From positions 1 through 64,000 of the forward strand of contig JAISHF010000004.1 in the NCBI GenBank assembly GCA_031262695.1: a stretch of 64,000 nucleotides of DNA. Direction: 5' to 3'. Below are positions 1 to 64,000 of this stretch, in pieces; within the stretch, counting starts at the first letter, position 1; every line of letters starts with the position of its first letter. This stretch comes from Candidatus Nomurabacteria bacterium. Lineage in GTDB: Bacteria; Patescibacteriota; Saccharimonadia; Saccharimonadales; Saccharimonadaceae. Both the position numbers and the translations under genes were made by a program. The notes under the pieces were generated by a model. The model worked only from the letters and a program-made list of their open reading frames with translations. It was not told the origin of the DNA and did not search any database.

Positions 1-70
1 TATTCGGAATTGCAAATTTTAGACCAAAAAATCCGCTCGGAAAGCGGAAAATCTGAAATTTGTTCTACAA

Positions 71-156
71 TGGTGGGCGAGAAGGGACTTGAACCCTTAC
101 ACCATTGCTGATAGCAGATTTTGAGTCTGCCGCGTATACCATTCCGCCACTCGCCC
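71..156 (-). tRNA. tRNA-Leu (anticodon CAA)
   Basis: On the minus strand the sequence folds as a type II tRNA. The acceptor stem is GGGCGAG/CTCGCCC, the anticodon loop is CTCAAAA (anticodon CAA), the variable arm is long as expected for Leu, and the T loop is TTCAAGT. The CCA end is encoded. The 5' end sits 10 bases after a TATAAT box. Confidence 0.95.
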
Positions 157-165
157 GTGTAATTT

Positions 166-194
166 ATTATATCATAGCAATTATTAGAAGTAAA
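166..194 (-). promoter_or_regulatory. Promoter of tRNA-Leu(CAA)
   Basis: Minus-strand -35 TTTACT (194-189), 17-base spacer ending TATGA, and -10 TATAAT (171-166). Transcription would start within a few bases of the tRNA 5' end. Confidence 0.7.
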
Positions 195-224
195 GGGGCG
201 GCATAGCGGTTTTTGCAAAAAGTT

Positions 225-288
225 TTAGCAAACTATTGACACGAGTGCTAAGTATGATATACTAGCAGTAGAGCATAGCGAGTGCTAA
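225..288 (+). promoter_or_regulatory. dnaK promoter with two CIRCE-like operators
   Basis: The promoter is TTGACA (236-241), 16-base spacer, TATACT (258-263). CIRCE, the HrcA repressor site, is TTAGCACTC-N9-GAGTGCTAA. One copy at 225-251 reads TTAGCAAAC-N9-GAGTGCTAA (16 of 18 positions) and covers the -35. A weaker copy at 262-288 reads CTAGCAGTA-N9-GAGTGCTAA and covers the start point. HrcA-type heat-shock repression of dnaK is therefore likely (inference from known CIRCE biology; hrcA is not in this window). Confidence 0.85.
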
Positions 289-324
289 TTTAATGAAAAT
301 GGGCAAAAAAGAGCCTATCTTTAC

Positions 325-353
325 ATTATATCACACTTATGCTTAAAAGTCAA
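325..353 (-). promoter_or_regulatory. Minus-strand promoter inside the dnaK leader
   Basis: On the minus strand: TTGACT (353-348), 17-base spacer, TATAAT (330-325). It is nearly identical to the promoters at 7852, 10443 and 52443. It points away from dnaK, across the CIRCE sites toward tRNA-Leu, which has its own promoter. The product would be antisense to the dnaK leader. No ORF follows it. Confidence 0.6.
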
Positions 354-369
354 TAGAAGGAGATAAGAA

Positions 370-2277
370 ATGAGTAAAATTATTGGAATTGACCTCGGGA
401 CGACTAACTCGGCGTTCGCTTATATGGTGGCGGGTAAGCCAGAGGTGATTACGAATGCCGAGGGCGACCGCACCACACCGAGCGTGGTGGCGCAGACGAA
501 AAAGGGCGAGCGGCTGGTCGGCAAAATTGCCCAGCGGCAACGGGTGACCAACCCAAAAAACACGATTTATAGTGTGAAGCGCTTGATTGGCCGGCAATAT
601 GGCGACGACGAGGTGCAACGCGACCTGAAAATTATGCCTTACGAGATTGTGAAAAAGGGCGACGGCGTGGCGGTAGAAATGGACGGCAAGGACTTTACGC
701 CAGAGGAAATTTCGGCGATGGTGCTTAGCAAAATCAAGGCGGATGCCGAGGCGTTCTTGGGCGAGAAGGTGACCGAGGCGATTATTACCGTGCCGGCTTA
801 TTTCAACGACCAACAGCGGCAGGCGACCAAGGACGCAGGTAAAATTGCGGGCTTGGAAGTCAAGCGGATTATTAACGAGCCAACCGCGGCGGCCTTGGCC
901 TACGGCTTGGACAGCAAAAAAGACGAAAAGATTGCTGTGTTTGACCTCGGTGGCGGCACATTTGACGTGTCCATTTTGGAACTTGGCGACGGCGTCTTTG
1001 AGGTGAAGAGTACCAACGGCGATACGCACCTTGGTGGTGAGGATTTTGACAATGTGATTGTGAATTACTTGATTGACACCTTTAAGTCGGAGAGCGGGAT
1101 TGATTTGAAGAACGATCCAGCGGCGATGCAACGGATTAAGGATGAGGCCGAGAAGGCGAAAAAGGAGTTGTCGTCTGCGACTTCGGTGGATATTAATTTG
1201 CCGTTTATTACGGCGGATGCGGACGGGCCAAAGCACTTTGAACACACGTTGACGCGGGCAAAATTGGAGGAATTGACTTCTGGTTTGCTGGACCGCTTGG
1301 CGGTGCCAGTGGAGAAGGCCTTGAAAGACGCAAAATTGACCGCAAAAGACATTGACGAGGTAGTGTTGGTTGGTGGTATGACCCGTATGCCAGCAGTGGT
1401 GGAACGGGTGAAGAAGATTTTTGGTAAGGATCCAATGCAGGGGGTGAACCCTGATGAGGTGGTGGCGGTTGGTGCGGCGATTCAGGGCGGCGTGTTGCAG
1501 GGTGATGTCAAGGATATTTTGTTGCTTGATGTGACACCGCTGACGCTCGGGATTGAGACGGCTGGCAATGTGCGGACGCCGATGATTGACCGCAACAGCA
1601 CAATTCCGACTTCTAAATCGCAGACTTTCTCAACTTTTAGCGACAACCAGCCACAGGTGGAAATCCACGTCTTGCAGGGCGAGCGGGAGTTTGCGCGCGA
1701 CAACAAGTCGCTTGGCACGTTTGTGCTGGACGGGATTGCACCAGCGCCGCGTGGCGTGCCGCAAATTGAAGTGACTTTTAATCTTGACGCGAACGGTATC
1801 TTGAATGTGACGGCAAAAGATAAGGGGACGGGCAAGGAGCAGTCAATTACGATTCAGGGGTCGGGCAATATGAGCAAAGAGGATGTAGAGAAGGCGCGGG
1901 CGGAGGCCGAGGCGCACGCCGAGGAAGATAAGCGTAAGCGTGAGGTCGTGGATGCGCGCAACCACTTGGAAAATACGATTTATCAGGCCGAGAAAATGCC
2001 GACTGAGTTTGCGGAGAAGATTAGCGACGAGGACAAAGAAAATGTGAAAAAGGCGGTTGAGGACGCAAAAACTAAGTTGACTTCAGAAGATAAGGATGAG
2101 TTGGAGCAGGCGGCAAAGGACTTGAATGAGCGAATTATGCCGATTGGCGCGAAACTCTACAAAGAGGCGGGTGCGGCTGGCGGTGCAGCGGGTGCCGAGG
2201 GTGCTGGTGCGACTGGTGCGGCTGCGGCTGAGGCGACTGACGGCGACGCAGTTGAGGGTGAAGTCGTTGGCAAATAA
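370..2277 (+). CDS. dnaK: Chaperone protein DnaK (Hsp70)
   Basis: ATP-dependent Hsp70 chaperone of the cytoplasm that works with DnaJ and GrpE. The 635 residues match the family length. The N-terminal ATPase domain starts [11 protein letters not shown] and has the phosphate-2 loop [10 protein letters not shown] near residue 195 and the adenosine motif VGGMTRMP near 338. The interdomain linker is ILLLDVTPL near 385, followed by the peptide-binding domain and a helical lid with a Gly/Ala-rich tail. The ATG follows an AGAAGGAG ribosome site. Two CIRCE-like operators lie upstream. No grpE or dnaJ is adjacent. The 3' end abuts rsmD. Confidence 0.98.
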
Positions 2278-2329
2278 GCAAAACGCTAGGGCTAGCGTGG
2301 TGCGTAGCGGTAGGCACGCTACATCTAGT

Positions 2330-3001
2330 GTGCGGGTTATTGCAGGTAAGTTTAAGGGGCTTCGGTTAGAAGCCCCTTCGGCCGATGCGGCACACGTGAT
2401 GGGCGAGCGAGAGCGGGGGGCGATTTTTAATGCGTTATTTTCGCTTGGCGGTTTTGAAGGGGCGAGAGTTTTGGACGTGTTTGCTGGGTCGGGGGCGCTT
2501 GGGTTGGAGGCAGTTTCGCGCGGGGCGGCGTCAGTGGAATTTGTGGAGAATAATCCAAAAACTCGCGAGATAATAAAGAACAATATAAGCGCAATTTTGC
2601 CTACGCCCGCTCGCTCTACGACTTCCCTCGGGCACGAGGGCGCTAGCGCCCCTCTTGGCGCCGCTACCGCGTCGCCAATTCACCCCGCAGTGCCCTCGGG
2701 AAGTGTAGAGCCTCGCGGGCTAGACATCAACCCTCGCAGCACCCTTGGTGAAAGCAACTCGCGCGGAGCCGAACAGCAATATGAGATTATTTTTAGCGAT
2801 GCGCCGTACGATAAGCCGCAGTGGGGGTTAGTGGCGGAGCTGCCTGGGCGGCTGGCGAGTGGCGGAAAACTGGTGATTTCGCATGCGAAAACGACGCCGA
2901 TTCCTGATGAGTTGGTGGCGGATTTTGCGAGTTTGGGGCTGGAAAAAGTTTATGAGAAGACTTTTGCAGCGGCGGAGATTGAGATTTTTCGCAAAAAGTA
3001 A
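2330..3001 (+). CDS. rsmD: 16S rRNA (guanine-966-N2)-methyltransferase RsmD, with in-frame palindromic insert
   Basis: SAM-dependent methyltransferase of 16S rRNA. The start VRVIAGKFKG matches the family N-terminus, so GTG 2330 is chosen. In-frame GTG 2297/2300 and TTG 2267, the last overlapping dnaK, are alternatives, and none has a strong ribosome site. Motif I is LDVFAGSGALGLEA and the catalytic motif is SDAPYD (family usually DPPY). Residues about 92-147 do not look like RsmD. They are encoded by a GC-rich palindromic element (2605-2772) that also occurs in three other genes here, and the frame stays open through it. The protein otherwise looks intact. Confidence 0.9.
   Translation: MRVIAGKFKGLRLEAPSADAAHVMGERERGAIFNALFSLGGFEGARVLDVFAGSGALGLEAVSRGAASVEFVENNPKTREIIKNNISAILPTPARSTTSLGHEGASAPLGAATASPIHPAVPSGSVEPRGLDINPRSTLGESNSRGAEQQYEIIFSDAPYDKPQWGLVAELPGRLASGGKLVISHAKTTPIPDELVADFASLGLEKVYEKTFAAAEIEIFRKK
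2605..2772 (+). repeat. In-frame palindromic element, copy 1 (in rsmD), composite
   Basis: Left arm 2605-2635 pairs with right arm 2690-2720 over about 27 of 31 positions. Between them are two hairpins: GAGGGCGC-TA-GCGCCCCTC and TTGGCGCCGC/GCGTCGCCAA. A partial second 3' half (2731-2772) ends GCGCGGAGCCGA, like copy 2. It is read in a different frame from copies 3 and 4. Confidence 0.85.
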
Positions 3002-3037
3002 GGCATTTTGCGAGAGATTGGTTTTTAGGGCATTAAA

Positions 3038-3065
3038 TAAGGCGTCATCTTGCGACAACGCCTTA
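3038..3065 (-). terminator. Terminator of the 3079-4203 gene
   Basis: Minus-strand stem TAAGGCGT/ACGCCTTA followed by TTTAATG. Confidence 0.6.
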
Positions 3066-3078
3066 AAATAAGAGAGAG

Positions 3079-4203
3079 CTAAGCTATTTTGACCGCTACG
3101 ACTTGGTCGTTTGTGATTTCTGAGATATTGATTTTCGGGTAGGTATCGCCGACGGAATCTAAAAAGGCTTCACGCTTATCTGTAGGCAGGTATTTTTCAC
3201 AGTTGCCGATGATAGTTCGGGCCATTTTCTCCATAGTTTTGCCTATCATAGCTTCAATCTCCTCGTCGGTGATTTCAAGCATCGCATTGATGGTCTTTTT
3301 GGCTATCTGGTGTAGTGATTCGTTGATATCTGTAATAGACTCATTAAGAACCGACTGAGAAACGCCGAGAGCGACAGCGGTTGCCTTGACTGGGGTCAAG
3401 CCGTCGCTGCGTTCCAATACGCGGATTTGGTTCTTTAAGTCAGATATTAGATTAGCGTGGTAGCGGCGTTCTGTTTTATGCTCGGCTTCGGCAGTCTTGA
3501 TTTTTCGTTGTAGTTTGTCGGTAAGGTCTTTTTGGGAGGCATTTTGGCTTTCAAGATATGCGTTGCGTTCGGAGAGCCGTTTGATTTCGCTTGTTTTTTC
3601 TTCAACAACGAACCAAGCTTCAGTTTTTTCAGTACGCAGCTTAGCTAATTCAGCTTCTTGTTCGGTGAGTAATTTGCGAATGCCATCAGGGTTGTTATTG
3701 GCGGCTTGTTCGACGAGCTCGGTCTCGGCGGCTTGCTGTTTTGCTTGTGCTTCAAGCATAGCCGTGTTGGCGGCTTGGGCTGCTTTGTCGTATTCTTCTG
3801 CAAGTTGCAGGTTGTCAGCGGCTTCTTTTTGGGCTATGACAAGTTGCGATAAGGTGTCGTAAAGTGTTTCGGCATAGTCGTTGCGACAGGCGGCACGCTC
3901 TTCGTCGGTTAGCTCGCCACCAGTTGCAGAATCGGGGTTATCGGCAGTAGCTAGTGCTACATAGTTCGGCATACCTCGGTCGTTGGTGCGCAGCACAATT
4001 TTGCCTTCGGCCTGTAATTCTTCCAGGCAGTCTTGGACGAGTGAGATTGCATGGTGGTTAGAACCGTTGCGGTTTTTGAAGGCCATAAGATGAACGAATT
4101 GCTGCACAGAATATTGACCGGCGCGGACGACACCTCCTCGGTTTGACAAAAAGCCAAGAATCTTCTGTTTGGCTTGCGTAGGGGAACTTTGGATAGTGGA
4201 CAT
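3079..4203 (-). CDS. Coiled-coil protein of unknown function
   Basis: I do not recognise the family. The 374 residues divide into an N-terminal part (about 1-90) that could be a winged-helix domain, a long Glu/Ala/Gln-rich coiled coil (about 110-265), and a helical C-terminal part with an acidic ITDEEIEAMIGKTMEKM stretch. No signal peptide or membrane segment is seen, so it is probably cytoplasmic. It stands alone with its own promoter, leader and terminator. Its codon use (more ATC, CTT and GGC) differs from rarA and dnaK on either side and resembles the other single-gene units at 7986, 9060, 9743 and 37895. Confidence 0.8.
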   Translation of the reverse strand: MSTIQSSPTQAKQKILGFLSNRGGVVRAGQYSVQQFVHLMAFKNRNGSNHHAISLVQDCLEELQAEGKIVLRTNDRGMPNYVALATADNPDSATGGELTDEERAACRNDYAETLYDTLSQLVIAQKEAADNLQLAEEYDKAAQAANTAMLEAQAKQQAAETELVEQAANNNPDGIRKLLTEQEAELAKLRTEKTEAWFVVEEKTSEIKRLSERNAYLESQNASQKDLTDKLQRKIKTAEAEHKTERRYHANLISDLKNQIRVLERSDGLTPVKATAVALGVSQSVLNESITDINESLHQIAKKTINAMLEITDEEIEAMIGKTMEKMARTIIGNCEKYLPTDKREAFLDSVGDTYPKINISEITNDQVVAVKIA

Positions 4204-4334
4204 ATAAAATATCCCTCTCTTTCTATAAAGTTGCTAGCCCAAATCGTGCCGCGTAAAGCGGTGCTGGGGGGGGGCATTTCTAGGGCCCACACCAGCGTTA
4301 TCTATATTATATCATACTTGTGGTAAAATTGCAA
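4204..4334 (-). promoter_or_regulatory. Promoter and leader of the 3079-4203 gene
   Basis: Minus-strand TTGCAA (4334-4329), 17-base spacer, TATAAT (4311-4306). The leader contains GCTGGTGT and CCAGCACC segments around a run of nine C on the minus strand (4266-4274 G on plus). A GAGAGGG ribosome site precedes the ATG. The homopolymer could slip, but it lies outside the coding region. Confidence 0.65.
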
Positions 4335-4387
4335 GATTTTAGGCAGATTTTGCTGGTTTTGGGTATAAAATGTGGTATAATATGGGT

Positions 4388-5557
4388 ATGAATATTCCAC
4401 TGGCAGAAAAAATGCGGCCAAAAACTTTGGCGGAGGTGGTGGGGCAAGATGAGCTGATTGGCGAAGGCAAGATTTTGACGCAGATTGTGGCTTCAAAAGT
4501 GCCGGCAAATTTGATTTTTTGGGGGCCGCCGGGGACGGGCAAGACGACTTTGGCGCGGATTATTGCACGAGAGTTGGGTGTGGAATTTGTGGAATTGTCA
4601 GCGGTGACGGCGGGTAAAAAAGATGTTTTGGAGGTGGTGGAGCAGGCGCGCCAAAATTGGAATTTGGGGCGGCGAACATTGCTATTTGTGGATGAAATCC
4701 ACCGTTTTAATAAGGCGCAGCAGGATGCGTTTTTGCCACACGTGGAGAGCGGGTTGATAATTTTGGTCGGGGCGACGACAGAAAACCCGAGTTTTGAGGT
4801 GATTGCACCGCTGATTTCGCGATCGCGAGTGGTGGTTTTGCAGCGTTTGGGCAAGGCGGCAATTTTGACGATTTTAGAGCGAGCGGTGAAGGAATTAGGG
4901 GTGAAAAAGCGGGTTAAAAAGGAGGCTTTGGACTATTTGGCGGAACTCGCGGCAGGGGACGCAAGGGTGGCGCTCGGTAATTTGGAGTTAGCATTATCGC
5001 TTGGGACGGCGACGATTGGGGTGGATGAGATAAAACAGGCGGCGCAAAAAGTGGTGGCGGGTTATGATAAAAAAGGCGACATGCATTATGACATTATTTC
5101 GGCATTTATCAAGTCGCTCAGAGGTAGCGATGTGGATGCGGCGCTCTATTATTTGGCGCGAATGGTGCAGGCGGGTGAGGATCCGAAATTTATTGCACGG
5201 CGGATGGTGATTTTTGCCTCTGAGGATGTGGGGCTAGCGAACAATTCGGCGCTTAATTTTGCGACTTCGTGTTTTACGGCGGTGGAGCGAGTGGGGATGC
5301 CAGAGGGCGGAATTATTCTGTCGCATTGTGCTTATGCTCTGGCAAAAGCGCCGAAAAGTCGGAGTAGTTATGACGCTTGGAGTTTGGCGAAGGTGGCAGC
5401 CGAGCGGACGCCGAATGCGCCAGTGCCGTTGCATCTCAGAAATGCGCCGACAAAACTGATGAAAGATTTGCAGTTTGGTAAGGGGCAGAAGTGGGAGGCG
5501 GGGTTCCACCACGAAAAAAGCTATCTCCCTGATGGTGTGAAGCCGTTTGTGAGTTAG
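4388..5557 (+). CDS. rarA: Replication-associated recombination protein RarA (MgsA/WRNIP1 family AAA+ ATPase)
   Basis: AAA+ ATPase acting at stalled replication forks. Walker A is GPPGTGKTT near residue 47, Walker B is FVDEIHRF, sensor 1 is GATTENPSF, and the C-terminal MgsA oligomerisation domain contains SEDVGLAN. The 389 residues are normal for the family. The start is ATG 4388, six bases after TATAAT (4376-4381), so the mRNA is probably leaderless. The upstream ATG 4382 would touch the -10 box and is rejected. Confidence 0.95.
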   Translation: MNIPLAEKMRPKTLAEVVGQDELIGEGKILTQIVASKVPANLIFWGPPGTGKTTLARIIARELGVEFVELSAVTAGKKDVLEVVEQARQNWNLGRRTLLFVDEIHRFNKAQQDAFLPHVESGLIILVGATTENPSFEVIAPLISRSRVVVLQRLGKAAILTILERAVKELGVKKRVKKEALDYLAELAAGDARVALGNLELALSLGTATIGVDEIKQAAQKVVAGYDKKGDMHYDIISAFIKSLRGSDVDAALYYLARMVQAGEDPKFIARRMVIFASEDVGLANNSALNFATSCFTAVERVGMPEGGIILSHCAYALAKAPKSRSSYDAWSLAKVAAERTPNAPVPLHLRNAPTKLMKDLQFGKGQKWEAGFHHEKSYLPDGVKPFVS

Positions 5558-5633
5558 AACATATTTTTCAGAAAACGGCCGCGAAAAGGCGATTTTTTTA
5601 TAAAGTTTTTGGCCCCAATAGCCTCTTGGGGTC

Positions 5634-5928
5634 AAAAAAAGCATAAGCGTTGACACTTATGCTTGCAAGGGGTTGATTGGGGTGGTAGATTATGCGTGTG
5701 GGTTGGCGGTGTGAGCATTTCGTGAATAGGTGGAGGCTTCATGAAACGATGGGCTAGGACATTAGAAGCCGAGAAAGGAGGACGATGAAAATCTTGAAGG
5801 CAGATTTGCTGTTTTTACAGATTGTAGTTGTTGCTCGTTTGAGGCCGAAGCGCCGAAAAAAGTCTAACCGCAAATAGCGGTTAGACCCCAAACCATCCAG
5901 AGGTTGTTGCCTATGCCGGCAACCTCTG
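5634..5928 (-). ncRNA. Minus-strand structured RNA, family A copy 1
   Basis: The minus-strand promoter is TTGCTT (5962-5957), 17-base spacer, TATACT (5939-5934). The RNA would start with a strong hairpin (5931-5895; ATCCAGAGGTT/AACCTCTGGAT) and a second hairpin GTCTAACCGC/GCGGTTAGAC. It ends at a terminator AAGCATAAG/CTTATGCTT followed by seven U (5640-5634). It contains CCTCCTTTCTC, a match to the 3' end of 16S rRNA. A diverged copy with the same order of parts lies at 52031-52320. It runs antisense to the short ORF at 5785. Confidence 0.65.
5785..5877 (+). CDS. Possible small hydrophobic-basic peptide opposite the structured RNA
   Basis: A 30-residue ORF with a good GAAAGGAGG ribosome site and the core LLFLQIVVVARLRPKRR. 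A GGCTTC/GAAGCC hairpin lies just upstream. The matching place in copy 2 (52182) encodes 22 residues with the similar core ILFLRVTISLVSGRKR. A hydrophobic stretch with a basic tail is typical of type I toxins. No clear plus-strand promoter is visible, so expression is uncertain. Confidence 0.35.
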   Translation: MKILKADLLFLQIVVVARLRPKRRKKSNRK

Positions 5929-5970
5929 GATAGAGTATATCAAATATAAGCATAAAAAGCAAGGAGGAAA

Positions 5971-7494
5971 ATGCAAAAATTTGGTAAGACAGGGGTGAGA
6001 GTTGCGGCGTCGGAACGAGGAGGCGGCAAAATAGGAGGGAGGGGTGGAATATTTTGGCATAAAATGGCAGAAAAGGCAAGGAAGATGGCCTTGTGGGGCG
6101 TTTTAGGGTGTGTAGGAGCGGTTTTGGGGGTGGTTTGGGGTGTTAGGGCGGTTGGGGCAGTAGAGGGGGTTGGTGGGGGTCCTGGTGGGCTGGATGGCGA
6201 TTCGGCGGCGGGAGGTATAACAGAGGTGGCTGATTGTGCGGAATTTGAGATAACAGAGGTATTTACGAACTACAAAAATGACCAGAGCGAGCAATTTGTG
6301 GAGTTTTTGAACCCGACGGCGGAAACCTTATCTTTACAGGGGTGTGTGGTGCGGACGAAATATAGCAACAAGGTGTTAGAGGCGGTGTTTGGCGAGGTGT
6401 CGGTGGGGGCGGGCGAGTATCGGGCGTATAGTTTGCAGAGTTTGGGATTAAGGGTGGCAAAGGCGCCGAAGTTAGAGCGGGTGATGGAGTTGTGGGATGG
6501 TTTGGAAGTGGTGGATGGTGATGGTGGAGGGGCTGAGAACAGCGGTGGCGAAGGGGCTGAGAACAGCGGTGGCGCAATGGTCTTGGCGGTGGAATTGGCC
6601 GGTTTGCCGAAGAGCTCGGCGGGCAAGGCGTGGGCGCTAGTGGATGGTGAATGGGTTAATGCGACGCCGACCCCGAGTGCGGACAATCTGACGGCGCCAG
6701 AGTTTATAGAGGTAGAGCCAGAGGTGGAGAATGAGCCGTTGATAGATAGCGAGCCAGTGGCGGAGCAAAAAACAGAGGCGTTAAAAGTGGTGGCTGAGCC
6801 TGAGCCAGTAGTTGCGGCAGAAGTTGGGCCAGAGGTTGGGCCAGAGGTTGAGCCTAAAATTGTGTCAGAGATTGCGTCAGGGGTTGGGGATGTGGTTGTG
6901 GATGAGGCAGCGGAGAACAAAGAAGAGCCAGAGCAAAAACAGTATGCGGATTGCGGCGAGGGGCGGTATCGGAATCCGGAAACAAATCGGTGCAAGAAGG
7001 TAGAAACAGAGGCGGCGAAGACGTTGACGCCATGTGCGGTGGGCTATGAGCGAAATCCGGAGACAAATCGGTGCAAGAAGGTGGCAGTGGCGAGCGGGCT
7101 GGTGCCGTGCGCAGAGGGCTACGAGCGAAACCCAGAAACAAATCGCTGTCGTAAAGTGCGGGAAAATACAGGGGTGGCGGCAGGGTTTGGCGTGCCAGAT
7201 AGTGGCGGTGATGGCAGTGAGGTGGGTGGTGATGCGGCTGGCGTTCTGGGTGCGGTTGGGGCGGTTTTTCAGGGTGATGATGGGCAGATTCAGGGGTGGA
7301 GGGTGGTTTTGGCGGCAGTAGGCGTGCTGGTGGTCTTGGCGGTTATCTGTTGGGTTTTGCGTGAAAAATTACGAAAAATCGCGATTTTTGCCCGAGTTTT
7401 TGATGTAATTCAGGGTTTTGGCGATAAAATTCGTGCAAAATTAGTGCAAATGTTGACAAAAAACGACAGCGGTGAAGAGGCCGACAATGGATGA
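5971..7494 (+). CDS. Lamin-tail-domain (LTD) surface protein with three Cys repeats and C-terminal anchor
   Basis: Start ATG follows AAGGAGG. Residues about 36-55 form a membrane or signal segment. Next is an LTD-like domain (FEITEVFTNYKNDQSEQFVE to about residue 170), known in secreted or surface proteins. A Glu/Pro/Val-rich linker contains GPEVGPEVEPK. Three repeats of about 25 residues each carry RNPETNRCKKV-type motifs with paired Cys. A C-terminal membrane helix is followed by basic residues. It is probably cell-surface exposed and membrane anchored. The exact role is unknown. Its last 8 bases overlap a decayed pemK. Confidence 0.85.
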   Translation: MQKFGKTGVRVAASERGGGKIGGRGGIFWHKMAEKARKMALWGVLGCVGAVLGVVWGVRAVGAVEGVGGGPGGLDGDSAAGGITEVADCAEFEITEVFTNYKNDQSEQFVEFLNPTAETLSLQGCVVRTKYSNKVLEAVFGEVSVGAGEYRAYSLQSLGLRVAKAPKLERVMELWDGLEVVDGDGGGAENSGGEGAENSGGAMVLAVELAGLPKSSAGKAWALVDGEWVNATPTPSADNLTAPEFIEVEPEVENEPLIDSEPVAEQKTEALKVVAEPEPVVAAEVGPEVGPEVEPKIVSEIASGVGDVVVDEAAENKEEPEQKQYADCGEGRYRNPETNRCKKVETEAAKTLTPCAVGYERNPETNRCKKVAVASGLVPCAEGYERNPETNRCRKVRENTGVAAGFGVPDSGGDGSEVGGDAAGVLGAVGAVFQGDDGQIQGWRVVLAAVGVLVVLAVICWVLREKLRKIAIFARVFDVIQGFGDKIRAKLVQMLTKNDSGEEADNG

Positions 7495-7694
7495 ATTGTG
7501 GATTCGCGGCTTTGACGGGTGGAACAAGCAGAAAAAGAGGCTTGAGCAGACTGAGCGGCGGCTGGTTCTTAACACAGGGCAAGTTTGGTGGTGTGCGGTG
7601 GGGGCTAACTTGGGGTGCGAAGCGTTTATTGCGTTATACGGGGCGGGTTTCTGAGGTCGACCAGATGCTTGTGAAGGAAGCGTTTGGGGATTGA
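7487..7694 (+). pseudogene. PemK/MazF-type toxin remnant
   Basis: The first 45 residues from ATG 7487 read GWNKQKKRLEQ and GQVWWCAVGANLGCE, as at the start of PemK/MazF toxins. The frame then shifts, and the other frame continues AKRLLRYTGRVSEVDQML and VKEAFGD, as at the end of PemK proteins. The middle of the toxin is missing, so an internal deletion joined the two ends out of frame. The gene should be inactive. An intact relative lies at 26302. Confidence 0.75.
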
Positions 7695-7710
7695 ACGGTA
7701 AATAAAAAAC

Positions 7711-7735
7711 GGAACCCTAGATTGCTTTGGGTTCC
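7711..7735 (+). terminator. Hairpin after the pemK remnant
   Basis: GGAACCC/GGGTTCC stem with a loop of 11, without a clear U run. Weak terminator candidate. Confidence 0.35.
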
Positions 7736-7851
7736 TCGATTACGCCGAAGCGCCTTATTGTATCTACAGCATACCAAACTCGGGGCGAGTTGTCAAGGGG
7801 CGACCAGTTTTTAGGAAATGTTGTAAATTGCGAGAAAATAGGCAAAAACTA

Positions 7852-7985
7852 TTGACTTTTAAGCACGAGTGTGATATAATGATAATAAGAAGAGGTTTCG
7901 CAACGACTTGTTAAAGCATTCGCGGAACTGATCCGTGAACTTTAACTTGTGAAGTATGCGACCTCAAATTTTAGGAGGTTATTTT
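7852..7985 (+). promoter_or_regulatory. Promoter and structured leader of the 7986 gene
   Basis: TTGACT (7852-7857), 17-base spacer with AAGCACGAGTGTGA, TATAAT (7875-7880). The leader folds into an outer stem GAGGT..CGCA / TGCGACCTC enclosing GTTAAAG/CTTTAAC and an inner CGGA/TCCG hairpin, then a TTAGGAGG ribosome site. The fold could be a regulatory leader. I do not recognise it as a known riboswitch. Confidence 0.65.
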
Positions 7986-8468
7986 ATGTTAAGATTTCTT
8001 GGTACTTTCCGGGGCGGTGCTCTTACAGATGATCAAAAAGAGGCCCTTTTCCAGGAGCTCATCGACGACAAGCTGGGGCAATATGCGAACAAACTTGGTG
8101 AATATGTAGTATTCGTGGCAATCAGAGACGGCAAACTTTGCCGCTTTACTGCTGATGCGGGAAGTAGTATTAACGGCGCAAGAAATGACGAAGAAGTTGA
8201 TATTGCCGTAGCCAGTCTATATGAAGGTATTGATGGCGACGGCGACAATGATGATGACGATGAAGATGTCTGGGATGAAGCTACAAGCGTGCCCGTCGGC
8301 ATCTCCAGTAAAGTAGCTTTCGCTAATCTTTTTGCATATGCAGAGGAGCAGGCCAAGGTAAGCTCCGACAAGAAGGCTGATTTTTTTGCCTTGGATATCT
8401 CCGAGGGCAAGAAAAAGGCGTTTGCATTTTGTGCAAAGCGTAAGCCCGGTAAGACTAAAAAAGCTTAA
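7986..8468 (+). CDS. Acidic protein of unknown function
   Basis: The start is ATG 7986, seven bases after AGGAGG. An in-frame ATG at 7956 lies inside the leader structure. The 160 residues have no signal peptide or membrane helix. A run of Asp/Glu (DGDGDNDDDDEDVWDE) splits the protein near residues 85-100, and the tail is Lys-rich (KRKPGKTKKA). Family not recognised. It is a single-gene unit with its own promoter and structured leader, and its codon use differs from the neighbouring housekeeping genes. Confidence 0.8.
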   Translation: MLRFLGTFRGGALTDDQKEALFQELIDDKLGQYANKLGEYVVFVAIRDGKLCRFTADAGSSINGARNDEEVDIAVASLYEGIDGDGDNDDDDEDVWDEATSVPVGISSKVAFANLFAYAEEQAKVSSDKKADFFALDISEGKKKAFAFCAKRKPGKTKKA

Positions 8469-8506
8469 CCGCCGCCAGTTTCGGCGCAATTTCATCGCAT
8501 TATTTC

Positions 8507-8554
8507 ACAAGTGATACCCCCGCAATCAGGATGATTAGCGGGGGATTACTTGTG
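8507..8554 (+). terminator. Long hairpin after the 7986 gene
   Basis: CACAAGT-GAT-ACCCCCGC pairs with GCGGGGG-ATT-ACTTGTG. The strong stem lacks a U run. It lies in the convergent gap with the 8586 gene. Confidence 0.45.
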
Positions 8555-8585
8555 TGTTCTGCAAAAAGGCGACCTAATAGTTGGT

Positions 8586-8888
8586 CTATTCTTCATAGTT
8601 GTCGACATTGATAAAGACTAAGTTGGACGTGGGCGTTGGTTTGTTGGCGGCAGGTTGTATAGGAGTGCTGATTTCGCCGGTCTCGGTATCCACTCCGTTT
8701 GCGAGTGCGACAACAACCCCGATAACTAACAGGACAACGAAGATGACGAGGGCAGCGATTAAGAACGGCGAGATAATATCCCAGCCGGCCGCAATGTAGC
8801 CGCCGAGGTGCTCGGAGATAAAACCGATGAAAGCCAGAGCTAAGACGAAAGCCAAGATGAGCGCCAAGAATTTAAGAATTTTAGACAT
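8586..8888 (-). CDS. Small two-helix membrane protein
   Basis: 100 residues with two hydrophobic segments (about 5-25 and 40-65), then a polar Thr/Pro/Asn-rich tail. Start ATG follows AAGGAGG. Family not recognised. It has its own promoter and leader and sits in a row of three minus-strand single-gene membrane protein units (8586, 9060, 9743), each with its own promoter. These units may share regulation, judged only from promoter similarity. Confidence 0.75.
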   Translation of the reverse strand: MSKILKFLALILAFVLALAFIGFISEHLGGYIAAGWDIISPFLIAALVIFVVLLVIGVVVALANGVDTETGEISTPIQPAANKPTPTSNLVFINVDNYEE

Positions 8889-8977
8889 AGAGAGTCCTCC
8901 TTTGAATTCCTATAAATAGGTTATAATTTTGCAAAATAAAATTACGCGAAACTGAGCTGTTAGTGCCGCCTATTTAC

Positions 8978-9006
8978 ATTATATCATATTTTTGTTCAAA
9001 TTGCAA
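8978..9006 (-). promoter_or_regulatory. Promoter of the 8586 gene
   Basis: Minus-strand TTGCAA (9006-9001), 17 bases, TATAAT (8983-8978). The leader of about 85 bases holds GCGTAATTTTATT and AAAATTA segments that can pair. Confidence 0.65.
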
Positions 9007-9012
9007 GCCTTT

Positions 9013-9042
9013 ATAAGGCGCTATCTTACGATAGCGCCTTAT
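9013..9042 (-). terminator. Terminator of the 9060 gene
   Basis: Perfect 13-bp stem ATAAGGCGCTATC/GATAGCGCCTTAT with a 4-base loop just past the stop codon. Confidence 0.65.
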
Positions 9043-9059
9043 TTGTTGATTGCTTGGGC

Positions 9060-9554
9060 TTAGTATCTGTCGTCGTCGGCAATGCCGGCCATTTTACAGA
9101 TTTGAACATAAGCGTTATCACCAGTAGTGGCGTTGATGCAGCGGAAATAGATTTCCGATGAATCGCCGCTAGTGGTAATAGATATGTCAATGCTGTCGCA
9201 AAGGCGACCGAGAACACCTTGGTGTTTAGAGCAAGTGCGGATGCGGTGGGCGGGGATTACTCGTTCGTTCTTGGTGAGCCATCCGTATTTGTGGATGATT
9301 TTATCTTGGCCAATCAGCAGAACAGAGAAAGTCCGGGCATAGATGGCGATTACCGAGATAGCTATGCCGATAAACGCCATAATACTATAAGAGACAAGCG
9401 CAAATGTCGTGTCCGAAGAAGAGAGTTTTTCTCCTGCTAATTGTGCGAACCCATAGACGGTGCCGTAAAAGGCAAAACCGCCGACGATCCAGCAGGTTAT
9501 ACCGATAAGCAGGCCGACGATGTCGCGTTTACTGCGGTAATAGTATTTACTCAT
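9060..9554 (-). CDS. Membrane protein with bacterial PH-like domain (bPH2/DUF304 type)
   Basis: 164 residues from ATG 9554, which follows a TTGGAGG ribosome site. An in-frame start 15 bases upstream lies before that site. Two membrane segments at about 10-35 and 48-75 are followed by a PH-like region with the pattern IIHKYGWLTKNERVIPAHRI. Such domains are found in small bacterial membrane proteins of uncertain role. A second bPH2-like protein lies at 36736. It is a single-gene unit with its own promoter. Confidence 0.75.
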   Translation of the reverse strand: MSKYYYRSKRDIVGLLIGITCWIVGGFAFYGTVYGFAQLAGEKLSSSDTTFALVSYSIMAFIGIAISVIAIYARTFSVLLIGQDKIIHKYGWLTKNERVIPAHRIRTCSKHQGVLGRLCDSIDISITTSGDSSEIYFRCINATTGDNAYVQICKMAGIADDDRY

Positions 9555-9638
9555 GAGTAATACCTCCAACTAAGTTTAGAATAGCAATCAATATATCAAG
9601 GTGCCAGCATGGCACCCTCTGGGCCATTCTCTATCTAG

Positions 9639-9667
9639 ATTATATCATACCATAAGCAAAAAGTCAA
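9639..9667 (-). promoter_or_regulatory. Promoter of the 9060 gene
   Basis: Minus-strand TTGACT (9667-9662), 17 bases, TATAAT (9644-9639). The leader carries a GGTGCCA/TGGCACC hairpin. Confidence 0.65.
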
Positions 9668-9694
9668 TAGTTTTAGCGTAAAATGCAAAATATT

Positions 9695-9726
9695 AAAAGG
9701 GCTCAAGTAAAAACTTGAGCCCTTTT
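9695..9726 (-). terminator. Terminator of the 9743 gene
   Basis: 14-bp stem AAAAGGGCTCAAGT/ACTTGAGCCCTTTT with a 4-base loop. Confidence 0.75.
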
Positions 9727-9742
9727 GTGTCGTGAAGTAGCG

Positions 9743-10288
9743 TCAGCCGTTGTTGCGGCGAATGATAATCGTTCTTGTAGAACTGTCGTTCTGGGTGGGG
9801 CGATCATCATAGTCGTCGTCAGCAGCGCGGCTTGACCGTTGGTTGTTGTCTCGTTTTAAGAGGACGTCGCCGTTGCTCTTGCGCTCAATGCGGAACCCGT
9901 GGTCTTCTCTTTCGCGGAGTTTTCCGCTTTTTTTGTCAAAATAGAGACCGGATTTTTTATCGTCGATTTCATCGATTGCATCGTCGTCAATTCCGTCGCG
10001 TCTGACTTTGCGGGTGCGGGCATCTTTGCCGAACAAAAACTGGAGCAAAAAGAGAAAGATTGCTATAATAGCGCCGATTGCGATAACTAAGAGAGCATAT
10101 TGCCACCAATCTAAGCCGGAATCGACTACGGCGGTGTTGCCGAGGCTGGAGTAATCACCCGTGAGGGGTTCGGTGTTGTCGGTTGCCGCGGAGGCGCCGA
10201 TAGACAGTGAGAACATAAAAACAGACGCTAAAATAGCGGAAATGGCCGTCTTAAGAGCACGGCCGCGGGTTGCGAAACTAGTTTTCAT
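9743..10288 (-). CDS. Signal-peptide membrane protein with charged tail
   Basis: 181 residues. A signal peptide (about 1-34, ending SIGASAA) is followed by a short outside segment, one membrane helix (about 64-88), then a long charged Asp/Arg-rich cytoplasmic tail ending in TRTIIIRRNNG. Probably a type I membrane protein. Family not recognised. ATG follows AGGAGG. Promoter and leader resemble those of the other single-gene units. Confidence 0.75.
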   Translation of the reverse strand: MKTSFATRGRALKTAISAILASVFMFSLSIGASAATDNTEPLTGDYSSLGNTAVVDSGLDWWQYALLVIAIGAIIAIFLFLLQFLFGKDARTRKVRRDGIDDDAIDEIDDKKSGLYFDKKSGKLREREDHGFRIERKSNGDVLLKRDNNQRSSRAADDDYDDRPTQNDSSTRTIIIRRNNG

Positions 10289-10443
10289 AGTGAAAACCTC
10301 CTAAAAATATTCGAGTTTGGCCCTCGTTGGCCGTGCGCCGTTGATACTTCACAATACTAATGTCCGGTCGTCCGGACTAGTATAGAAGCTCGATCCGGAT
10401 CGACTCACACTTTCATTATATCACACTCGTGCTTAAAAGTCAA
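10289..10443 (-). promoter_or_regulatory. Promoter and leader of the 9743 gene
   Basis: Minus-strand TTGACT (10443-10438), 17 bases, TATAAT (10420-10415). The roughly 125-base leader has hairpins TCGATCCGGATCGA and GTCCGGACGACCGGAC. The stretch 10444-10640 holds no gene that I can support. Confidence 0.65.
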
Positions 10444-10657
10444 TAGTTTTGGCAGGTTTTGTGGGAAAATTGGGGTGATATTTTGCAATAACCCCTGTAA
10501 GATGTCAAGTTGATTTTTATACAAAATGTGGTGCAAAGTTTGCAAAAATGTGTTGTAATACTGTGGAAAAGTGGGGGATAAATCCACAAGATAGGGGCAG
10601 GGCGACAAAAAGGCGGGCGAATTTGGCAAAAGTTGGGGTTGTGATATAATAAAGTAA

Positions 10658-12454
10658 ATGGGCAAAGAAATTATTCATGTAGAGGTAGATGAGGATATTG
10701 CGGCGGTGATTAGCCGCGTGATGGCGGCGAACGAGCAGGTGGTGGCGGTGGTAGCGCCGAAGAATTTGGGGGCATTGCGTAGCGCGATGAACTTGAAATT
10801 GCTGAAAAAGGCGGCAAAAAGTGCTGGCAAGATTGTGGCAGTGGTATCTGATAGCCCTGTGATGCGGACTTTGGCAGGGGTGGCAGGCGTGCCGCTGGCG
10901 GCGAGTTTGCAGAGTAAGCCAGAGGTGCCAGAGATAGAGAGTGCGCCAGAGGGGCAGTTGGTGGCAGAGGAGTTGGCGGTGGGCGAGGGGCTGAGCTGGG
11001 CAACTTCTGCTAGCGAGCTTTCGCAAGGTAGCCGCTCGGGTGCGGCGTCGGCTCAGCCCGTCGCCACGGGTGAGCCGCGCCTCTCTCTTGGTCTGCCGGC
11101 CTCCGAGACGCCCCTCGCGGCCACCTTGCAAGAAAGCTCGCGCGGAGCCGAAAACGACGAAAGCGACGAAATCGGCCCGTCGGCGACAAAAAATCGGCGA
11201 TGGACGGCATTGACGGCAAAGGTAGATACGCTGTGGAAGAAGGTGTTGGTAGGGGGTGGATTGCTGGTTGGGGCGATTTTGATTGGGGTTTTGGTGCTGT
11301 TTTTGCTGGTTAGGCCGAGTGCGACAGTAGAGATTGCGACGGTGATGCAGACGATTGACGTGCGGAGTGAGGTGCGATTTAAGGTGAAAGATAATAACGT
11401 TGAGGGTGGGCTATTTCAGTTGACGGAGCAGTCATTAGGGGTGGAGCAAGCAGAGGAGTTTGAGGCGACGGGGGAGAAACTGGTGGGCGAGAAGGCGAAG
11501 GGGACGGTCAGTGTGAGCTATTGTGGTTCGCCGCAGACACTGACGACGCAACAATATTTTGAAGGTGCTGGTAAACGTTTTTATTTGGATAAGCAGGTTA
11601 CCTTGGATGGTGCGCTGTGTGCTGATGGTAGCTGGAAGTCGGCGTCGCTGGAGGTGACGGCAGCTGATATGGGCGAAGAGTTTAACGAGCCCGACAGTAA
11701 TAGCATGGCGTTTTCAGGCGATCCGTTTAGCTATCAGACTAAAGTGATAGCAACCAGCATCAGCGGCGGCACTAAACAGACGGTCAAGGTGGTGTCGGAG
11801 GAGGATGTGAAGAATGCAACGGAGCGGTTGGATACTTTGAGTATTGAAGAGGGGCGTTCGCGACTAAAAGCGTCGCTTGCAGATGATTTGTATGCGTTTG
11901 ACTTGACATTTTTGGCGGAAAGTGGCAACGTAGAGGTGTCGCCAAAGGTGGGTGAGACGGTGGCGGACGGCACGAAGGCGACGATTAAGCGGATGCAGAC
12001 TTATAAAATTATGACGGCAAGCAAGCCAGATATGGAGCAGTTTGCACGGAGTTTGGCGGAAAAGCAGGCGGACGGTAAGAAGATTTATCAGATTGGCAGT
12101 TTTGCGGATGGCGGGCTATTTTTGGAGCGAGCGATGATTACGGCACAGACGGGAGGGACGATTTGCCCAGAGGCGCCAGCGGAAACGCCAGAGGGAGGCG
12201 AGCCGTGCGTGCCAAAAACTGGCATAGTCAGCGAGATGACGGCACTACTCAAAACGGTGGCGACGGCGGGCGACGATATTTCGGAGAGCGAGATTGCGGC
12301 TGTGGTGAAGGGGCAAAAACTGAGTGATGCAAACCGTTTGGCAATGGAGGCGAAGGGCGTACAGCGGGTGAGTATTACCTTGAAGCCGTTTTGGGCCAGT
12401 CGCTTGCCAGAGGATATTTCGCGGATTACGGTTAAGATTCAGGCGGACCAATAA
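10658..12454 (+). CDS. Baseplate-J/gp47-like membrane protein, with in-frame palindromic insert
   Basis: 598 residues. The N-terminal domain (IIHVEVDEDIAAVISRVMAA..VVAVVAPKN, about 1-95) and overall layout match Patescibacteria proteins I recall being annotated baseplate J/gp47 family. A linker containing the palindromic element (residues about 117-164) leads to one membrane helix (about 200-225) and a large outside beta-rich domain. The start is ATG 10658, seven bases after TATAAT, so it is probably leaderless. Its TAA stop overlaps the ruvX ATG, suggesting coupled translation. Role unknown, perhaps cell envelope. Confidence 0.8.
   Translation: MGKEIIHVEVDEDIAAVISRVMAANEQVVAVVAPKNLGALRSAMNLKLLKKAAKSAGKIVAVVSDSPVMRTLAGVAGVPLAASLQSKPEVPEIESAPEGQLVAEELAVGEGLSWATSASELSQGSRSGAASAQPVATGEPRLSLGLPASETPLAATLQESSRGAENDESDEIGPSATKNRRWTALTAKVDTLWKKVLVGGGLLVGAILIGVLVLFLLVRPSATVEIATVMQTIDVRSEVRFKVKDNNVEGGLFQLTEQSLGVEQAEEFEATGEKLVGEKAKGTVSVSYCGSPQTLTTQQYFEGAGKRFYLDKQVTLDGALCADGSWKSASLEVTAADMGEEFNEPDSNSMAFSGDPFSYQTKVIATSISGGTKQTVKVVSEEDVKNATERLDTLSIEEGRSRLKASLADDLYAFDLTFLAESGNVEVSPKVGETVADGTKATIKRMQTYKIMTASKPDMEQFARSLAEKQADGKKIYQIGSFADGGLFLERAMITAQTGGTICPEAPAETPEGGEPCVPKTGIVSEMTALLKTVATAGDDISESEIAAVVKGQKLSDANRLAMEAKGVQRVSITLKPFWASRLPEDISRITVKIQADQ
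11009..11150 (+). repeat. In-frame palindromic element, copy 2 (in baseplate-J-like gene)
   Basis: Left arm from 11013 (GCGAGCTTTC, GCAAGGTAGCCGC) pairs with the right arm to 11141 (GCGGCCACCTTGC, GAAAGCTCGC). The inner hairpin 11050-11076 is GGCTCA-G-CCCGT/ACGGGTGAGCC. The 3' end GCGCGGAGCCGA is shared with copy 1. The primary sequence differs strongly from copies 3 and 4, but the layout is the same. Confidence 0.8.
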
Positions 12455-12876
12455 TGGCGATTTTCGGTCTAGATGTCGGCGAAAAGCGAGTGGGGGTGGC
12501 AAAATTTGACCCCGAAACGAAGATTGTGACGCCAGTTGGTGTGTTTTTGGCTGATAAAATGGATGAACTTGTTGCAAAATTGGCAACGGGCGACGATGAC
12601 ACGCTGGTGGTGGTGGGGATGCCGACGAACCAAAGGGGTGAACTGACAGCACAGAGTGAGATGGTGAAGATTTGGACGATGAAATTGAAGAGTTCATTGC
12701 CAGAAAATGTTAAATTGGTGTTTTTTGGTGAAAGTGGGACGACGAAGATTGCGATTGAGCGGCTACGGGAGCGGGGGTTTGATGATGTGAAGATTCGTGA
12801 GGCGCGGGCGGCTGGGGTGATTGACGCCGAGGCGGCCTGTGTGATTTTAGAAGGCTGGGCGGAGGAGAATTTTTGA
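12454..12876 (+). CDS. ruvX: Putative pre-16S rRNA nuclease RuvX (YqgF)
   Basis: RNase H-fold protein of the RuvX/YqgF family that processes pre-16S rRNA. The start MAIFGLDVGEKRVGVA carries the first catalytic Asp. The middle motif VVVGMPTNQRGE and the C-terminal GVIDAEAACVIL carry the others. 140 residues, normal size. ATG overlaps the upstream stop codon (TAATG). It lies just before mltG, a common order in bacteria. Confidence 0.93.
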   Translation: MAIFGLDVGEKRVGVAKFDPETKIVTPVGVFLADKMDELVAKLATGDDDTLVVVGMPTNQRGELTAQSEMVKIWTMKLKSSLPENVKLVFFGESGTTKIAIERLRERGFDDVKIREARAAGVIDAEAACVILEGWAEENF

Positions 12877-12925
12877 TGCGAGTTTTTACGGTTATACTGG
12901 AAAAAGTCGCGAAGGAGATAAAATA

Positions 12926-13882
12926 ATGAAATTATTAAAAACAATGCAAAGGTCGTTGAAGTGGATGTTGGCGTTGCTGATTGTGGTGGTGCTGGCCGGG
13001 GTGGCGTTGGGTGGCGTATGGATAAAAAAGAAGTTGGACGAGCGGGCAGCACGGCAGGCAGAATACGAGCGGATTGAGAACGAAAAGGCGGCAGAAATCA
13101 CGATGACATTTTTGCCAGGCAAGACGATGTTTTGGCTGAAAGAGCGGTTATTGGCACGCGGATTTAGCGAGAGCGAGATTGATACGGCGTTTGCAAAGCA
13201 ATATAGCACAATGGCAAAACTGGGGCGGCCGGCGACTTTGGCGAATATTACGGCGGCACAGGTGGCGGGCGCTGGCAAAATGTTGCCAGAGGATGGTGCG
13301 GGGATTGAGGGTTTTGTGTTCCCTGAAACGATTAATTTTTTGGCGGATGTGGATGTGGAGACGATTTTGGCGCGAATGGCGACAGAATTAGACAAGGCGG
13401 CGGCAGATGAGGATTTGGCGGCGAAGTTCCAAACGCAAGGGCTGACATTTTATCAGGGTTTGACGCTAGCGAGCATTGTAGAGGCAGAAACAGGCGGCAA
13501 CCACGAGGACGCGGCGAAGGTGGCGGCGATATTTTATAATCGTTTGCGGGCGAATTGGACGCTGGGGAGTGATGTGACGGCGATTTATGCGGCGAATTTG
13601 GCTGGCGTGCCGATAAAAAATACTGATGGTTCAACGAATTGGTCGGTTTTGACTTTTGACTCGCCGTGGAATACTCGGGTGCGAGCGGGGTTACCGCCGA
13701 CGCCGATAAATAGCCCAAGTTTAGAGGCGTTATTGGCAGTGGCCGAGCCAGATACTGAAAGTATGCGTGGCTATTATTACTTTTTGACGGGCGACGATAA
13801 TATTACTTATTTTGCACGGAACGAGGTGGAGCATCAGCAGAACATAAGGGAGCATTGTCAGGTAAAATGCGCGAGCTTGTAA
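12926..13882 (+). CDS. mltG: Endolytic murein transglycosylase MltG (YceG-like)
   Basis: Membrane-anchored enzyme that cuts nascent glycan strands and sets their length. An N-terminal membrane helix (about 12-33) is followed by the YceG domain. The catalytic Glu lies in LASIVEAETGG (near residue 186), and the C-terminal motif is DSPWNTRVRAGLPPTPINSP. 318 residues. ATG follows AAGGAGA, and a weak TATACT promoter lies in the gap after ruvX. Its 3' end overlaps the LysM-CHAP gene. Confidence 0.95.
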   Translation: MKLLKTMQRSLKWMLALLIVVVLAGVALGGVWIKKKLDERAARQAEYERIENEKAAEITMTFLPGKTMFWLKERLLARGFSESEIDTAFAKQYSTMAKLGRPATLANITAAQVAGAGKMLPEDGAGIEGFVFPETINFLADVDVETILARMATELDKAAADEDLAAKFQTQGLTFYQGLTLASIVEAETGGNHEDAAKVAAIFYNRLRANWTLGSDVTAIYAANLAGVPIKNTDGSTNWSVLTFDSPWNTRVRAGLPPTPINSPSLEALLAVAEPDTESMRGYYYFLTGDDNITYFARNEVEHQQNIREHCQVKCASL

Positions 13883-14931
13883 AAAAAATCACGAGCACTC
13901 CGCGGACAAAGCGGGGGCGGATAATGCGATTGTTCGCAGGTTATGGCTTGGCGGGTTTGGCGCTTACGGCGGCGTTTGTGGTGGGGTCTAGGGGTCAGCA
14001 GGCGGGCAATGATAATTTTACTTATTTAACAGATGATGATGTGAATATAAGTTTTATAAATGTGGTAGAAACTTCACTGGTGGCACAGTCGGCAGAGGTG
14101 GCGAAATTGGCTAGTGCGGGTGATGCGCGTGATATGGCAACTTCGCTTGCGGTAATTTTTGCGGCGGGTGGCGGGCAAGACCAGCCGATTACGATTATTA
14201 CGGCGTCACGTGGTGTAGAAGTCTATCGGGTAAAGGCGGGCGATACGGTGGCGAGTATTGCGCGGGCGCGGGGGATTACTGAGCAGACTTTGCGCTGGGC
14301 GAATAATATGCGGCGCAATGTGCAGGTTTCGGCGGGCAAAGATTTGTTATTGCCGGCAGAAGATGGTGTGATTTATGCGTGGCACGCAGATGATACAGTA
14401 GAGGAAGTGGCGGCGAAGTATAAGGGTGATGTGCAGCAGGTGATTGCATATAATGAGTTGGATAGTCGGGAGGTGCCGATTGGCGAGAAGATTTTTATTC
14501 CGAATGGCATTTTGCCGAATAATGAGCGGCCAGATTATGTGTCGCCATTGCAGTCGGTGATTGCGGCAGGTCGGGGTAATACTTATGCGTGGGGGCAGTG
14601 TACTTATTATGCGTTTGCACGGCGGCGGCAGTTGAACTTGCCGGTGGAGAATAACTGGGGACACGCACGGACTTGGGCAACGCAAGCAGAAAAAGATGGC
14701 TATGCGGTGGGCACAACGCCAGCGGTGGGGGCGATTATGCAGAGCGGCAACGATAACAGTTATAGTTTTGGACACGTGGCGATTGTGGAGAGTGTGGGCG
14801 AGGAGTCGATTATTGTGACTGATATGAATTATAATTATAAGCGCAATGTGATTTCGCGGCGTGAGATTGCGATGTCAGCGGCAACGGCGGTGAACGCTAG
14901 CGGTGTGCCAAAATACCGCTATATTTACTAG
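13867..14931 (+). CDS. LysM and CHAP domain cell-wall hydrolase
   Basis: Probable secreted or membrane-anchored peptidoglycan hydrolase. A membrane segment (about 20-42) is followed by LysM repeats (VYRVKAGDTVASIARARGIT and a second near YAWHADDTVEEVAAKYKGD), then a C-terminal CHAP amidase/peptidase domain with catalytic Cys in YAWGQCTYYAFARR and His in SFGHVAIVESV. The start ATG 13867 overlaps the mltG end by 16 bases. A TTG at 13855 is an alternative. The context with mltG suggests cell-wall remodelling. Confidence 0.9.
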   Translation: MRELVKKITSTPRTKRGRIMRLFAGYGLAGLALTAAFVVGSRGQQAGNDNFTYLTDDDVNISFINVVETSLVAQSAEVAKLASAGDARDMATSLAVIFAAGGGQDQPITIITASRGVEVYRVKAGDTVASIARARGITEQTLRWANNMRRNVQVSAGKDLLLPAEDGVIYAWHADDTVEEVAAKYKGDVQQVIAYNELDSREVPIGEKIFIPNGILPNNERPDYVSPLQSVIAAGRGNTYAWGQCTYYAFARRRQLNLPVENNWGHARTWATQAEKDGYAVGTTPAVGAIMQSGNDNSYSFGHVAIVESVGEESIIVTDMNYNYKRNVISRREIAMSAATAVNASGVPKYRYIY

Positions 14932-14957
14932 CGGCGGGTTTTGTGGTATAATAAAGT

Positions 14958-16343
14958 ATGTTTATAGATACGGCGAAAGTGATTGTGCGTGCGGGGCGGG
15001 GCGGTGATGGTGCGGTTAGTTTTCGGCATGAGATTTATGTGGATAAGGGCGGCCCAGACGGTGGCAATGGTGGCAAGGGCGGTGATGTGATATTTCTGGC
15101 GTCTAAGGATGAGAACACTTTGCTGTCGTTTCGTTATAATCCAGAACTTTTTGCGGGCGATGGCTTGGCTGGTGCGGGGCGGCAGGCGGCAGGTAGGAGT
15201 GGCAAAGATTTGGTGGTGAAAGTGCCAGTCGGGACGATTGTGCGACGAGTGGTAAAGGGTGCGGATGATGAGGGCGAGATATTGGCGGATTTGACTTTTG
15301 ATGGCGAGCGGGCAGTGATTGCTAGAGGTGGTGCTGGTGGATTTGGTAATGCGCATTTTAAGTCCAGCGTGCGGCAGGCGCCAAAAGTGGCGGAGCTGGG
15401 TCTCGCTGGGGAGAGCTTTGACGCGGTTTTGGAGTTGCGTTTACTTGCGGATGTGGGGTTGGTCGGGTTCCCGAATGCGGGTAAGTCATCATTTTTGGCG
15501 GTGGTGACGAATGCTAAGCCTGAGATTGCTGACTATGAGTTTACGACTTTGTCGCCGAATTTGGGTGTAGCGACGATTGACGGGCGGGATATTTTGATTG
15601 CCGATATTCCAGGGCTAATTGAAGGCGCGGGTGACGGTAAGGGACTTGGCACGGCGTTTTTGCGGCATATTAAGCGGACGAAGGTGATTTTGCATTTGAT
15701 TGATGCTTATTCGGACGACGTGGTAGGGCGATACAAGGCGATTCGGGCGGAGCTCGGCAAGTTTGACGCGGCACTTTTGGAACGACCAGAGGTGGTGGCG
15801 CTGACGAAGACTGAGGGTTTTGACGCGGAATTATTGGAAATGCAAATTTCGGCCCTCCGCGCAGCGACAAATTCGCCGATTTTGGCGATTTCGGCGCAGG
15901 CACACAGCGGGCTTGACGCTGTTTTGCGAGAGGTTGTAAAATTACTGTCGGCTCCTGTCGCGAGTTCTTCCACCTCGGGCACAACCGCAGGGCGCTTGGC
16001 GCCCCTCTTGGCAGAGCAGAGCTCTGCCAATTCACCCCGCAGTGCCCTCGGTGAAAGCAACTCGCGCGAGGAGATTGCGACGATTACGCTACCAGAGAGC
16101 AAGCGAGCAAAGGGCTTTACGGTGGAGAAAAATGACGATGCGTTTGTGGTGCGAGGGGCGGAGATTGAGCGGTTTGCGATGAAGACCGATTTGGCAAACT
16201 ATGATTCGGCGAATCGATTGCGCGATATTATGAAAAAGTTGGGGGTGACGGCGGCGTTGCGAAAACTTGGGGCGGAGTCCGAGAGTTTGGTGCGAATTGC
16301 CGAGCGCGAATTGCCGCTCATCGAGCCGCCGCGGGAGTATTAG
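14958..16343 (+). CDS. obgE: GTPase ObgE/CgtA, with in-frame palindromic insert
   Basis: Essential ribosome-assembly GTPase. The N-terminal Obg fold has the expected Gly-rich GGDGAVSFRHE and GGNGGKGGDV motifs. G1 is GFPNAGKSSF (near residue 170), G3 is DIPGLIEGA, G4 is TKTE, and an OCT domain is at the C-terminus. Residues about 330-371, between the G domain and OCT, are encoded by the palindromic element and read SAPVASSSTSGTTAGRLAPL followed by more low-complexity sequence. The start is ATG 14958, five bases after TATAAT, so it is probably leaderless. rlmH follows directly. Confidence 0.95.
   Translation: MFIDTAKVIVRAGRGGDGAVSFRHEIYVDKGGPDGGNGGKGGDVIFLASKDENTLLSFRYNPELFAGDGLAGAGRQAAGRSGKDLVVKVPVGTIVRRVVKGADDEGEILADLTFDGERAVIARGGAGGFGNAHFKSSVRQAPKVAELGLAGESFDAVLELRLLADVGLVGFPNAGKSSFLAVVTNAKPEIADYEFTTLSPNLGVATIDGRDILIADIPGLIEGAGDGKGLGTAFLRHIKRTKVILHLIDAYSDDVVGRYKAIRAELGKFDAALLERPEVVALTKTEGFDAELLEMQISALRAATNSPILAISAQAHSGLDAVLREVVKLLSAPVASSSTSGTTAGRLAPLLAEQSSANSPRSALGESNSREEIATITLPESKRAKGFTVEKNDDAFVVRGAEIERFAMKTDLANYDSANRLRDIMKKLGVTAALRKLGAESESLVRIAERELPLIEPPREY
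15948..16072 (+). repeat. In-frame palindromic element, copy 3 (in obgE)
   Basis: Outer arms 15960-15982 and 16042-16065 pair over about 20 positions (GCGAGTT..CTCGGGCAC with GTGCCCTCGG..AACTCGC). Inner hairpin 1 is GGGCGC-TTG-GCGCCC (15990-16004). Inner hairpin 2 is TTGGCAGAGC-AGA-GCTCTGCCAA (16008-16030). Same orientation and frame as copy 4. Confidence 0.9.
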
Positions 16344-16832
16344 ATGATAAAAATTATTACGGTGGGCAAAAAGCAGGAGCAGTTTGTGGGGCTGGGGATT
16401 GCTGAGTATGAAAAACGACTGCGGAAGCCGTTTGATTTGGAGTGGGTGGTGCTGGCGGATGGCGATAAAGCGAGTGAAGAGAAGGCGATTTTGCGGGCGG
16501 TTGGCGGTTCGGGGCGTAGTGTGGCTGGTGGCGGGCGGGCGGCTAGTAGTTCGGCTGGTGGGCGGGATTTTGTGATTTTGCTGGATGAGCGGGGGAAAAA
16601 TTTGAGTAGCCCAGAATTTGCGGAAATTTTGCAAGAAAAATTGGGCGAGCAAAATGTGGTACTGGTGATTGGCGGGTCGCTGGGCGTGACGGATACGGTG
16701 CGAGCGCGGGCGGATTTGGTGTGGAGTTTGTCGCGGTTGGTGTTCCCGCATCAGTTGGTGCGGTTGCTTGTGTCAGAGCAGATTTATCGGGCGCAGACGC
16801 TGGCAAACGGGCAAAATTACCACAAATATTAG
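16344..16832 (+). CDS. rlmH: 23S rRNA (pseudouridine-1915-N3)-methyltransferase RlmH
   Basis: SPOUT methyltransferase acting on 70S ribosomes. MIKIITVGK at the start, LDERGKNLSSPEFA, the SAM-binding VLVIGGSLGV and the C-terminal HQLVRLLVSEQIYRAQ with NYHKY are all family signatures. A Gly/Ser/Ala-rich stretch (about residues 52-72) lengthens a loop. The ATG follows the obgE stop with no gap, so the two are likely cotranscribed. Confidence 0.96.
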   Translation: MIKIITVGKKQEQFVGLGIAEYEKRLRKPFDLEWVVLADGDKASEEKAILRAVGGSGRSVAGGGRAASSSAGGRDFVILLDERGKNLSSPEFAEILQEKLGEQNVVLVIGGSLGVTDTVRARADLVWSLSRLVFPHQLVRLLVSEQIYRAQTLANGQNYHKY

Positions 16833-16893
16833 GTGGTTAAGTTAGGTGGTTGGCGGCTAAAAGGCATTTTCGGTGATTTTTTTGCGTTTAGTC

Positions 16894-16922
16894 TTGACAA
16901 AATGCTTATGCTATGATATAAT
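16894..16922 (+). promoter_or_regulatory. Promoter of the 16942 gene
   Basis: TTGACA (16894-16899), 17 bases ending CTATGA, TATAAT (16917-16922). An AAAGGGGGAG ribosome site lies before ATG 16942. Confidence 0.8.
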
Positions 16923-16941
16923 GGGGGAAAGGGGGAGCTTT

Positions 16942-17508
16942 ATGCAAAAATTTTGGAGAAATCTCGCTCGGTGGTCGGTATATTTTGTCGGGGCGAGTTT
17001 TTTGGGGCATTGGGTGGAGATTGTTGGGCAGGTGATTTATGCGCTGGCGACGGGCGAGAAAATGCACGGCGGGATTATGGCGTCGTTCTTGGAGCCTTAT
17101 CCGGTGTATGGTTTTGCGATTGTCGGGGCGGTGATTTTGTTGCCAAAATTGGTGAGGCGGACCGAGCGAGCAAATTGGGCGTATTTTGTGAAAACTTATT
17201 TGATTTTGACGGGGGTGTGTGCGGTGGCGGAATATTTGGCGGGCTGGTGGTCGGTGTTGCAATTTGGGCATAATCCGTATTGGGATTATTCGGCGTTGCC
17301 GTTGAACGTGCAGGGGCAGATTTGGCCGCCGCTGACGTTGCTGTTTGGGCTGGTGGCGACGGTGTTTATGTTGGTGGTTTATCCGTTGACCGAGAAGGCA
17401 TTAGATAGAATAGCGGCGGCCAAAGTTCGGGGTAAATCGGGGCGGCTATTGTATTCGGCGGCGCTACTGGCGTGGTTAATGTATTGGATTTGCGCGCGGG
17501 TGTTTTAG
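16942..17508 (+). CDS. Membrane protein of the putative ABC-transporter type IV (CmpB-like) family
   Basis: 188 residues with about five membrane segments. Motifs EPYPVYGFAIVGAVILL, EYLAGWW and WDYSALPLNVQGQI match the family commonly called putative ABC-transporter type IV, whose function is poorly known. The start is ATG 16942 after an AAAGGGGGAG site. It lies alone between rlmH and a convergent methyltransferase gene. Confidence 0.8.
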   Translation: MQKFWRNLARWSVYFVGASFLGHWVEIVGQVIYALATGEKMHGGIMASFLEPYPVYGFAIVGAVILLPKLVRRTERANWAYFVKTYLILTGVCAVAEYLAGWWSVLQFGHNPYWDYSALPLNVQGQIWPPLTLLFGLVATVFMLVVYPLTEKALDRIAAAKVRGKSGRLLYSAALLAWLMYWICARVF

Positions 17509-17554
17509 GGTAGATTGTTAGTCTTGGCCTTGGCGAGTTAGAGTTTGCGGCGTT

Positions 17555-18178
17555 TTATTTTTGCAAAATGGCAAGGTCGGCGCGGACTTGGAGGTGCCAG
17601 TTTGGGTTTTGGGCGAGAAATTGGTTGACGGCTTTGGCTACGCCGGGTAATTCAATATTTTGGTAGTCGTGGACGACGATGACGCCTCGTGGGGCGATTT
17701 TGGGGGTGACGAGGGCGAGGGAAGTGGCGATAGAATCGTAAAAGTCGCCGTCTAGGAAGGCGAAGGCGATTTGGTCGGGGAGGTCTTGGGGCGTGAGGTC
17801 GGCGAACCAAGCTTTTTTGACAAATGGGCGTGGGAGATGGGCTTTGTGGAAGCGTTCTAGGAGTTGCTTTTTGCTGGCATATAGTTCGCCTGCGCGGAAA
17901 TTTTGGCCGGCAGAACTGGTGTCTTCTGTAGTTTTTGGTGGTAGGCCTGCAAATGAGTCATAGAGGTAAAGCGGGCGGCCGAATTTGGCGAGGAGGACGG
18001 AGGTGTCGCCTTGAAAGCAGCCCATTTCAACGATGGGGCCTTGGGCTTGGGTGACTTGGAGGGCTTTGAGCAGGGTGGCGCGTTCTTTGGCAGAGACTTG
18101 CTCGGGGGCTTGTTGGCTGGTTGGTTTTGCTTGCTTGGTGGATTGGGCGGCTTGTTTTTTAGGTTGTGGGGATTTCAT
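17555..18178 (-). CDS. TylF/MycF-type (macrocin O-methyltransferase family) SAM-dependent methyltransferase
   Basis: 207 residues. The N-terminal 30 residues are polar and Lys/Gln-rich. The methyltransferase core has motif I IVEMGCFQGDTSVLLA, then LYLYDSFAGLPPK, AFLDGDFYDSI and RGVIVVHDY, as in the TylF family that methylates sugars or glycosides. The substrate is unknown. The ATG is seven bases after a minus-strand TATAAT (18191-18186), so it is probably leaderless. It is divergent from the nuclease gene at 18227. Confidence 0.85.
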   Translation of the reverse strand: MKSPQPKKQAAQSTKQAKPTSQQAPEQVSAKERATLLKALQVTQAQGPIVEMGCFQGDTSVLLAKFGRPLYLYDSFAGLPPKTTEDTSSAGQNFRAGELYASKKQLLERFHKAHLPRPFVKKAWFADLTPQDLPDQIAFAFLDGDFYDSIATSLALVTPKIAPRGVIVVHDYQNIELPGVAKAVNQFLAQNPNWHLQVRADLAILQK

Positions 18179-18226
18179 AATATATATTATAGCATATTTT
18201 GGGGATTTTGTGATATAATATATTCT

Positions 18227-18625
18227 ATGAGCAAGGTTGTGATTGAGAAGGAGTTAGGGGCGATACCGTCAAAAGCCGAGATGGAGGTGGTGGATATTTT
18301 GGTATTGAACAACATTGTTAAAAAGTCGGTAAAGTTTTTGAAGCCTAATCGCGTAAAGGGTTCTAAAACGCCAGATTTGTTGATGGATGGTAACTATTGG
18401 GAGATTAAAAGTATTGAGAAATTGGGAAAATATACGTTGGCTCATGCCGAGCGAACTGGGTTGGAGCAGGCAGATAATTTGATATTTGATCTGCGAAAAT
18501 TGGCAATTAAACTAGAAGACAAGGCTGCACGAGAGATTCAGAAAGAGTTTGAGAAGCGCAAGGGGTGGCGAGGACTACTGATGATTGTGCGGCCTGGCGA
18601 CAAAGTCTTGACATTCCAAAAATAG
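18227..18625 (+). CDS. PD-(D/E)XK small nuclease, CdiA-tRNase-like, paralog 1
   Basis: 132 residues, no signal peptide. Core motifs are GSKTPDLLMDG (D50), YWEIKS (E59, K61) and NLIFDLR (88-90). This D..ExK pattern is that of PD-(D/E)XK nucleases, and the set resembles the tRNase domain at the C-terminus of CdiA toxins (family call from memory). The ATG is seven bases after TATAAT (18214-18219), so it is leaderless. The last codons (LTFQK) contain TTGACA, the -35 box of the small RNA that follows. Paralogs with the same design are at 23983 and 27899. No protein immunity gene is adjacent. Confidence 0.8.
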   Translation: MSKVVIEKELGAIPSKAEMEVVDILVLNNIVKKSVKFLKPNRVKGSKTPDLLMDGNYWEIKSIEKLGKYTLAHAERTGLEQADNLIFDLRKLAIKLEDKAAREIQKEFEKRKGWRGLLMIVRPGDKVLTFQK

Positions 18626-18636
18626 CTTGCTATAAT
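18608..18636 (+). promoter_or_regulatory. Small RNA promoter embedded in nuclease 1 end
   Basis: TTGACA (18608-18613) lies within the coding sequence, followed by a 17-base spacer spanning the stop codon and TATAAT (18631-18636). Confidence 0.8.
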
Positions 18637-18642
18637 ATGAGT

Positions 18643-18732
18643 ACAGAAGGTGTCGCTCTTGCTGCACAGCTTGGGCCACATCTTCTGATAGGGCGTTGCT
18701 CTTGCTGGACAGCTTGGGCCACGCCCTTTTGT
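18643..18732 (+). ncRNA. Two-unit hairpin small RNA after nuclease 1
   Basis: Unit 1: 10-bp stem CAGAAGGTGT/ACATCTTCTG (18644-18653, 18678-18687). Unit 2: GGGCGT/ACGCCC (18691-18696, 18721-18726), then TTTTGTG. The two 24-base loops match at 22 positions and share TTGCTGSACAGCTTGGGCC. Each loop can form GCTC/GGGC and a small GCT/AGC stem capped by GGAC or GCAC. Tandem structured units recall type III antitoxin RNAs (inference). Confidence 0.75.
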
Positions 18733-18783
18733 GTTGCGGCAGGGATCTAGGTTTTATGGTATTTGCTGGCTGCGGAAAATAAG

Positions 18784-18861
18784 ATGGATGATTTGTCGGT
18801 CAAGCGGTTGACTCGCAGTAATTCGACGATGAAGGCAAAGTTTGACGAACTAAAAGATTAG
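18784..18861 (+). other. Short ORF, possible gene remnant
   Basis: 25 codons from ATG 18784, with sense codons extending upstream in frame (WYLLAAENKMDDLSVKRLTR). No promoter or ribosome site is obvious. It may be the tail of a decayed gene. Its stop overlaps the radC stop. Confidence 0.2.
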
Positions 18862-19553
18862 ATGATGCTGGTGTAGGCGGATTTTGTTAAGATGAGGTGA
18901 TCGAGGAGGGGGACGCCGATGGTGGTGGCGACGAATTGGAGGCGAGTGGTGACTTCGCGGTCGGCTGGGCTGGGGGTGGTGCTGCCGCTGGGGTGGTTGT
19001 GGGCGACGATGATGCTGGCGGCGCGGTCGGCGATGGCGGGGGCGAAAACTTCTCGCGGGTGGACGAGGCTGCTTGTCAGGGTGCCGATGGTGATGATGTG
19101 CTGGTTGATGAGGCGGTTGGCGCCGTCTAGGGTCAATAATATAAAATATTCTTGTTGTTTGGCGGCATAGGGTTTTAAGAGGTCGTAGATTTTTTCGGGG
19201 GAGTCTAGGATGGGTTTTTCAGGGTTTGTGAGTTTGCGGGTGAAATATTCTTGGGCGGCGAGGAGTTGGCAGGTTTTGGCGGGGCCGAGGCCGGAGATTT
19301 TTTGGAGGTTGGGTTTAGTGAGGTGGTTTGGGGTTTGATTTGGGTCGGCTTCGGAGGTTTGGTCGGTGTTCGGTTTTGGTCTGAGGCTGCGAAAAAGATT
19401 GTTGATTTTGCGGGCAAGGGTGGCGACATCGGATTTTGCTGTGCCGCTACCTAAAATTGCCATTAATAGTTCGGTGTCGGTTAAGGCCGATGCTCCTTTG
19501 GCCAAGAGTTTTTCGCGGGGGCGGTCGTCTTGATACCTGTCTTTGATTTTCAT
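18858..19553 (-). CDS. radC: RadC family JAB/MPN protein
   Basis: 231 residues. The N-terminal helix-hairpin-helix part contains LGPAKTCQLLAA. The C-terminal JAMM-type region has HPREVFAPAI and AHNHPSGSTTPSPADREVT, the metal-binding signature of the RadC/DUF2466 family. The molecular role is uncertain despite the historic name. An Asn/Pro/Thr-rich linker (about 60-80) is unusual. A weak TATAGA box lies just before the ATG. It follows tRNA-Leu(TAG) on the same strand. Confidence 0.93.
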   Translation of the reverse strand: MKIKDRYQDDRPREKLLAKGASALTDTELLMAILGSGTAKSDVATLARKINNLFRSLRPKPNTDQTSEADPNQTPNHLTKPNLQKISGLGPAKTCQLLAAQEYFTRKLTNPEKPILDSPEKIYDLLKPYAAKQQEYFILLTLDGANRLINQHIITIGTLTSSLVHPREVFAPAIADRAASIIVAHNHPSGSTTPSPADREVTTRLQFVATTIGVPLLDHLILTKSAYTSII

Positions 19554-19590
19554 TGGGCTGTTCTATAATTCTGCCCACTATAATTATCTA

Positions 19591-19674
19591 TGGTGCGCGA
19601 GACTGGACTTGAACCAGCACGCCGATGGCATATGCTCCTAAGGCATACGTGTATACCAATTTCACCACTCGCGC
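19591..19674 (-). tRNA. tRNA-Leu (anticodon TAG)
   Basis: Minus-strand type II tRNA with acceptor GCGCGAG/CTCGCGC, anticodon loop CTTAGGA (anticodon TAG), long variable arm, T loop TTCAAGT and encoded CCA. Confidence 0.95.
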
Positions 19675-19728
19675 ATAGTTTGATTATAGCATAGTTGGGG
19701 CAGAAAGGGAAGTGGGGAAATTGGGGAA

Positions 19729-19792
19729 GCGAAAAGTGGCGAAAAGTGGCGAAAAGTGGCGAAAAAGGCGCGCTCCGTAGAGTGCGCCTGAT
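19729..19792 (-). terminator. Terminator of cdsA plus 10-bp tandem repeat
   Basis: Minus-strand hairpin AGGCGCACTC/GAGCGCGCCT followed by TTTTTCG ends cdsA. Next to it (19729-19768) GCGAAAAGTG occurs three times plus one variant in tandem. The repeat has no visible function. Confidence 0.65.
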
Positions 19793-20809
19793 TTATCGCG
19801 TGCTGGTGAGCACGAAAAGTGCGAGAACGACTACTGTGCCGAAACGGTCCAGAAAGCCGCCGTGGGGGAGGATGCCGCGCCAGAGGCGGCCGAGGGTTCG
19901 CGTCCAGAGGGTTTTGCCGCCATAAATGGTGTATTCTTTTAAGACGCTGCCGCGGGGGCCGCGGATGCATTGGGGGGTTTCGGTCAGGCGTTCTTCGGCC
20001 AAGATTTGGCCGCTGTCTTTGATGCCGTTGATTCGTTTGAAGCGGGAGCCGAGCAGGTCGGCAAAAATTGCGATAATCGGTGCGAGGAAAATTGCGAAAA
20101 GCGGCATAGGTTGGGGCGGTCCGGCTAAGCCAAACAAGCCAATCAGGTTGAATAGGCTCGGTTGCGCAGGGACGCCAGCGACGCTTGGAGAATTGGGAAC
20201 GCCGAAGATTTGCGGCAGAAGTTCGGGCAAAAGCCGAAACATTACGCTTGCCATAATCAGCCCGCCGAGGTAGCCGCCGATGAAGCCGGCGAGGGTTTTG
20301 CTGGGCGCCCATTTGAGGAGCGGCGGGTCGGTTTTGCCGATTATAGGGTTTTTGGATGCCAGCCGCCCGAGACCCATCGCTGCCATATCAGTCGTGTAAG
20401 CGACGGCAAAAACGGCAACGGCAAGCCCGAGGCTACGCAATGCAAGCAGATAGAGCGCGATGCTGCCAAATAGAAATAGCGACATTGCAAACAAGCCAAA
20501 AAGTGCTTGCCAGACACCTTGCCTAGTTATGGGCTTGGGTTGCTTGTAGTTTGGCTGGCTGGGCTCGGCTTGTTTGGAGCTGATTTGCTCGGGTTTTGGC
20601 TGCTCTGGGCTGGGATTGGGCTGCTCTTGCTTGGGGTTGGGCTGTTTGGGCCTGTCTACTTCTTGCCAAGATGCGATTTCGCAATAAATACAAAATCCGA
20701 GTGCAAGGGCAGATATGGCCACAACTTGCGGTGAATAGAGGAACCCGAGAACGAAAATGGTTATGCTAAATAGGGCGATGCCGATGCCGGCTTTGACGCG
20801 ACCTCTCAA
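19793..20809 (-). CDS. cdsA: Phosphatidate cytidylyltransferase CdsA, with a hairpin-rich insertion
   Basis: Integral membrane enzyme making CDP-diacylglycerol. Several membrane helices are present, plus KWAPSKTLAGFIGGYLGG, ADLLGSRFKRINGIKDSG and ILPHGGFLDRFG. In most CdsA proteins the last two motifs are almost adjacent. Here about 45 residues separate them, encoded by DNA with three perfect hairpins (19885-20011). A Pro/Gln/Lys-rich stretch near residues 52-95 is also extra. The start is TTG 20809, eight bases after AAGGAGG. A TATGATACAAT box lies further upstream. Confidence 0.88.
   Translation of the reverse strand: MRGRVKAGIGIALFSITIFVLGFLYSPQVVAISALALGFCIYCEIASWQEVDRPKQPNPKQEQPNPSPEQPKPEQISSKQAEPSQPNYKQPKPITRQGVWQALFGLFAMSLFLFGSIALYLLALRSLGLAVAVFAVAYTTDMAAMGLGRLASKNPIIGKTDPPLLKWAPSKTLAGFIGGYLGGLIMASVMFRLLPELLPQIFGVPNSPSVAGVPAQPSLFNLIGLFGLAGPPQPMPLFAIFLAPIIAIFADLLGSRFKRINGIKDSGQILAEERLTETPQCIRGPRGSVLKEYTIYGGKTLWTRTLGRLWRGILPHGGFLDRFGTVVVLALFVLTSTR
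19885..20011. repeat. Hairpin-rich in-frame insertion in cdsA
   Basis: Three perfect inverted repeats within 127 bp: GGCGGC/GCCGCC (19885-19890, 19916-19921), CCGCGG-GGG-CCGCGG (19950-19964) and GGCCAA-GAT-TTGGCC (19997-20011). They sit exactly where CdsA carries extra residues. No sequence match to the four-copy palindromic family is evident. Confidence 0.5.
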
Positions 20810-20979
20810 TCATCTCACCTCCTTATAAAAGTTATTCCACTTAAATATATTGTATCATATTTGTGGCGAGGGTGGGGGTTTTGTGCGAAAAAATGCAAAT
20901 AATATGACGTGGTGATGGGCAAAAGCGGCGAGGGTAGTGGTTTTTGCGAAAATTGGGGCAAAATATGCTAAAATAAAGT

Positions 20980-21396
20980 ATGTGGCAGAAAAAATGGCAG
21001 TATTTTTGGAAGCAGGTAGCGCAGAGTCGGGGGGCATTTTATGGGGGCGCGGCGGTGTTTGGGCTGGTGTTTTTGGGGTTGATTGGGTCGGTACTCACGA
21101 ATTTTTCTAAATCGCAAGAGTTGGAGGGGCGGTTGGCTGATTTGCGGGCCGAGCAAGCGGCATTGCAGGTCGAGCGAGCGGAGTTGGAGGCAGACGGGTT
21201 GTTTTATGCGACAGATGAGTATCGGGAATTGGTGCTAAAAAGTCAGGGGCGAAAATTGCCAGATGAGACAATGTTGATTTTGCCAGAGCGGGAGGAGGTG
21301 GCTTTGGCGGCGCCGACAACAGAGGTGCGAGAGAGTGAAAAAACCAGTGTGGCAGCGAATTGGCGAGCGTGGTTGGGGCTGTTCTTTGACAGGTAG
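20980..21396 (+). CDS. DivIC/FtsL/FtsB-like septum formation protein
   Basis: 138 residues. One membrane helix (about 22-42) is followed by a coiled coil (SQELEGRLADLRAEQAALQV and on to about 90) and the region FYATDEYRELVLKSQGRKLP, typical of DivIC/FtsB-type cell-division proteins that bridge FtsQ and the septal synthase. Which of the related names applies cannot be told. The ATG is five bases after TAAAAT, so it is probably leaderless. Confidence 0.8.
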   Translation: MWQKKWQYFWKQVAQSRGAFYGGAAVFGLVFLGLIGSVLTNFSKSQELEGRLADLRAEQAALQVERAELEADGLFYATDEYRELVLKSQGRKLPDETMLILPEREEVALAAPTTEVRESEKTSVAANWRAWLGLFFDR

Positions 21397-21458
21397 GGTT
21401 TGTTGAGCAATATTTTGACAGATAAAATATGTATGATAAAATAGAGTAAAGGAGGATA

Positions 21459-21623
21459 ATGGTTGAAGCAAAAGATAATAATGTAGATGATGTGCTAGAT
21501 ACGAGCGAGCAGCCAGCGGCGGACGGCTACTATGGCGAAGAAATGGCCATGGATGGCGATTTGGACATTAGTTTTTTGGATGATGACGACGAGTCGGTAG
21601 ACCACGACAGTTATGACGATTAA
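21459..21623 (+). CDS. Small acidic protein (54 residues)
   Basis: Starts MVEAKDNNVDDVLDTSEQ and ends in Asp-rich DDDDESVDHDSYDD. The ATG follows AAAGGAGG, and a promoter TTGACA, 16 bases, TAAAAT lies just upstream, so it is likely expressed. It overlaps the start of the glycosyltransferase gene by 11 bases, implying coupled translation. Family not recognised. Confidence 0.65.
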   Translation: MVEAKDNNVDDVLDTSEQPAADGYYGEEMAMDGDLDISFLDDDDESVDHDSYDD

Positions 21624-22914
21624 GCACCCTTTAAGGGTGGCGTTGGTAGTGCCGCATGTGTTTATGGGCGACGAGTTGCGTGAGCAGGTGATTTTTTCGC
21701 CAGGTGAACTCGCGCGAGAGTTTGCCAATGCGGATTGGGGTGATATTTTAGCGTCTTGCGGGGTTTTTGTAGGCATTGCCTCGGAAGGCGCTAAAATATC
21801 ACTCACTTTGTTTACGCCGCTACCTGTTAAGTGCAAGGCGCCAACAGTGGTGGCGGATTATTCTGGCTTTGAGCGGGAGTTGGCTGGGCGGGGCTATGGT
21901 TATTTGGAGTTGCTAAAAAAGCACCCGTCGTTATTTGTGGCTTTGAGTAGGCAGTTACAGGGGGAGATTATCGCCTCGGCGTTTGCGCGGGCAAATGCGG
22001 GCGAGTTTGATTTGGTGCATATTTATACCAACGAAGAGGATCAGGCACTGATTTTTGCGGATTTGTGCCGTGTACCAGTGGTTTTTACGCATCACGACCC
22101 CTATAATTTTTTGATTAAATATAAGAGTGTGTTTCCGCAGTATCGGGGGCGGAATTTTGTGTCAATGTCGTTGGCGCAGCAGCGGACGGCGCCAGAGGGG
22201 ACGAATTTTGTGGCGAATATCTATCATGGGGTTAGGTTGTCGGCTCCTGTTGCGAATTGTCGCCCCGAAGGCACGAACACAGGGCGCTTAGCGCCCCTCT
22301 TGGCAGAGCAAAGCTCTGCCAATTCACCCCGCAGTGCCTTCGGGGCGATGAATTCGCACGGAGCCAAAAATACTACCCCATATTTCATCTATGTCGGGCG
22401 GATTATTGAGCCGAAGGGGGTGCATTTGGCGATTGCGGCAGCAGAGAGGGCGGGAGTTAATCTGAAAATTGTCGGCAAAAGGTATGACGATAATTATTTT
22501 GAGCGGGAGATTGCGACGCATTTAGAGGGCACAGGAGGGGCCTCTCGCAAAAAAGGTGGCAAAATTGAATATTTGGGGTTCAAACGCGGAGAAGCGCTCC
22601 AGACGCTTGTGGCAGGGGCAAGGGGGCTGTTAATGCCGTCGCAATTTGAAGAACCGTTCGGAATGACCGCTATTGAGGCGCTCGCGGTGGGCACGCCGGT
22701 GATTGCAAGTCGCAATGGGGCGCTACCAGAGATAATTGAAGAGGGTAAAAGTGGGTTTTTTGCTGATTCGGTGGATGAAATGGCGGCGAAAATGGCAAAA
22801 ATTGACGAAATTAGGCCCGAAAATTGCGTTAAACGGGTAAAAGAGCAGTTTTCGCTGGAGAAAATGCTTGCAGAACACGCGAAATTGTGGCTAAAATTGG
22901 CAAAAAAGTCATAA
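21613..22914 (+). CDS. Glycosyltransferase family 4 protein, with two palindromic inserts
   Basis: 433 residues. The C-terminal GT-B half has FIYVGRIIEPKGVHLAI, GKRYDDNYF, EYLGFKRGEALQTLV and the nucleotide-sugar motif PSQFEEPFGMTAIEALAVGT. The N-terminal half has FTHHDPYNF. The sugar and acceptor are unknown; envelope glycan synthesis is likely given galU nearby. Residues about 210-251 come from the palindromic element (copy 4). Another 14-bp palindrome (21740-21802) encodes extra residues near 43-63. Translation overlaps the 54-residue gene upstream. Confidence 0.88.
   Translation: MTIKHPLRVALVVPHVFMGDELREQVIFSPGELAREFANADWGDILASCGVFVGIASEGAKISLTLFTPLPVKCKAPTVVADYSGFERELAGRGYGYLELLKKHPSLFVALSRQLQGEIIASAFARANAGEFDLVHIYTNEEDQALIFADLCRVPVVFTHHDPYNFLIKYKSVFPQYRGRNFVSMSLAQQRTAPEGTNFVANIYHGVRLSAPVANCRPEGTNTGRLAPLLAEQSSANSPRSAFGAMNSHGAKNTTPYFIYVGRIIEPKGVHLAIAAAERAGVNLKIVGKRYDDNYFEREIATHLEGTGGASRKKGGKIEYLGFKRGEALQTLVAGARGLLMPSQFEEPFGMTAIEALAVGTPVIASRNGALPEIIEEGKSGFFADSVDEMAAKMAKIDEIRPENCVKRVKEQFSLEKMLAEHAKLWLKLAKKS
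21740..21802. repeat. Second in-frame palindrome in the GT4 gene
   Basis: Perfect 14-bp inverted repeat GTGATATTTTAGCG (21740-21753) and CGCTAAAATATCAC (21789-21802), with a weaker inner pairing. It encodes DILASCGVFVGIASEGAKIS where GT4 proteins usually have a shorter helix-strand link. Its A/T-rich arms differ from the four-copy family. Confidence 0.5.
22242..22365 (+). repeat. In-frame palindromic element, copy 4 (in GT4 gene)
   Basis: Outer arms 22242-22274 and 22334-22365 pair almost fully (GGCTCC with GGAGCC, TCGCCCCGAAGGCAC with GTGCCTTCGGGGCGA). Inner hairpins are GGGCGC-TTA-GCGCCC (22282-22296) and TTGGCAGAGC-AAA-GCTCTGCCAA (22300-22322). The inner part is nearly identical to copy 3, while the outer arms differ in a paired way. 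Confidence 0.9.
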
Positions 22915-22945
22915 AAATGCTTGCAGAACCTATGAAATTGTGGTG
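22915..22945 (+). repeat. Partial duplication of the GT4 gene end
   Basis: The sequence just past the stop repeats about 30 bases of the gene's 3' end (AAAATGCTTGCAGAAC and GAAATTGTGG, with four changed bases between). It is a remnant of a short tandem duplication. The rest of 22946-23015 holds no gene. Confidence 0.6.
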
Positions 22946-23060
22946 TGATATGGCCTGTGACGCACGTAGAGGGGGCTAGGACGCGTTTTGGGGTGGAGGT
23001 GGCAGTTATTGACATTTGGGCAAAAAACGCTATAATGGTGGGGTATTTAAGGGAGATTTT

Positions 23061-23921
23061 ATGTCTGCGGTTACAAAAGCGATTATTCCTGTGGCTGGCT
23101 ATGGCACGCGGCGGCTGCCGCTGACGAAGGCGATTGAAAAGTCAATGTTGCCGATTGGCGACCGACCTCTGGTGGATTATGCGGTGGCGGACTGTATTCA
23201 GGCTGGGATTAAGGACATTTATTTTGTGATTAACCGCACGCTCGGCGATACGACGCAAATTGAGACTTATTATGGCAAAAATTCGCTACTCGCGGAGTTT
23301 TTGGCGGACCGTAAGGCGAGCGAAAAACTGGCAAAATTACAGACCGCACCAGAGGACGTGCGGTTTCATTTTGTGGTGCAAGACCCGAACAAGCAGTATG
23401 GCACGGCGGTGCCAGTGGCGTTGGTGCTGGCGGCGGCGGAGCGGGGTGAGGTGCCAGCGATTGGGGCGGACGAGAGCGTGGCGTTTGCCAATGGTGACGA
23501 TTTCTTTTGGGATGGCAAGAGTTCAGAGATGGCGAATCTGCTAGCAGGGGTGGCGGAGGGCGAGGCGGCGACGATGCCAATTGCGCGCAAAGAGTCGGAG
23601 ATGCCGAGTTTTGGTATGGTGGAGGTGGCGGACGGCTATATGACGGGGCTGGTAGAAAAGCCTGAATTGGCTGCGGTGACCTCTAACTTAGCGAATACGA
23701 ACCGCTTTGTGTTCTGCCCAAAACTCTTGCAGATGATTGCAGAATATGTCAAAACGCACGATTTTTCGCCGTTAGAACAAGAATATATGATTACCGACCC
23801 GATTTTGGAGTTTATTCGGCAGGGCGGCAAGATTAAAGTCGTGCCAGCAAAGTCGGAGTGGCTAGATGGTGGTTCGCTAGACGGCTGGTTCTACGCCAAT
23901 CAAGTGGTGTTGGGGAAATAG
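23061..23921 (+). CDS. galU: UTP-glucose-1-phosphate uridylyltransferase GalU
   Basis: Makes UDP-glucose for envelope glycans. It has AIIPVAGYGTRRLPLTKAIEKSMLP, the nucleotide-binding start, RPLVDYAV, VVQDPNKQYGTAVPV, the sugar motif VEKPE and a C-terminal EWLDGGSLDGW. 286 residues. ATG 23061 follows AAGGGAGA. The promoter is TTGACA, 16 bases, TATAAT just upstream. A strong terminator follows. The GT4 gene next to it may use UDP sugars. Confidence 0.95.
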   Translation: MSAVTKAIIPVAGYGTRRLPLTKAIEKSMLPIGDRPLVDYAVADCIQAGIKDIYFVINRTLGDTTQIETYYGKNSLLAEFLADRKASEKLAKLQTAPEDVRFHFVVQDPNKQYGTAVPVALVLAAAERGEVPAIGADESVAFANGDDFFWDGKSSEMANLLAGVAEGEAATMPIARKESEMPSFGMVEVADGYMTGLVEKPELAAVTSNLANTNRFVFCPKLLQMIAEYVKTHDFSPLEQEYMITDPILEFIRQGGKIKVVPAKSEWLDGGSLDGWFYANQVVLGK

Positions 23922-23925
23922 TCAG

Positions 23926-23966
23926 AGAAACACCCTCGAGCAATCCAGCAGGAGGGTGTTTCTGTA
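23926..23966 (-). ncRNA. Hairpin small RNA after nuclease 2 (shares galU terminator)
   Basis: The minus-strand promoter TTGACA (24000-23995), exactly 17 bases, TATAAT (23977-23972) has its -35 inside the last codons of the nuclease (LLTFEK). The RNA is a 12-bp stem with loop CTGCTGGATTGCTC, whose GCTGGATTGC matches the core of the other two small RNAs. No U run follows, so the 3' end is uncertain. Confidence 0.55.
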
Positions 23967-23970
23967 TTTT
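23926..23970 (+). terminator. Terminator of galU
   Basis: 12-bp stem AGAAACACCCTC/GAGGGTGTTTCT then GTATTTTAATT. The same hairpin read on the minus strand is the small RNA after nuclease 2. Confidence 0.85.
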
Positions 23971-23982
23971 AATTATAGCAAG

Positions 23983-24372
23983 TCATTTCTCGAATGTCAA
24001 GAGTTTTTGTGATTTTGTAATAATCCAAAGGCTTTTCCATGATTTTGTAAGTTTGAAGTTTTTCGTAAGGTAGGCGACGGCTTTGTCTTCGTATATTTTG
24101 CAATGGCGGAGGTCGATTATCAGGTAGTCTGACTGTGTTAGCCCGTGACGCACGGCATGGTAGAGGGTGTATTCGCCATCTTGTTCGGGGTTCTTGATTT
24201 CCCACTTTTTGTCGTGATTTAGCTCGGCATCTGGCGAGCGCTGGCCTTCAATTTTGCTTTCTTTTAAAAATCTAATTGTCAACTTTTTATCATGCGAGAT
24301 GAGCCAGTTTGCAGTTTCAATTTCGCGTTCTTTTGGCGACGCACCATCTTGCAGGGTTATTCGATCGTTCAT
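23983..24372 (-). CDS. PD-(D/E)XK small nuclease, CdiA-tRNase-like, paralog 2
   Basis: 129 residues with QRSPDAEL (D48), KKWEIKN (E58, K60) and YLIIDLR (87-89), colinear with the paralogs at 18227 and 27899. The start ATG 24372 is seven bases after a minus-strand TATAAT. The earlier in-frame ATG 24381 lies within that box and is rejected. The final codons encode LLTFEK and contain the TTGACA of the following small RNA promoter. No signal peptide, so cytoplasmic. Identity to paralog 1 is moderate, so these are old duplicates rather than recent copies. Confidence 0.78.
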   Translation of the reverse strand: MNDRITLQDGASPKEREIETANWLISHDKKLTIRFLKESKIEGQRSPDAELNHDKKWEIKNPEQDGEYTLYHAVRHGLTQSDYLIIDLRHCKIYEDKAVAYLTKNFKLTKSWKSLWIITKSQKLLTFEK

Positions 24373-24460
24373 AAAATACATTATATCATAGAGCCTGTGG
24401 AAAAGTCGGGGGATTTGGCAAAAAAGTCGGAAAAATATGTGAAAATATGCGAAAAAAGTC

Positions 24461-24489
24461 TTGACATAGGGTTTTGCTTATGCTAAAAT
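24461..24489 (+). promoter_or_regulatory. Promoter of the 24523 surface protein gene
   Basis: TTGACA (24461-24466), 17 bases, TAAAAT (24484-24489), then AAAAGGAG before the ATG. The near-consensus pattern fits high expression. Confidence 0.8.
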
Positions 24490-24522
24490 AGGGGTGTCAT
24501 AATAAAATAAAAAGGAGAACAT

Positions 24523-25173
24523 ATGACAACAAAAACAAAAGCAATTGCTGGGCTTGGCTTAGTGGCTGGGCTTGGTGCAATCGTAGCGCCGTTGGCGAGC
24601 TATGCGGATACGCACAGCACGAACTTAAATGTTACGGCAAGCGTGGCGGAAAACATCACGATTACCGACGCTGACAATAGTGCAACAGGCTTGAACTTTA
24701 CTGGTACCGATATTTCGGCTGGTGCGGTCAAGACTGGTACACACACGATTACAATTTCTACAAGTGCTACGAAAGGGTACACCCTCGCTATGTCTGCCGA
24801 CAATGCAGCATTGCGCTTAGAGAATACTGGCGCTACTGGCACATATGATGGTGCTAGTGGCTTTACGGGTGTTGGTGCTGGTACTGTGGTTGGTGCGGTC
24901 ACTACGGGTGCTTACAATGAGGCAACCTTGTCTAGTGGGGCGACTTTTGCGCCATCAACGAGCATCCCAGATACCGGGGCTTGGGGCTATCGCATGAGTG
25001 GCTGGACTGCAGACAACTATGTGTCGGTGCCGACCTCTTCGGTTGCGATCGCGGCAAGTAGCACAGCGTTGGCATCTAAGCCAACCATTGTGACTTTTGC
25101 GGCACAAGCTGGTGCGGCCACCCCAGCAGGCAATTACGGCGCAGTTATTACCTATACTGCTACGACGAACTAA
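24523..25173 (+). CDS. Secreted surface protein (WxL-like beta-rich)
   Basis: 216 residues. A signal peptide ends LASYADTHS near residue 28. The rest is Thr/Ala/Ser/Gly-rich and lacks Cys. Repeated beta-type segments and a conserved-looking end YGAVITYTATTN recall WxL-type surface domains, though only one Trp pair is present (a guess). A strong promoter, strong ribosome site and terminator suggest an abundant secreted protein. A DUF916-like protein, a family often paired with WxL proteins, lies at 26866. Confidence 0.75.
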   Translation: MTTKTKAIAGLGLVAGLGAIVAPLASYADTHSTNLNVTASVAENITITDADNSATGLNFTGTDISAGAVKTGTHTITISTSATKGYTLAMSADNAALRLENTGATGTYDGASGFTGVGAGTVVGAVTTGAYNEATLSSGATFAPSTSIPDTGAWGYRMSGWTADNYVSVPTSSVAIAASSTALASKPTIVTFAAQAGAATPAGNYGAVITYTATTN

Positions 25174-25220
25174 GCGTCTGGTTTAGCAACAAAGAACACG
25201 CGAAAAGTGCGCGAAAAACA

Positions 25221-25255
25221 AAATCCCCCTCTGAAAAGTGAGGGGGTATTTGTTA
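25221..25255 (+). terminator. Terminator of the 24523 gene
   Basis: CCCCCTC/GAGGGGG stem followed by TATTTGTTATTTGG. Confidence 0.8.
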
Positions 25256-26230
25256 TTTGGTGATTTGGCTGAGCCAACCAAGGAAAGAAAGATTGAATTG
25301 AAGGATTTGATTACTGTTGCTAAGAGTGCCAACGAAGTTTTTGGTGGTTTCGGGGGTGGTAAAGTCTAGCTCGCCGCTAAAATCATGGCACATGGCACGC
25401 AATTGGTTGTTAGAGGCTTGGATGTACGGGGAGTTTTCGGGCGTGTCGCTGGCGGGGTCGGTGAGGACGAAGAAGGAGCGAAAAAGAGCTTGCTGTGCGG
25501 CGTCGCGACGGTGTTTTGGCTTTGGTATTAGTAGGGTAGAGAGGCGCATGGCACGGATATAATCGTCAAAATGGTGGAGATTGTAGTTGGTGTTGCTGCG
25601 CGTAATGGAATTGGGGTTGTAGCGCCAGAAATAGATGGATTCTTCGCGGTGGATGATATTTTCACTGAGACCAAGCACGAGGTTGACCCAATAGACATCT
25701 TCGTTGTAGATAATTTCGGAGGAGAATTTGATGTCGTGCTGTTTGAGGAGTTCGCGGCGGACGACGCGAGCGTGGAGCCAAGTGCGATTGTGGGGGGCTT
25801 GGGTGATGAGGAGTTTCTTGTCGGCGTCATAGCCTTCGTGTTGGATTTTGTAGTTCCAGAGGTCGGTCGGCTTTTTGGGGTCGTCGTTGTCTAGGTCGCG
25901 GAATACGGGGGCGAGGGCGATATCACCCCAGAGGGTGTCGTCGGCGTCAATGAACATAATATAGTCGCCGTCGGTTTGGTCAACGCCGTTTTGGCGGTTG
26001 AGGCCGGGGGAGTTCTCGCCCTTTCTTGTGATGAATTTGACGGCAAAAGGGAAGTCGTTTTCTTTAAGCAATTTAGCGATACCTTTGCTGTTGCCGCCGT
26101 TATCTATGGCAATACAGACATCAATCCGCGAAAAATCCACGCCGACTTGGGCGGTGATACTGTTTAGCGCCCGTAGCGGCAGCGCCAAGTCCTCGTTGAA
26201 ATAGGGCATAATAACCGATAGTGTTTTCAT
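25253..26230 (-). CDS. Glycosyltransferase family 2 protein
   Basis: 325 residues. LSVIMPYFNEDLALPLRALN at the start, FITRKGENSPGLNRQNGVD, and the DXD-type motif MFIDADDTLWGD near residue 97 define a GT-A fold GT2 enzyme. The C-terminal half has NEDVYWVNLVLGLSE. Substrates unknown; probably envelope polysaccharide. ATG follows AGGAGG, with TATAAT 18 bases earlier. Divergent from the toxin gene at 26302. Confidence 0.9.
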   Translation of the reverse strand: MKTLSVIMPYFNEDLALPLRALNSITAQVGVDFSRIDVCIAIDNGGNSKGIAKLLKENDFPFAVKFITRKGENSPGLNRQNGVDQTDGDYIMFIDADDTLWGDIALAPVFRDLDNDDPKKPTDLWNYKIQHEGYDADKKLLITQAPHNRTWLHARVVRRELLKQHDIKFSSEIIYNEDVYWVNLVLGLSENIIHREESIYFWRYNPNSITRSNTNYNLHHFDDYIRAMRLSTLLIPKPKHRRDAAQQALFRSFFVLTDPASDTPENSPYIQASNNQLRAMCHDFSGELDFTTPETTKNFVGTLSNSNQILQFNLSFLGWLSQITK

Positions 26231-26301
26231 AAACCTCCTGTTTGGTATATTATAGCATACATAGTTGGCTCTTTAGATTAGTTTTATGGTATAATAGAGG
26301 T

Positions 26302-26688
26302 ATGAAAAATTATGAGAACTGGACGCCTGTAAAGGCGAGTCTGAATAGCGGCAAGCGAATGCCTTCCTATCGTGAGGGTAATGTATATTGGGCGAGCATT
26401 GGTGAGAATATTGGGTTTGAGCAAGACGGCAAAGGGCGAGCCTATACAAGACCAGTCTTGATTCTGCGTGGATTTTCGGCAGAGCTCGTGCTTGGCTTGC
26501 CGCTTAGCAGCCAGAAAAAGTCGGGCAGGTATTTTTTGCCGATTGTACTAAATGGCGAAGATGGGGTTTTGCTACTAAGCCAAATCCGAGCGATAGATAC
26601 TTTGCGACTGGGTGATAAAATCGGGCAGGTTGATCGCCAGATGTTAAAACTCATAAAAGCTGCAGTAGCAAAAATGATTTTGCAGTAA
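26302..26688 (+). CDS. PemK/MazF family toxin (mRNA interferase type)
   Basis: 128 residues. SYREGNVYWASIGENIGFEQ, RPVLILRGF, GLPLSSQKKSGRY and LLSQIRAIDTLRL match the PemK/MazF fold, whose members cut mRNA. It looks intact, unlike the remnant at 7487. ATG 26302 is six bases after TATAAT, so it is leaderless. No antitoxin ORF lies upstream or downstream. A minus-strand promoter at 26788 could produce an RNA antisense to its 3' end. Confidence 0.85.
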   Translation: MKNYENWTPVKASLNSGKRMPSYREGNVYWASIGENIGFEQDGKGRAYTRPVLILRGFSAELVLGLPLSSQKKSGRYFLPIVLNGEDGVLLLSQIRAIDTLRLGDKIGQVDRQMLKLIKAAVAKMILQ

Positions 26689-26689
26689 T

Positions 26690-26788
26690 GGGGGTATTTG
26701 TTTGCCCCAGTATTGCTACTGGGGGTACACGCTCTGAATGAACAGAGATTTATGTTTTTATTGTATCATAGCTGGAGGTGTTTGTCAA
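26690..26788 (-). ncRNA. Candidate RNA antisense to the pemK 3' end
   Basis: Minus-strand TTGACA (26788-26783), 17 bases, TACAAT (26765-26760). The predicted RNA holds CTCTG-AATGAA-CAGAG and CCCCAGTA-GCAA-TACTGGGG hairpins, then enters the pemK end. On the plus strand the same hairpins could terminate pemK. No clear 3' end is seen. Confidence 0.5.
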
Positions 26789-26865
26789 TAGGTTTTACGA
26801 GTTTGGGGCAAAAAGGGCTTGAAAAATGCTGGTGGTTAATGTAGAATATGGGAAATGGAGGTAAA

Positions 26866-27792
26866 ATGAAACGATTCGGATTGTTAGCTGGCTTGGCGGG
26901 GGTGTTGAGTGTGGTTGGTGTGTTGGGGCTGAGTGGGCAGGCTTGGGCGGAGGCAAAGATGACAATGAGCCCAGGTAGCTCGGACGCGATTGTGCTCGAG
27001 CCGGGCATGGTGCAGAGGGGAAGTTTTATGATTTATAATACTGGCGACGAAAAAATTGACGTTACGGTAACGCCGACTGCTTTGTGCGTGAATAGTACTT
27101 ATAACTATACATTTGATGGGTGCGAGGCGTCAAGTGGCACAAAAATAAAAGATTGGATGACGCTTGCAGTGGATAATACAAGCTTGAACCCTGGCGATGA
27201 GACGGAGGTTGAATATACGATTAGTGTGCCGACCACAGACCTGCCTGGCGGCTCGCAATATGCCGGAGTTACTGTGCAGTTCCAGTCTATGGGCGGCAGT
27301 AATTTAGAGGCAAAATATACATTGGGTTATAAGATTTTTGCCTATAACCCGATTGGGGCGGAGCTAAAGGCGGAGTTATTGTCGGCAAAGGTGGATAGTT
27401 TGCAGTTCAAGCGGCCACTTTCGGCACGTATGACGGCGAAAAACGAGGGGAATATTGACTTCTTTACTAAAATAAATATGACAGTGGCGACAATGGGCGA
27501 TAAAGAAGTGCATAAATCAGAGATAAACTATGTGGTGATGCCGGGCACGACACGCGAGCTCAGTACAATTTGGGATGGTGCACCGCACTTGGGGTTGTTT
27601 AAGGTTAAATACGAGGTGGTGCTAGAAAGCGTAGATGGCAAAGTGATTGACAGTAAGGTGATTGAAAAGACGGTGCTGTTGATGCCACTGTTTATGTTCG
27701 TGGTGATTTTGGTGGTAATTGCGGCGTTGATTCTCTTTGCGATTCTCCGCGTCCGCAAGGCCGCCGAATTGAAGAACGCACGGCGATACTAA
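26866..27792 (+). CDS. DUF916-like (WxL-interacting type) surface protein
   Basis: 308 residues. A signal peptide (1-28, ends GQAWAEA) is followed by an immunoglobulin-like beta domain with MVQRGSFMIYNTGDEKIDVT and LPGGSQYAGVTVQFQSMGG, a second beta domain, one membrane helix (about 272-298) and a basic tail. This order is that of DUF916/WxL-interacting proteins, which anchor surface complexes in Gram-positive bacteria. It may partner the secreted protein at 24523 (inference). ATG follows ATGGAGG. Confidence 0.8.
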   Translation: MKRFGLLAGLAGVLSVVGVLGLSGQAWAEAKMTMSPGSSDAIVLEPGMVQRGSFMIYNTGDEKIDVTVTPTALCVNSTYNYTFDGCEASSGTKIKDWMTLAVDNTSLNPGDETEVEYTISVPTTDLPGGSQYAGVTVQFQSMGGSNLEAKYTLGYKIFAYNPIGAELKAELLSAKVDSLQFKRPLSARMTAKNEGNIDFFTKINMTVATMGDKEVHKSEINYVVMPGTTRELSTIWDGAPHLGLFKVKYEVVLESVDGKVIDSKVIEKTVLLMPLFMFVVILVVIAALILFAILRVRKAAELKNARRY

Positions 27793-27795
27793 CTC

Positions 27796-27874
27796 AGTTT
27801 TTCTTTTAGAAAGAAAAACTACCTAAAGAGATCTAATTAAGAAAATTAGGTCAGAGTGAATCTGACCTAATTTT
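27796..27874 (+). repeat. Two-hairpin intergenic repeat, copy 1
   Basis: Hairpin 1 AGTTTTTCTTT/AAAGAAAAACT, then CCTAAAGAG, then hairpin 2 AAAATTAGGTCAGA/TCTGACCTAATTTT with loop GTGAA. Probably also terminates the 26866 gene. Confidence 0.75.
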
Positions 27875-27898
27875 CGGTTTTTGTGGTATAATATGTGT

Positions 27899-28291
27899 AT
27901 GAGTAAATATGATGAACATATTTTGAAACAGGTTAATGCGTTTCCGACAAAGGCGGAGCGGGGTACTGCGGAAAGGGTGTTTGATGAATTCGGTGAGGAT
28001 ATTCTTTTTTTGGCACCGGAGCGTATATCAGGTGTTAAGACGCCAGATTTTGAAATGAGCGGCAAGAGGTGGGAGATTAAGATCGTGACTGGGGCGAGCC
28101 GCCATACAATAGAGAATAACTTTAGAACTGCCATAAACCAGTCGGGAAACATTATTTTTGATTTACGAAAATCTAAGCTGCCAAGCTCAAAGTATATTGG
28201 AGAGATAAAGCGACAGTTTAGAATGACACCGGTAGTTAAAAATTTAATTATTATTCAGAAAAATGGCGAAATGAGTGTTGACACAAAGTAA
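27899..28291 (+). CDS. PD-(D/E)XK small nuclease, CdiA-tRNase-like, paralog 3
   Basis: 130 residues with GVKTPDFEMSG (D50), RWEIKI (E59, K61) and NIIFDLR (88-90). The spacing is identical to paralog 1. The ATG is six bases after TATAAT (27887-27892), so it is leaderless. The last codons (SVDTK) contain TTGACA in another frame than in paralogs 1 and 2, yet again at a 17-base distance from TATAAT of a small RNA gene. No signal peptide or immunity gene is seen. Confidence 0.78.
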   Translation: MSKYDEHILKQVNAFPTKAERGTAERVFDEFGEDILFLAPERISGVKTPDFEMSGKRWEIKIVTGASRHTIENNFRTAINQSGNIIFDLRKSKLPSSKYIGEIKRQFRMTPVVKNLIIIQKNGEMSVDTK

Positions 28292-28306
28292 ATTGTTTGA
28301 TATAAT
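28278..28306 (+). promoter_or_regulatory. Small RNA promoter embedded in nuclease 3 end
   Basis: TTGACA (28278-28283) overlaps the last codons, 17-base spacer, TATAAT (28301-28306). Confidence 0.8.
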
Positions 28307-28312
28307 TTAATT

Positions 28313-28363
28313 ATTACGAGTGGACGCCACTGCTGGATAGCGGAGGCCAGCCACTCGTTTTTT
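28313..28363 (+). ncRNA. Hairpin small RNA after nuclease 3
   Basis: 8-bp stem ACGAGTGG/CCACTCGT (28316-28323, 28351-28358) followed by six or more U. The 27-base loop contains GCC/GGC and GCT-GGAT-AGC, with TGCTGGATAGC matching the core of the small RNA after nuclease 1. Confidence 0.8.
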
Positions 28364-28390
28364 GATATACTACTGTTATTTTAATGATTT

Positions 28391-28464
28391 TGGAGGTGCG
28401 TATGAGAGTTGCACTCATCTAGACGGTTTTGCAGACCGCTCTATAACTGCCCTAGCCACGCACC
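28391..28464 (-). tRNA. tRNA-Cys (anticodon GCA)
   Basis: Minus strand: acceptor GGTGCGT/ACGCACC, discriminator T (typical of Cys), encoded CCA, anticodon loop CTGCAAA. The T loop TGCAACT has G where position 55 is normally T. Confidence 0.9.
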
Positions 28465-28471
28465 ACACCTT

Positions 28472-28552
28472 CGGTTTTCTTTTTAGAAAAGAAAACCGCC
28501 TAAGAAAACCTAGTTATAAAATTCAATCCAAAATGAATTTGGCTTGAATTTT
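28472..28552 (+). repeat. Two-hairpin intergenic repeat, copy 2
   Basis: CGGTTTTCTTTT/AAAAGAAAACCG, then CCTAAGAAAA, then AAAATTCAA..CCAAA / TTTGG.TTGAATTTT with an AATGAAT loop. It lies on the 5' side of tRNA-Cys. Confidence 0.75.
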
Positions 28553-28619
28553 GTATTTTTATTAAAAACACAAGATTTTCTTACTATTATAATAGCATAG
28601 TTTGTAGTATAATAAAAGT

Positions 28620-31094
28620 ATGCAAGTGGTGGCATTTTGGTATGGTCGGGGGCTGGGGCGGTTTTTGGGTGTGTGCGGCAACTTTCTTAGAGGGATTTGG
28701 GACTTTTTTAGTGTTGGGTCGCTCGTCGCGACATTTTTTAAGCCGTTTAAGCAGAGCGATTATGCGAGCAATAAAACTGGGCTAGATAAGGTGATTGAGG
28801 ATTTGGTGAGCGGCTTTACGGCACGGCTGGCGGGGGTGATTTTTCGCTCGGGGCTAATTTTGATTGGTCTAATCTGTATGACACTAGGGGTAGTGTGTGC
28901 TGTGGTTATCACTACGCTATATATAGCGTTGCCACTAGTGGTAGTGCTGGGGTGGGCGGTGATGTATTGGTATTGGCGGAAGGTGCGGGACGAGGATGCG
29001 ATTTTTGATATTTTCTTAGTATTGCCAGAGAGTCCGACAACGCAGCAATTGTTGCTCGCAGCGGCAGATTCGGAGAGTGGCAAGTTTTTATTGCAGCGGT
29101 TTATGCTGGATGCGACATTTTTGCAGGCTTTGCAGTCGGCGCCAGCGGCGCAAAGTATTGCGACAGCAAAGGCAGGGGCGGGGAGTGACGGAGTGGCGAC
29201 AGTGTCGGGTGGCGAGTTGTTGTTGGCGATTGTTAAAAATACGCCGAATTATGAGCGGCTTTTGGCGGAGCGGAAATTGGATTTTGCAGATTTGGAAAAT
29301 GGGCTAAAATGGAGTGATGCACAGATTAAAAAACGACTTGATGCGCGGCGCAAAATGCACACGGGTGGGGTTGCGCGCGACTGGTCGTTTGGTTGGACGC
29401 CGACTTTGAGCAAATATTCGCGGAATATTTCGGCGGAGATTGCGACCAAGGGCGGACGGACGATGAGCCTAATGCTGCCATCGCGGCGGGAGATTACCGA
29501 CCAGATTATTCGGACTTTTAGCAGCGGCGGGCGGCAAAATGTGGCGATTGTCGGGCCTGACGGTGCGGGCAAAACGAGTGTGGTGCACGATTTTGCGGAG
29601 CGATTATTGGACGCAGATAGCGAAATTGACAAAAACTTGAAGTTTCGGCAGGTGTTTTTGTTGGACTCGGCAGCGTTAATTGCTGGCGCGCCAAATCGGG
29701 GCGAGATTGAGGGCTTAATGACGCGAGTGCTGAACGAAGCGGCGGCGGCAAAAAATATTATTTTGTGTCTTGATGACGCGCAGTTGTTTTTTGAGGAGGG
29801 TACGGGGAGTGTGAATATCGCGAATTTGCTCTTGCCAGTGCTGGAAAACGGCGGCCTCAGGCTAATTTTGACGATAAACGAGCAAAAGTTGCTGGCGATT
29901 ACCAAAGAAAATCCGCAACTGGTGCAGGCGTTGAATCGCTTGAATATTGCACCAGCGGACGCCAAGGAAACTTTGGCGGCGGTGGAGGATGCGGCGTCGC
30001 AGAGCGAGCGAGTTTTTGGCGTGTTTTATACTTATTTGGCACTAAAAAAGGCAGTGGAACTCGCCGAGCGGTATATTTATGACCGGGCAATGCCGGGCAA
30101 GGCGATAAGTTTGGTAGAGGCGGCGAGTAATTTTGCGGAGAGTAGTGTGGCGGATGGTGCGGGCAGGCAGGCGAGGCGAGGCGGGATTGTCTTTGCGGCG
30201 GATGTAGAAAAGGCGGTGGAGAAAATGTTGGGGGTGAGTGTGGCAGTGGCGGCGTCGGCAGAAGATAAGGATAAATTGTTGAATTTGGAGCAGCATTTGG
30301 CCGAGCGAATGGTGGGGCAAGAGCGGGCGGTCAGGGCGGTGTCGGATGCATTGCGACGGGCGCGGGCGGGTGTGCGGGCGACGACGCGGCCGGTGGGGAC
30401 GTTTATGTTTATGGGGCCGACGGGCGTCGGCAAGACGGAACTGGCCAAAAGTTTGGCGGCGGTTTATTATGGTAATGAGGCGAATTTGGTGCGGGTGGAT
30501 ATGAACCAGTATGTAACGGCGGAATCGGTGGCGGATTTGACGGCCGATGGCGCAGATAATCCTGATTCGCTGACGGCGGGCGTGATGAAAAAGCCGTTTT
30601 CGGTGGTGCTGCTGGACGAAATTGAAAAGGCGCATCCGTTAGTTTTGACGGCGTTATTACAAGTACTGGATGAGGGGGTTTTAAGGGATACCAAGGGGCG
30701 AGAGGTGAATTTTCGCGATTGTATTTTGATTGCGACGTCTAATGCGCCAGATTTAACAGCGTTTCGGCCGGAGTTTGTTAATCGTTGGGATGAGATTATC
30801 ACATTCCAGCCGCTAAATTTGGAGCAATTGAATAAGATTTTGGATTTGATGGTGGGCGGCGTGAATAAGACGCTTGCGGCACAGAAAATTCGCGTGGAAG
30901 TGGCAGCGGAGGCGAAGCCACTACTGGTGGAGGCGGGCTATGACCCAAAAATGGGGGCGCGGCCGATGCGGCGAGTGGTGCAAAAAGTGGTAGAGAATGC
31001 GGTAGCCAAAGCGGTGTTGCAAGGCACGACTGGCGCGGGGCAAACGGTGATAATTACGCCAGAGGTCGTGCGAGAATATTTAGGTCAAACCTAG
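28620..31094 (+). CDS. Membrane-anchored ClpB/ClpC-like AAA+ ATPase
   Basis: 824 residues. N-terminal membrane segments (about 15-40, and 70-115 with two hydrophobic stretches) precede two AAA+ modules. Module 1 has Walker A GPDGAGKTS near residue 310 and Walker B ILCLDDAQ. Module 2 has FMGPTGVGKTELAKSLA near 598, Walker B VVLLDEIEKAHP, ATSNAP and the C-terminal GARPMRRVVQKVVENAVAK of Clp unfoldases. Such membrane-linked Clp proteins occur in Saccharibacteria; the role, perhaps in envelope protein quality control, is inferred. ATG is six bases after TATAAT, so leaderless. Confidence 0.9.
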   Translation: MQVVAFWYGRGLGRFLGVCGNFLRGIWDFFSVGSLVATFFKPFKQSDYASNKTGLDKVIEDLVSGFTARLAGVIFRSGLILIGLICMTLGVVCAVVITTLYIALPLVVVLGWAVMYWYWRKVRDEDAIFDIFLVLPESPTTQQLLLAAADSESGKFLLQRFMLDATFLQALQSAPAAQSIATAKAGAGSDGVATVSGGELLLAIVKNTPNYERLLAERKLDFADLENGLKWSDAQIKKRLDARRKMHTGGVARDWSFGWTPTLSKYSRNISAEIATKGGRTMSLMLPSRREITDQIIRTFSSGGRQNVAIVGPDGAGKTSVVHDFAERLLDADSEIDKNLKFRQVFLLDSAALIAGAPNRGEIEGLMTRVLNEAAAAKNIILCLDDAQLFFEEGTGSVNIANLLLPVLENGGLRLILTINEQKLLAITKENPQLVQALNRLNIAPADAKETLAAVEDAASQSERVFGVFYTYLALKKAVELAERYIYDRAMPGKAISLVEAASNFAESSVADGAGRQARRGGIVFAADVEKAVEKMLGVSVAVAASAEDKDKLLNLEQHLAERMVGQERAVRAVSDALRRARAGVRATTRPVGTFMFMGPTGVGKTELAKSLAAVYYGNEANLVRVDMNQYVTAESVADLTADGADNPDSLTAGVMKKPFSVVLLDEIEKAHPLVLTALLQVLDEGVLRDTKGREVNFRDCILIATSNAPDLTAFRPEFVNRWDEIITFQPLNLEQLNKILDLMVGGVNKTLAAQKIRVEVAAEAKPLLVEAGYDPKMGARPMRRVVQKVVENAVAKAVLQGTTGAGQTVIITPEVVREYLGQT

Positions 31095-31132
31095 AATTTC
31101 TAGTTTTACATACAGAAACTGATATTTTAGGC

Positions 31133-31161
31133 TTGACAGGGCAAATTTCTTATGCTAAACT
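31133..31161 (+). promoter_or_regulatory. Promoter of the structured RNA before MntA/HepT
   Basis: TTGACA (31133-31138), 17 bases, TAAACT (31156-31161). Confidence 0.65.
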
Positions 31162-31167
31162 AAGGGT

Positions 31168-31252
31168 GTTGATACGCATTGGCGCGCTGGTAGCGCCCAG
31201 TGCAGAACACAAAAACCGAAACAAACAACGCGCCGGGTGGGCGCGTATCAAC
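31168..31252 (+). ncRNA. Structured small RNA upstream of MntA/HepT/trpS
   Basis: Outer 10-bp stem GTTGATACGC/GCGTATCAAC (31168-31177, 31243-31252) with inner options GGCGC/GCGCC and GGCGCG/CGCGCC around an A-rich single strand (AACACAAAAACCGAAAC). It ends just before the separate leaderless promoter of the 31271 gene. No U run. It could be an independent RNA or a leader. Confidence 0.5.
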
Positions 31253-31270
31253 TTGTGATATAATATATAT

Positions 31271-31588
31271 ATGAGTATTGTGATACCGACAATTAATTCA
31301 ATTAGAATGCGGCGATTGCTGCGGCAAAAAAAGCAGGCATTGCATGAGGTGTTGGTAAAATATGGCGCGAACAATTTGCGTGTGTTTGGTTCGGTGGCGC
31401 AAGGAACGGCAGGGCCAGGGAGCGATTTTGACTTGATTGTAGATTTGCAGAATCCACCACATGGTCGGCTATTGGCACGGGCTGGGCTGGCGACTGATTT
31501 GGCGCAAGTTTTAGGGTGTTCGGTTGATATAGCATTGGCGAGCGATAGTTTTGTGCAAGAAAAAGTCAGGAAGGTGATGACAGTATGA
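31271..31588 (+). CDS. MntA-type nucleotidyltransferase (antitoxin of an MntA/HepT pair)
   Basis: 105 residues. The minimal nucleotidyltransferase signature is LRVFGSVAQGTAGPGSDFDL followed by IVDL. In MntA/HepT systems this protein AMPylates and silences the HEPN toxin. ATG is about six bases after TATAAT (leaderless). Its ATGA stop/start overlap with the HEPN gene gives coupled translation. A second, less similar pair lies at 40563-41199 in the opposite orientation. Confidence 0.88.
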   Translation: MSIVIPTINSIRMRRLLRQKKQALHEVLVKYGANNLRVFGSVAQGTAGPGSDFDLIVDLQNPPHGRLLARAGLATDLAQVLGCSVDIALASDSFVQEKVRKVMTV

Positions 31589-31929
31589 ATGATGAGGCGC
31601 GAGATATTTTACAGAGGATTTTGCGTTTTGTTGCGGAGTGCGAGCAGGAGCGTGATAAGTTGGTGGGTACGGACGATGCGTTTTTGCGTAAGGTTGGCTA
31701 TAAGGCGATTGCGATTGATTTAATCCAGATTGGTGAGAGCGTGAATAAATTGCAGAAAAAATACGCGGAGATTTTGGCGAAGCAGCCGAACATCCCTTGG
31801 CGACAGATTATTGGTTTGAGAAATATCATTGTGCATTCGTATGATAATATTTTAGAAGAAGAGATAGAAGAAGCATTAAAAATGAATCTGCCAGAATTGA
31901 AAGTGGCAGTAGAAAGTTTATTGAAGTGA
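31585..31929 (+). CDS. HepT-type HEPN RNase toxin
   Basis: 114 residues, all helical in appearance. The HEPN catalytic pattern Rx4HxY is present as LRNIIVHSYDN near residue 79. IQIGESVNKL matches the DUF86/HepT family. HEPN toxins cut RNA, including tRNA. The start overlaps the nucleotidyltransferase gene by 4 bases and its TGA overlaps the trpS ATG by 1 base, so all three are one translational unit. Confidence 0.88.
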   Translation: MNDEARDILQRILRFVAECEQERDKLVGTDDAFLRKVGYKAIAIDLIQIGESVNKLQKKYAEILAKQPNIPWRQIIGLRNIIVHSYDNILEEEIEEALKMNLPELKVAVESLLK

Positions 31930-32963
31930 TGGAAACGATTTTAACGGGGATACGGGTAAATGGCGAATTGACGCTGGGGAATTTGTTGGGGGCATTGCTG
32001 CCAATGAGTAGACTTGCGGAGCAATATAAGGCGACACACAAAATAAATGTTTTTGTGCCAGATTTACATACGATTATTGCGGATGTGGATGGTGATTTGC
32101 GGGCGAATACGCTGAAGAGTTTGCGTTATTATGCGGCGGCGGGGCTAGATTTGGCACACGAAAACATTGCGATTTATCGGCAGAGCTATGTGCCAGCGCA
32201 TTCGGAACTCTGCTGGATTTTGGATTGCGTGGCGACGATGGGCGAGATGAATCGGATGACGCAGTTTAAGGAAAAATCGGGTGCAGGCGACGGCACGAAT
32301 GTTGGGATTTTTAATTATCCTGTGTTAATGGCGGCGGATATTTTGTTATATTCGGCAAAATATGTGCCGGTGGGCGAGGATCAATTCCAGCATTTGGAAT
32401 TGACGCGGAATTTGGCGGAGCGGTTTAACAATCGGTTTGGCGAGGTGTTCACTTTGCCTGCGGCGACGGCGGAGCAGGCGGCATTTATGCAAGGGCTAGC
32501 GGCGGAGGGCAAAAAGGCGGATGGGATTCGGATTCGTGATTTGCAAAATCCCGAGAAGAAGATGAGTAAGTCCAGTCGTGCCGAGAATAGCAAGATTATG
32601 ATGAGCGACACGCCAGAGGCGGCGGCGGCGAAAATTATGAGTGCGACGACGGATAGCGTCAATAAAGTGCAATTTGATATGTTCAACCAGCCGGGAATCT
32701 CTAATTTGTTGCAGATTTTAGCGTTAGTTACAGGCGACACATTGGAGAGCGTAGCGTCGCGATTTGCGGGCGAAACGCGTTATGGTGAGTTTAAGCGAAA
32801 AGTGGCGGATGCGGTAGAGCAATTTATGTATGAGTTTCAGGCGAAGGCGGCAGAAGTTTCGGACGAGGACATTTTGGCGGCTCTGGTGCGAGGCGAAAAA
32901 CTGGCAAATGAGATTGCGAATGCTAAGCTTCTAGAAGTTCAGAAAGCTGTCGCTCTGAGATAA
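31929..32963 (+). CDS. trpS: Tryptophan-tRNA ligase
   Basis: 344 residues. Class I synthetase: signature 1 is LTLGNLLGAL (a variant of HIGH in which the first His is Thr), ILLYSAKYVPVGEDQFQHLE binds tRNA/Trp, and KKMSKSS is signature 2. ATG overlaps the HepT stop codon by one base. The 3' end overlaps ligA (convergent) by 41 bases. Linking an essential synthetase to a toxin-antitoxin pair by overlapping codons is unusual. Confidence 0.95.
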   Translation: METILTGIRVNGELTLGNLLGALLPMSRLAEQYKATHKINVFVPDLHTIIADVDGDLRANTLKSLRYYAAAGLDLAHENIAIYRQSYVPAHSELCWILDCVATMGEMNRMTQFKEKSGAGDGTNVGIFNYPVLMAADILLYSAKYVPVGEDQFQHLELTRNLAERFNNRFGEVFTLPAATAEQAAFMQGLAAEGKKADGIRIRDLQNPEKKMSKSSRAENSKIMMSDTPEAAAAKIMSATTDSVNKVQFDMFNQPGISNLLQILALVTGDTLESVASRFAGETRYGEFKRKVADAVEQFMYEFQAKAAEVSDEDILAALVRGEKLANEIANAKLLEVQKAVALR

Positions 32964-34887
32964 TTTTGATACTGAGGCTTTCGGCCTTGCTTCGTTTGCT
33001 GCCGCCGCCAGTGCCAGCGACAAGGTACGAGGTATTGGCAGAAACGCTGCCCGAAACTTTGCCGCCTTCGGCGACAATTTGGTCGGCGAGGCTCTCGCGC
33101 GACTGGGTGAAGGTGCCAGTAAGGACAAAGGTGAGGCCTGCGAGTTTGGCACCGACTTTGAGCGGGGTGGGGTTTAGTCCGAGTTCGGCGAAGCGCGTGA
33201 GCATAGCGAGATTGTCTGGGTCGTTAAACCAGAGGAGGACGCTTTCGGCGACTTTGTCGCCGATGCCGTCAATTGTGAGGAGGTCATTTAGGGTGGCATT
33301 TTGGAGATTTTGTAGTGTGCCAAAATGGGCGACGAGGTCGTGGGCGATACGGATGCCGACCAGTGGGATGCCGAGGGCGGCGACAAACTTGTCTAACGGG
33401 GCGGTGCGGCTGTTTTGGATGCTCTTGACTAGTTTTTCGGCGCTGGTTTGGCCGTAGCCTTCAAGGCTGGCGATGTCAGAAACTCTGAGAGTATAAAGGT
33501 CGGGTAGGCTTTTGACAAAACCTTGTTGCACGAGGTCGGCAGCGGTGCTTTTGCCTAATTCTAGAATGTTCATCGTGGCACGGCCGGCAAAATAGATGAT
33601 GGCGCGGGTGAGGGTGGCTTGGCTATCGCCGTCTAGTCGCCAAGCAACACCGTCGCGTTTGAATTTGCTATCGGGGAACGTGTGTTTTAGTTCGTTTGCA
33701 AAATTGAACTCTTTGGCGGTTTTGGGACGGAGGCGCAAAATGACGTTTTTAATCTTAGGGATGATGTCGCCTGCCTTATAGATGACGACAGTATCGCCGA
33801 TGCGGATGTCTTGCTTTTCAATTTCGTCGGCGTTGTAGAGGCTGGCGTATTGGACGGTAGAGCCCGCAATATTGACGGGGTCAAAAAATGCGACAGGGGT
33901 AACGATGCCAGTGCGGCCGACAGAAAGCACGATATCTTTGATGACGCTGACGTTTTCTTCCGCCGGGAATTTGTAGGCGACGGCACCACGAGGGGCTTTG
34001 CCGGCGACGCCCATTTGAGTGAAGAGGGGTTTGCTATTGACTTTGATCACGGCGCCGTCGGTGTTGAAGGGGAGTTTTTGGCGGGATTTTTCTAGTTTGG
34101 TGAGGTATTTGTAAGTTTTTTTGAGATTAGGGAAGGTTTTTTCTTGGTTTGAGGTCTGAAAGCCGAGTTTGCGGAGGAGTTGGTAGGATTCGCTAAAAGT
34201 AGGTTGTTCTGGGGCGACGAGGTCGTAGGCGATAAAGTGGAGTGGGCGGTTCACGACAACTTGGGGGTCTAGTTGGCGGATGGTGCCAGCGGCGAGGTTG
34301 CGCGGGTTGGCATAAAGTGGCTTGTTTTGTTTTTGTTGTTCGGCGTTGATTTTGTCAAAATCTTGCTTAAAAATCACAATCTCACCGCGGATTTCGGCGG
34401 TTTCTTGAGTGATAGCGTGGGGTATGTTTTTGAGGGTCAGGACATTGGCGGTGACATCTTCGCCGATTTTACCGTCGCCACGAGTGATGGCTTGGGTTAG
34501 TTTGCCGTCTTTATAAATTAAAGCACAGGCAAGCCCGTCCATTTTGATGTCGGTGAAAAATTCTTTGGTACCTGCAAGGAGGGCTTTGCTACCCCAGTTT
34601 TGCAATTCGCCTTCGTTGAAAACATCGGCGAGAGAAATCATCGGCGTTGAGTGGGCAACCTTGGGGAAGCGGCTAGATGGCGCACCAGCAACTTTTTGGG
34701 TCGGGCTATCGGGGGTGATGAGTTCGGGATATTTGGTCTCAATTTGCGATAATTCGTGTTTTAAGGCGTCGGCGGCGGCTTCGCTCATGGTGGATTGGTC
34801 TAATTCGTGGTAGTTATAGCGATAGTCATTAATCTCTTGGCGGAGTTCTAAGACACGTTGTTTAATATGGGCGGGGACGGAACTCAT
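32923..34887 (-). CDS. ligA: NAD-dependent DNA ligase LigA
   Basis: 654 residues with the usual order: Ia domain, adenylation domain with active Lys in TDIKMDGLA near residue 113 and ITRGDGKIGEDVT, OB fold with AYKFPAEE, helix-hairpin-helix repeats and a C-terminal BRCT domain (LAGLTFVLTGTFTQSRESL). The usual Cys4 zinc knuckle after the OB fold is not apparent: the segment with KHTFPDSKFKRDGVAWRLDG has no Cys. The gene overlaps trpS at the 3' end and the membrane protein gene at the 5' end by 26 bases. Confidence 0.95.
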   Translation of the reverse strand: MSSVPAHIKQRVLELRQEINDYRYNYHELDQSTMSEAAADALKHELSQIETKYPELITPDSPTQKVAGAPSSRFPKVAHSTPMISLADVFNEGELQNWGSKALLAGTKEFFTDIKMDGLACALIYKDGKLTQAITRGDGKIGEDVTANVLTLKNIPHAITQETAEIRGEIVIFKQDFDKINAEQQKQNKPLYANPRNLAAGTIRQLDPQVVVNRPLHFIAYDLVAPEQPTFSESYQLLRKLGFQTSNQEKTFPNLKKTYKYLTKLEKSRQKLPFNTDGAVIKVNSKPLFTQMGVAGKAPRGAVAYKFPAEENVSVIKDIVLSVGRTGIVTPVAFFDPVNIAGSTVQYASLYNADEIEKQDIRIGDTVVIYKAGDIIPKIKNVILRLRPKTAKEFNFANELKHTFPDSKFKRDGVAWRLDGDSQATLTRAIIYFAGRATMNILELGKSTAADLVQQGFVKSLPDLYTLRVSDIASLEGYGQTSAEKLVKSIQNSRTAPLDKFVAALGIPLVGIRIAHDLVAHFGTLQNLQNATLNDLLTIDGIGDKVAESVLLWFNDPDNLAMLTRFAELGLNPTPLKVGAKLAGLTFVLTGTFTQSRESLADQIVAEGGKVSGSVSANTSYLVAGTGGGSKRSKAESLSIKIISERQLSELLEA

Positions 34888-35974
34888 CTATAAGTCTCCT
34901 ATAATACAAATAAACATAAGCCGAGAACATCACAATTACCGAGAATGTCAAGAATTGCCAGACGAGCGGCGCGAACGGCACGCCTTGCCAGAACTCCCAG
35001 ATACCTTTGAGCCATTGGTCAAAGAGGACAACGGGCAAGAAGGTAGCGACCCAAAGTAGAGCAATAATGAGTGCGCCGACGAGAATGTAGAGAATAAAGT
35101 TAAAACGTTTGCCACGGATGAGGTCGGCGGCGTTGGCGATGGCCTTTAAGGGGTACATACCGGGCGCCGTGACGGCGACAAGGGCGATAATGCTGGGCAA
35201 AGCGAGGTGATAAGAAAGAAGACCAAGTAGTAGCGCGAAACCGCCAAAGAGCAGGGCATAAAATGGGTTGGCGAGAAAATCGGTCTGGATAGCGGCGGAA
35301 TAGGTGATATAGATGATGAGGAGAGGGATGAGTTGGATTAAGGTTATGATTAAAACGAGTAGACAAGGCACAAGGGGTTGGAAACAGTTGTAGAGGGTAT
35401 CTTTGAGGGTGATTTTGTTTTTGGCGAGTAGTTGACGCATGGCGTAAATTGTGGCCATAAAGGCGAGAGTGCCGCAAAAAATGGTCATTAGGCGTTGTTC
35501 AACGGTAGGGCTGGGGTTGAGGCCGCCTTGGGTGAGGGTAGTGACGAGCGTGCCGAGGGCGGTGCCGAATTTGCCAAGGCCGGCGATGTTTTCACGGTCA
35601 AAGATTTCGGTGATGGTGTTGTAGCGTTCGTCGCCAATAAAGCCAGTGGCGACGATGCTGGCGAGCATCAAGATAAGCACAATGCCGAAAAAGAGCCGCT
35701 TATGACCAAAAATTAGGCGAAAAGTTTGCTTGATGATTGAAAAATATTTGGCCGGCTTGTCAAATTTGTCGGCCTTGATGGCATGGCGGGAGGTTTTGCG
35801 GAGCGTGCGGTGGGGGCTAGGGTTTTGCGAGACGTGGCGGGTTGCAGCGCGTTTTTGTCGCCAAGATTGCCATTTTTGCACGATTTTTGCCCGAACTTTA
35901 TGCAAAAACGGAACTCGGACTTCTGCTTTTGTATAATTCGTGCCCTTTTTGGCAGTTTTTGGTCCCTTTTTCAT
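34862..35974 (-). CDS. Polytopic membrane protein of unknown function
   Basis: 370 residues. A basic N-terminal region of about 85 residues is followed by about six membrane helices (near 95-115, 165-185, 200-230, 235-275, 295-320, 335-355). Family not firmly recognised; the layout resembles DUF975-like or glycerophosphodiester-phosphodiesterase-type membrane regions in general. The ATG is six bases after TATAAT, so leaderless. It overlaps ligA and is divergent from the DsbA-like gene, with 32 bases between the start codons. Confidence 0.8.
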   Translation of the reverse strand: MKKGPKTAKKGTNYTKAEVRVPFLHKVRAKIVQKWQSWRQKRAATRHVSQNPSPHRTLRKTSRHAIKADKFDKPAKYFSIIKQTFRLIFGHKRLFFGIVLILMLASIVATGFIGDERYNTITEIFDRENIAGLGKFGTALGTLVTTLTQGGLNPSPTVEQRLMTIFCGTLAFMATIYAMRQLLAKNKITLKDTLYNCFQPLVPCLLVLIITLIQLIPLLIIYITYSAAIQTDFLANPFYALLFGGFALLLGLLSYHLALPSIIALVAVTAPGMYPLKAIANAADLIRGKRFNFILYILVGALIIALLWVATFLPVVLFDQWLKGIWEFWQGVPFAPLVWQFLTFSVIVMFSAYVYLYYRRLIDEFRPRPY

Positions 35975-36006
35975 ATATATATTATATCATATGGTATAAT
36001 TTTATT

Positions 36007-36723
36007 ATGATTAGGAAATTAATTGGCACGATTGTAATTATTGGTTTAGTAGTGGTTGGGGTGATTTGGGCGGTGAATTGGCGGCTGCAAAATAAGGTTG
36101 ATTTTAAGGCTTTGGCTGAGCAGGTGGACAAGATTTCTGGTGCAGGCAAAGTGATTACTGATGCGGTGGCAAATGAGGTTGGGCAGCCGGGAATGGTGGA
36201 CCATATTCGCGGCAATAAGGATGCCAAGGTAATTTTGGTGGAGTATGCAGATATGCAATGTGCGGGTTGCGCGATGTTGGCGCCCAAAATGAGCGCGATT
36301 GTTGAGGATTATGGTGATGAAATTGGCGTGGTGTTTCGGCATTTTCCGGTGCAGGGGCACCCGAATGCGCGGGCAGCAGCGGTAGCGATTGAGGCGGCGG
36401 GCAAGCAAGGCAAGTTTTTTGAGATGCTGGACGTGATGTTTGCCAATCAGGCGACTTGGTCTAGTCTCAGCACTGACAAGCGGACTGGGGAGTTCCAGCG
36501 GTTAGCCGAAGTGGCGGGCGTGCCAGATATTGCCAAGTGGCGTGAAGAGTATGCCAAAAGCGGACAGTTTGATGTGAAAATTCGTTTTGATCAGGCATTG
36601 GGGAACTTGCAGGGCGTTGACGAAACGCCAACGGTGTTTTTGAACGGCGAAAAGTTGTCGCGCGAAGTGGCGGCTAACGAGGATAAAATCCGCGAGGCGA
36701 TTGACGCGGCGCTTGCTAAATAG
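36007..36723 (+). CDS. DsbA-like thioredoxin-fold protein (membrane anchored)
   Basis: 238 residues. An N-terminal membrane helix (about 5-24) is followed by a thioredoxin-fold domain with the active site ADMQCAGCAM (CxxC near 84-87), FRHFPVQGHPNARAAAVAIE and the cis-Pro strand GVDETPTVFLNGE. Probably forms disulfides in exported proteins; several Cys-rich surface proteins are encoded here (5971, 57328). The start ATG 36007 is seven bases after TATAAT, so leaderless. Confidence 0.93.
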   Translation: MIRKLIGTIVIIGLVVVGVIWAVNWRLQNKVDFKALAEQVDKISGAGKVITDAVANEVGQPGMVDHIRGNKDAKVILVEYADMQCAGCAMLAPKMSAIVEDYGDEIGVVFRHFPVQGHPNARAAAVAIEAAGKQGKFFEMLDVMFANQATWSSLSTDKRTGEFQRLAEVAGVPDIAKWREEYAKSGQFDVKIRFDQALGNLQGVDETPTVFLNGEKLSREVAANEDKIREAIDAALAK

Positions 36724-36735
36724 TGATAAGGAGAG

Positions 36736-37254
36736 CTATTTTTTGGGGGCTTTGTTCGCGAGTTTGGTGATGAGTTCAATTTCGTCGGTTGGGGTGTCGC
36801 AATAAGGGAATAGATAAGTAGTTTCGTCGCTTTCGGTGGAGAGGCGGAGAGTGCCGTAGCCGAAAATGTTGGCGATAATGCCGGTTTTTTTGAAACTGAC
36901 GTCTTCTACTTCGTTTAAGTTAATGACTTTTACCTCGTTTGTCAGTAGATTTGGGGTTTTTTGGTAGATGGCGCGTTTATTCGTGATAAAAAGTTTGTTT
37001 TTGAAGTTGAGAAAAGTGCCAACGAGACCAGAGAGGACGGCGCAAATTACGAGGGCGAGCATAATTAAAATAATGAAGGTTTTGAGGTTGTCGCTGGTGC
37101 CAGAAATGGTGTTGACGCCAATAAGCAAGACGACAAAGGCTAAAATCGCCAGTGTTTCGCCAACCCAGACAGCAAGCAGGCTAGCCCGTGAACGGCGGAT
37201 GATTAACTCTATCTTTTCGCCAGTTTGTAGTTTGATTGGGGGCTTTTCGTTCAT
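36736..37254 (-). CDS. bPH2-like membrane protein
   Basis: 172 residues. Two membrane helices (about 30-48 and 60-85) precede a PH-like region with KLFITNKRAIYQKTPNLLTN and IFGYGTLRLSTE, typical of bacterial PH (YdbS/YdbT-type) proteins of unknown role. ATG follows AAGGAG. It starts 17 bases after the 3' end of tRNA-Ser on the same strand, so the two are probably cotranscribed and processed. Confidence 0.85.
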   Translation of the reverse strand: MNEKPPIKLQTGEKIELIIRRSRASLLAVWVGETLAILAFVVLLIGVNTISGTSDNLKTFIILIMLALVICAVLSGLVGTFLNFKNKLFITNKRAIYQKTPNLLTNEVKVINLNEVEDVSFKKTGIIANIFGYGTLRLSTESDETTYLFPYCDTPTDEIELITKLANKAPKK

Positions 37255-37270
37255 ATTAACTCCTTATGCT

Positions 37271-37357
37271 TGGCGGAAGGAGCGAGATTCGAACTCGCGA
37301 GGCTATTAACCTACCAGTTTTCAAGACTGGCACCATAAACCGCTCGGACATCCTTCC
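37271..37357 (-). tRNA. tRNA-Ser (anticodon TGA)
   Basis: Minus-strand type II tRNA: acceptor GGAAGGA/TCCTTCC, anticodon loop CTTGAAA (TGA), long variable arm, T loop TTCGAAT, discriminator G and encoded CCA. A TGTGATATAAT box lies just before the 5' end. Confidence 0.96.
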
Positions 37358-37416
37358 ATATATATTATATCACAAAACCTCTTGAAATGTAGGGAAAAGT
37401 GTGATAAAATGGGGAT

Positions 37417-37683
37417 ATGATTACAAAAGAGAATAAGGCGAATGCGATTAAGCAGTTGGCGCGGAGCAAGGCGGATGTGGGCTCACCAGAGGTGCAAGTG
37501 TCGGTTTTGACGGCGCGGATTAAAGAACTGACTGAACATGCCAAAGAGAATAAACAAGATTTGATGGCAAAGCGTGGCTTGATGCAGATGGTTGGTAAAC
37601 GCAAGAAATTGCTCAAATATCTTGAAAAAACCAATTTTGAGGCTTACAAAACTACGATTGCAGCCTTGGGCTTGCGTAAATAA
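37417..37683 (+). CDS. rpsO: 30S ribosomal protein S15 (uS15)
   Basis: 88 residues of normal length. VGSPEVQVSVLTARIKELTE, KRGLMQMVGKRKKLLKYLEK and the C-terminal Lys are typical. It binds the central domain of 16S rRNA. The ATG follows a TGATAAAAT box by seven bases, so a leaderless mRNA is likely, which leaves little room for the classic leader-based autoregulation. A terminator follows. Confidence 0.97.
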   Translation: MITKENKANAIKQLARSKADVGSPEVQVSVLTARIKELTEHAKENKQDLMAKRGLMQMVGKRKKLLKYLEKTNFEAYKTTIAALGLRK

Positions 37684-37693
37684 GAGGATTTTG

Positions 37694-37725
37694 ATGCCGT
37701 TCTGAGACTTGGAGCGGCATTTTTC
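37694..37725 (+). terminator. Terminator of rpsO
   Basis: ATGCCG/CGGCAT stem followed by TTTTTC. Confidence 0.7.
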
Positions 37726-37894
37726 TTGCATTGTGATTTTGCTTATGCTAAAATATAGTTGCAAAGCTAAACTTCGGTCACTGGTTTTGCTAGTTGCAAA
37801 TTGTTTGTGCGTCTTAGTCATTAGCGCACAAAAGGCGAGGTCAAAATGCGACCTCAAAAATGACTCCAATTTATTAGTTAAAAGGAGTAATTTT
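37726..37894 (+). promoter_or_regulatory. Promoter and structured leader of the 37895 gene
   Basis: TTGCAT (37726-37731), 17 bases, TAAAAT (37749-37754). The leader of about 130 bases has TGTGCG/CGCACA and GAGGTC-AAAATGC-GACCTC hairpins. ATGCGACCTC is also found in the leader of the 7986 gene. An AAAAGGAG ribosome site ends it. Confidence 0.65.
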
Positions 37895-38137
37895 ATGCCA
37901 AACAATATTAACAACGAACAAGTCGAGGTGATGGCACTGTTCACCTACGGCAACAACCCGTGCGAACCTTTGCGGTTCAAGCGAGCTGATGGTCGTGAGA
38001 CCAAAATCACCAGTGTCGTGTCTACCCAAGTTAAATTTGAGGGTGACGTGACAGTTCACAAGTTTGTGGTGGACTCGTCAAAAGGACGTCATACTCTGTT
38101 GTTTAACTCGGATAAACTGCGCTGGTCCTTGCTCTAG
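37895..38137 (+). CDS. Small protein of unknown function (DUF6504-like?)
   Basis: 80 residues from ATG 37895 after AAAAGGAG. No signal peptide or membrane helix. A beta-rich look with PLRFKRADGRETKITSVVS, KFVVDSSKGRHTLLFNSDKL and RWSLL. The pattern is reminiscent of DUF6504-type small domains, but this is a weak guess. A single-gene unit with structured leader and terminator, in the same promoter class as 7986 and 3079. Confidence 0.7.
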   Translation: MPNNINNEQVEVMALFTYGNNPCEPLRFKRADGRETKITSVVSTQVKFEGDVTVHKFVVDSSKGRHTLLFNSDKLRWSLL

Positions 38138-38199
38138 GCACACCATTCTCCTAAGGGATGTTTGGCGTTGACCCTAGCACAAACAGATTGGCCAGATCT

Positions 38200-38240
38200 A
38201 AAATCCGCCAGGTTGTTGGAGCTCTTGGCGGATTTTTATG
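38200..38240 (+). terminator. Terminator of the 37895 gene
   Basis: AAAATCCGCCA/TGGCGGATTTT stem then TTATG. Confidence 0.8.
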
Positions 38241-38247
38241 TAGAGAT

Positions 38248-38280
38248 AAAAATGCCCGAGATTTGTTCTGGGGCATTTTT
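38248..38280 (-). terminator. Terminator of rpsL-rpsG
   Basis: Minus-strand GGGGCAT-type stem AAAAATGCCC/GGGCATTTTT, followed on the minus strand by T residues. Confidence 0.7.
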
Positions 38281-38309
38281 CTGGTTTGCCTTCTGAAAGA
38301 AAACTGAAG

Positions 38310-38786
38310 TTATCTTGCAAAGTGAGCAAAGGCACGGTTGGCCTCGGCCATACGGTGGGTGTCTTCACGCTTTTTGTAAGCGGCGCCAGTTTGGTTATAA
38401 GCATCAAGCATCTCGGCGCTTAGGCGCTTGGCATAAGGCATACCTTTGCGAGCGCGAGCCGATTGGACGAGCCAGCTGAGGGCAAAATGGAGTTGGCGGT
38501 GGCCCTGAATTGGGAACGGAATCTGGAAGTTGGCGCCACCGACACGGCGGCTTTTGACCTCAAAGTTTGGTGAAATATTGGCAATAACTTGCTCAAAAAC
38601 CTCAATTGGGTTGTCGTTTTTGAGTTTTTTGGCGGCGTCTTCAAGCGCAAAATAAACTGCGCGCTCGGCGACTAATTTCTTGCCGTCTAGCATAGACTTG
38701 TTGATGAGACGTTGTACCAAAATGTTGTTATATTTGCGGTCTGGATTAACCTTGCGTTGTAGGGCTGCTGTAGTTTTTCGTGGCAT
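38310..38786 (-). CDS. rpsG: 30S ribosomal protein S7 (uS7)
   Basis: 158 residues, family-typical: [56 protein letters not shown] and the C-terminal KKREDTHRMAEANRAFAHF. It organises the 16S rRNA 3' domain head. Its ATG overlaps the rpsL stop by one base. The elongation factor genes usually found next in the str operon are not present here; a terminator follows. Confidence 0.98.
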   Translation of the reverse strand: MPRKTTAALQRKVNPDRKYNNILVQRLINKSMLDGKKLVAERAVYFALEDAAKKLKNDNPIEVFEQVIANISPNFEVKSRRVGGANFQIPFPIQGHRQLHFALSWLVQSARARKGMPYAKRLSAEMLDAYNQTGAAYKKREDTHRMAEANRAFAHFAR

Positions 38787-39199
38787 TATTTACTCGCTTT
38801 CTTTGCGCCGTATTTGCTACGGCCTTGCTTGCGGTTGGCGACCCCTTGGAGGTCAAGCGCACCGCGGACGATGTGGTAGCGGACACCTGGCAAGTCTGGC
38901 ACACGACCACCGCGAACTAGCACGACGGCGTGCTCTTGGAGGTTGTGGCCCTCGCCACCGATGTAAGCCCAGACTTCTTCGCCGTTGGTCAAGCGAACGC
39001 GGGCGACCTTACGGAGTGCTGAGTTTGGCTTTTTTGGAGTCTTGGTGGTGACTTTGATACAGACGCCGCGTTTTAGCGGGGCGTTTTGGTTGAAATATTT
39101 GGTTTTGAGTGAATTGTAAACCGTGAGCAAAGCTGGCGACTTGGATTTGATGGCCGCTTTTTTGCGTGGCTTACGCACTAATTGATTGATTGTTGGCAT
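38786..39199 (-). CDS. rpsL: 30S ribosomal protein S12 (uS12)
   Basis: 137 residues: [15 protein letters not shown], the decoding-centre region [40 protein letters not shown] and a Lys-rich end. An AGAAAGGG site lies before the ATG, next to a hairpin that could mask it. First gene of a two-gene str-type operon with rpsG. Confidence 0.98.
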
Positions 39200-39283
39200 T
39201 AGCCCTTTCTGCCCAAGTGTTTGGGCGTTATGCGTCTGGGTAGCAAGCCCAGATGCGACTGATTGAAACTCCTATATATTGTA
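39200..39283 (-). promoter_or_regulatory. Promoter and leader of rpsL-rpsG
   Basis: TACAAT on the minus strand (39283-39278). The leader has hairpins TCTGGG/CCCAGA (39253-39235) and GCCCAA-ACAC-TTGGGC (39226-39211), the latter ending right at the ribosome site. A possible site for ribosomal protein feedback control (inference). Confidence 0.5.
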
Positions 39284-39427
39284 GCATAGTTGGCGGCGTT
39301 TTTCAAGGATTTTTGTGATTTTTTGCAAAAAGTATTGACATAAGCAAGTTGGTGTGATATAATGGTTATGTTAATAGCATAAACACAATTAACAATAGAT
39401 AAAAATAAATTAAAAAAGGAAATCAAA

Positions 39428-39601
39428 ATGTATCAAAAAGTTTATTACGCACGGCCGGTAGCAAAGGCAAAAAAGCGGAGTCAGAAGATTCTGGCGGCTT
39501 TGCTCGTGCCAGCGGTGATTTTTGGGGCGTATTTTACGGCGATTGCTTATGATATTTTGGCGAATGGGCCAGAGGTAGCGGCGTCGGTGCAGACTAAGTA
39601 G
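39428..39601 (+). CDS. Small single-helix membrane protein (57 residues)
   Basis: Basic N-terminus (AKAKKRSQK), one membrane helix (LAALLVPAVIFGAYFTAIAY) and a short tail. A strong promoter (TTGACA, 17 bases ending GTGTGA, TATAAT near 39355) and AAAAAGGA upstream suggest it is expressed. No family recognised. Confidence 0.6.
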   Translation: MYQKVYYARPVAKAKKRSQKILAALLVPAVIFGAYFTAIAYDILANGPEVAASVQTK

Positions 39602-39662
39602 GGGGCGGCTTTGTTTTTGGCGTTAATTCGCTTTTTGTGTTAGTTTATGCTATAATAGTCTA

Positions 39663-40514
39663 GTGAAAAATGATAAATCTTTGGGACAACATTGGCTGAA
39701 AGACAGGGGTGTTTTGGCTGAGATTGCGGGCTATGGCGCCGAGGTGGCGGGCGAGAACACCGTGGCGCTGGAGATTGGGCCGGGGCTTGGGACGTTAACC
39801 TCGGCGCTTTTGCGGCGGTTTAGGTGGGTGGTGGCGGTGGAATATGACAAGCGGCTGGCTGATAATCTGCCAAAGCAGTTTGTGGGGGCAAATTTGACGG
39901 TGGTGAACGCCGATTTTTTAACCTTTGATTTGACTAAAATGCAAGATTATGGCGTGAGCGAGGGCGGAGAGAGCGTAAGCGACAGTGGCGGCGAGGGTGA
40001 TTATGTGGTGGTGGCGAATATTCCGTATTATATTACGGCAAAAATTATTCAGAAGTTGGTAGAGGCAAAAAAACCGCCAAAGCGAGCGGTGCTTTTGGTG
40101 CAAAAAGAGGTGGCGGAGCGGATTGCGGGCGGTGCTGGTGAGTGGTCGGCAAACGGGGGCGGACGTGGTAAATCAAGTCTGCTGTCGTTGATGGTGGCGG
40201 AGCGGGCGGCGGCGAGTTTGGGGCTAGTGGTCGGGCGAGAATATTTTACGCCGCCACCGAAGGTAGATTCGCAGGTGCTGATTTTGGATTTTGGGGCAAA
40301 AAAGCCGATGAGTGAGGCGGAAAATAAGCGTTTTTGGCGAGTAGTGCGGGCAGGATTTAGTAGCCCGCGGAAAAAGTTGGCGAAGAATTTGGCAGCAGTG
40401 GGGAGCAAGGAACGGGTGGCGGAAGCGTTTGCGGAGCTAAAAATCAACGAAAATGCCCGAGCTGAGGACTTGGATTTTGCGACTTGGCGGGGCTTGGCGG
40501 CAAAACTAGGCTAG
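39663..40514 (+). CDS. ksgA: 16S rRNA adenine dimethyltransferase KsgA (RsmA)
   Basis: 283 residues. SLGQHWLKDRGVL, the SAM motif ALEIGPGLGTLTSALL, NADFLTFDL, the catalytic VVANIPYYITAKI and the C-terminal FSSPRKKLAKNL are typical. It dimethylates two adjacent adenines near the 16S 3' end. Gly/Ser-rich additions interrupt loops near residues 102-114 and 160-172. The start is GTG 39663, six bases after TATAAT, so it looks like a leaderless gene with a GTG start. Confidence 0.96.
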   Translation: MKNDKSLGQHWLKDRGVLAEIAGYGAEVAGENTVALEIGPGLGTLTSALLRRFRWVVAVEYDKRLADNLPKQFVGANLTVVNADFLTFDLTKMQDYGVSEGGESVSDSGGEGDYVVVANIPYYITAKIIQKLVEAKKPPKRAVLLVQKEVAERIAGGAGEWSANGGGRGKSSLLSLMVAERAAASLGLVVGREYFTPPPKVDSQVLILDFGAKKPMSEAENKRFWRVVRAGFSSPRKKLAKNLAAVGSKERVAEAFAELKINENARAEDLDFATWRGLAAKLG

Positions 40515-40562
40515 CTGGCTAGCGCGGTTGGTGTGAGCTGCTGATGATGGTCGGCTAAAATT

Positions 40563-40898
40563 TTATAACTGGATTTGCTGGATTTCGGTTTGTAGTTTTG
40601 GTAGGTCGTTTTGGAGGGTGTTCCAGATTAGCGGTAGTTTAAGCGAGAAATAACCGTGAGCAGCGGCATTGCGCATATCTATGATTTTGCGCCATGGCAC
40701 ATTGGGGTGTGCGAGATAAAAGTCATAATTAAGGTTATTGGCTAGCTCGCCAATATTTAATAATGCCATCACTAGTGCGTGTTGCTTGGTGGCATTTTGC
40801 ATAAAATCCGCCTCAGTTAGGTCCTGTATTTCGCCGAGTGCAAAAGTAATCTCGCGCATAATGTGTTGTAATATGTCTTTATCAAGCATCTCGCCCAT
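40563..40898 (-). CDS. HepT-like HEPN RNase toxin, second system
   Basis: 111 residues from ATG 40898, which follows AAGGAGG. The HEPN pattern Rx4HxY is DMRNAAAHGYF near residue 80. LNIGELANNL and VPWRKIIDM match the HepT/DUF86-type family. The gene overlaps the end of the nucleotidyltransferase gene by 17 bases. Order (nucleotidyltransferase first) is as in the 31271 system but with no downstream partner gene. Confidence 0.85.
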   Translation of the reverse strand: MGEMLDKDILQHIMREITFALGEIQDLTEADFMQNATKQHALVMALLNIGELANNLNYDFYLAHPNVPWRKIIDMRNAAAHGYFSLKLPLIWNTLQNDLPKLQTEIQQIQL

Positions 40899-41199
40899 AA
40901 AGTAAAACCTCCTTTTTGATTCTAAAATTACTATAATTGGCACGTGAATAATCTATTGGGTAGTCAACAACATCTATGGGTTTTTTAAGCAGATCTTTCA
41001 TTTCGCCCTGAAAAGCCATCAAGTCACCAAGGCTTGCTGAGTCGTCTAGCTCCACAAGCAAATCAACGTCGCTTTCTTCAGTGGCGGTGCCGTCGGCGTA
41101 AGAGCCAAAGAGTCGCACGCTTTTGACGGGATATTTTGGCGCCACTGCCGCCACCGCTTGTTGGATTTCGCTTTTGGTGCGTTTGGCAAATGCTTGCAT
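40882..41199 (-). CDS. MntA-like nucleotidyltransferase, second system
   Basis: 105 residues from ATG 41199. VRLFGSYADGTATEESDVDL followed by LVEL is the minimal nucleotidyltransferase signature with the catalytic Asp pair. Probably the antitoxin of the HEPN gene it overlaps. ATG is seven bases after a minus-strand TATAAT (41212-41207), a box that itself overlaps the ATG of the divergent gene at 41211. Both genes therefore seem leaderless and interlocked. Confidence 0.85.
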   Translation of the reverse strand: MQAFAKRTKSEIQQAVAAVAPKYPVKSVRLFGSYADGTATEESDVDLLVELDDSASLGDLMAFQGEMKDLLKKPIDVVDYPIDYSRANYSNFRIKKEVLLYGRDA

Positions 41200-41210
41200 A
41201 ATAACATTAT

Positions 41211-41567
41211 ATGGCAAGTAAGGATATTTTGCAAGAAAGCTTGACAATTTCGGGCTTGAGGGTAAATGCGAAATATTACCTCTATCACTATGATGATGAA
41301 GGTAATGTGAGTTTAGTTGGCGAATATCTGGCAGATGCGGAAGGCAATACGACGGTTAAAATCGAGAAATTCTCAGGTAATGTTTTGACGACAGCAAAAA
41401 TTGAGTTGGACGGGGGCTTGAAAGCGCCACAGTCGGGTTTGATGGCAAAAGAAACGAGCGCAAAAGTTGCAGTAGGCTCAGCGGCAGCGGCGGTCGTGTT
41501 AGCGACAGTGGCGTTTGTGGTGAATAAGTTTGTGGGTCGGCATAAGTTTACAAACCGACGCAAATAA
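41211..41567 (+). CDS. Small protein with C-terminal membrane helix
   Basis: 118 residues. The N-terminal beta-type domain (LTISGLRVNAKYYLYHYDDE and GNVSLVGEYLADAEGNTTVK) looks like a single carrier or adhesion-type beta sandwich. A membrane helix at about 85-108 is followed by a basic tail (GRHKFTNRRK). There is no N-terminal signal, so topology is unclear. A CATAAT box (41197-41202) eight bases before ATG overlaps the divergent start codon. Family not recognised. Confidence 0.7.
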   Translation: MASKDILQESLTISGLRVNAKYYLYHYDDEGNVSLVGEYLADAEGNTTVKIEKFSGNVLTTAKIELDGGLKAPQSGLMAKETSAKVAVGSAAAAVVLATVAFVVNKFVGRHKFTNRRK

Positions 41568-41636
41568 GAGCCGCTCTTGGAGTAAATGCAAAAAGCCTCT
41601 TGGAAACAGGGGGCTTCTGTGCTATAATAAGAGTGT

Positions 41637-41713
41637 GGCACCATAGCTCAGCTGGTTAGAGCGCAGGACTCATAAGCCTGAGGTCAGTAGTTCGATCCTA
41701 CTTGGTGCTACCA
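41637..41713 (+). tRNA. tRNA-Met (anticodon CAT)
   Basis: GGCACCA/TGGTGCT acceptor stem (G1-T72 wobble), anticodon loop CTCATAA, T loop TTCGATC, encoded CCA. TATAAT lies eight bases upstream. Elongator Met is most likely; a lysidine-modified Ile tRNA cannot be excluded. Confidence 0.92.
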
Positions 41714-41720
41714 CACATCG

Positions 41721-41803
41721 GGCTTTTTCTTTAAGAAAGAAAAAGTTCGGCAAAAAGAAAGAGTTAGCAAAAACAAACCAGAGTGAATCTGGCTTGATTT
41801 TTG
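41721..41803 (+). repeat. Two-hairpin intergenic repeat, copy 3
   Basis: GCTTTTTCTTT/AAAGAAAAAG, then an A-rich spacer, then ACAAACCAGA-GTGAA-TCTGGCTTG followed by ATTTTT. Lies just after tRNA-Met and may terminate it. Confidence 0.7.
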
Positions 41804-41872
41804 AAAGTGAATATTGGCAAAATTATAAAATTAAATAGTTGAAATTGCGAAGTGATTTATTACCAAGATTAT

Positions 41873-42898
41873 ATGGAAGAAAATGTAAAGATTAGCGAGA
41901 TGACGACGATGCGGCTGGGGGGTGCGGCACGGTATGTGGCGGAGGTGGAGGACGAGGTTAGTTTGCGGGCGGCGCTCAATTTTGCAAAATTGCAGGGCCT
42001 GCCGGTGTTCGTGCTGGGTGGCGGCGCGAATGTGATTGGGCGTGATGAGGGTTTTGATGGGGTGATTTTGCGGTCGCGGATTCGCGGATTTGAGATTTTG
42101 GCGCAGACGCCGCGTGAGATGACGGTGCGAGTTGGTGGTGGCGAGGTGCTGGACGACATTGTAAAGATTGTTTGCGAGCGGGGTTATACTGGTATGGAGG
42201 GGCTGACGAGCATTCCTGGCACGATGGGGGCGGCGCCGGTGCAAAACGTCGGGGCTTATGGACAAGAGATTGCGCAAGTGGTGGAGCGGGTGGAATGTTA
42301 TGATATGTGGGCGAGTGAGGCGACTGATGATGTGCATAAAACCTTTACAAACAAAGAGTGTAAATTCGGCTATCGTGAGAGTATTTTTAATACGGGGGCA
42401 GATGCAGGGCGATATTTTATTACGCATGTGGTGCTTAAATTGCACAAGGGCGAGTTAAAGCCGCCGTTTTATACGAGTTTGCAAAAATATTTAGATGAGC
42501 ATAATATTAAGGACTATTCGCCGGAGCAGATTCGGTTTGCGGTGGCACAGGTGCGTGAGGGCAAAATGCCAGATTTGCGATTTGAGGCGAGCGCGGGGTC
42601 GTTTTTTAAGAATATTTATTTGAATGACGTGGAGGCTGAGGAGGCGAAGGCACGCGGGATTGAGGTTTGGCGGGAGCATGGGCAAAATGTGGTGAATTCT
42701 GGCTGGCTAATCCAGCAAGCAGGGCTATCGGGGCGGACATTTTACGGCGTGCGAGTGAGCGAAAAGGCGAGTTTGATTTTGATAAATGATAGTGCGCGGA
42801 GTTATTCGGATTTGGCACGAGCGCGGGAGCGGATTGTTTGGGCGGTGGAGAAAAAGTTCGGATTTAGACTAGAACAAGAACCCGTGGAGATTATATGA
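41873..42898 (+). CDS. murB: UDP-N-acetylenolpyruvoylglucosamine reductase MurB
   Basis: 341 residues. FAD-dependent enzyme of peptidoglycan precursor synthesis. TTMRLGGAARYVAEV, LGGGANVIGRDEGFDGV, GLTSIPGTMGAAPVQNVGAYG (FAD and substrate), AGSFFKN and the C-terminal glutamate region are present. ATG 41873 is preferred from family length; GTG 41852 in frame is an alternative. The gene end overlaps folD by 4 bases (ATGA). Confidence 0.95.
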   Translation: MEENVKISEMTTMRLGGAARYVAEVEDEVSLRAALNFAKLQGLPVFVLGGGANVIGRDEGFDGVILRSRIRGFEILAQTPREMTVRVGGGEVLDDIVKIVCERGYTGMEGLTSIPGTMGAAPVQNVGAYGQEIAQVVERVECYDMWASEATDDVHKTFTNKECKFGYRESIFNTGADAGRYFITHVVLKLHKGELKPPFYTSLQKYLDEHNIKDYSPEQIRFAVAQVREGKMPDLRFEASAGSFFKNIYLNDVEAEEAKARGIEVWREHGQNVVNSGWLIQQAGLSGRTFYGVRVSEKASLILINDSARSYSDLARARERIVWAVEKKFGFRLEQEPVEII

Positions 42899-43755
42899 AG
42901 TGGTTGGACGGAGCGGAGCTGGCGAGTTATATGCAGGAGCAGCAGGCGGTAGAGGTGCGGCGGCTAAAAGGTGCTTGGGCGGAACGTGGCGAGAAGGGTC
43001 GGACGCCGAAGTTGCTGATTTTGCAAGACCACGAAAACAAGGTGAGTGAGATTTATGTCAAGAAAAAGTTGGCTTATGCGGAGGAGATTGGGGCGGAGGC
43101 GGAGTTTAAGATTGTGGAACCAGAGGATTTGGCGACGGCGATTGCGACGGCGAATGCAGATGAGAGTGTGGATGGTATAATTGTGCAGTTGCCGATTTTG
43201 GGCGATTATGCGGTGCTAGACACGATTTTGCCAGAGAAAGATGTTGATGGATTACGGTCCGATAATGGAACGGGCGGTGAAGCAAGTGAGCAAGCGGCGG
43301 CTGCCCTGCCGATTTTTCAGAGTGCGACGGCGGAGGCGATAAATTATTTATTGACGGCGTATGATGTGGAACTAAAAGGCAAAAAGATTGCGATTATTGG
43401 TTATGGGCGGCTGGTGGGTAAGCCGCTAGCTAGAATGTGGCAAGGTATGGGTTTAGATGTGAGCGTGTTTCGGAGTAAAGATGCGGCGATTTTGCCAGAA
43501 GTTTTGCCAGAGTTTGATGTGGTGGTGAGCGGCACGGGTGTGGCGGGGTTGGTGAAGCCGGAGATGTTAAAAACTGGTGCGGTGGTGGTGGATGCTGGCA
43601 CGGCGACCGATAAAAATGGCATTAGTGGCGATTTTGCACCCGAGGTCTTGGAACGAACCGACTTGACGATGACGAAAAAGGTGGGCGGTGTGGGGCCGGT
43701 GACGGTTGCGACATTGTTTGCGCATTTGTTGCAGAGCGCGCGAAATCGGTTGTGA
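42895..43755 (+). CDS. folD: Methylenetetrahydrofolate dehydrogenase/cyclohydrolase FolD
   Basis: 286 residues. EIYVKKKLAYAEEIG contains the catalytic Tyr and Lys, IIVQLPILGDYAV and LPEKDVDGL are the folate-site motifs, and IAIIGYGRLVGKPLARM is the dinucleotide-binding loop. A short Gly/Ala/Glu-rich stretch (near 122-140) replaces the usual N(I/V)G region. GVGPVTVATLFAH ends the domain. The start overlaps the murB stop, so translation is coupled. It links folate one-carbon metabolism to an envelope gene only by position. Confidence 0.94.
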   Translation: MKWLDGAELASYMQEQQAVEVRRLKGAWAERGEKGRTPKLLILQDHENKVSEIYVKKKLAYAEEIGAEAEFKIVEPEDLATAIATANADESVDGIIVQLPILGDYAVLDTILPEKDVDGLRSDNGTGGEASEQAAAALPIFQSATAEAINYLLTAYDVELKGKKIAIIGYGRLVGKPLARMWQGMGLDVSVFRSKDAAILPEVLPEFDVVVSGTGVAGLVKPEMLKTGAVVVDAGTATDKNGISGDFAPEVLERTDLTMTKKVGGVGPVTVATLFAHLLQSARNRL

Positions 43756-43767
43756 TATAATGAGAGC

Positions 43768-44586
43768 ATGGAAGAGCATTTGGTGGAGGAATTAGTGGTA
43801 GTGCGGACGGTCGGTGGTATGGAGCGGCTGGAGAGTAGCGCAGAGTGTCAGCCACCAAAAAGCGAGAAAGTGCCGAAATGGTTGATTTGGGCGATTGTCG
43901 GACTGTTTGTGGCGATTTTATTGGTGCTTGGGGCGTTGATTTGGTGGCAGACGAGCCAGCGGTCAGTAGGGAGTGTGGCAGGAGATGCGGCGGCAGGGTC
44001 AGGCCAAGAGCAGTCGGGCGACGATAATGACGCGGGGTCGTCGGCTGGTGGTAATGACGCTGGGTCGTCGGGCGGTGATGACGAGGGGTCAGCGAGCGGC
44101 AATGATGGAGCGGAGGTGGGGCAACTGCCAGATGATAGCGGGGCAGCGCCACAAACGGCACAACATGTGGTTGATGAGTGGGCGATAGGCAAAGGTGTTG
44201 CTGTGGCAGTATATGGTTTGGATGATAAATGGGCCTTGGCGACGACGGGTGTGGGGGCTGAAGATTTGCTGGCGGAGATAATAAAGATTTGGAATGATGC
44301 AGGTGCGAATACGGCAGAGAGGGTGAAATATTTGAGTTCGTTATGGGAAAGGCCGAGTTCGTCGCAAGGCTGGCTGAGCGGATTCCCAGATAATGCGGTG
44401 ATTTATAATCAGGTTGGCTTGGACGCACAGCAGAGGCGATATGATGCGGTGATTGTGGCGATGGGCGGCAAGAATTATGCGGCAGTAGCGGTGACGGACG
44501 AGGCGGCGTCAAACACGGCAACGATTTCGGGGTTAAAGGAGTTGGGTGAGGCTTTGCAACGGGTGTTGATAAACCCTGAAAAATAA
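43768..44586 (+). CDS. Membrane-anchored protein with beta-lactamase-like C-terminal part
   Basis: 272 residues. One membrane helix (about 38-60), a Gly/Asp/Ser-rich linker (about 65-125), and a C-terminal region with VKYLSSLWER, GWLSGFPDNAVIYNQVGLDA and DAVIVAMGGKNYAAVAVTD. This pattern is like the last third of class A beta-lactamase-fold serine hydrolases, but the catalytic SxxK half is missing, so it is probably not an enzyme of that type. ATG is six bases after TATAAT (leaderless). Confidence 0.7.
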   Translation: MEEHLVEELVVVRTVGGMERLESSAECQPPKSEKVPKWLIWAIVGLFVAILLVLGALIWWQTSQRSVGSVAGDAAAGSGQEQSGDDNDAGSSAGGNDAGSSGGDDEGSASGNDGAEVGQLPDDSGAAPQTAQHVVDEWAIGKGVAVAVYGLDDKWALATTGVGAEDLLAEIIKIWNDAGANTAERVKYLSSLWERPSSSQGWLSGFPDNAVIYNQVGLDAQQRRYDAVIVAMGGKNYAAVAVTDEAASNTATISGLKELGEALQRVLINPEK

Positions 44587-44638
44587 TGAGAATTTTTGTT
44601 GACAAAGTGCAAATGGTTATGGTAAAATGGTAATAGAT

Positions 44639-46549
44639 ATGAAGAAACGCATGGATGTTGACGGTATGGTGGCGACCGAACAGGTGGCGGGCTTGCGAGG
44701 CTTGATGCTGGTGCGGCGTTTTACGGTGGCGGCTTTGGCGATTTCGGCATTTGCGATTTTGGTTGGCGTGGTGGCGGATAATTTTCGGGCGACGAGTGCG
44801 CTTGATACAGACAGCTCGCAGGAAGACCATGTAAATGTTGGGATTCGGCGTGATTTGGCGGGGTCGCTAAATATGACCGTGACGAATGATGCGCCTTGTG
44901 CGAATTATGATTCTAGCGAATCCATTTTAGAGTTAAGTGTGGGCAACGGGGCGTTGGCGGCAGATTGTATCACGGTAAAAGTCAGCACCAACGACGTCAA
45001 TGGCTATACGCTGAATATCAACGGGCCAGCCTCGGGCAACTTGTCTGGTGTGGCTGAGGGCGAAGCAATGACGGCAAAGGGCGATACAATGGCGGCGCCG
45101 GCAGTGTTTGCTTTGCTCGGCACGGAGTCGGCTTGGGGGTTTGCGATTCCGAGTGGGCAGATTAAGGGAATCACGACGGGCTTTGACGCTAGTTATTCGG
45201 TGTTGGCCTCGGGTGATACCAACACGGCGAAGTATGCTGAGGTGCCAGCGGTGCCGACGACCTTCTCTAAGACGGGGCGTGCTAACAAACTAAACGGCGA
45301 AGTGCTGGTGGACGATATCTATAATATTTATTTTGCGGTGACGGCGAGTAGTGATTTGGCAGTAGATACCTATACGGGTGAGGTAGTAATCTCGGGCGTG
45401 ACAAATATCAACCCGTCATTTTTGCCGCCAGAGCAAACGGGTGAGCGTATTCAGACAATTACGGCGGCGAATTGCCCGACGGCGCGAACACGAGTGGTTG
45501 ACGCGCGTGATGGTGCAACTTATTGGATTCGTAAGGTTGGCGATTTGTGCTGGATGGAGACGAATTTGGCCTATGCTGGCGGTGGCTCTAACTATTATGG
45601 CGATATGGTGCCAGTGATGGTGCAGGGGACGGCTTCGGCTGATGCTACTTTTACGAATGCGCGGTATTTTATACCGACGGGTGCAAATCGCACGAGTGGA
45701 ACAGCTAACCCAAGTCCAAACATTAACGGCACGGGGCAATATGGCTACTTATATAACTGGTGTGCGGCGATGGGTAGTCAAGCGGCAGCTTGCCAGAATG
45801 GTGCGGCGACACAACCAAATCAAGGCGCGAATGATGGCACGAATATCTATAATGTTTGCCCAGCTGGTTGGCGTTTGCCGACGGGTGGTAATGGTAGCGA
45901 GCTCGGGACGCTAGCGACCACTTTTGGTGGCAATGCTACGGGGATGCTGACTAAGGGGCTGTATATGAAAGCTGGCTATTGGAGTAGTGGCAGTTTTTCT
46001 TATCTTGGGCAGGCGGGGAAGTATTGGACTTCTACTGTTGCCTCTAGCGATGCAGCGTATCACCTTGATTTTATGAGTGGAAGTACTACTGTGAATACAG
46101 CCTTCTCAAAGCGGAACGGTCAGGCGGTGCGGTGTGTGTCGTCGGCGACTGACCCAGTGGCGCCAGTGAACCCAACCGACCCAGATGTGGAGGGCCCAGA
46201 GCCAGCCGATCCTGCAACGCCGGGCAGCAATACGGACAGTGGTGACAGCGGGAATGTGGCGGTTAATGGCGATGAGCAAGGCACGACGGGTGGCACGACG
46301 GGTGGCAGCACGGGTGGCGATGGCGATGCGGATAAAGGTTCAGTTGCTGTGGCTGGTGAGTTTGAGCAAGACGGTGCAGGCACGGGTAGTGGCAATAAGG
46401 TTGCGGCGGCGGAGCTTGATGTGATTCCGCTAGTGGCTGGTGGGGCGGTCTTGGTGGCTGGTGTATCACTGGTAGTGATTGTGGCAGCCAAGCGAAAGAA
46501 AGACGAAAACAAGCGAAAGCACTTAGACGATATCGGACAGGATTGGTAA
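44639..46549 (+). CDS. FISUMP-domain (Fib_succ_major) surface protein
   Basis: 636 residues. A signal or anchor helix (about 22-45), beta-type region (to about 250), then the FISUMP-type region with DGATYWIRKVGDLCWMETNL, GYLYNWCAAMG, NVCPAGWRLPTGGNGSELGT, YWTSTVASSDAAYHLDF and AVRCV, followed by a Pro/Asp/Gly/Thr-rich stalk, one membrane helix (about 600-622) and a basic tail. Probably a surface adhesin-like protein; function unknown. A TAAAAT box is 10 bases before ATG and TTGACA lies 18 bases before it. Confidence 0.85.
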   Translation: MKKRMDVDGMVATEQVAGLRGLMLVRRFTVAALAISAFAILVGVVADNFRATSALDTDSSQEDHVNVGIRRDLAGSLNMTVTNDAPCANYDSSESILELSVGNGALAADCITVKVSTNDVNGYTLNINGPASGNLSGVAEGEAMTAKGDTMAAPAVFALLGTESAWGFAIPSGQIKGITTGFDASYSVLASGDTNTAKYAEVPAVPTTFSKTGRANKLNGEVLVDDIYNIYFAVTASSDLAVDTYTGEVVISGVTNINPSFLPPEQTGERIQTITAANCPTARTRVVDARDGATYWIRKVGDLCWMETNLAYAGGGSNYYGDMVPVMVQGTASADATFTNARYFIPTGANRTSGTANPSPNINGTGQYGYLYNWCAAMGSQAAACQNGAATQPNQGANDGTNIYNVCPAGWRLPTGGNGSELGTLATTFGGNATGMLTKGLYMKAGYWSSGSFSYLGQAGKYWTSTVASSDAAYHLDFMSGSTTVNTAFSKRNGQAVRCVSSATDPVAPVNPTDPDVEGPEPADPATPGSNTDSGDSGNVAVNGDEQGTTGGTTGGSTGGDGDADKGSVAVAGEFEQDGAGTGSGNKVAAAELDVIPLVAGGAVLVAGVSLVVIVAAKRKKDENKRKHLDDIGQDW

Positions 46550-46552
46550 TTT

Positions 46553-46631
46553 CAGTTTTCTTTTAGAAAAAGAAAACTGCCTAAGAAAATTAGTTAAGAA
46601 AAATCGGCAAGAGTAAATATTGCCGATTTTT
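46553..46631 (+). repeat. Two-hairpin intergenic repeat, copy 4
   Basis: CAGTTTTCTTTT/AAAGAAAACTG, CCTAAGAAAATTAG, then AAAATCGGCAA/TTGCCGATTTT with loop GAGTAAATA. A further hairpin AAAATCAGCCAA/TTGGCTGATTTT follows (46659-46692). Confidence 0.8.
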
Positions 46632-46696
46632 CGGATTTAGATAAGTATAAACAAAGAAAATCAGCCAAAACTAAATGTTGGCTGATTTTCGCAATT

Positions 46697-47077
46697 TTAT
46701 GCGTTATAAAGTTCGTAGCGAAGCTGTTTTGAGTGCTTGTTGAATTTTATGGCGTCTGCGGTCGTAGCGACCGTAGCACTACCACAGGCGAGGAGCCAAA
46801 CCAGCGTTGCAATTATTGCAACAGGAAGTTTTGGCGTGCCGAGGAAGAGTATGACGGGGACAGCAACGGTTGCAAGTGCCGAGGCGATAGCCGCGGTTTT
46901 TGACCGATTATACTGGTCGTCAATGACCGAAATCTCTAACAGCCTATCGGCATCCTCAGGGGACATCGTGCAAAGCGCCTCTTGTTCGGCGGGTGGCAAT
47001 GCATAAAATTCCTCTAATTTTGCTTCAATTCTTTTTAACATCCAATCATTTTTTAGCGGGTTTAATGTCTTTTTCAT
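46697..47077 (-). CDS. Two-helix membrane protein of unknown function
   Basis: 126 residues from ATG 47077, which follows AAGGAGG. A polar, acidic N-terminal half (LEEFYALPPAEQEALCTMSP) is followed by two membrane helices (about 62-82 and 85-107) and a short basic tail. Family not recognised. A single-gene unit with promoter TTGACT, 17 bases, TATACT and a short leader hairpin (GACACG/CGTGTC), in the same class as 8586 and 9743. Confidence 0.75.
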   Translation of the reverse strand: MKKTLNPLKNDWMLKRIEAKLEEFYALPPAEQEALCTMSPEDADRLLEISVIDDQYNRSKTAAIASALATVAVPVILFLGTPKLPVAIIATLVWLLACGSATVATTADAIKFNKHSKQLRYELYNA

Positions 47078-47132
47078 CAAAAGACCTCCTTAGAGATTGG
47101 AATGCGACACGGTTTTCAGCGTGTCTTATTAC

Positions 47133-47161
47133 AGTATATCACACTTATGCATAAAAGTCAA
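47133..47161 (-). promoter_or_regulatory. Promoter of the 46697 gene
   Basis: Minus-strand TTGACT (47161-47156), 17 bases with ATGCATAAGTGTGA, TATACT (47138-47133). Confidence 0.7.
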
Positions 47162-47169
47162 GAGCCATT

Positions 47170-47250
47170 CAATTTTTCTTTTAAGAAAAGAAAAATTGCT
47201 TAAAGAAAATAGTTAAGAAAAATCGGCAAGAATAAATATTGCCGATTTTT
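47170..47250 (+). repeat. Two-hairpin intergenic repeat, copy 5
   Basis: CAATTTTTCTTTT/AAAAGAAAAATTG, then AAATAGTTAAG, then AAAATCGGCAA/TTGCCGATTTTT. Hairpin 2 is nearly identical to copy 4. Confidence 0.8.
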
Positions 47251-47255
47251 GATTT

Positions 47256-48245
47256 TTATAGGGAAAGAATAACGAGATTTTCAATGTGCAAAGTGTGAGG
47301 GAAGAAGTCAAACGCCTTAACAAAATCTATCTTGTAGCCGCCGTTTAGCAGCATTTTTACATCTCGCGCTTGCGTTTCGGGGTTGCAGGACAGATAGATT
47401 ACTCGTGGCGTTTGTTGTTGCAATAATTCCGCCACTACGCTTTCGTGCAGCCCAGCCCGTGGTGGGTCTACGATTACTGTGTCTTTGCCTGCAATATGCC
47501 CTAATGCTTCTTCACTTTTTGCTAAAATCACTTCGGCATTTGTGTCTTTTGCATTTACTTTTGCCTCTTTTATGGCGCTGGCGTTGCTCTCTACTAGTGT
47601 TAAATTGCGGTCGCGGGCAACCGACAGCCCAATTGTGCCGACGCCAGCGTATAAATCTAGCACAGTTTCGCCCTGCACCCATCTGGCGATTTCTAACAAT
47701 GCCATTTCGTAGACCGGCAAGTTTATCTGAAAAAATCCGTTTGGTGAATAACTGTATTTTTGCCCCAAAATTTCGTCTGTCAGGTTCGGAAAAATCGGGT
47801 GTGGCTGGCCGTTTTCAAACAGGCCGCCTGCAACTTCGCCCTCTTGGTTGCATCTTAACATCAAACTTTGGTATTTTCGTGCCTGCTCACCCCGAGCGTT
47901 TAGGTTGTCAATAATTTCAAATGCCCGTGCTAAAATCTCGGGTCGCTCTAATGATGAACTTTTAATCGGCAACTTTTTATATGACCGCCGTTTATGCACC
48001 GCTAATTTTATTTTGTTCTCTGCGTTATCCCAATAGAGTGCATATTCCATTTTGTTGCGATAAAAATAATCCTTGCCATCTGTCGCAATTTCAAACTCGG
48101 GTAGCCACACCTCCGCCAGCAAAAATGTATCCCGCACTGCCTCTTTTTTGAGTTGCAACTCGTCCGCCAAACTATAAATCTGCCACGGACTGGTTGCCTC
48201 ATATTGCGCATCACGCGGGGTAGCAGGTTTACTCGGGCCGTCCAT
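47256..48245 (-). CDS. RNA 5-methyluridine methyltransferase (TrmA/RlmD family)
   Basis: 329 residues from ATG 48245. The TRAM-free layout has NGFFQINLPVYEMAL, the SAM motif VLDLYAGVGTIGLSVA, TVIVDPPRAGLHESVV, the catalytic Cys in VIYLSCNPETQARD and the general-base Glu in PHTLHIENLVIL. It methylates a uridine in tRNA or 23S rRNA; which one cannot be told. ATG is one base after the glyS stop, so the genes are coupled. The N-terminal Cys4 iron-sulfur motif is absent. Confidence 0.88.
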   Translation of the reverse strand: MDGPSKPATPRDAQYEATSPWQIYSLADELQLKKEAVRDTFLLAEVWLPEFEIATDGKDYFYRNKMEYALYWDNAENKIKLAVHKRRSYKKLPIKSSSLERPEILARAFEIIDNLNARGEQARKYQSLMLRCNQEGEVAGGLFENGQPHPIFPNLTDEILGQKYSYSPNGFFQINLPVYEMALLEIARWVQGETVLDLYAGVGTIGLSVARDRNLTLVESNASAIKEAKVNAKDTNAEVILAKSEEALGHIAGKDTVIVDPPRAGLHESVVAELLQQQTPRVIYLSCNPETQARDVKMLLNGGYKIDFVKAFDFFPHTLHIENLVILSL

Positions 48246-48246
48246 A

Positions 48247-49626
48247 CTATAGCTCGCTAATCGCAACGCGAATTTGCGATGCATCATCACGATTGCGCAC
48301 CGTTACAGTGCCGTCTTCTAGGGTATCAAAGTCAATTACGATGCATTTTGGCGTGCCGATTTCGTCCTGCTTGGCATAGCGTTTGCCGATATTGCCGTTG
48401 TCGTCCCACGCGACATTGCCGTATTTCTTTTTTAGCCCTGCAAATACCTCGCGTGCCTTTGCTACGAGTTCGGGTTTGTTCTTCAAAAGTGGCGACACGC
48501 AAAAGCGGTATGGTGCTAGAAACTCAGGGAGTTTTAGTACCACCCTGCCCGCTTTTGCTGCACCGCCAGCCGGTGCGTTGCTTGAACCAGCCGTGCTATT
48601 GTCGCCACCTACCTCAATTTCGCGCATATATGCGCTACACATCACCGCCATCATCAGCCGCTCTACGCCAATTGACGGTTCTATTACGTGCGGCACCAGT
48701 TTTTTATTCGTGCCTTTAATCGTGTATTCCATATTTTTGCCACTGACTCGCTGGATATTTTGCAAGTCAAAATCGGTGCGGTAGGCGATGCCCATTAGTT
48801 CCTTTCGGCCGATTGGGTAGTCAAATTCAATGTCTACTGTTCGCTTAGAGTAATGCGCGCGGTCCTCGGCGGGGACTTCTAGGTCGTGGATTTTTGTGGC
48901 ATCCAGTCCCAATCCTAATAGCCACTTGTGATAAGCCGCTAGCCACTCCTCAAATAGTCGTTCCCAATCATTGGGGTCGCAAAAATATTCAATTTCCATT
49001 TGGTTAAACTCGCGGCTACGAAAAACAAAATCGCGGGGGCTGATTTCGTTGCGGAACGCCTTGCCAATCTGAGCCAAACCAAACGGTAAATCAGGGTAGA
49101 GCGTGTCTACGACATTTTTGTAATTGGTAAAAATCCCTTGTGCCGTCTCGGGCCGCAGATATGCCACTGAGGTATCGTCTACTACTGGCCCAACGTGGGT
49201 GCTAAACATCATATTGAACATTCGCGCTTCGCCCAGCGCGTTGCCGTCGGGGCTTTTGAGGCCCTCTCTTTTCATTATATCACACATTGCGTCAAAAGTC
49301 AAGCCTTGCACACTAAAACCTGCTTCTTCTAAGAGGTGGTCTAGCCGATAACGCTTACGATTAACTAAATCTTCTACCAATGGATCGGCAAAAGTTGCCA
49401 CGTGGCCGCTTGCCTCCCAGACCTTTGGGTTCATAATAATTGCTGCGTCTACCCCATACATATCGGTGCGACTCTCAACAAAAGTTTGCCAAAAGCTATT
49501 TTCAATATTCCGTTTGAGCATTACGCCAAGCGGCCCAAAGTCCCAAGTGCCTGCTAAGCCCCCGTAGACTTCGCTCCCTGGGAAAATAAAGCCCCGTCGC
49601 TTGCATAAACTTACGATTTCATCCAT
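48247..49626 (-). CDS. glyS: Glycine-tRNA ligase (alpha2 class II type)
   Basis: 459 residues. GFIFPGSEVYGGLAGTWDFG is the start of the homodimeric GlyRS family. Class II motif 2 is GKAFRNEISPRDFVFRSREF and motif 3 is IEPSIGVERLMMAV. The C-terminal anticodon domain has LAPYRFCVSPL and DEIGTPKCIVIDF. A Gly/Ser/Asn/Ala-rich insertion lies near residue 345. The ATG is seven bases after TATAAT (leaderless). The m5U methyltransferase gene follows one base after the stop. Confidence 0.96.
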   Translation of the reverse strand: MDEIVSLCKRRGFIFPGSEVYGGLAGTWDFGPLGVMLKRNIENSFWQTFVESRTDMYGVDAAIIMNPKVWEASGHVATFADPLVEDLVNRKRYRLDHLLEEAGFSVQGLTFDAMCDIMKREGLKSPDGNALGEARMFNMMFSTHVGPVVDDTSVAYLRPETAQGIFTNYKNVVDTLYPDLPFGLAQIGKAFRNEISPRDFVFRSREFNQMEIEYFCDPNDWERLFEEWLAAYHKWLLGLGLDATKIHDLEVPAEDRAHYSKRTVDIEFDYPIGRKELMGIAYRTDFDLQNIQRVSGKNMEYTIKGTNKKLVPHVIEPSIGVERLMMAVMCSAYMREIEVGGDNSTAGSSNAPAGGAAKAGRVVLKLPEFLAPYRFCVSPLLKNKPELVAKAREVFAGLKKKYGNVAWDDNGNIGKRYAKQDEIGTPKCIVIDFDTLEDGTVTVRNRDDASQIRVAISEL

Positions 49627-49649
49627 AGATATATTATATCATACTCCTT

Positions 49650-49715
49650 CGGTTTTCTTTTAGAAAAGAAAACTGTCTAAGAAAGTCAATTCAGAGTGAA
49701 TCTGGCCTGATTTTC
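49650..49715 (+). repeat. Two-hairpin intergenic repeat, copy 6
   Basis: CGGTTTTCTTTT/AAAAGAAAACTG, then TCTAAGAAAGTCAATTC, then CCAGA-like hairpin CAGA-GTGAA-TCTG with flanking partial pairing and a TTTTC end. Confidence 0.7.
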
Positions 49716-49753
49716 AGTATTGACAGGTGGTGAAAATAGCATATAATATAGAT

Positions 49754-51175
49754 GTGAAACTAACACAAAAAATGCAATTTAGCAAAATATCGCGACAGTG
49801 GCGAGCGGCGTTTGCGGTGGTTTTGTTTGTGGTAGCAGGGGTGGCTGGGGCGGTTTTGATTGCTGGTGAAAAAAGTAGGGCGTTGACGGCAGACACGATT
49901 ACGGGGGCGGATTTTAAGGCGGGGAATATTATTGCGGACGAGGTGTTTTTTGACAATACGGCGATGACGGCGGCGGAGATTCAGGTGTTTTTGGACGCAA
50001 AAAATCCCGATTGTGATGCAATGGGCTTGAAAAAGAGCGGCACTTGGAGTGCGGAAAAGGGGCGGTATCTGACGCGGGCGGAGGCGACGCTGGCAAAAGG
50101 GCATACTTTGCCGATGACTTGCTTGAAAGATTTTGAGGGTGAAGCGCCAGAGCGACCGGTGGATGCGTATTGCAAGGGCTACACGGCGGCGACGCAGACG
50201 GCGGCGGAGATGATAAAAGGGGTGGCGGATAGTTGTGGGGTGAACCCGCAGGTGTTGATTGTGTTACTGCAAAAGGAGCAGGGTTTGGTGACGGACGAGT
50301 GGCCGTGGCCGGGCCAGTATCGCAAGGCGACGGGGTTTGCCTGCCCTGATGATGCGCCGTGTGATGATGCGTTTGGCGGGTTTTTTATGCAAGTTTGGAT
50401 GGCGGCACGGCAATTTAGGGTCTATCAAAAGTCGCCGACTTTTCAGAAAAATGGCTGGTATAAGGTGGGGGCGGTGAATAATATTCAGTATAATCCGACA
50501 AAATCTTGTGGCACGCAGGCGGTGTTGATAGAAAATCAGGCGACGATGGGGCTATATTATTATACGCCGTACGTGCCGAATGCGGCGGCGCTCGCGAATT
50601 TGAGCGGCACGGGCGACGCTTGCTCGGCGTATGGGAATCGTAATTTTTGGCGATTGTTTTGGCAGTGGTTTGGCGATCCGCATGGTGGGAGCGGTGGGGT
50701 GAGCGAGGTGCCGAGTGAGCCGAGTGCGCCGACGGGTGAGGTGAAAATTGAGTTGTCGGGTGTATCGTTGTTTGCGTTGGATGAGGTGGCAGCGCAGTTG
50801 TCGCAAGTTGGGGCGGGCTTGACGCTGGCGGAAGTATTAGAAGATGTGGAATTAAGCGGAAATGTGTCGGCAAAAATGACCAAAGAGGGTGTGGAGTTGG
50901 AAAAAGTGGCGACGGGGGCGGTGATTGGGTTTTATGCGGGCGGACAGGAAGTTGCGAGCTGGACGGTTTCGGTGATGGGCGATACGACGGGGGATGGGGC
51001 GGTAGAAATTGACGATTTAGTGGCGATACGAAAACATTTGGCAGGGGTGAAAGGTGCGGTGCTGGTGGGTGAGTATCTGACGGCGGCGGATGTAATTCCA
51101 GAGGATAACGAGCCAGATATTGCGGATTTGGTGCGGGTGCGGCAATTTTTGGCAGGGATAAGGGGGTTAAGATGA
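49754..51175 (+). CDS. Secreted lysozyme-like protein with C-terminal dockerin
   Basis: 473 residues. A signal segment (about 15-38) is followed by a domain with GVNPQVLIVLLQKEQGLVTD, FGGFFMQVWMAARQFRVYQK, NQATMGLYYYTPYVPNAAAL and YGNRNFWRLFWQWFGDP, a lysozyme/transglycosylase-like pattern seen in secreted actinobacterial and Saccharibacteria proteins. A beta linker leads to a dockerin type I pair of calcium loops (GDTTGDGAVEIDDLVAIRKH and AADVIPEDNEPDIADLVRVR). The start is GTG 49754, seven bases after TATAAT. The next gene encodes a cohesin-like partner. Confidence 0.82.
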   Translation: MKLTQKMQFSKISRQWRAAFAVVLFVVAGVAGAVLIAGEKSRALTADTITGADFKAGNIIADEVFFDNTAMTAAEIQVFLDAKNPDCDAMGLKKSGTWSAEKGRYLTRAEATLAKGHTLPMTCLKDFEGEAPERPVDAYCKGYTAATQTAAEMIKGVADSCGVNPQVLIVLLQKEQGLVTDEWPWPGQYRKATGFACPDDAPCDDAFGGFFMQVWMAARQFRVYQKSPTFQKNGWYKVGAVNNIQYNPTKSCGTQAVLIENQATMGLYYYTPYVPNAAALANLSGTGDACSAYGNRNFWRLFWQWFGDPHGGSGGVSEVPSEPSAPTGEVKIELSGVSLFALDEVAAQLSQVGAGLTLAEVLEDVELSGNVSAKMTKEGVELEKVATGAVIGFYAGGQEVASWTVSVMGDTTGDGAVEIDDLVAIRKHLAGVKGAVLVGEYLTAADVIPEDNEPDIADLVRVRQFLAGIRGLR

Positions 51176-51212
51176 GCGGCTGTGTGATAGAATTAAAGAA
51201 AGGAGCGAGGTA

Positions 51213-51932
51213 ATGTTTGGATTGTATTTTACGGGCGGCGGGGCGAATGCGCCGTTTTATGGGAGTTTTACGACGAATGTGGTGGTGACTTGCGAGCAAG
51301 GGAGTTTTTATGGTTTTACGGCGGATTTGGCGTATGATAATAGTTTGAACGTGACGATTTCGGGGCTGAATGGGGCGACTTTGACGCAGGGGTCGCGGCT
51401 AGTGGTAGATACGGCGGGTGTAAAATCGGGGACGAGCGTATTGCGGTTAAGCGTGAGCAATAAAACTTTGGCGAGTGGGCAGACGGCAAAAATTAGTTTA
51501 ACGAATGTGAAAGGTACTTGTGAGGGCGGAACGAGCGTGGCGAGTGCGGTAAAGACGGTAAAATATGTTAAGCCAACACCAGTAGAAACAAAGCCAGCGG
51601 AGCCAGATGTGGTGGCGCCTGACCCTGAAGTCGGGAGTTTGACGGCAGATGAGTTGATGAATATCAGCCTTGATACTAGTTTGAAGGCGGAGCGACGGGA
51701 GGCGGCAAAGGCGGAACTCTTGCGGCGACTGAGTGAGGCAGAAGAGCGGCTGAAGGTGTTAGAAAGTGAAAATGCGGAATTGTCGCAGAGCGTGGAGCCG
51801 CTCGGTGAGAGTGTGGAAAAGTCGGATATAGCACAAATTGCCGATAATAAATGGGTGTTTTTAGGTGTGGGCGCGGCGATGGCGTCGCTTGTGGCTGTTG
51901 GGATTGCGATTATTAAGAGTTTAGCGCACTAG
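51213..51932 (+). CDS. Membrane-anchored cohesin-like protein
   Basis: 239 residues. The N-terminal beta domain (about 15-115) has FYGFTADLAYDNSLNVTISG, LTQGSRLVVDTAG, SVLRLSVSNKTLASGQTAKI and SLTNVKGTC, a cohesin-like pattern. A coiled coil (about 145-205) and one membrane helix near the C-terminus (about 215-235) follow. No signal peptide is visible at the N-terminus. Adjacent to a dockerin protein, it could hold that enzyme on the cell surface. ATG follows AAAGGAG, 37 bases after the upstream stop. Confidence 0.7.
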   Translation: MFGLYFTGGGANAPFYGSFTTNVVVTCEQGSFYGFTADLAYDNSLNVTISGLNGATLTQGSRLVVDTAGVKSGTSVLRLSVSNKTLASGQTAKISLTNVKGTCEGGTSVASAVKTVKYVKPTPVETKPAEPDVVAPDPEVGSLTADELMNISLDTSLKAERREAAKAELLRRLSEAEERLKVLESENAELSQSVEPLGESVEKSDIAQIADNKWVFLGVGAAMASLVAVGIAIIKSLAH

Positions 51933-52030
51933 TTTTTCGGTTTTTAGAAAAGTTATGCTACAGAATCCGAAAACTTGTTGAAAATAGGTGATTTTTTCAT
52001 AAAGTTTTCTACCTCAATCCCCTCTTGGGG

Positions 52031-52320
52031 TCAGAATAAACATAACCGTTGATGCTTATGCTTGCAAACATCCGCTCCTTTTGCTATTTTATGTGCGTGG
52101 GGGTATCGTGTTCGTAGGGCTAGGTTGAGGTGGCTCTAGGAACGGTAGGCGCAAGCTATCAGGAGCCGAGAAAGGAGAAAGGTGAGTATATCGTTTAGGA
52201 TTTTATTCCTGCGAGTTACCATTTCGCTCGTTTCAGGGCGAAAACGGTAAAAGTTTAACTGCTATTGCTAGCAGTTAAACGCCCCAATGAGATGTGCTGC
52301 TTGCGCAAGCATGTCTCTAT
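52031..52320 (-). ncRNA. Minus-strand structured RNA, family A copy 2
   Basis: Promoter TTGCTT (52355-52350), 17 bases, TATAAT (52332-52327) on the minus strand. Hairpins GCTTGCGCAAGC near the 5' end and GTTTAACTGCTA../..AGCAGTTAAAC follow, then CCTTTCTCCTTTCTCGGCTC, and a 3' hairpin AAGCATAA/TTATGTTT. Same order and spacing as copy 1 at 5634. Blocks GCAAGCATAAG, CTTTCTCGGCT and GACCCCAAGAGG are shared. Confidence 0.65.
52182..52250 (+). CDS. Possible small hydrophobic-basic peptide (copy 2)
   Basis: 22 residues from GTG 52182 after AAAGGAG, with core ILFLRVTISLVSGRKR, matching the place and style of the ORF at 5785. Same caution about expression. Confidence 0.3.
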   Translation: MSISFRILFLRVTISLVSGRKR

Positions 52321-52442
52321 GAGATTATTATATCAAAACCGTTTTACAAAAGCAAGCCAATTTTCCACCTATTTCAGCCCAATTTTGCACATTTTTGCAC
52401 ACTTTTTTACCCCTATAAATCCCACAAAATATGCCAAAGCTA

Positions 52443-52578
52443 TTGACTTTTAAGCATAAGTGTGATATAATGGAGTTGTTATGGAGGTAATAACCGCCAT
52501 ACGCACCAACAACAGTTAGTTAGCTTCCCCAGTTTGGGACAATTTTTGTTGTCTTAAAAGGGCAGAAAGTGTGATTCT
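52443..52578 (+). promoter_or_regulatory. Promoter and structured leader of the 52579 gene
   Basis: TTGACT (52443-52448), 17 bases with AAGCATAAGTGTGA, TATAAT (52466-52471). The leader starts with GTTGTT/AACAAC enclosing ATGG.GG/CC.CCAT. A weak ribosome site (GGGCAGAAAG) precedes ATG. Confidence 0.65.
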
Positions 52579-53073
52579 ATGAAAAAGATAACCGATCTCA
52601 GTTATGAAGACAGACTTGCTCTCGCTGAACTTGACAAACTCCCTAAACTGGGTATTTTCGGCTGTATTGAGGAGCCTCCCGCGAAGCGCGATAGTAAGGC
52701 TTCTCAATCTGAAATGCACAGTAGCGAAGCCGCTAAACCCAGCAGATCGGGCGAAGCATATGCGATAAAAGACCGCTTAGCTGACATAGTTGGAGTTGCC
52801 CTTTGTTTGCTGCTGATTGCGGGGATTTGCTTTGCTGTTTATGCACTCGCGAATAGGGCATATAACAACAGCTTTCATTACGATAATAGCTCTGGTATAG
52901 ACCAGCCGCTATACGGTTTTGATGATAACGGTGACGGCGTGCCCGCTCATTATCATCAGGATTCCCCCGCATACAGTCCCGAAGTTGGCGGGCAGACAGT
53001 TATCCCCGAACCTATACTAGCACCTATTTTCGCACCCAGTGGTGACTACCCCTCTAATGGAGGCGATAACTAA
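52579..53073 (+). CDS. Single-helix membrane protein of unknown function
   Basis: 164 residues. A polar N-terminal half without signal peptide, one membrane helix (IVGVALCLLLIAGICFAVYA, near 70-92), then a Gly/Pro/Asp/Tyr-rich outer segment (FDDNGDGVPAHYHQDSPAY). Family not recognised. A single-gene unit with structured leader, promoter class TTGACT-17-TATAAT, and codon use unlike the LTA-synthase-like gene beside it. Followed by a convergent terminator. Confidence 0.75.
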   Translation: MKKITDLSYEDRLALAELDKLPKLGIFGCIEEPPAKRDSKASQSEMHSSEAAKPSRSGEAYAIKDRLADIVGVALCLLLIAGICFAVYALANRAYNNSFHYDNSSGIDQPLYGFDDNGDGVPAHYHQDSPAYSPEVGGQTVIPEPILAPIFAPSGDYPSNGGDN

Positions 53074-53109
53074 CGCTGCACCTTTCTAGGCTTTTTAGTC
53101 TAGCCAAGT

Positions 53110-53139
53110 CCCCCATAACCGCAATAGTGGTTATGGGGG
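53110..53139. terminator. Convergent terminator
   Basis: CCCCCATAACC/GGTTATGGGGG stem between two convergent genes. Confidence 0.75.
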
Positions 53140-53155
53140 TAAATTCGTGATAGAT

Positions 53156-55285
53156 TTAGTTTGGGAAGATGGTGAAGCGGTTGGCGACGAGGGCGTTGAT
53201 TTGGTTGATGTAGTCTTGGTTGACGAATTCTTCGTAGCCGGGGTTGGCTTGCCACTCGCGGGAGCTGGCATCGTATTTGGCACGGTCGCTGACCCAACTA
53301 CGGTTGTCAGGGAAGATGGCGAGGCCTTCGGTGGCGGGGTTGAGTAGGTCTTGGCCGGCAAGTTGGCTTGAATCGTAGGGTATTGCAAAGAGGTTGAGCA
53401 GAGTGGGCAGGATGTCGGCGGCGTAGCCGACTTTGTTGATTTGGGTCGGCCGCATAGTCGGCGTCCAGAGCAAAAATGGGTTGGTGAAACGTCCACGATA
53501 GCAGGCGTCTTTGCCGAAAAAGCCAGTGCTGATAGGGTCGCCGTTTTGGTTGTTGGTAAGTGGCAAGGTGGCGAGTTCGTCGCATTGAGCACTCGTCATG
53601 GCGTAAGGCGGGTGGTCGCCGACGAGGGCGATGACAGTATTGTCTAATTCGCCAGCGGCTTCGGCTTGACGGAGGAGTTCGGCGACCATTAGGTCTAGTT
53701 CCATATTGGCGGCGAGGTAGGACTTAGCGTTCTCGCTGAGGTCGGGGTAGGCGGCTTCTACGGCGTCGCGGTGTTTGCGGCTTTGGGCGTTGGCGGCGAA
53801 AGACCAGCCGTCAAACTGGGTGCCGTGGCCGGAAACGGTTAAGATATAGGTGGCTTTGGGCTGGGTATTTACAGGGACATTATCGCCAATAAACTCAAAG
53901 CCCCAGTTTTGGGCGAATTCGGAGTCGGAGGCGGGCCAAGTTTTGCAATCCATTTTTTGTTCTAGGCCGTTGTAGCAGCCTTTGTAGCGGTTGGCGAAGC
54001 CGAGGGTCGGGCGGGAGATGTTGCGGCTATAATAACTGTAAAGCCAGTCGTGGTAGGCGCGAGTTTGGTAGCCGGGCCAGAAGCCGAGGGCATATTGGAA
54101 GTTGGGCGTTTTGCCGTTTTGCCAGTTGCTCAGGCGGGTGGGGGTTGGTAAAAGCCCAGTTGTCGCCATAAATTCGCCGCCGATAGTGGAGTAAAAAGTT
54201 GGTTCGTAAAAGTTGGTGAAGTTGAAGCCTTCTTGGCGGAGGCGATATAGGGTGGGGGTGGTGTCGGGGCGGAGGGCGAGTTCGGAAAAACTTTCGCCGA
54301 CGATGAAAATGAGGTTTTTATTCTTGAACATACCGTGATAATCAACGGTTGGGTCGGTGGGGTTGACTGGTGCGGGGGCGGTGACTTCAGGGGCGGATTC
54401 GGTGAAGCCGAAAATTAGGCGTTGCAAGTCAAGGCGTTCGGCGGTAAGCAGGCCAAAAGTATCGGTGTTGGCGGAAATGTTATTGGTTTGGAAATATAAA
54501 TTATAGGGTGAGCCGATGGTGTGGGGTAAAACAAATGATAAATAGGGGAGTGCAATAGAGGCAATAGATAAAATGAATATTTTGACGGAAAGATTTTTTT
54601 GAGTTTGAGATTTGGTTTTAGATAAAATAATTATAAAAATAGTTAGCACGAGGGCAAAGAGGCCGTTTTGCCACCAGTGTTGAGCGACTTTGTCAAAAAA
54701 CATACCGATGAAATCTAGGCCGGTGTCTAGGGCGGTGCCAGTCATGGCAAAACTGACAGGGGTGCCATAGAGCATAGTGAAGGAATATTGGGCGATAAAA
54801 ATAATTGTAATTGTGCTTGCGAGAATAATGGCGAGGATTTTGCTGAGGCGGTGGGGTAGAAAGTGAAAGACGAGAGCCAAGATGGCAATGGCAGGAAGCG
54901 TCCAGAGGGCGGTGAGGGCGAGGCTGACAATGATGTGAGGCGAAGAAAAGGCGAGGAGTTTGAGGAGGATTTCTTGGGTGAGAATAAAAAGGCCGAGGAG
55001 GAGGCCGAGGTTGAGGGGGCGGTGGGTTTTGGTGGTTTGGGTTGGGAGACTGAGTAGGAGCAGTAGGAAGTTGGGTCGGTGGCGGAGGCGGCGAAGGGTT
55101 GGTTCGGCTGCGGGGGTTAATTCGGTTGTGGAGGCTGGTTCGGACGGCTGGATGGTGAGAATTAGTTCGGAGAGGGTTGGCGCGGGATTAGTGGCAGGGG
55201 TGGGGTTGGCGGCTGGGTTGATGGATTGGTTAGCGATGGGGCGGGGTGGACGCTTGCGAATTGGGCGAGTTATATCAACTAACAT
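53156..55285 (-). CDS. LTA-synthase-like sulfatase family membrane protein
   Basis: 709 residues. A Pro/Thr-rich N-terminus, about five membrane helices (near 100-265), then a large sulfatase/alkaline-phosphatase-fold domain outside: NLIFIVGESFSELAL (metal site), FYSTIGGEFMATTG (catalytic Thr region), LTVSGHGTQFDGWSF and VIALVGDHPPYAMT (metal ligands). It is likely to transfer phosphoglycerol or a similar group to an envelope polymer; substrate unknown. ATG is seven bases after TATAAT, so leaderless. Divergent from the gene at 55347. Confidence 0.88.
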   Translation of the reverse strand: MLVDITRPIRKRPPRPIANQSINPAANPTPATNPAPTLSELILTIQPSEPASTTELTPAAEPTLRRLRHRPNFLLLLLSLPTQTTKTHRPLNLGLLLGLFILTQEILLKLLAFSSPHIIVSLALTALWTLPAIAILALVFHFLPHRLSKILAIILASTITIIFIAQYSFTMLYGTPVSFAMTGTALDTGLDFIGMFFDKVAQHWWQNGLFALVLTIFIIILSKTKSQTQKNLSVKIFILSIASIALPYLSFVLPHTIGSPYNLYFQTNNISANTDTFGLLTAERLDLQRLIFGFTESAPEVTAPAPVNPTDPTVDYHGMFKNKNLIFIVGESFSELALRPDTTPTLYRLRQEGFNFTNFYEPTFYSTIGGEFMATTGLLPTPTRLSNWQNGKTPNFQYALGFWPGYQTRAYHDWLYSYYSRNISRPTLGFANRYKGCYNGLEQKMDCKTWPASDSEFAQNWGFEFIGDNVPVNTQPKATYILTVSGHGTQFDGWSFAANAQSRKHRDAVEAAYPDLSENAKSYLAANMELDLMVAELLRQAEAAGELDNTVIALVGDHPPYAMTSAQCDELATLPLTNNQNGDPISTGFFGKDACYRGRFTNPFLLWTPTMRPTQINKVGYAADILPTLLNLFAIPYDSSQLAGQDLLNPATEGLAIFPDNRSWVSDRAKYDASSREWQANPGYEEFVNQDYINQINALVANRFTIFPN

Positions 55286-55346
55286 ATATAATATTATAGC
55301 ACGAGTGTGGCTTGGTGATAGAAAATGCTTGTGATATAATCAAAGT

Positions 55347-56057
55347 ATGAGTATCTTTGAGAGTAAGCCGCAACGAGTTTGGCGAAAAATTCGCGAGTGG
55401 TTTGGTGGGGTGTTTGGCAAGATTCAGAAGTGGCTGGCAAAAATGGGGGCGGAATTTCGGGCTTTACCGCAGGCGGCAAGGGTGATGATTGCGGTCGGTG
55501 GGTCAATGCTAGCGGTATTGCTGGTGTTTGCGATTGTGTTTTGGCCAATGTTGCAGCGGCCAGTGCCGGCGCCAGAGGGGCCGAGTCGTGAGACGGTGGC
55601 GGAGGCGACGGAGCGGCTGGAGCTAGAAGCAGGGCGGGAACTTTCGGCGGCGGAGGCAGAAAGTTTGCTAGTTGAGATTGACGAGCAGGTTCACTGGTTG
55701 GATGAGGGAGCGGCGACGGATGCAGGCGAAAAGAGCCGGCTACTATTTAGGCTATATATGTTAAAGGGGCAAGTGGCATTTAACTCGGGCGCATATCTGG
55801 ATGCGGCCGTGGCTTACGAGGCGGTTTTGGAACGTGGTTTGGCGGCAGAGCCGCAATGGTTTACGTTGTATTCTAGTTTGTATTATTCGTATGATAAAGT
55901 TAATGATACGGCGAGCGCCAAGCGTTATGCGGCATTGGCAGTAGAAGAATACAAGAGCGGGCGGGTAGATGATGATGGCGGTTGTGTGGCTTATGCGCGG
56001 GCGGCAGGTATTGATATTAAGGAATGCCCGAGCATTTTTGATATTAATGATTTGTAA
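55347..56057 (+). CDS. Membrane-anchored TPR-like protein
   Basis: 236 residues. Basic, Trp-containing N-terminus, one membrane helix (about 46-70), then a helical region with TPR-like spacing (SRLLFRLYMLKGQVAFNSGA and AAVAYEAVLERG, SAKRYAALAVEEYKSG). Probably a scaffold exposed outside. ATG is six bases after a TGTGATATAAT box (leaderless). The stop lies beside an AAACTTTATAAAGTTT palindrome. Confidence 0.75.
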   Translation: MSIFESKPQRVWRKIREWFGGVFGKIQKWLAKMGAEFRALPQAARVMIAVGGSMLAVLLVFAIVFWPMLQRPVPAPEGPSRETVAEATERLELEAGRELSAAEAESLLVEIDEQVHWLDEGAATDAGEKSRLLFRLYMLKGQVAFNSGAYLDAAVAYEAVLERGLAAEPQWFTLYSSLYYSYDKVNDTASAKRYAALAVEEYKSGRVDDDGGCVAYARAAGIDIKECPSIFDINDL

Positions 56058-56084
56058 ACTTTATAAAGTTTGTGATAGCACGGC

Positions 56085-56196
56085 TTATGCTTGCTTTTTT
56101 GATTGTTTTGTGGTAGAATAAAGAAAATCGGACCTTAAAAAGCAGTTATTAGCAAAAAGCAACTTTTTGAGGTCAAAACTTTGAGGAGGGATTCTG
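56085..56196 (+). promoter_or_regulatory. Promoter and structured leader of the 56197 gene
   Basis: TTGCTT, 17 bases, TAGAAT (near 56113-56118). The leader forms GGACCTTAAAAAG paired with CTTTTTGAGGTC around an internal A-rich loop, then TGAGGAGGG. Confidence 0.6.
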
Positions 56197-57240
56197 ATGA
56201 AAAAACGATTAGCATTGGTGCTCGCGATATTGACGCTGGGCGTAATACTCTTGAATTTTGCGGCTTGCGATGACGTGAATGGCACGAGCCGACCAAGCGC
56301 AACAGTGCCGAGTGAGCCGATTATCACGGCTTCGCCGATGCAGACTGAGGCAACGACTGAGCAGACAACTGCGGTTGCTACAACAGAGGCGACATCAGCA
56401 AATATTGCGACCGAAACGGAGGCATCTGAGTCAAGCGTAGATACTGAGCCGGTTCTGAGCGAGAGTGAAACCATCACTACGACTAAGGCAGCGACTGAAA
56501 CGACAGTTCCTGAGCAAACGCCGCATACGACGCCCGAACCGACGACAACTACGGCGACAACTACGGCGACAATGGTATCGTCGGCTACAACGACAGTTCC
56601 TGTGACGACCGCAAAACAGCCAAGTCACCAGTATGATTGGAACGACCCGAACGTAAGCACGCACCCAATTTATGCAACGGCGACCAGCGCAGTGGATTTG
56701 CAGTCAGGGGGTGAAGGCTGGAAGTCGGCGGCAGAGATTATAGCGCAGCAGAAAGACCCCGACAACATTGTAAATGGCCAGCTGTTTTATGACTTGCGGA
56801 TGGCCCCGATTCAGGCGTGGGTAGATCAATATCTGGCGGACAACGGCTTGTCTATTGCGGGGAAGACGGACTACGAGAAGACCAAGATTGTGATTTGGCG
56901 ATTGGCAAGTGATGTGCCGAAACTAGAGGAGTTTGTGCAGCTTTGGCGGCCAGGGTTTAAGTTTGCTAGAAAAGCAGACGGGACTCTTGATGGCACAGAT
57001 GATTGCACGCCGAGAGCGGAGGCTTGTCGTTTTTTGATGATCGCAATGGATTTTGAGATGATTAATACGCTATGGTGTGATGCTGGGGCTGGCCCTGGGA
57101 CACATGTAGTCAATGGATTTTGGGACTCTGGGCGGGAAGAAGTGCTCTTTATGGACCTGCTATTTGCGGCAGATGGTAGCAGTAGGCAGCAGATTATGCA
57201 GCTGGACGAACTGGACGAAAATGGACGGCTACTAGATTAA
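56197..57240 (+). CDS. Transglutaminase-like lipoprotein
   Basis: 347 residues. A lipoprotein signal (lipobox near LNFAAC, Cys 24), a Thr/Glu-rich linker of about 110 residues, then a C-terminal domain with a Cys-His-Asp order typical of transglutaminase-like proteases: CTPRAEACRFLMIAMDF, GTHVVNGFWD and VLFMDLLFAAD. The link is by pattern only. ATG follows TGAGGAGGG. The Thr-rich style and codon use recall Firmicutes proteins, suggesting transfer. A terminator follows. Confidence 0.75.
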   Translation: MKKRLALVLAILTLGVILLNFAACDDVNGTSRPSATVPSEPIITASPMQTEATTEQTTAVATTEATSANIATETEASESSVDTEPVLSESETITTTKAATETTVPEQTPHTTPEPTTTTATTTATMVSSATTTVPVTTAKQPSHQYDWNDPNVSTHPIYATATSAVDLQSGGEGWKSAAEIIAQQKDPDNIVNGQLFYDLRMAPIQAWVDQYLADNGLSIAGKTDYEKTKIVIWRLASDVPKLEEFVQLWRPGFKFARKADGTLDGTDDCTPRAEACRFLMIAMDFEMINTLWCDAGAGPGTHVVNGFWDSGREEVLFMDLLFAADGSSRQQIMQLDELDENGRLLD

Positions 57241-57250
57241 TAACTGCTTG

Positions 57251-57282
57251 AACCCTGCACGTATACATGTGCAGGGTTTTTG
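57251..57282 (+). terminator. Terminator of the 56197 gene
   Basis: AACCCTGCAC/GTGCAGGGTT stem then TTTTG. Confidence 0.88.
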
Positions 57283-57327
57283 CGTAGAAAAACTTGCACT
57301 TTGTGAAATGTGCTATATAATATATAT

Positions 57328-60300
57328 ATGAAGATTCGCGTGGGGATTTTGGGGGTTGTTGGTTCGGTGTTTGCAGCACTGACGTTGGCGGCGCCAGTGA
57401 GTGCGGCGAGTTTTTCGGTTTTAGGGCCGTATAGTAGCCATAGTGCCGTGCCAAGTGAGTATCTATTGCCGAGTGGCAAGTTGATGGTGCCGCAAAACTG
57501 TGTTAACAATAGTTTTTTCAGTTTAAGCGAGTGGTATTCGTGGGTCTATGCGACTTATGGTACGCAAGGTGATAAGGAAATTTCGGTAGATATTACACAG
57601 AATTCGGGCTTGAACTGGAAGGATGGCGCGACGGGTAGTTGTGAAAAGGTGATATTTTATAATGATACGATGAAAGCGACGGTTATTCCGCTAATGAAGA
57701 ATGGCCAGCCATCTGGTTATGGCATCAAGAAGGATTGCGATAACTTGGTTAAGTATGAAGTTTCTGATGGCTGGAAGAGTAAGGGCGAGACGGAGATTCA
57801 ATCAACTACAGAGGGGTGGACAAAAGGCTATCCGCAGAGCAACCCGATGCCGGTTGATGCAGGAGACACAGTAACTTGGCGGCATAAGGTGGATATTACT
57901 AATAAGACGGGTAGCAATGAAATTAAAATTAAGGCGACAACGATTTCGTCTAGCGAGGTGACGGGGAGTAATGCGACTTTCTCTAACGAAGAGTTTACGA
58001 TTGCGAGTGGTGCGACGGGTACGGGCTGGCAGAAGCGGACTTGGCAAGTGCCAGGGGACGCTGAAGAGGGGGAGATATTTTGCCAGTATTGGGAGTGGAC
58101 GCCGAGTGAGTCGGGTGGCACAGGAAAGGGGGACTCGCAGGCGACCAAGGAGCAATGTGTAAGGGTCGGGCCGTGCGAAACTGAAGATGGTGATTGTAAG
58201 GAGGAGGAGCCACCTGAGGAGGAGCCTGAGGAGGGTTCGGACACGGAGTATGAGGACCGCTTGAAGGCTTGTGCAGTAAATGTAAAAAGCTTGTCGGGTG
58301 GTACGGAAGAGAAATGCACGCCGTGGGTGACTTTGGAGAATACGCCACAGAAGACGGATGTGATTTTTGCAAAAACGCAAGATAATATTAAGTTTCGTTA
58401 TGAGATAGAGAAATTGGCGCAATACCAGAGCCGATTGAAGACGAACTATAAGGCGTTGCCGGCTTATGATGAGGAGGAGACGGTCTGCAATGAGGATTCG
58501 GAGGCAAACAAGAACTGTGAGCCAAAAACGCCAACTACCTATACGCCGCCGACGACGCCGGGCGGTAGTGGCACGCTAAACCCAGGGTATCTGAGCCCAG
58601 CAATGGAAAACTGGAATTTGGCGAAGGACGACTGCGTGCTGACGGGGCCGAGTCGGGCGCTCGCGGGGTTGTCGCCAGCTTCTTGCAAGAGTTCGGAGAC
58701 GGAGCTCGCAAGTAAATACCAGTATAAGATTGAGGGTTCGGGGCATAAAGTGGCGAATGCTGATTTGGGGCTAGTGCAAACTGATTTGACGCAAAAGATT
58801 TCGCTAAAAGATGTGAAAATTATCGTGCATAAGAATATGGATGAACATACATATACTTATACATATGCGGGGAAGAATAGCGGGACATGCCAAGGGAAGA
58901 GTTCTTGCACGAATAATTGTAGCTGTGGGAATAATTGTAGTTGCGGTACAGGTTGTATTGTTGGTTATTATCCGAATAGTCCGCCGTATTGGGGTGCCCC
59001 GATTTATGGTTCGTGTGGAAACAATTGTTCGTGCGGCAGCAATTGCGCTTGCAATGACGGCTGCTCGGCGACGACGCGGACTTGGTGGGGCAAGCGAGCT
59101 GCGGGGAATACGATTACGGGGAGCTGCTGCGGTAGCGGCTGTAGTGGGCCGGAGGACGGGCAGGTTTATGATAATGACAAGACGGCAACTTATACCAAAA
59201 AGGAGCATACTTGGATTGAGGTGATGCCGGACGGGCCAATTGAGGCGGAAGTGAGTTTTGCGATTCCGTATAATTATGAAATTGAGCCAAAAATTAACTT
59301 ATTGCCAGATAACGCACAGCGAATTCAGATTGGCGGCACGGAATTGGCGTTTTCGGCGGCGTTTGAGGTCAAGCCGCGAGCAAATAGTGAGGTGGGGGCA
59401 ACTTATGCGACGGCGACGCGTCCAGGCACTAAATGGCAGATTGTGGAGTTCTACTTGCCGGCTAGCACAGGTAATCCAAATTGGAGCGACCAAAAAACTT
59501 ATAACGGGGCGACGCTAAACTGTTCGGTGTTTAGTGGAGCAGCGTATGACTGTAAGAATACGGGCTCTACTGGGGCGTTGAATACGCAAAGTGAGAGCAG
59601 CACCTATAACTTGCAAAATGGTTCTACTTTTGACACGGGGCTGACTCAGCGGCGAATTACAGATGCGCCGATTGGCACGAAATATTGCGTGGCGGCGGGT
59701 GTAATGGATTACACGAGCCATACGGGCGGTTCGGGTTTTACGGCGGGCAACGGCTACACCGACACGATGGCAAACAAATGGAAGATTACTAAGCCAGAGT
59801 GTGTGGTGGTCGGCAAAAAGCCGATGACAGATGTGGTGGCGAATGGTCTGTATAGCGATGGCAAGATTGAGGGCACGACCTTTGCCAAGTTGCCAGACGG
59901 CGAAAGTACGGTTGGGGCGTTTGGTTCGTGGGGCGAATATGAAGTGGTGAGTAATAGCACGGTGAAGACTTTTGCCTCGGGCGCGGCGCTTGGATCGGGT
60001 GCTGGGAGTGTACCGCTTGCAGGGTCGTCGGCATATGCGATCGTGGCGGAGAATATGGCACAGGGCGCCTGCCAGATTGCGCCGCTGACTTTTGCGAATA
60101 GCCGTTGCTCAACTTCTACGATTGGTGCGGAGCTCGGGCGAGTGAGTGGCGCGAATACAGCAAACGGTTTGGCACGGAATATTCGCTATCGCTACACGGG
60201 GCGGTCGGATGCTAAGATTGTGAGTGGCGGTATTAGCCCAAATAGTTATAATACTTGTGGTGGGGCTCAGGTGAGTTCTACGAATTCGGCGGGGACGGCG

Positions 60301-60816
60301 TGCGTGCATTACGTGAAGGCAAATGGTAATTTGACGGTGGATGCGGGCAGTTTGAGTGCGGGGCGATCACTCGTGATTGAGGCGACTGGCACAGTGACGA
60401 TTGCAGGGAACATTACGCTGGCAAACGGGGCTTACAAAGATATTTCACAGATTCCGCAGGTGATGATTTTTGCGAATGCGATAAATATTAACGAAAGTGT
60501 AACGCAGGTGGATGCGTGGCTGTTGGCCGGGCTAAATGGTGGCAGCGGCACGATTAACACTTGTGCGGGCGTGAGTAGTGTGGCTGGGCTAGACGGCAAG
60601 ACTTGCACGAGCCGGCTAAAAGTCAGCGGACCAGTGATTGCAAGTCGGGTGCTATTACATCGTACGGCAGGTGCAGGAGTTGGCATGCCTAAATCGGCAC
60701 AAGCGGCGGAGATATTCTATTTATCGCCAGCAACTTATCTATGGGCTTACAATCAGTCGGCAAACTTATCGCAGGCATACTTAACCTATGCCCGAGAAGT
60801 TGCGCCGAGGTTCTAA
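57328..60816 (+). CDS. Large Cys-rich secreted surface protein
   Basis: 1162 residues. Signal peptide ending near VSAASFS (residue 26). A beta-rich region, an acidic hinge (EEEPPEEEPEEGSD, near 295), and a Cys-rich knot near 530-615 with repeats CTNNCSCGNNCSCGTGC, CGNNCSCGSNCACNDGC and SCCGSGCSG, then a long C-terminal region. No C-terminal anchor is visible. It may be an adhesin or pilin-like tip protein; family not recognised. ATG is about seven bases after TATAAT (leaderless). The Cys density suggests disulfide bonds or metal binding outside. Confidence 0.8.
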   Translation: MKIRVGILGVVGSVFAALTLAAPVSAASFSVLGPYSSHSAVPSEYLLPSGKLMVPQNCVNNSFFSLSEWYSWVYATYGTQGDKEISVDITQNSGLNWKDGATGSCEKVIFYNDTMKATVIPLMKNGQPSGYGIKKDCDNLVKYEVSDGWKSKGETEIQSTTEGWTKGYPQSNPMPVDAGDTVTWRHKVDITNKTGSNEIKIKATTISSSEVTGSNATFSNEEFTIASGATGTGWQKRTWQVPGDAEEGEIFCQYWEWTPSESGGTGKGDSQATKEQCVRVGPCETEDGDCKEEEPPEEEPEEGSDTEYEDRLKACAVNVKSLSGGTEEKCTPWVTLENTPQKTDVIFAKTQDNIKFRYEIEKLAQYQSRLKTNYKALPAYDEEETVCNEDSEANKNCEPKTPTTYTPPTTPGGSGTLNPGYLSPAMENWNLAKDDCVLTGPSRALAGLSPASCKSSETELASKYQYKIEGSGHKVANADLGLVQTDLTQKISLKDVKIIVHKNMDEHTYTYTYAGKNSGTCQGKSSCTNNCSCGNNCSCGTGCIVGYYPNSPPYWGAPIYGSCGNNCSCGSNCACNDGCSATTRTWWGKRAAGNTITGSCCGSGCSGPEDGQVYDNDKTATYTKKEHTWIEVMPDGPIEAEVSFAIPYNYEIEPKINLLPDNAQRIQIGGTELAFSAAFEVKPRANSEVGATYATATRPGTKWQIVEFYLPASTGNPNWSDQKTYNGATLNCSVFSGAAYDCKNTGSTGALNTQSESSTYNLQNGSTFDTGLTQRRITDAPIGTKYCVAAGVMDYTSHTGGSGFTAGNGYTDTMANKWKITKPECVVVGKKPMTDVVANGLYSDGKIEGTTFAKLPDGESTVGAFGSWGEYEVVSNSTVKTFASGAALGSGAGSVPLAGSSAYAIVAENMAQGACQIAPLTFANSRCSTSTIGAELGRVSGANTANGLARNIRYRYTGRSDAKIVSGGISPNSYNTCGGAQVSSTNSAGTACVHYVKANGNLTVDAGSLSAGRSLVIEATGTVTIAGNITLANGAYKDISQIPQVMIFANAININESVTQVDAWLLAGLNGGSGTINTCAGVSSVAGLDGKTCTSRLKVSGPVIASRVLLHRTAGAGVGMPKSAQAAEIFYLSPATYLWAYNQSANLSQAYLTYAREVAPRF

Positions 60817-60821
60817 TATTT

Positions 60822-60896
60822 TGGCTGGGGTGCAGGGATTCGAACCCCGGAATGCGTGGACCAGAACCACGTGCCTTACCGCTTGGCGACACCCCA
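60822..60896 (-). tRNA. tRNA-Gln (anticodon CTG)
   Basis: Minus strand: acceptor TGGGGTG/CACCCCA, anticodon loop TTCTGGT (CTG), T loop TTCGAAT, discriminator G, encoded CCA. A TTGATT, 17, TATAAT promoter lies near 61060, so the precursor would carry the repeat at 60905 in its leader. Confidence 0.95.
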
Positions 60897-60904
60897 AAGA
60901 ACAG

Positions 60905-60984
60905 GCGAACTTTTCTTGGGAAGAAAAGTTCGGTAAAAGAACCCAGTTATATAAAATGAGCAAAAGTAAATATTGCCCATTTTA
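60905..60984 (+). repeat. Two-hairpin intergenic repeat, copy 7
   Basis: CGAACTTTTCTT/AAGAAAAGTTCG, AACCCAGTTATA spacer, then ATAAAATGAGCAA/TATTGCCCATTTTAT with loop AAGTAA. On the 5' side of tRNA-Gln. Confidence 0.75.
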
Positions 60985-61106
60985 TGAATTTTTAATGAAA
61001 ATACAAATTAGTTGATTCTGGTTCATCTAATTTATGATATTATAGCAAAAGCACTTGCAAAAATCAAGCGGATGGGGTATGATAGTAGTAAGTATAAAGG
61101 AGCAAT

Positions 61107-61322
61107 ATGCCAGAACCAAAAAAACAAAGTAGCCCACGAAAGACGGGGCTTCGCAGGAGCCATATTCGGTTGGACCTTGCAAAAAAGGTCAACTCAAAGT
61201 CACCAGTAAAGGCGTTTTTGACGCGTAAGCAGACGCCAAATGTTAAAGTCGCAGTGCCAAAAAAGTCTACAAAAGCGTCTGGGACAGTAAAAGCAGCTAA
61301 ATCAGCGAAAAAGGCAAAGTAG
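61107..61322 (+). CDS. rpmF: 50S ribosomal protein L32 (bL32)
   Basis: 71 residues. MPEPKKQSSPRKTGLRRSHI is typical of bL32, and the tail is Lys/Ala-rich. No zinc Cys are present (Cys-free form). ATG follows AAAGGAG, with TTGCAA, 17 bases, TATGAT upstream. It starts a likely operon rpmF-nusB-nudix-rnc. Confidence 0.9.
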   Translation: MPEPKKQSSPRKTGLRRSHIRLDLAKKVNSKSPVKAFLTRKQTPNVKVAVPKKSTKASGTVKAAKSAKKAK

Positions 61323-61331
61323 GGGTTTTCG

Positions 61332-61856
61332 GTGGGAAGTAATCGGAGACTCGGGCGAATAATTGCAATTCAGACTCTTTATGAGTATGATATGCGCCGG
61401 CAGGCGAAGGATTCGCTAGCCAAGATAGATGCGATTATGATGAAAAATCTTGTGCCATATAACGCGGACGTGCGAGATAGGCCGTTTATCCGTGAGTTGG
61501 TGGAGGGCGTGGAGCAAAATATTGACAAAATTAACGAGATTTTGACCCCTCTTGCGCCAGAGCGGCCGATTAAAGATTTGTCGGCGGTGGACAGGGCAAT
61601 TTTGCAACTCGCGACTTATGAGCTTTTGTGGCGAAAAGATAAAGTGCCGGCCAGCGTAGCGATTAATGAAGCGGTGGATTTAGCCAAAACTTTCGGCGGC
61701 GATAACAGTGGCAAGTTTATTAACGGCGTGCTGGGAGCAGTTTGGCGCGAATATATAGAGGAGAAAGATGATAAGCAAGACGCAGAAGCGGACGGAGATC
61801 AATCGGATAGTGCGGGAGCCGACGGCGGGAGCGGTAGTATTTCGCAAGGGGCGTGA
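61332..61856 (+). CDS. nusB: Transcription antitermination factor NusB
   Basis: 174 residues with an acidic/Gly-Ser-rich tail of about 35 residues beyond the usual end. RLGRIIAIQTLYEYDMR, DLSAVDRAILQLATYELLW and VPASVAINEAVDLAKTFGGD are family signatures. Part of the rRNA antitermination complex. GTG 61332 start with a weak site, 9 bases after rpmF. The 3' tail overlaps the Nudix gene by 89 bases in another frame, which may explain its odd composition. Confidence 0.93.
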   Translation: MGSNRRLGRIIAIQTLYEYDMRRQAKDSLAKIDAIMMKNLVPYNADVRDRPFIRELVEGVEQNIDKINEILTPLAPERPIKDLSAVDRAILQLATYELLWRKDKVPASVAINEAVDLAKTFGGDNSGKFINGVLGAVWREYIEEKDDKQDAEADGDQSDSAGADGGSGSISQGA

Positions 61857-62229
61857 TTTTGGGATTCAGATTCTACTGATTCAAGACGCCAAAGATCGTT
61901 GGACGATTCCAAAGGGGCATATTGAAGAGGGCGAGGATGCCAAAACGACGGCGATTCGCGAAATTGGTGAGGAAACTGGCCTGACGCATGTAAAAGTACT
62001 GGACTATATGGGGCAGGTGGAGTTTAAGTATCAGCGTGATGATGTGCTAGTTCTGATGGTGACACAAGTATATTTGATGGAGGCGGTCGGCCACGAAGAT
62101 GTGCAAAAAGAGGAATGGATGCACGGGATTCACTGGTTTGACTTTAAGGATGCACTGGAGATTGTGGAGTATGTGGATGTGCGGACATTGATTGAGGCAG
62201 CACAGGAAAAAGTGAGGAATCTGAAATGA
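61768..62229 (+). CDS. Nudix hydrolase
   Basis: 153 residues. A perfect Nudix box Gx5Ex7REUxEExGU runs from G50 to L72 (GHIEEGEDAKTTAIREIGEE and TGL). Substrate unknown: RNA caps or oxidised nucleotides are possible. ATG follows AGAGGAG. Overlaps nusB at the start and rnc at the end (4 bases, ATGA). Confidence 0.93.
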   Translation: MISKTQKRTEINRIVREPTAGAVVFRKGRDFGIQILLIQDAKDRWTIPKGHIEEGEDAKTTAIREIGEETGLTHVKVLDYMGQVEFKYQRDDVLVLMVTQVYLMEAVGHEDVQKEEWMHGIHWFDFKDALEIVEYVDVRTLIEAAQEKVRNLK

Positions 62230-62969
62230 GCGAGGTAGTAAAAAAGATGACGGTAGAGATTGGGCCAGAGGTGGCTGAGCGGTATAAAAAGTTTGCGAAA
62301 GAAAAAGTTGGCTACGAGTTCAAGGATTTGGGGCTATTGCTGGTTGCGATGACACATCGGAGTTATGTTAATGAACATCGGGCGAGTGGCTGGCGACACA
62401 ATGAGCGGCTGGAATTTTTGGGTGATGCGGTGTTAGAAATGGCGGTGACGGACTATTTGTTTAAGAATACGAGTGATGCGGAGGGTAAATTGACGGCATA
62501 TCGGGCGGCCTTGGTGAAGACGGATTCGATTGCAGATGCGGGAGCAGCGTTGGGGTTTGCGGAATATTTGCGGGTGTCTAAGGGTGAGCGGCAGCACAAT
62601 GGTCCGCGGGCGATGCGGGTGTTTATTGCGGATGCGTTTGAGGCGGTGATTGGGGCGATTTATATGGATGGTGGCTATGCGCCAGCGGCGGAGTTTATTT
62701 ATCGCAATATTGTGCCGAAGTATGAGAAAATTATGGAGCAAGGCAGTTGGTATGACCCGAAGTCGCATTTACAGGAGTGGTCACAGGGTAAGATGGGGCA
62801 ACAGCCGAAGTATCGGGTATTGGATGAGAGTGGGCCAGACCATGATAAGTGGTTTCGGGTTGCAGTGACGGTGGATGGCAAGCGAGTCGGCGTGGGTGAG
62901 GCGTCTAGTAAGCAAGAAGCGGAGCGACAGGCGGCAAAAAAGGCATTAATGAGTTTGAAGGTAAAGTAG
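62226..62969 (+). CDS. rnc: Ribonuclease III
   Basis: 247 residues. The catalytic signature HNERLEFLGDAVLEMAVTDY is near residue 58, the second acidic set is DAFEAVIGAIYMDGGY, and the C-terminal dsRNA-binding domain is DPKSHLQEWSQGKMGQQPKY to KQEAERQAAKKALMSL. Processes rRNA precursors and structured RNAs, and could act on the small RNAs described here. ATG overlaps the Nudix stop. Confidence 0.97.
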   Translation: MSEVVKKMTVEIGPEVAERYKKFAKEKVGYEFKDLGLLLVAMTHRSYVNEHRASGWRHNERLEFLGDAVLEMAVTDYLFKNTSDAEGKLTAYRAALVKTDSIADAGAALGFAEYLRVSKGERQHNGPRAMRVFIADAFEAVIGAIYMDGGYAPAAEFIYRNIVPKYEKIMEQGSWYDPKSHLQEWSQGKMGQQPKYRVLDESGPDHDKWFRVAVTVDGKRVGVGEASSKQEAERQAAKKALMSLKVK

Positions 62970-62977
62970 GAGGAGCG

Positions 62978-63415
62978 ATGGGTCGGGCGAGTAAAATTGG
63001 CAAAGTTGGCAAGATTAGCAAGGTCGGTAAAATCGGTAGCACTGGTAAGGCGCAGGCGGCTGAAAAACGCGAAATTCGGGCGTTAGGGTTTGTGCTGGGC
63101 GGAGTGTTTGCAGGAGTTTATTTGGCGGCAGGGTTAACAATGTTTGCGGTTTATGCTGATGAGGCGAAAATTACTGAGGAGCAGGCGGCGGTTTATCAGC
63201 AGGAGGTAGCACGGCAAAATGAGTTATTGCGTGATGCGGAGTTGGCGGAGCGGGCAGAGGTGTTGTTGCCAGTTATGGAAAATCTAGATTTGCTGCCAAA
63301 AGAGCGGATTGCGGCTTTGGGCTCATTAGAATTAAAATATGAAGTTAATCAGGAACTGCAAGCTCAAGAAATCGCCCGCTTGCAAACAATGATTAGCTCT
63401 TGTGGTGGCGAGTAA
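62978..63415 (+). CDS. Single-helix membrane protein of unknown function
   Basis: 145 residues. A Lys/Gly/Ser-rich repeat start (KIGKVGKISKVGKIGSTGK) leads to a membrane helix (about 36-60) and an acidic coiled-coil-like outer region (about 65-140) rich in Gln, Leu and Glu. Family not recognised. ATG follows AGGAGGAG, 8 bases after rnc. Confidence 0.75.
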   Translation: MGRASKIGKVGKISKVGKIGSTGKAQAAEKREIRALGFVLGGVFAGVYLAAGLTMFAVYADEAKITEEQAAVYQQEVARQNELLRDAELAERAEVLLPVMENLDLLPKERIAALGSLELKYEVNQELQAQEIARLQTMISSCGGE

Positions 63416-63474
63416 AACTTTATAAAGGTCGGTGTTTTTTGAGAAGCGCTACCTCTGTTGTGGCATAAGGATAG

Positions 63475-63502
63475 CCCTGCGAACTTTATAAAGTTTGCAG
63501 GG
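63475..63502. terminator. Convergent terminator
   Basis: CCCTGCGAACTTTATAAAGT pairs on to TTTGCAGGG (hairpin built on AACTTTATAAAGTT), then TTATTAAGTTTTATTTTT on plus. Confidence 0.6.
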
Positions 63503-63514
63503 CATTATTAAGTT

Positions 63515-63940
63515 TTATTTTTCGGTGCCGACGATTTTCCAGACGATTTTGTCGCCGTTTTTGGTGGCAATTTGGTCGACTGGTTCGGTCTTGCGCTCAT
63601 CGTTGACCCAGACGCCCCACTCATAACCTTCGGCGGCGGCGGTGCCCTCAATCACGACGACGACTTTACCATAATCGGCACGCTCGTCAACACCAGCGCC
63701 AAAATCTTCAATCAAAATATCCAACACAGACTTGCCGTCTTCGCCTGGGTATTGGGCGACCGCGGCCTGCCAAGCGGCATTGGCGCGAATGTCGTTTTGG
63801 GCTTTGGTGACAAAAATGACGATACCTGTGATAAAGACACAGAGTAAAACTAAGCACGCGATAATCGTGGTGGCGAGCCGTTGCTTGCCCTCAAAACTTT
63901 CGGCGGTTGATTTGGTTGATTTTTTTGCTACTTTTGCCAT
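63515..63940 (-). CDS. Membrane-anchored DUF4430-like protein
   Basis: 141 residues. One membrane helix (about 23-46) after a basic N-terminus, then an outer domain ending YEWGVWVNDERKTEPVDQIA and TKNGDKIVWKIVG, which follows the DUF4430 pattern (small domain near the surface in Gram-positive proteins). Function unknown. Promoter TTGCAC, 17 bases, TATACT near 63990, and AGAGGAG site before ATG. Confidence 0.75.
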   Translation of the reverse strand: MAKVAKKSTKSTAESFEGKQRLATTIIACLVLLCVFITGIVIFVTKAQNDIRANAAWQAAVAQYPGEDGKSVLDILIEDFGAGVDERADYGKVVVVIEGTAAAEGYEWGVWVNDERKTEPVDQIATKNGDKIVWKIVGTEK

Positions 63941-64000
63941 AAGAACTCCTCTTTTTTAGAGTATAGCATAAGCGTTTTGTAAGTGCAAGATTTATTTGGC

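Follow-up and report, generated by a model that had tools for sequence, protein, structure and literature searches.

Among the repeats described to date, the palindromic elements of Rickettsia (RPEs) and Wolbachia (WPEs) are, by description, the closest known kind to the element analyzed here. According to two reports, these palindromes of 100-150 bp are dispersed in intergenic regions and in frame within conserved genes, and they form several families that often occupy similar sites in orthologues (PMC3767692, PMC10969869). Coding palindromes have so far been a curiosity of Rickettsia and Wolbachia without a known mobilization mechanism. For coding palindromes of nematomorph mitochondria, template switching has been proposed as the origin (PMC6649704). 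A further report describes how the orientation of IS200/IS605 elements follows replication, with the single-stranded lagging-strand template being used, and how an orientation bias is also known for clamp-binding transposases of several IS families (PMC5371812).

The window (the whole 64,000-nucleotide stretch of DNA that was analyzed) contains a 142-bp palindrome at positions 11009-11150 that is probably a non-autonomous mobile DNA hairpin of the coding-palindrome type, conserved as DNA and oriented by replication. The palindrome is real, and its sequence is as first described. Its arms and inner GGCTCA..TGAGCC, pointed out in an earlier note, are borne out by the predicted fold of positions 10995-11165, whose energy is -94.5 kcal/mol versus -73.5 +/- 4.7 in dinucleotide shuffles (z -4.4), with 0 of 200 shuffles as low. 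An outer stem, formed approximately by the two arms listed in Table 1, encloses hairpins A and B, and the peptide PVATG is read from the apical CCCGTCGCCACGGG on both strands. Pfam, NCBIfam, and PHROGs lend no support to the name "baseplate-J-like" that the host gene had been given. The site had also been described as a permissive linker before a membrane helix, which agrees with what is seen: the linker is variable and has no match to this element family in congeners, and a hydrophobic stretch, VLVGGGLLVGAILIGVLVLFLLV, follows downstream of the insert (by eye).

Table 1. Features of the palindromic element, its host gene, and related elements in the window
Feature	Position	Strand	Evidence
fam2 element in rsmD (ORF 2126-3001), near-identical to the copy in a dnaX-like gene at C3:80663	2624..2702	+	
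Truncated 3' remnant of another fam2 element in rsmD	about 2732..2772	+	adjoins the intact rsmD element
Host ORF (P0001), 598 aa, membrane-anchored, without profile match; element in variable linker	10658..12454	+	
5' outer arm, copy-specific	11013..11036	+	minimum-energy fold: pairs with 11117-11141; arm score 13 for the 11034-11120 copy
fam1 core, 87 nt: outer closing pairs and two hairpins	11034..11120	+	covariance model R1, 95.7 bits, E 3.3e-22 (window, filters off)
Hairpin A, contains GGCTCA..TGAGCC and apical CCCGTCGCCACGGG	11044..11081	+	fold; helices 2-3, 93-94% of cells paired
Hairpin B (CTTGGTCTGCCGGCCTCCGAG)	11087..11107	+	fold; helices 4-5, 99-100% of cells paired
3' outer arm, copy-specific	11117..11141	+	minimum-energy fold; arm scoring
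Terminal GCGCGGAGCCGA, also in the truncated rsmD remnant	11140..11151	+	exact match at 2761 and 11140
fam2 element in linker of Obg-type GTPase gene (ORF 14958-16343)	15971..16054	+	
fam2 element in glycosyltransferase gene (ORF 21613-22914)	22263..22346	+	

The element belongs to a dispersed family, here called fam1. BLASTN reveals four further copies in the 652-kb genome (E 1.7e-13 to 4.4e-8): one each in trxB, der, and leuS, those in der and leuS being antisense, and one next to a tRNA gene. The covariance model R1 was built from the five fam1 cores of this genome, and copies were located by search, with examination confined to the stretches around matches. R1 matches 5 copies in the window genome. 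Three congeners have 4, 18, and 13, genomes G004 and G027 from two other genera have 10 and 11, and a handful of further genomes have single or weak copies; most of the family, and the sampled other families of the order, gave no match. At E <= 1e-4, R1 finds matches in 14 of 362 genomes across the phylum, eight of which are in other families and have weaker copies. Such patchy spread is expected of a mobile repeat. BLASTN against phage and plasmid collections gave no match to the element. A single fam1 pattern match in viral contigs is attributed to chance in a GC-rich phage, where the covariance model gives no support. Elsewhere in the phylum, a different family has a weak fam1 match (L340 1457-1625, G274 C13) that is intergenic, follows an RNase J-like gene, and has perfect arms of 27 bp. 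The idea that its perfect arm is an inverted copy of a ribosome-binding site was dropped, as the downstream ORF has only 22 aa.

A second family, fam2, has about 16 copies in the window genome and is limited to the window's genus among the relatives searched. The 3' end that the earlier note had matched to rsmD is indeed common to both sites, although it closes the truncated rsmD remnant and not the intact element. A covariance search run in both directions relates the families weakly or not at all: with filters off, R1 scores 18.7 bits (E 0.017) on the rsmD copy and leaves the 15.9-kb and 22.2-kb copies unreported, and a fam2 model finds no match at E <= 10 on 11034-11120. In a joint MAFFT alignment, the cores of fam1 and fam2 are not in register. 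The families have in common the terminal GCGCGGAGCCGA, the plan of arms plus two hairpins, and replication-locked orientation, but essentially not the core. They also use the same host loops in different species, namely in obg, a class I tRNA synthetase gene, rsmD, and dnaX. Fam1 and fam2 may be subfamilies or convergent users of one mechanism. The earlier proposal of subfamilies holds up, whereas the view of 11009-11150 as no more than a diverged copy of the rsmD-type element needs correction: it is a typical fam1 member, and the family has dozens of copies in the genus and family.

Most fam1 copies fall within conserved genes (trxB, der, leuS, obg, and others) whose frame stays open, and 45 of 59 are in ORFs of at least 170 codons (24 antisense, 21 sense). 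Because an open frame was itself the criterion for calling a copy "coding", counting in-frame copies involves some circularity; a measure free of this is that non-host frames over the copies are open only 27% of the time. Hosts recognized by Pfam include a thioredoxin-reductase-like protein, an EngA/Der-type GTPase, an Obg-type C-terminal domain (DUF1967), TruB, a glycosyltransferase, a phosphoketolase, an RsmD-type methyltransferase, and two class I tRNA synthetases, one of which has an anticodon domain and is LeuRS by closest structure. A host with a 5'-3' exonuclease domain (sub-cut-off) reads as PolA, and DnaX, DprA, and LigA hosts were named by eye. Orthologue alignments, with one genome per species, reveal that the truB site is empty in G001 and G003, and that several species carry different elements in the same loop of trxB, leuS, obg, and der; obg, for example, contains fam2 in the window genome and fam1 in G002, G003, and G004. 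Compared with homologues of solved structure, TrxB has a net gain of 28-32 aa and LeuRS one of 27 aa. These values are near the 29 aa of the core, which implies that the insert is the 87-nt core and not the core with its arms. The gains of 49 aa in Der and 37-38 aa in the fam2 copy of TruB exceed the core, so arms or linker are included there.

Other repeats are also present in the window. A 24-nt inverted repeat with a 15-nt gap (21740-21802) lies inside a gene, is unrelated to fam1 and fam2, and is possibly a decayed element. A promoter-like repeat, TTGACTTTTAAGCATAAGTGTGATATAATG, occurs at 318-360, 7849-7881, 10411-10446, 47132-47164, 52440-52472, and other sites, in both orientations, and sites agree exactly over as many as 33 nt. 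An AT-rich intergenic repeat of 76 nt is present in five copies (27799-27874, 28475-28550, 46556-46631, 47175-47250, and 60909-60984), which have an inverted repeat of their own and are possibly leaders or terminators.

Outside the fam1 core, the flanks are complementary in a copy-specific manner. Flanks of 60 nt score 13.8 when paired with their own partner versus 7.0 when paired across copies within a genome (p 6e-28). The flanks differ from copy to copy, and the ends of fam1 are not conserved. An arm score of at least 14 occurs at about 0.25% of random sites. One intergenic copy in G002 (C4:31522) is between two divergent -35-like boxes, other intergenic copies are within terminator-like stems, and some intergenic arms look like natural palindromes. 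Inside genes, growth of the arms by template switching is more likely, because natural palindromes are too rare there and the arms overlie the gene's own codons.

The orientation of fam1 is set by replication and not by transcription. The model strand lies on the G-rich strand, taken as the leading strand, in 51 of 53 copies of the genus (p 3e-13), although these copies are not fully independent, as some are recent duplicates. The rule applies to copies that are sense to their host gene (23 of 24), antisense (17 of 18), or intergenic (11 of 11). GC skew has one sign in every element-carrying contig region of the window genome, and it is very strong along window positions 1-64000 (+0.20 to +0.38). 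Because the fam1 core is C-rich on the G-rich strand, fitting to the local skew does not explain the bias. The rule is established for one genus: in G004, where skew is near zero, the bias is weak or mixed, and in G027 it amounts to 6 of 10 copies. An orientation fixed by replication suggests that the element inserts, or is copied, at the fork in the form of folded single-stranded DNA.

An ordinary miniature inverted-repeat transposable element (MITE) might account for some of these observations. Such an element would be what deletion has left of a DNA transposon, with GGCTCC..GGAGCC as its terminal inverted repeats. It would have been moved by a DDE-type transposase that was missed or lost, and its bias would arise through contact of that transposase with the sliding clamp, in line with the clamp-binding transposases cited above. 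Some fam2 copies do have common inverted ends (for example, TCGGCTCC..GGAGCCGA), and the rsmD copy is near-identical to the dnaX-like copy over its full length. However, most fam1 copies have only their copy-specific complementary flanks in place of common ends, a target-site duplication is not evident by eye at the rsmD/dnaX-like pair, and no long relative with a transposase gene was seen around any copy. The associated mobilizing enzyme that the earlier note suggested looking for was not found in searches for Y1, IS110, and reverse-transcriptase proteins: Y1_Tnp (PF01797) has 0 matches in G000-G005, G013, and G027 (G000 being the window genome), IS110 transposase is absent from all 61 genomes searched, and reverse transcriptases, present in G000, G002, and G003, do not track copy number. 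RAYT, IS110, and reverse transcriptases were rejected as mobilizers on these grounds. An ordinary MITE is an unlikely explanation.

A mobile DNA hairpin is also favored over a structured RNA by the pattern of covariation. In the 63 R1 matches aligned from the stretches searched, double compensatory changes occur in 26 of 29 base pairs, and the covariation score is 0.591 versus 0.191. Paired cells amount to 92.3%, compared with 68.7 +/- 0.7 in shuffles; because the alignment was fitted to the model, the shuffle control and a slide control (pairing of at most 53% when one side is moved by 1-3 columns) outweigh the raw figure. An RNA read from one strand would be expected to retain G-U over A-C pairs, whereas a DNA hairpin or cruciform has no such preference. 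Among about 1390 cells of helices 2-5, 1317 are Watson-Crick, 9 are G-U, and 12 are A-C. Since A-C is as rare as G-U, the fam1 fold is maintained as a DNA structure and not as RNA. The strong covariation, and the T runs that follow several intergenic copies in a terminator-like manner, could otherwise have suggested a functional RNA dispersed in transcripts, such as a terminator or a regulatory or processing element. Yet the copies within genes are antisense as often as sense, and no Rfam family matches the element at the gathering threshold or at E 0.5. A functional RNA is therefore very improbable.

The core motif of fam2, CTCTTGGC-loop-GCCAATTCACC, is present at window positions 2652, 16005, and 22297, and also at loci L054-L169, L215, and L223. 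It is a dispersed repeat in Rhodobacteraceae, with 4-72 exact copies per genome tested, and has 30 copies in Acutalibacter sp. 1XD8-33; a reversed control pattern gave zero matches. A G4-loop-C4-TCTTGGC..GCCAATTCACCCC plan is found again across phyla. In the viral contigs L226, L230, L239, L244, L228, and L237, the motif adjoins a DGR-type reverse transcriptase gene, and in several of these contigs it lies directly at the end of the presumed variable-protein gene, where it may be a cis hairpin of DGR retroelements. The two reverse-transcriptase loci of the window genome (C1:174218-178292 and C5:155-1993; L266 and L267) are probably diversity-generating retroelements, one of which has an FGE-like presumed variable protein.

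These phage contigs and the two reverse transcriptases of the window genome raise the idea that the fam2 hairpin is related to DGR-side hairpins and was spread by such a reverse transcriptase. We consider this scarcely probable, as no reverse transcriptase was detected in G001, G004, and G027, which have 4-11 fam1 copies, and the reverse-transcriptase loci of the window genome have no adjoining copy. Least probable of all are old, vertically inherited insertions that drifted in sequence while keeping their fold, with little or no recent mobility: antisense fam1 copies do occupy the same linker of der in G000, G001, and G002, but obg, the class I tRNA synthetase gene, and rsmD differ between species in family or orientation, and near-identical copies occupy separate genes within a single genome (rsmD/dnaX-like in G000, obg/dnaX-like in G002).

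The mobile DNA hairpin that we favor would operate as follows. A core of about 85-90 nt, with two hairpins on a closing stem, would enter loops or linkers of genes as well as intergenic palindromes, perhaps by being inserted or copied as folded single-stranded DNA at the replication fork. Translation of a core that lies within a gene would add a peptide of about 29 residues in frame, which is presumably tolerated rather than useful. The arms might exist because the core lands in existing quasi-palindromes or because template switching extends the palindrome into the flanks after insertion. A bolder proposal, which we regard as tentative and rather doubtful, is that a transposase-free palindrome copies itself into the genome at forks in the form of folded single-stranded DNA and grows into the flanking gene through template switching, and that its core motif (that of fam2) recurs in unrelated phyla and phages. 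If this were true, a palindrome without a transposase would not only be a mobile element but would also generate copy-specific palindromes.

Replication-locked elements conserved at the DNA level in a reduced-genome lineage make it testable how coding palindromes move, with single-stranded DNA at the fork as the candidate route. In addition, essential enzymes repeatedly take up selfish peptides at the same loops. Judging from genome size and gene content, the host probably belongs to the Saccharibacteria. No paper was found that ties palindromic elements to the host lineage.

In comparison with known systems, the element resembles RPEs in being palindromic, 142 bp long, multi-copy (5 fam1 and about 16 fam2 copies), and dispersed, both in frame in unrelated conserved genes and between genes. 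It differs in its phylum; in its arms, as RPE arms are described in one report as losing repeat identity over time (PMC6649704), whereas here double changes preserve pairing; and in its replication-locked orientation, which was not found discussed for RPEs in the portions of the literature consulted. REPs and REPINs, which are associated with RAYT (TnpA_REP, a Y1 enzyme), are likewise short dispersed DNA hairpins and are probably single-stranded DNA substrates, but REPs are extragenic, and the element-rich genomes here lack a Y1_Tnp gene. IS200/IS605 elements and their non-autonomous derivatives have subterminal hairpins and an orientation that follows replication, as do the genus copies here, yet these copies have no Y1 HUH transposase, no conserved fam1 ends, and only copy-specific flank complementarity. 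The coding palindromes of nematomorph mitochondria are also perfect inverted repeats in coding sequence with both arms translated (PMC6649704), but they have no conserved dispersed core. Coding palindromes that combine replication-locked orientation with covariation at the DNA level are new, and the phylum is new for elements of this type.

Follow-up and report, generated by a model that had tools for sequence, protein, structure and literature searches.

What purpose is served by a perfect promoter that overlaps the last codons of a nuclease gene and is followed by the sequence of a short hairpin RNA? The question is raised by the locus of nuclease 3 in the window, which is the whole stretch of 64,000 nucleotides that was analysed. 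It is likely that the gene, the promoter and the RNA form a toxin-antitoxin module, in which the separately transcribed hairpin RNA encoded downstream would bind and neutralise the nuclease.

The nuclease 3 gene runs on the forward strand from an ATG at 27,899 to a stop codon at 28,289 to 28,291 (27,899 to 28,291), and encodes a PD-(D/E)XK protein of 130 amino acids in the CdiA_C family (Pfam PF18451, E=3e-14), with the motif TPD..WEIK and the conserved Q81. A -10 box (TGG TATAAT, 27,887 to 27,892) lies 6 nt 5' of the ATG, with no good -35 box to accompany it. The 3' end of the gene reads AGT GTT GAC ACA AAG TAA, and the TTGACA of a further, sigma70-like promoter (28,278 to 28,306, forward strand) falls across the V-D-T codons at 28,278 to 28,283, exactly as described in the sequence-only reading. 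The spacing of 17 to the TATAAT at 28,301 to 28,306 given there is also exact, and the -10 box is extended (TGA TATAAT). The predicted RNA, a candidate antitoxin of about 50 nt with a U-run terminator, spans 28,313 to 28,363 on the same strand. Its 8 bp stem is formed by ACGAGTGG (28,316 to 28,323) and CCACTCGT (28,351 to 28,358), its tip is GCTGGATAGC (28,332 to 28,341) and its T run is at 28,358 to 28,363; stem, tip and U run had all been correctly placed from the letters. The fold energy is -24.1 kcal/mol (z = -5.05 versus shuffled sequence), and the structure is backed by covariation within its class. Here and throughout the family the RNA ends and start codons are predicted, the starts having been picked by rule. 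Just past the RNA, a tRNA-Cys is called by ARAGORN at 28,391 to 28,464 on the reverse strand, below the Rfam gathering threshold.

The three nucleases of this kind in the window score 53.4, 43.2, and 31.9 bits against PF18451, for which the curated cut-off is 26.6. Among 48 homologues, D50 and E59 are invariant and K61 (at least 90%) and Q81 are nearly so; in the alignment the conservation of D50, E59, and K61 is the PD-(D/E)XK pattern. An AlphaFold2 model of nuclease 3 has a pLDDT of 94, and its best PDB match by Foldseek, and the only one with E<=0.001, is 4g6v (E=8.8e-7), the CdiA-CT toxin of Burkholderia pseudomallei, which is matched by sequence too. Phage proteins that match the model structurally are CDI-toxin-like or MuF-like fusions. 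Other members of the CdiA_C family are listed as tRNases (PMC9990079). The domain of the present family is free-standing, at about 130 amino acids, with no delivery domain visible in the alignment. None of the PADLOC 2.0.0 models of known anti-phage defence proteins matched.

The source genome (652 kb, 97.5% complete) contains 12 CdiA_C-type nuclease genes, all 12 with a -10-like box and a hairpin directly 3' of the gene. For comparison across loci, 174 distinct nuclease genes were assembled, of which almost all belong to the order of the source genome (Saccharibacteria). The nuclease domain is present in 106 of 393 genomes in a sample of the order, and nearly all matches in a sample of the phylum fall within this order. 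Most named records belong to Candidatus Saccharibacteria, and many come from the guts of ruminants. The sole match outside the order (L250 in genome G658) has the nuclease domain and, in the readable sequence, no such promoter or RNA; part of the sequence downstream is N. Strong -10 boxes are found 5 to 14 nt 5' of the chosen start in 87 of 168 family genes and Shine-Dalgarno-like motifs in only 12 of the 168. The nuclease mRNA is probably leaderless, or nearly so.

The two paralogues of nuclease 3 in the window are similarly arranged. Nuclease 1 (18,227 to 18,625, forward strand; Pfam E=4.5e-11) overlaps an RNA promoter at 18,608 to 18,636, found by the promoter pattern search, in which TTGACA is in the L-T frame. 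This is followed by a first hairpin RNA unit at 18,645 to 18,686 and a second, with a U run at its end, at 18,690 to 18,731. The two hairpins are related and in tandem, with the tips GCTGCACAGC in the first and GCTGGACAGC in the second. On the reverse strand, nuclease 2 (23,983 to 24,372; Pfam E=1.5e-7) has its promoter, from the same search and again in the L-T frame, at 23,972 to 24,000 and its hairpin RNA at 23,926 to 23,963. A protein with a PemK/MazF-like toxin domain (PF02452, E 2.9e-12) is encoded between nucleases 2 and 3, at 26,242 to 26,688, and secreted or surface-type proteins (24,523 to 25,173 and 26,848 to 27,792) adjoin two of the window's modules. The proteins neighbouring the window modules have no relation to one another. 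Gene neighbours vary by locus across the family, the largest neighbour family being found at 21 of 174 modules; one family of secreted or surface type adjoins this number, in mixed orientations. No protein family is consistently linked to the nuclease among the 174 loci, and there is thus no obvious protein antitoxin. A tRNA gene is within 150 bp of 17 of the 174 modules, a mild excess by rough estimate.

The promoter sequence is not in itself peculiar to these genes. Perfect TTGACA-N15-19-TATAAT promoters occur 7 times in the window, versus 0.01 expected by shuffling, and 3 of the 7 each coincide with the end of one of the three nuclease genes. Across the entire genome 35 were counted, 5 of them at nuclease stops, versus 1 in the reversed control. 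The organism therefore uses this promoter normally, and it is the location that is special. With controls taken from the same loci and a simple scoring, a good promoter score was found near the stop of 118 of 174 nucleases versus 16 of 173 other long ORFs. Under a strict rule, by which a promoter and a closed hairpin near the start site are both present, 136 of 173 nucleases are counted (124 on the same strand and 12 convergent) versus 1 of 78 other genes; the 37 nucleases that fail this rule include some with weak promoters.

The position of TTGACA within codons had been taken in the sequence-only reading as a sign that its presence is not a by-product of a conserved protein tail. As an argument from frame this holds only in part, because a hydrophobic residue followed by Asp is a frequent feature of the protein tail in any case: among 110 promoters that overlap the gene, 100 have the xTT GAC Axx (V-D-T type) frame and 9 have TTG ACA (L-T), such that the frame of nuclease 3 is the commonest in the family and that of nucleases 1 and 2 the minority. 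Selection at the DNA level is nevertheless supported by the homologue alignment. In the 97 same-strand genes with a hydrophobic-Asp tail, the Asp codon is GAC in 69, versus 318 of 917 elsewhere in the genes (OR 4.6, p 7e-12), and the preceding codon ends in TT in 92 of 97, versus 38% (OR 30); as the homologues share ancestry, these counts are not independent events and the p-values overstate independence. This codon bias shows that TTGAC is retained in the DNA beyond what the protein demands. Stronger still as evidence are the promoters that have left the coding sequence. In five loci (L024, L081, L105, L147, and L173) the promoter lies wholly 3' of the nuclease stop, and in 12 loci the promoter and RNA are on the opposite strand and converge on the nuclease gene. 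Together, the strict rule, the codon bias and the relocated promoters strongly support the functional link between gene, promoter and hairpin RNA that had been proposed from the single locus, and homologues with random 3' ends lacking both TATAAT and hairpin were not the outcome.

Comparison across loci sorts the hairpin RNAs into classes. Compensatory changes are found in 12 of 13 pairs in the class of nuclease 3, in 11 of 12 in class A and in 13 of 15 in class D. In the nuclease 3 class 91.9% of cells are paired, versus 65.3% when shuffled and at most 47% with slid partners. The covariation in these three classes is accounted for by nested stems, with no pseudoknot in the covariation structure. 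The general plan is an outer stem, a conserved and class-specific internal loop, a variable inner stem, and a tip, the last of these being [CU]GNA[UC] in 85 of 162 RNAs versus 20.8 for shuffled loops. The hairpin is usually single, with doubles at L002 and L103; at L043 a second hairpin belongs to another class (class D). Same-strand and convergent RNAs are both included in class H, which suggests that the molecule acts as an RNA in trans rather than as a terminator in cis. Mimicry of tRNA by sequence is not supported, since a match to an anticodon loop with at most one mismatch is present in 72.6% of RNAs versus 76.2% when shuffled.

Among the 4227 Rfam families only tRNAs are matched within the window, and the hairpins of 16 loci have no match to E=1. 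A model of one window RNA (R1), searched in the 61 nearest genomes, found only genome G000 and one weak match (E 0.02), and this near-absence shows the RNAs to be highly class-specific. Another model (R3) found 12 sites, most of them at known nuclease loci. When the class A core was searched in 85,000 genomes, the sites in Saccharibacteria were mostly 23 to 93 nt past a nuclease end. At L194, L206, and L222 class A cores are 76 to 93 nt 3' of nucleases of a different type, and are perhaps a second, non-cognate RNA. Matches to the class A pattern in Clostridia have neither the outer stem nor a nuclease, and are apparently coincidental matches within coding sequence. A perfect promoter, hairpin and T run at G000:C1:173616-173643 (L377) is intergenic with no nuclease ORF, and may be an RNA of this kind standing alone. 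In viral sequences a single-protein scan gave no matches and the class A RNA pattern led to a single contig on which the module is complete; this putative viral contig (L267, IMGVR_UViG_3300050014_001054) has the nuclease, promoter and class A RNA at 1720-2100 on the reverse strand. The pattern GGGCGACC..GGCCAAGCCC was found in 96 viral stretches, of which 80 were examined; none had a nuclease, or a promoter or T run at the hairpin, and these look like chance matches.

Each RNA has evolved with its own nuclease. Similarity between RNAs tracks similarity between nucleases (rho 0.27 for pairs below 50% identity), a value reached in 0 of 500 permutations, of which the largest gave 0.096. The corresponding values for flanks of equal length are 0.03 further downstream and -0.01 upstream. 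There is also an asymmetry in what is lost. The promoter and RNA are well formed in L025, where the catalytic K of the nuclease has become E, in L032, L162, and the second gene of L063, where the nuclease is broken, in L203, where it is frameshifted, and in L202 and L232, where a 3' remnant of the nuclease gene is all that is left. Intact-looking nucleases for which no RNA was found are few (L129 and L073), having set aside L096 and L144, which are near a contig edge, and L155 and L165, which are ambiguous. As read from these sequences, an RNA that outlasts a broken nuclease, with the reverse being rare, is the pattern of an antitoxin and its toxin.

In the proposed toxin-antitoxin mechanism the toxin would be a small cytoplasmic PD-(D/E)XK nuclease of the CdiA_C tRNase family, harmful to the cell that makes it, presumably through its tRNA, and weakly expressed from a leaderless mRNA. 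The antitoxin would be a hairpin RNA of about 45-60 nt, ended by a U run and overproduced from its own, stronger consensus promoter at or just past the nuclease stop codon. Its predicted outer stem, conserved internal loop, and variable inner hairpin, often with a [CU]GNA[UC] tip, would allow it to bind the cognate nuclease, which would then be blocked. Were synthesis of the RNA to stop, for example when a phage shuts it off or the locus is lost, the nuclease, as the more stable of the two, would be freed. The module may serve in phage defence or in addiction, going by how such systems generally work and by the one viral contig that carries it. On balance, and rather less firmly than for the module itself, we favour the view that the PD-(D/E)XK nucleases of the Saccharibacteria are a new type of RNA-neutralised toxin, each with a cognate hairpin RNA at or beyond the gene end.

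A small RNA adjoining a toxin-like gene might instead act in the manner of type I systems, as an antisense RNA that prevents translation by pairing with the nuclease mRNA. Cognate RNAs do pair slightly better than non-cognate ones with the 5' region of their own mRNA (0.574 versus 0.5). However, the difference is very small (over the ORF the value is 0.541) and shared ancestry would produce part of it, and most of the RNAs share the strand of the gene, form closed, covarying hairpins and have conserved internal loops, which makes antisense control very unlikely. It is highly improbable that the hairpin is simply the rho-independent terminator of the nuclease gene, with a promoter that is there by chance or drives the next gene. 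By form, a hairpin and U run are indeed a terminator, yet an ordinary gene end would not account for a combination with a promoter that was seen at only one of the 78 other genes, for internal loops that are conserved and class-specific, for RNAs that can be convergent on the other strand, or for their retention where the nuclease is broken. The neighbouring genes, moreover, vary by locus.

TnpB-type loci also have a nuclease gene with a structured RNA at its 3' end, the omega RNA. Given this resemblance, the hairpin could be a guide or scaffold that directs the nuclease, or a mobile-element recognition site like the REP hairpins; the copies are scattered, some near tRNA genes (the 17 of 174 within 150 bp), and one is on a viral contig (L267). 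This is quite unlikely, as nearly all of the RNA is base-paired and it lacks a variable single-stranded guide, copies that are only about 30% identical are unlike the products of recent transposition, and the protein is outside the known transposon nuclease families. Delivery of the nuclease into the host bacterium or rivals as an antibacterial effector, with the RNA conferring self-immunity, is in keeping with the life of Saccharibacteria on other bacteria and with the use of this domain as a delivered toxin in CdiA_C and phage MuF-type fusions. It is nonetheless unlikely for proteins of about 130 amino acids whose alignment shows no delivery domain, and the role of the RNA would in any case equal that in the toxin-antitoxin explanation.

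The module of nuclease, promoter and hairpin, in a dozen copies, looks like a previously undescribed form of RNA control over a toxic enzyme. If so, RNA antitoxins that bind protein have had an independent origin here, and the nuclease and RNA pairs have expanded to a dozen within one 0.65-Mb genome. Very few toxin folds are known to have such antitoxins, and an unrelated nuclease fold with a different gene order would be added to these. The many diverged cognate pairs would be a natural set in which to see what lets a short hairpin distinguish its own nuclease from a sister protein. Up to a dozen of these modules are retained by parasitic bacteria that are ultra-small and have reduced genomes. 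The modules are candidates for antiphage or addiction systems, of which no description was found for this group.

A literature search, covering open-licence papers, found no description of the module. In the type I system RalR/RalA, a nuclease toxin gene is next to a small RNA that is antisense to its mRNA. The present module is unlike this, as complementarity between RNA and mRNA is near background when cognate and non-cognate duplex energies are compared. The type III toxin-antitoxin systems (ToxIN, CptIN, and TenpIN; features from PMC5086642) are similar in that a nuclease is paired specifically with a cognate structured RNA of about 35-50 nt, a surplus of RNA is expected and tandem RNA units sometimes occur. 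However, the fold of the toxin is PD-(D/E)XK by Foldseek against the PDB, not that of ToxN, CptN, or TenpN. Type III RNAs are pseudoknotted tandem repeats in an upstream array that shares the operon promoter, with a terminator separating array and toxin gene, whereas here there is mostly one hairpin, with no pseudoknot in its covariation structure, which lies 3' of the nuclease gene under a promoter of its own or is convergent. AbiF/RCd22 of Clostridioides difficile is another non-ToxN toxin with an RNA partner; there the toxin is neutralised by direct RNA-protein interaction and the RNA ends in a terminator (PMC12373285). Such neutralisation would be shared by the present module, unlike the HEPN-like toxin, the upstream, co-transcribed RNA, and the two abiF motifs. 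The module would work as the type III systems and AbiF/RCd22 do, but it differs from them in the fold of the toxin, in gene order and in operon structure, and is therefore filed with neither. The nuclease itself is closest to CdiA-CT of B. pseudomallei 1026b (PF18451, PDB 4g6v) and SitA3, with which it shares domain family and fold. These are tRNases that form parts of delivered toxins, whereas the domain here is free-standing; and where the toxin in the 4g6v structure is complexed with an immunity protein, the candidate partner here is an RNA.
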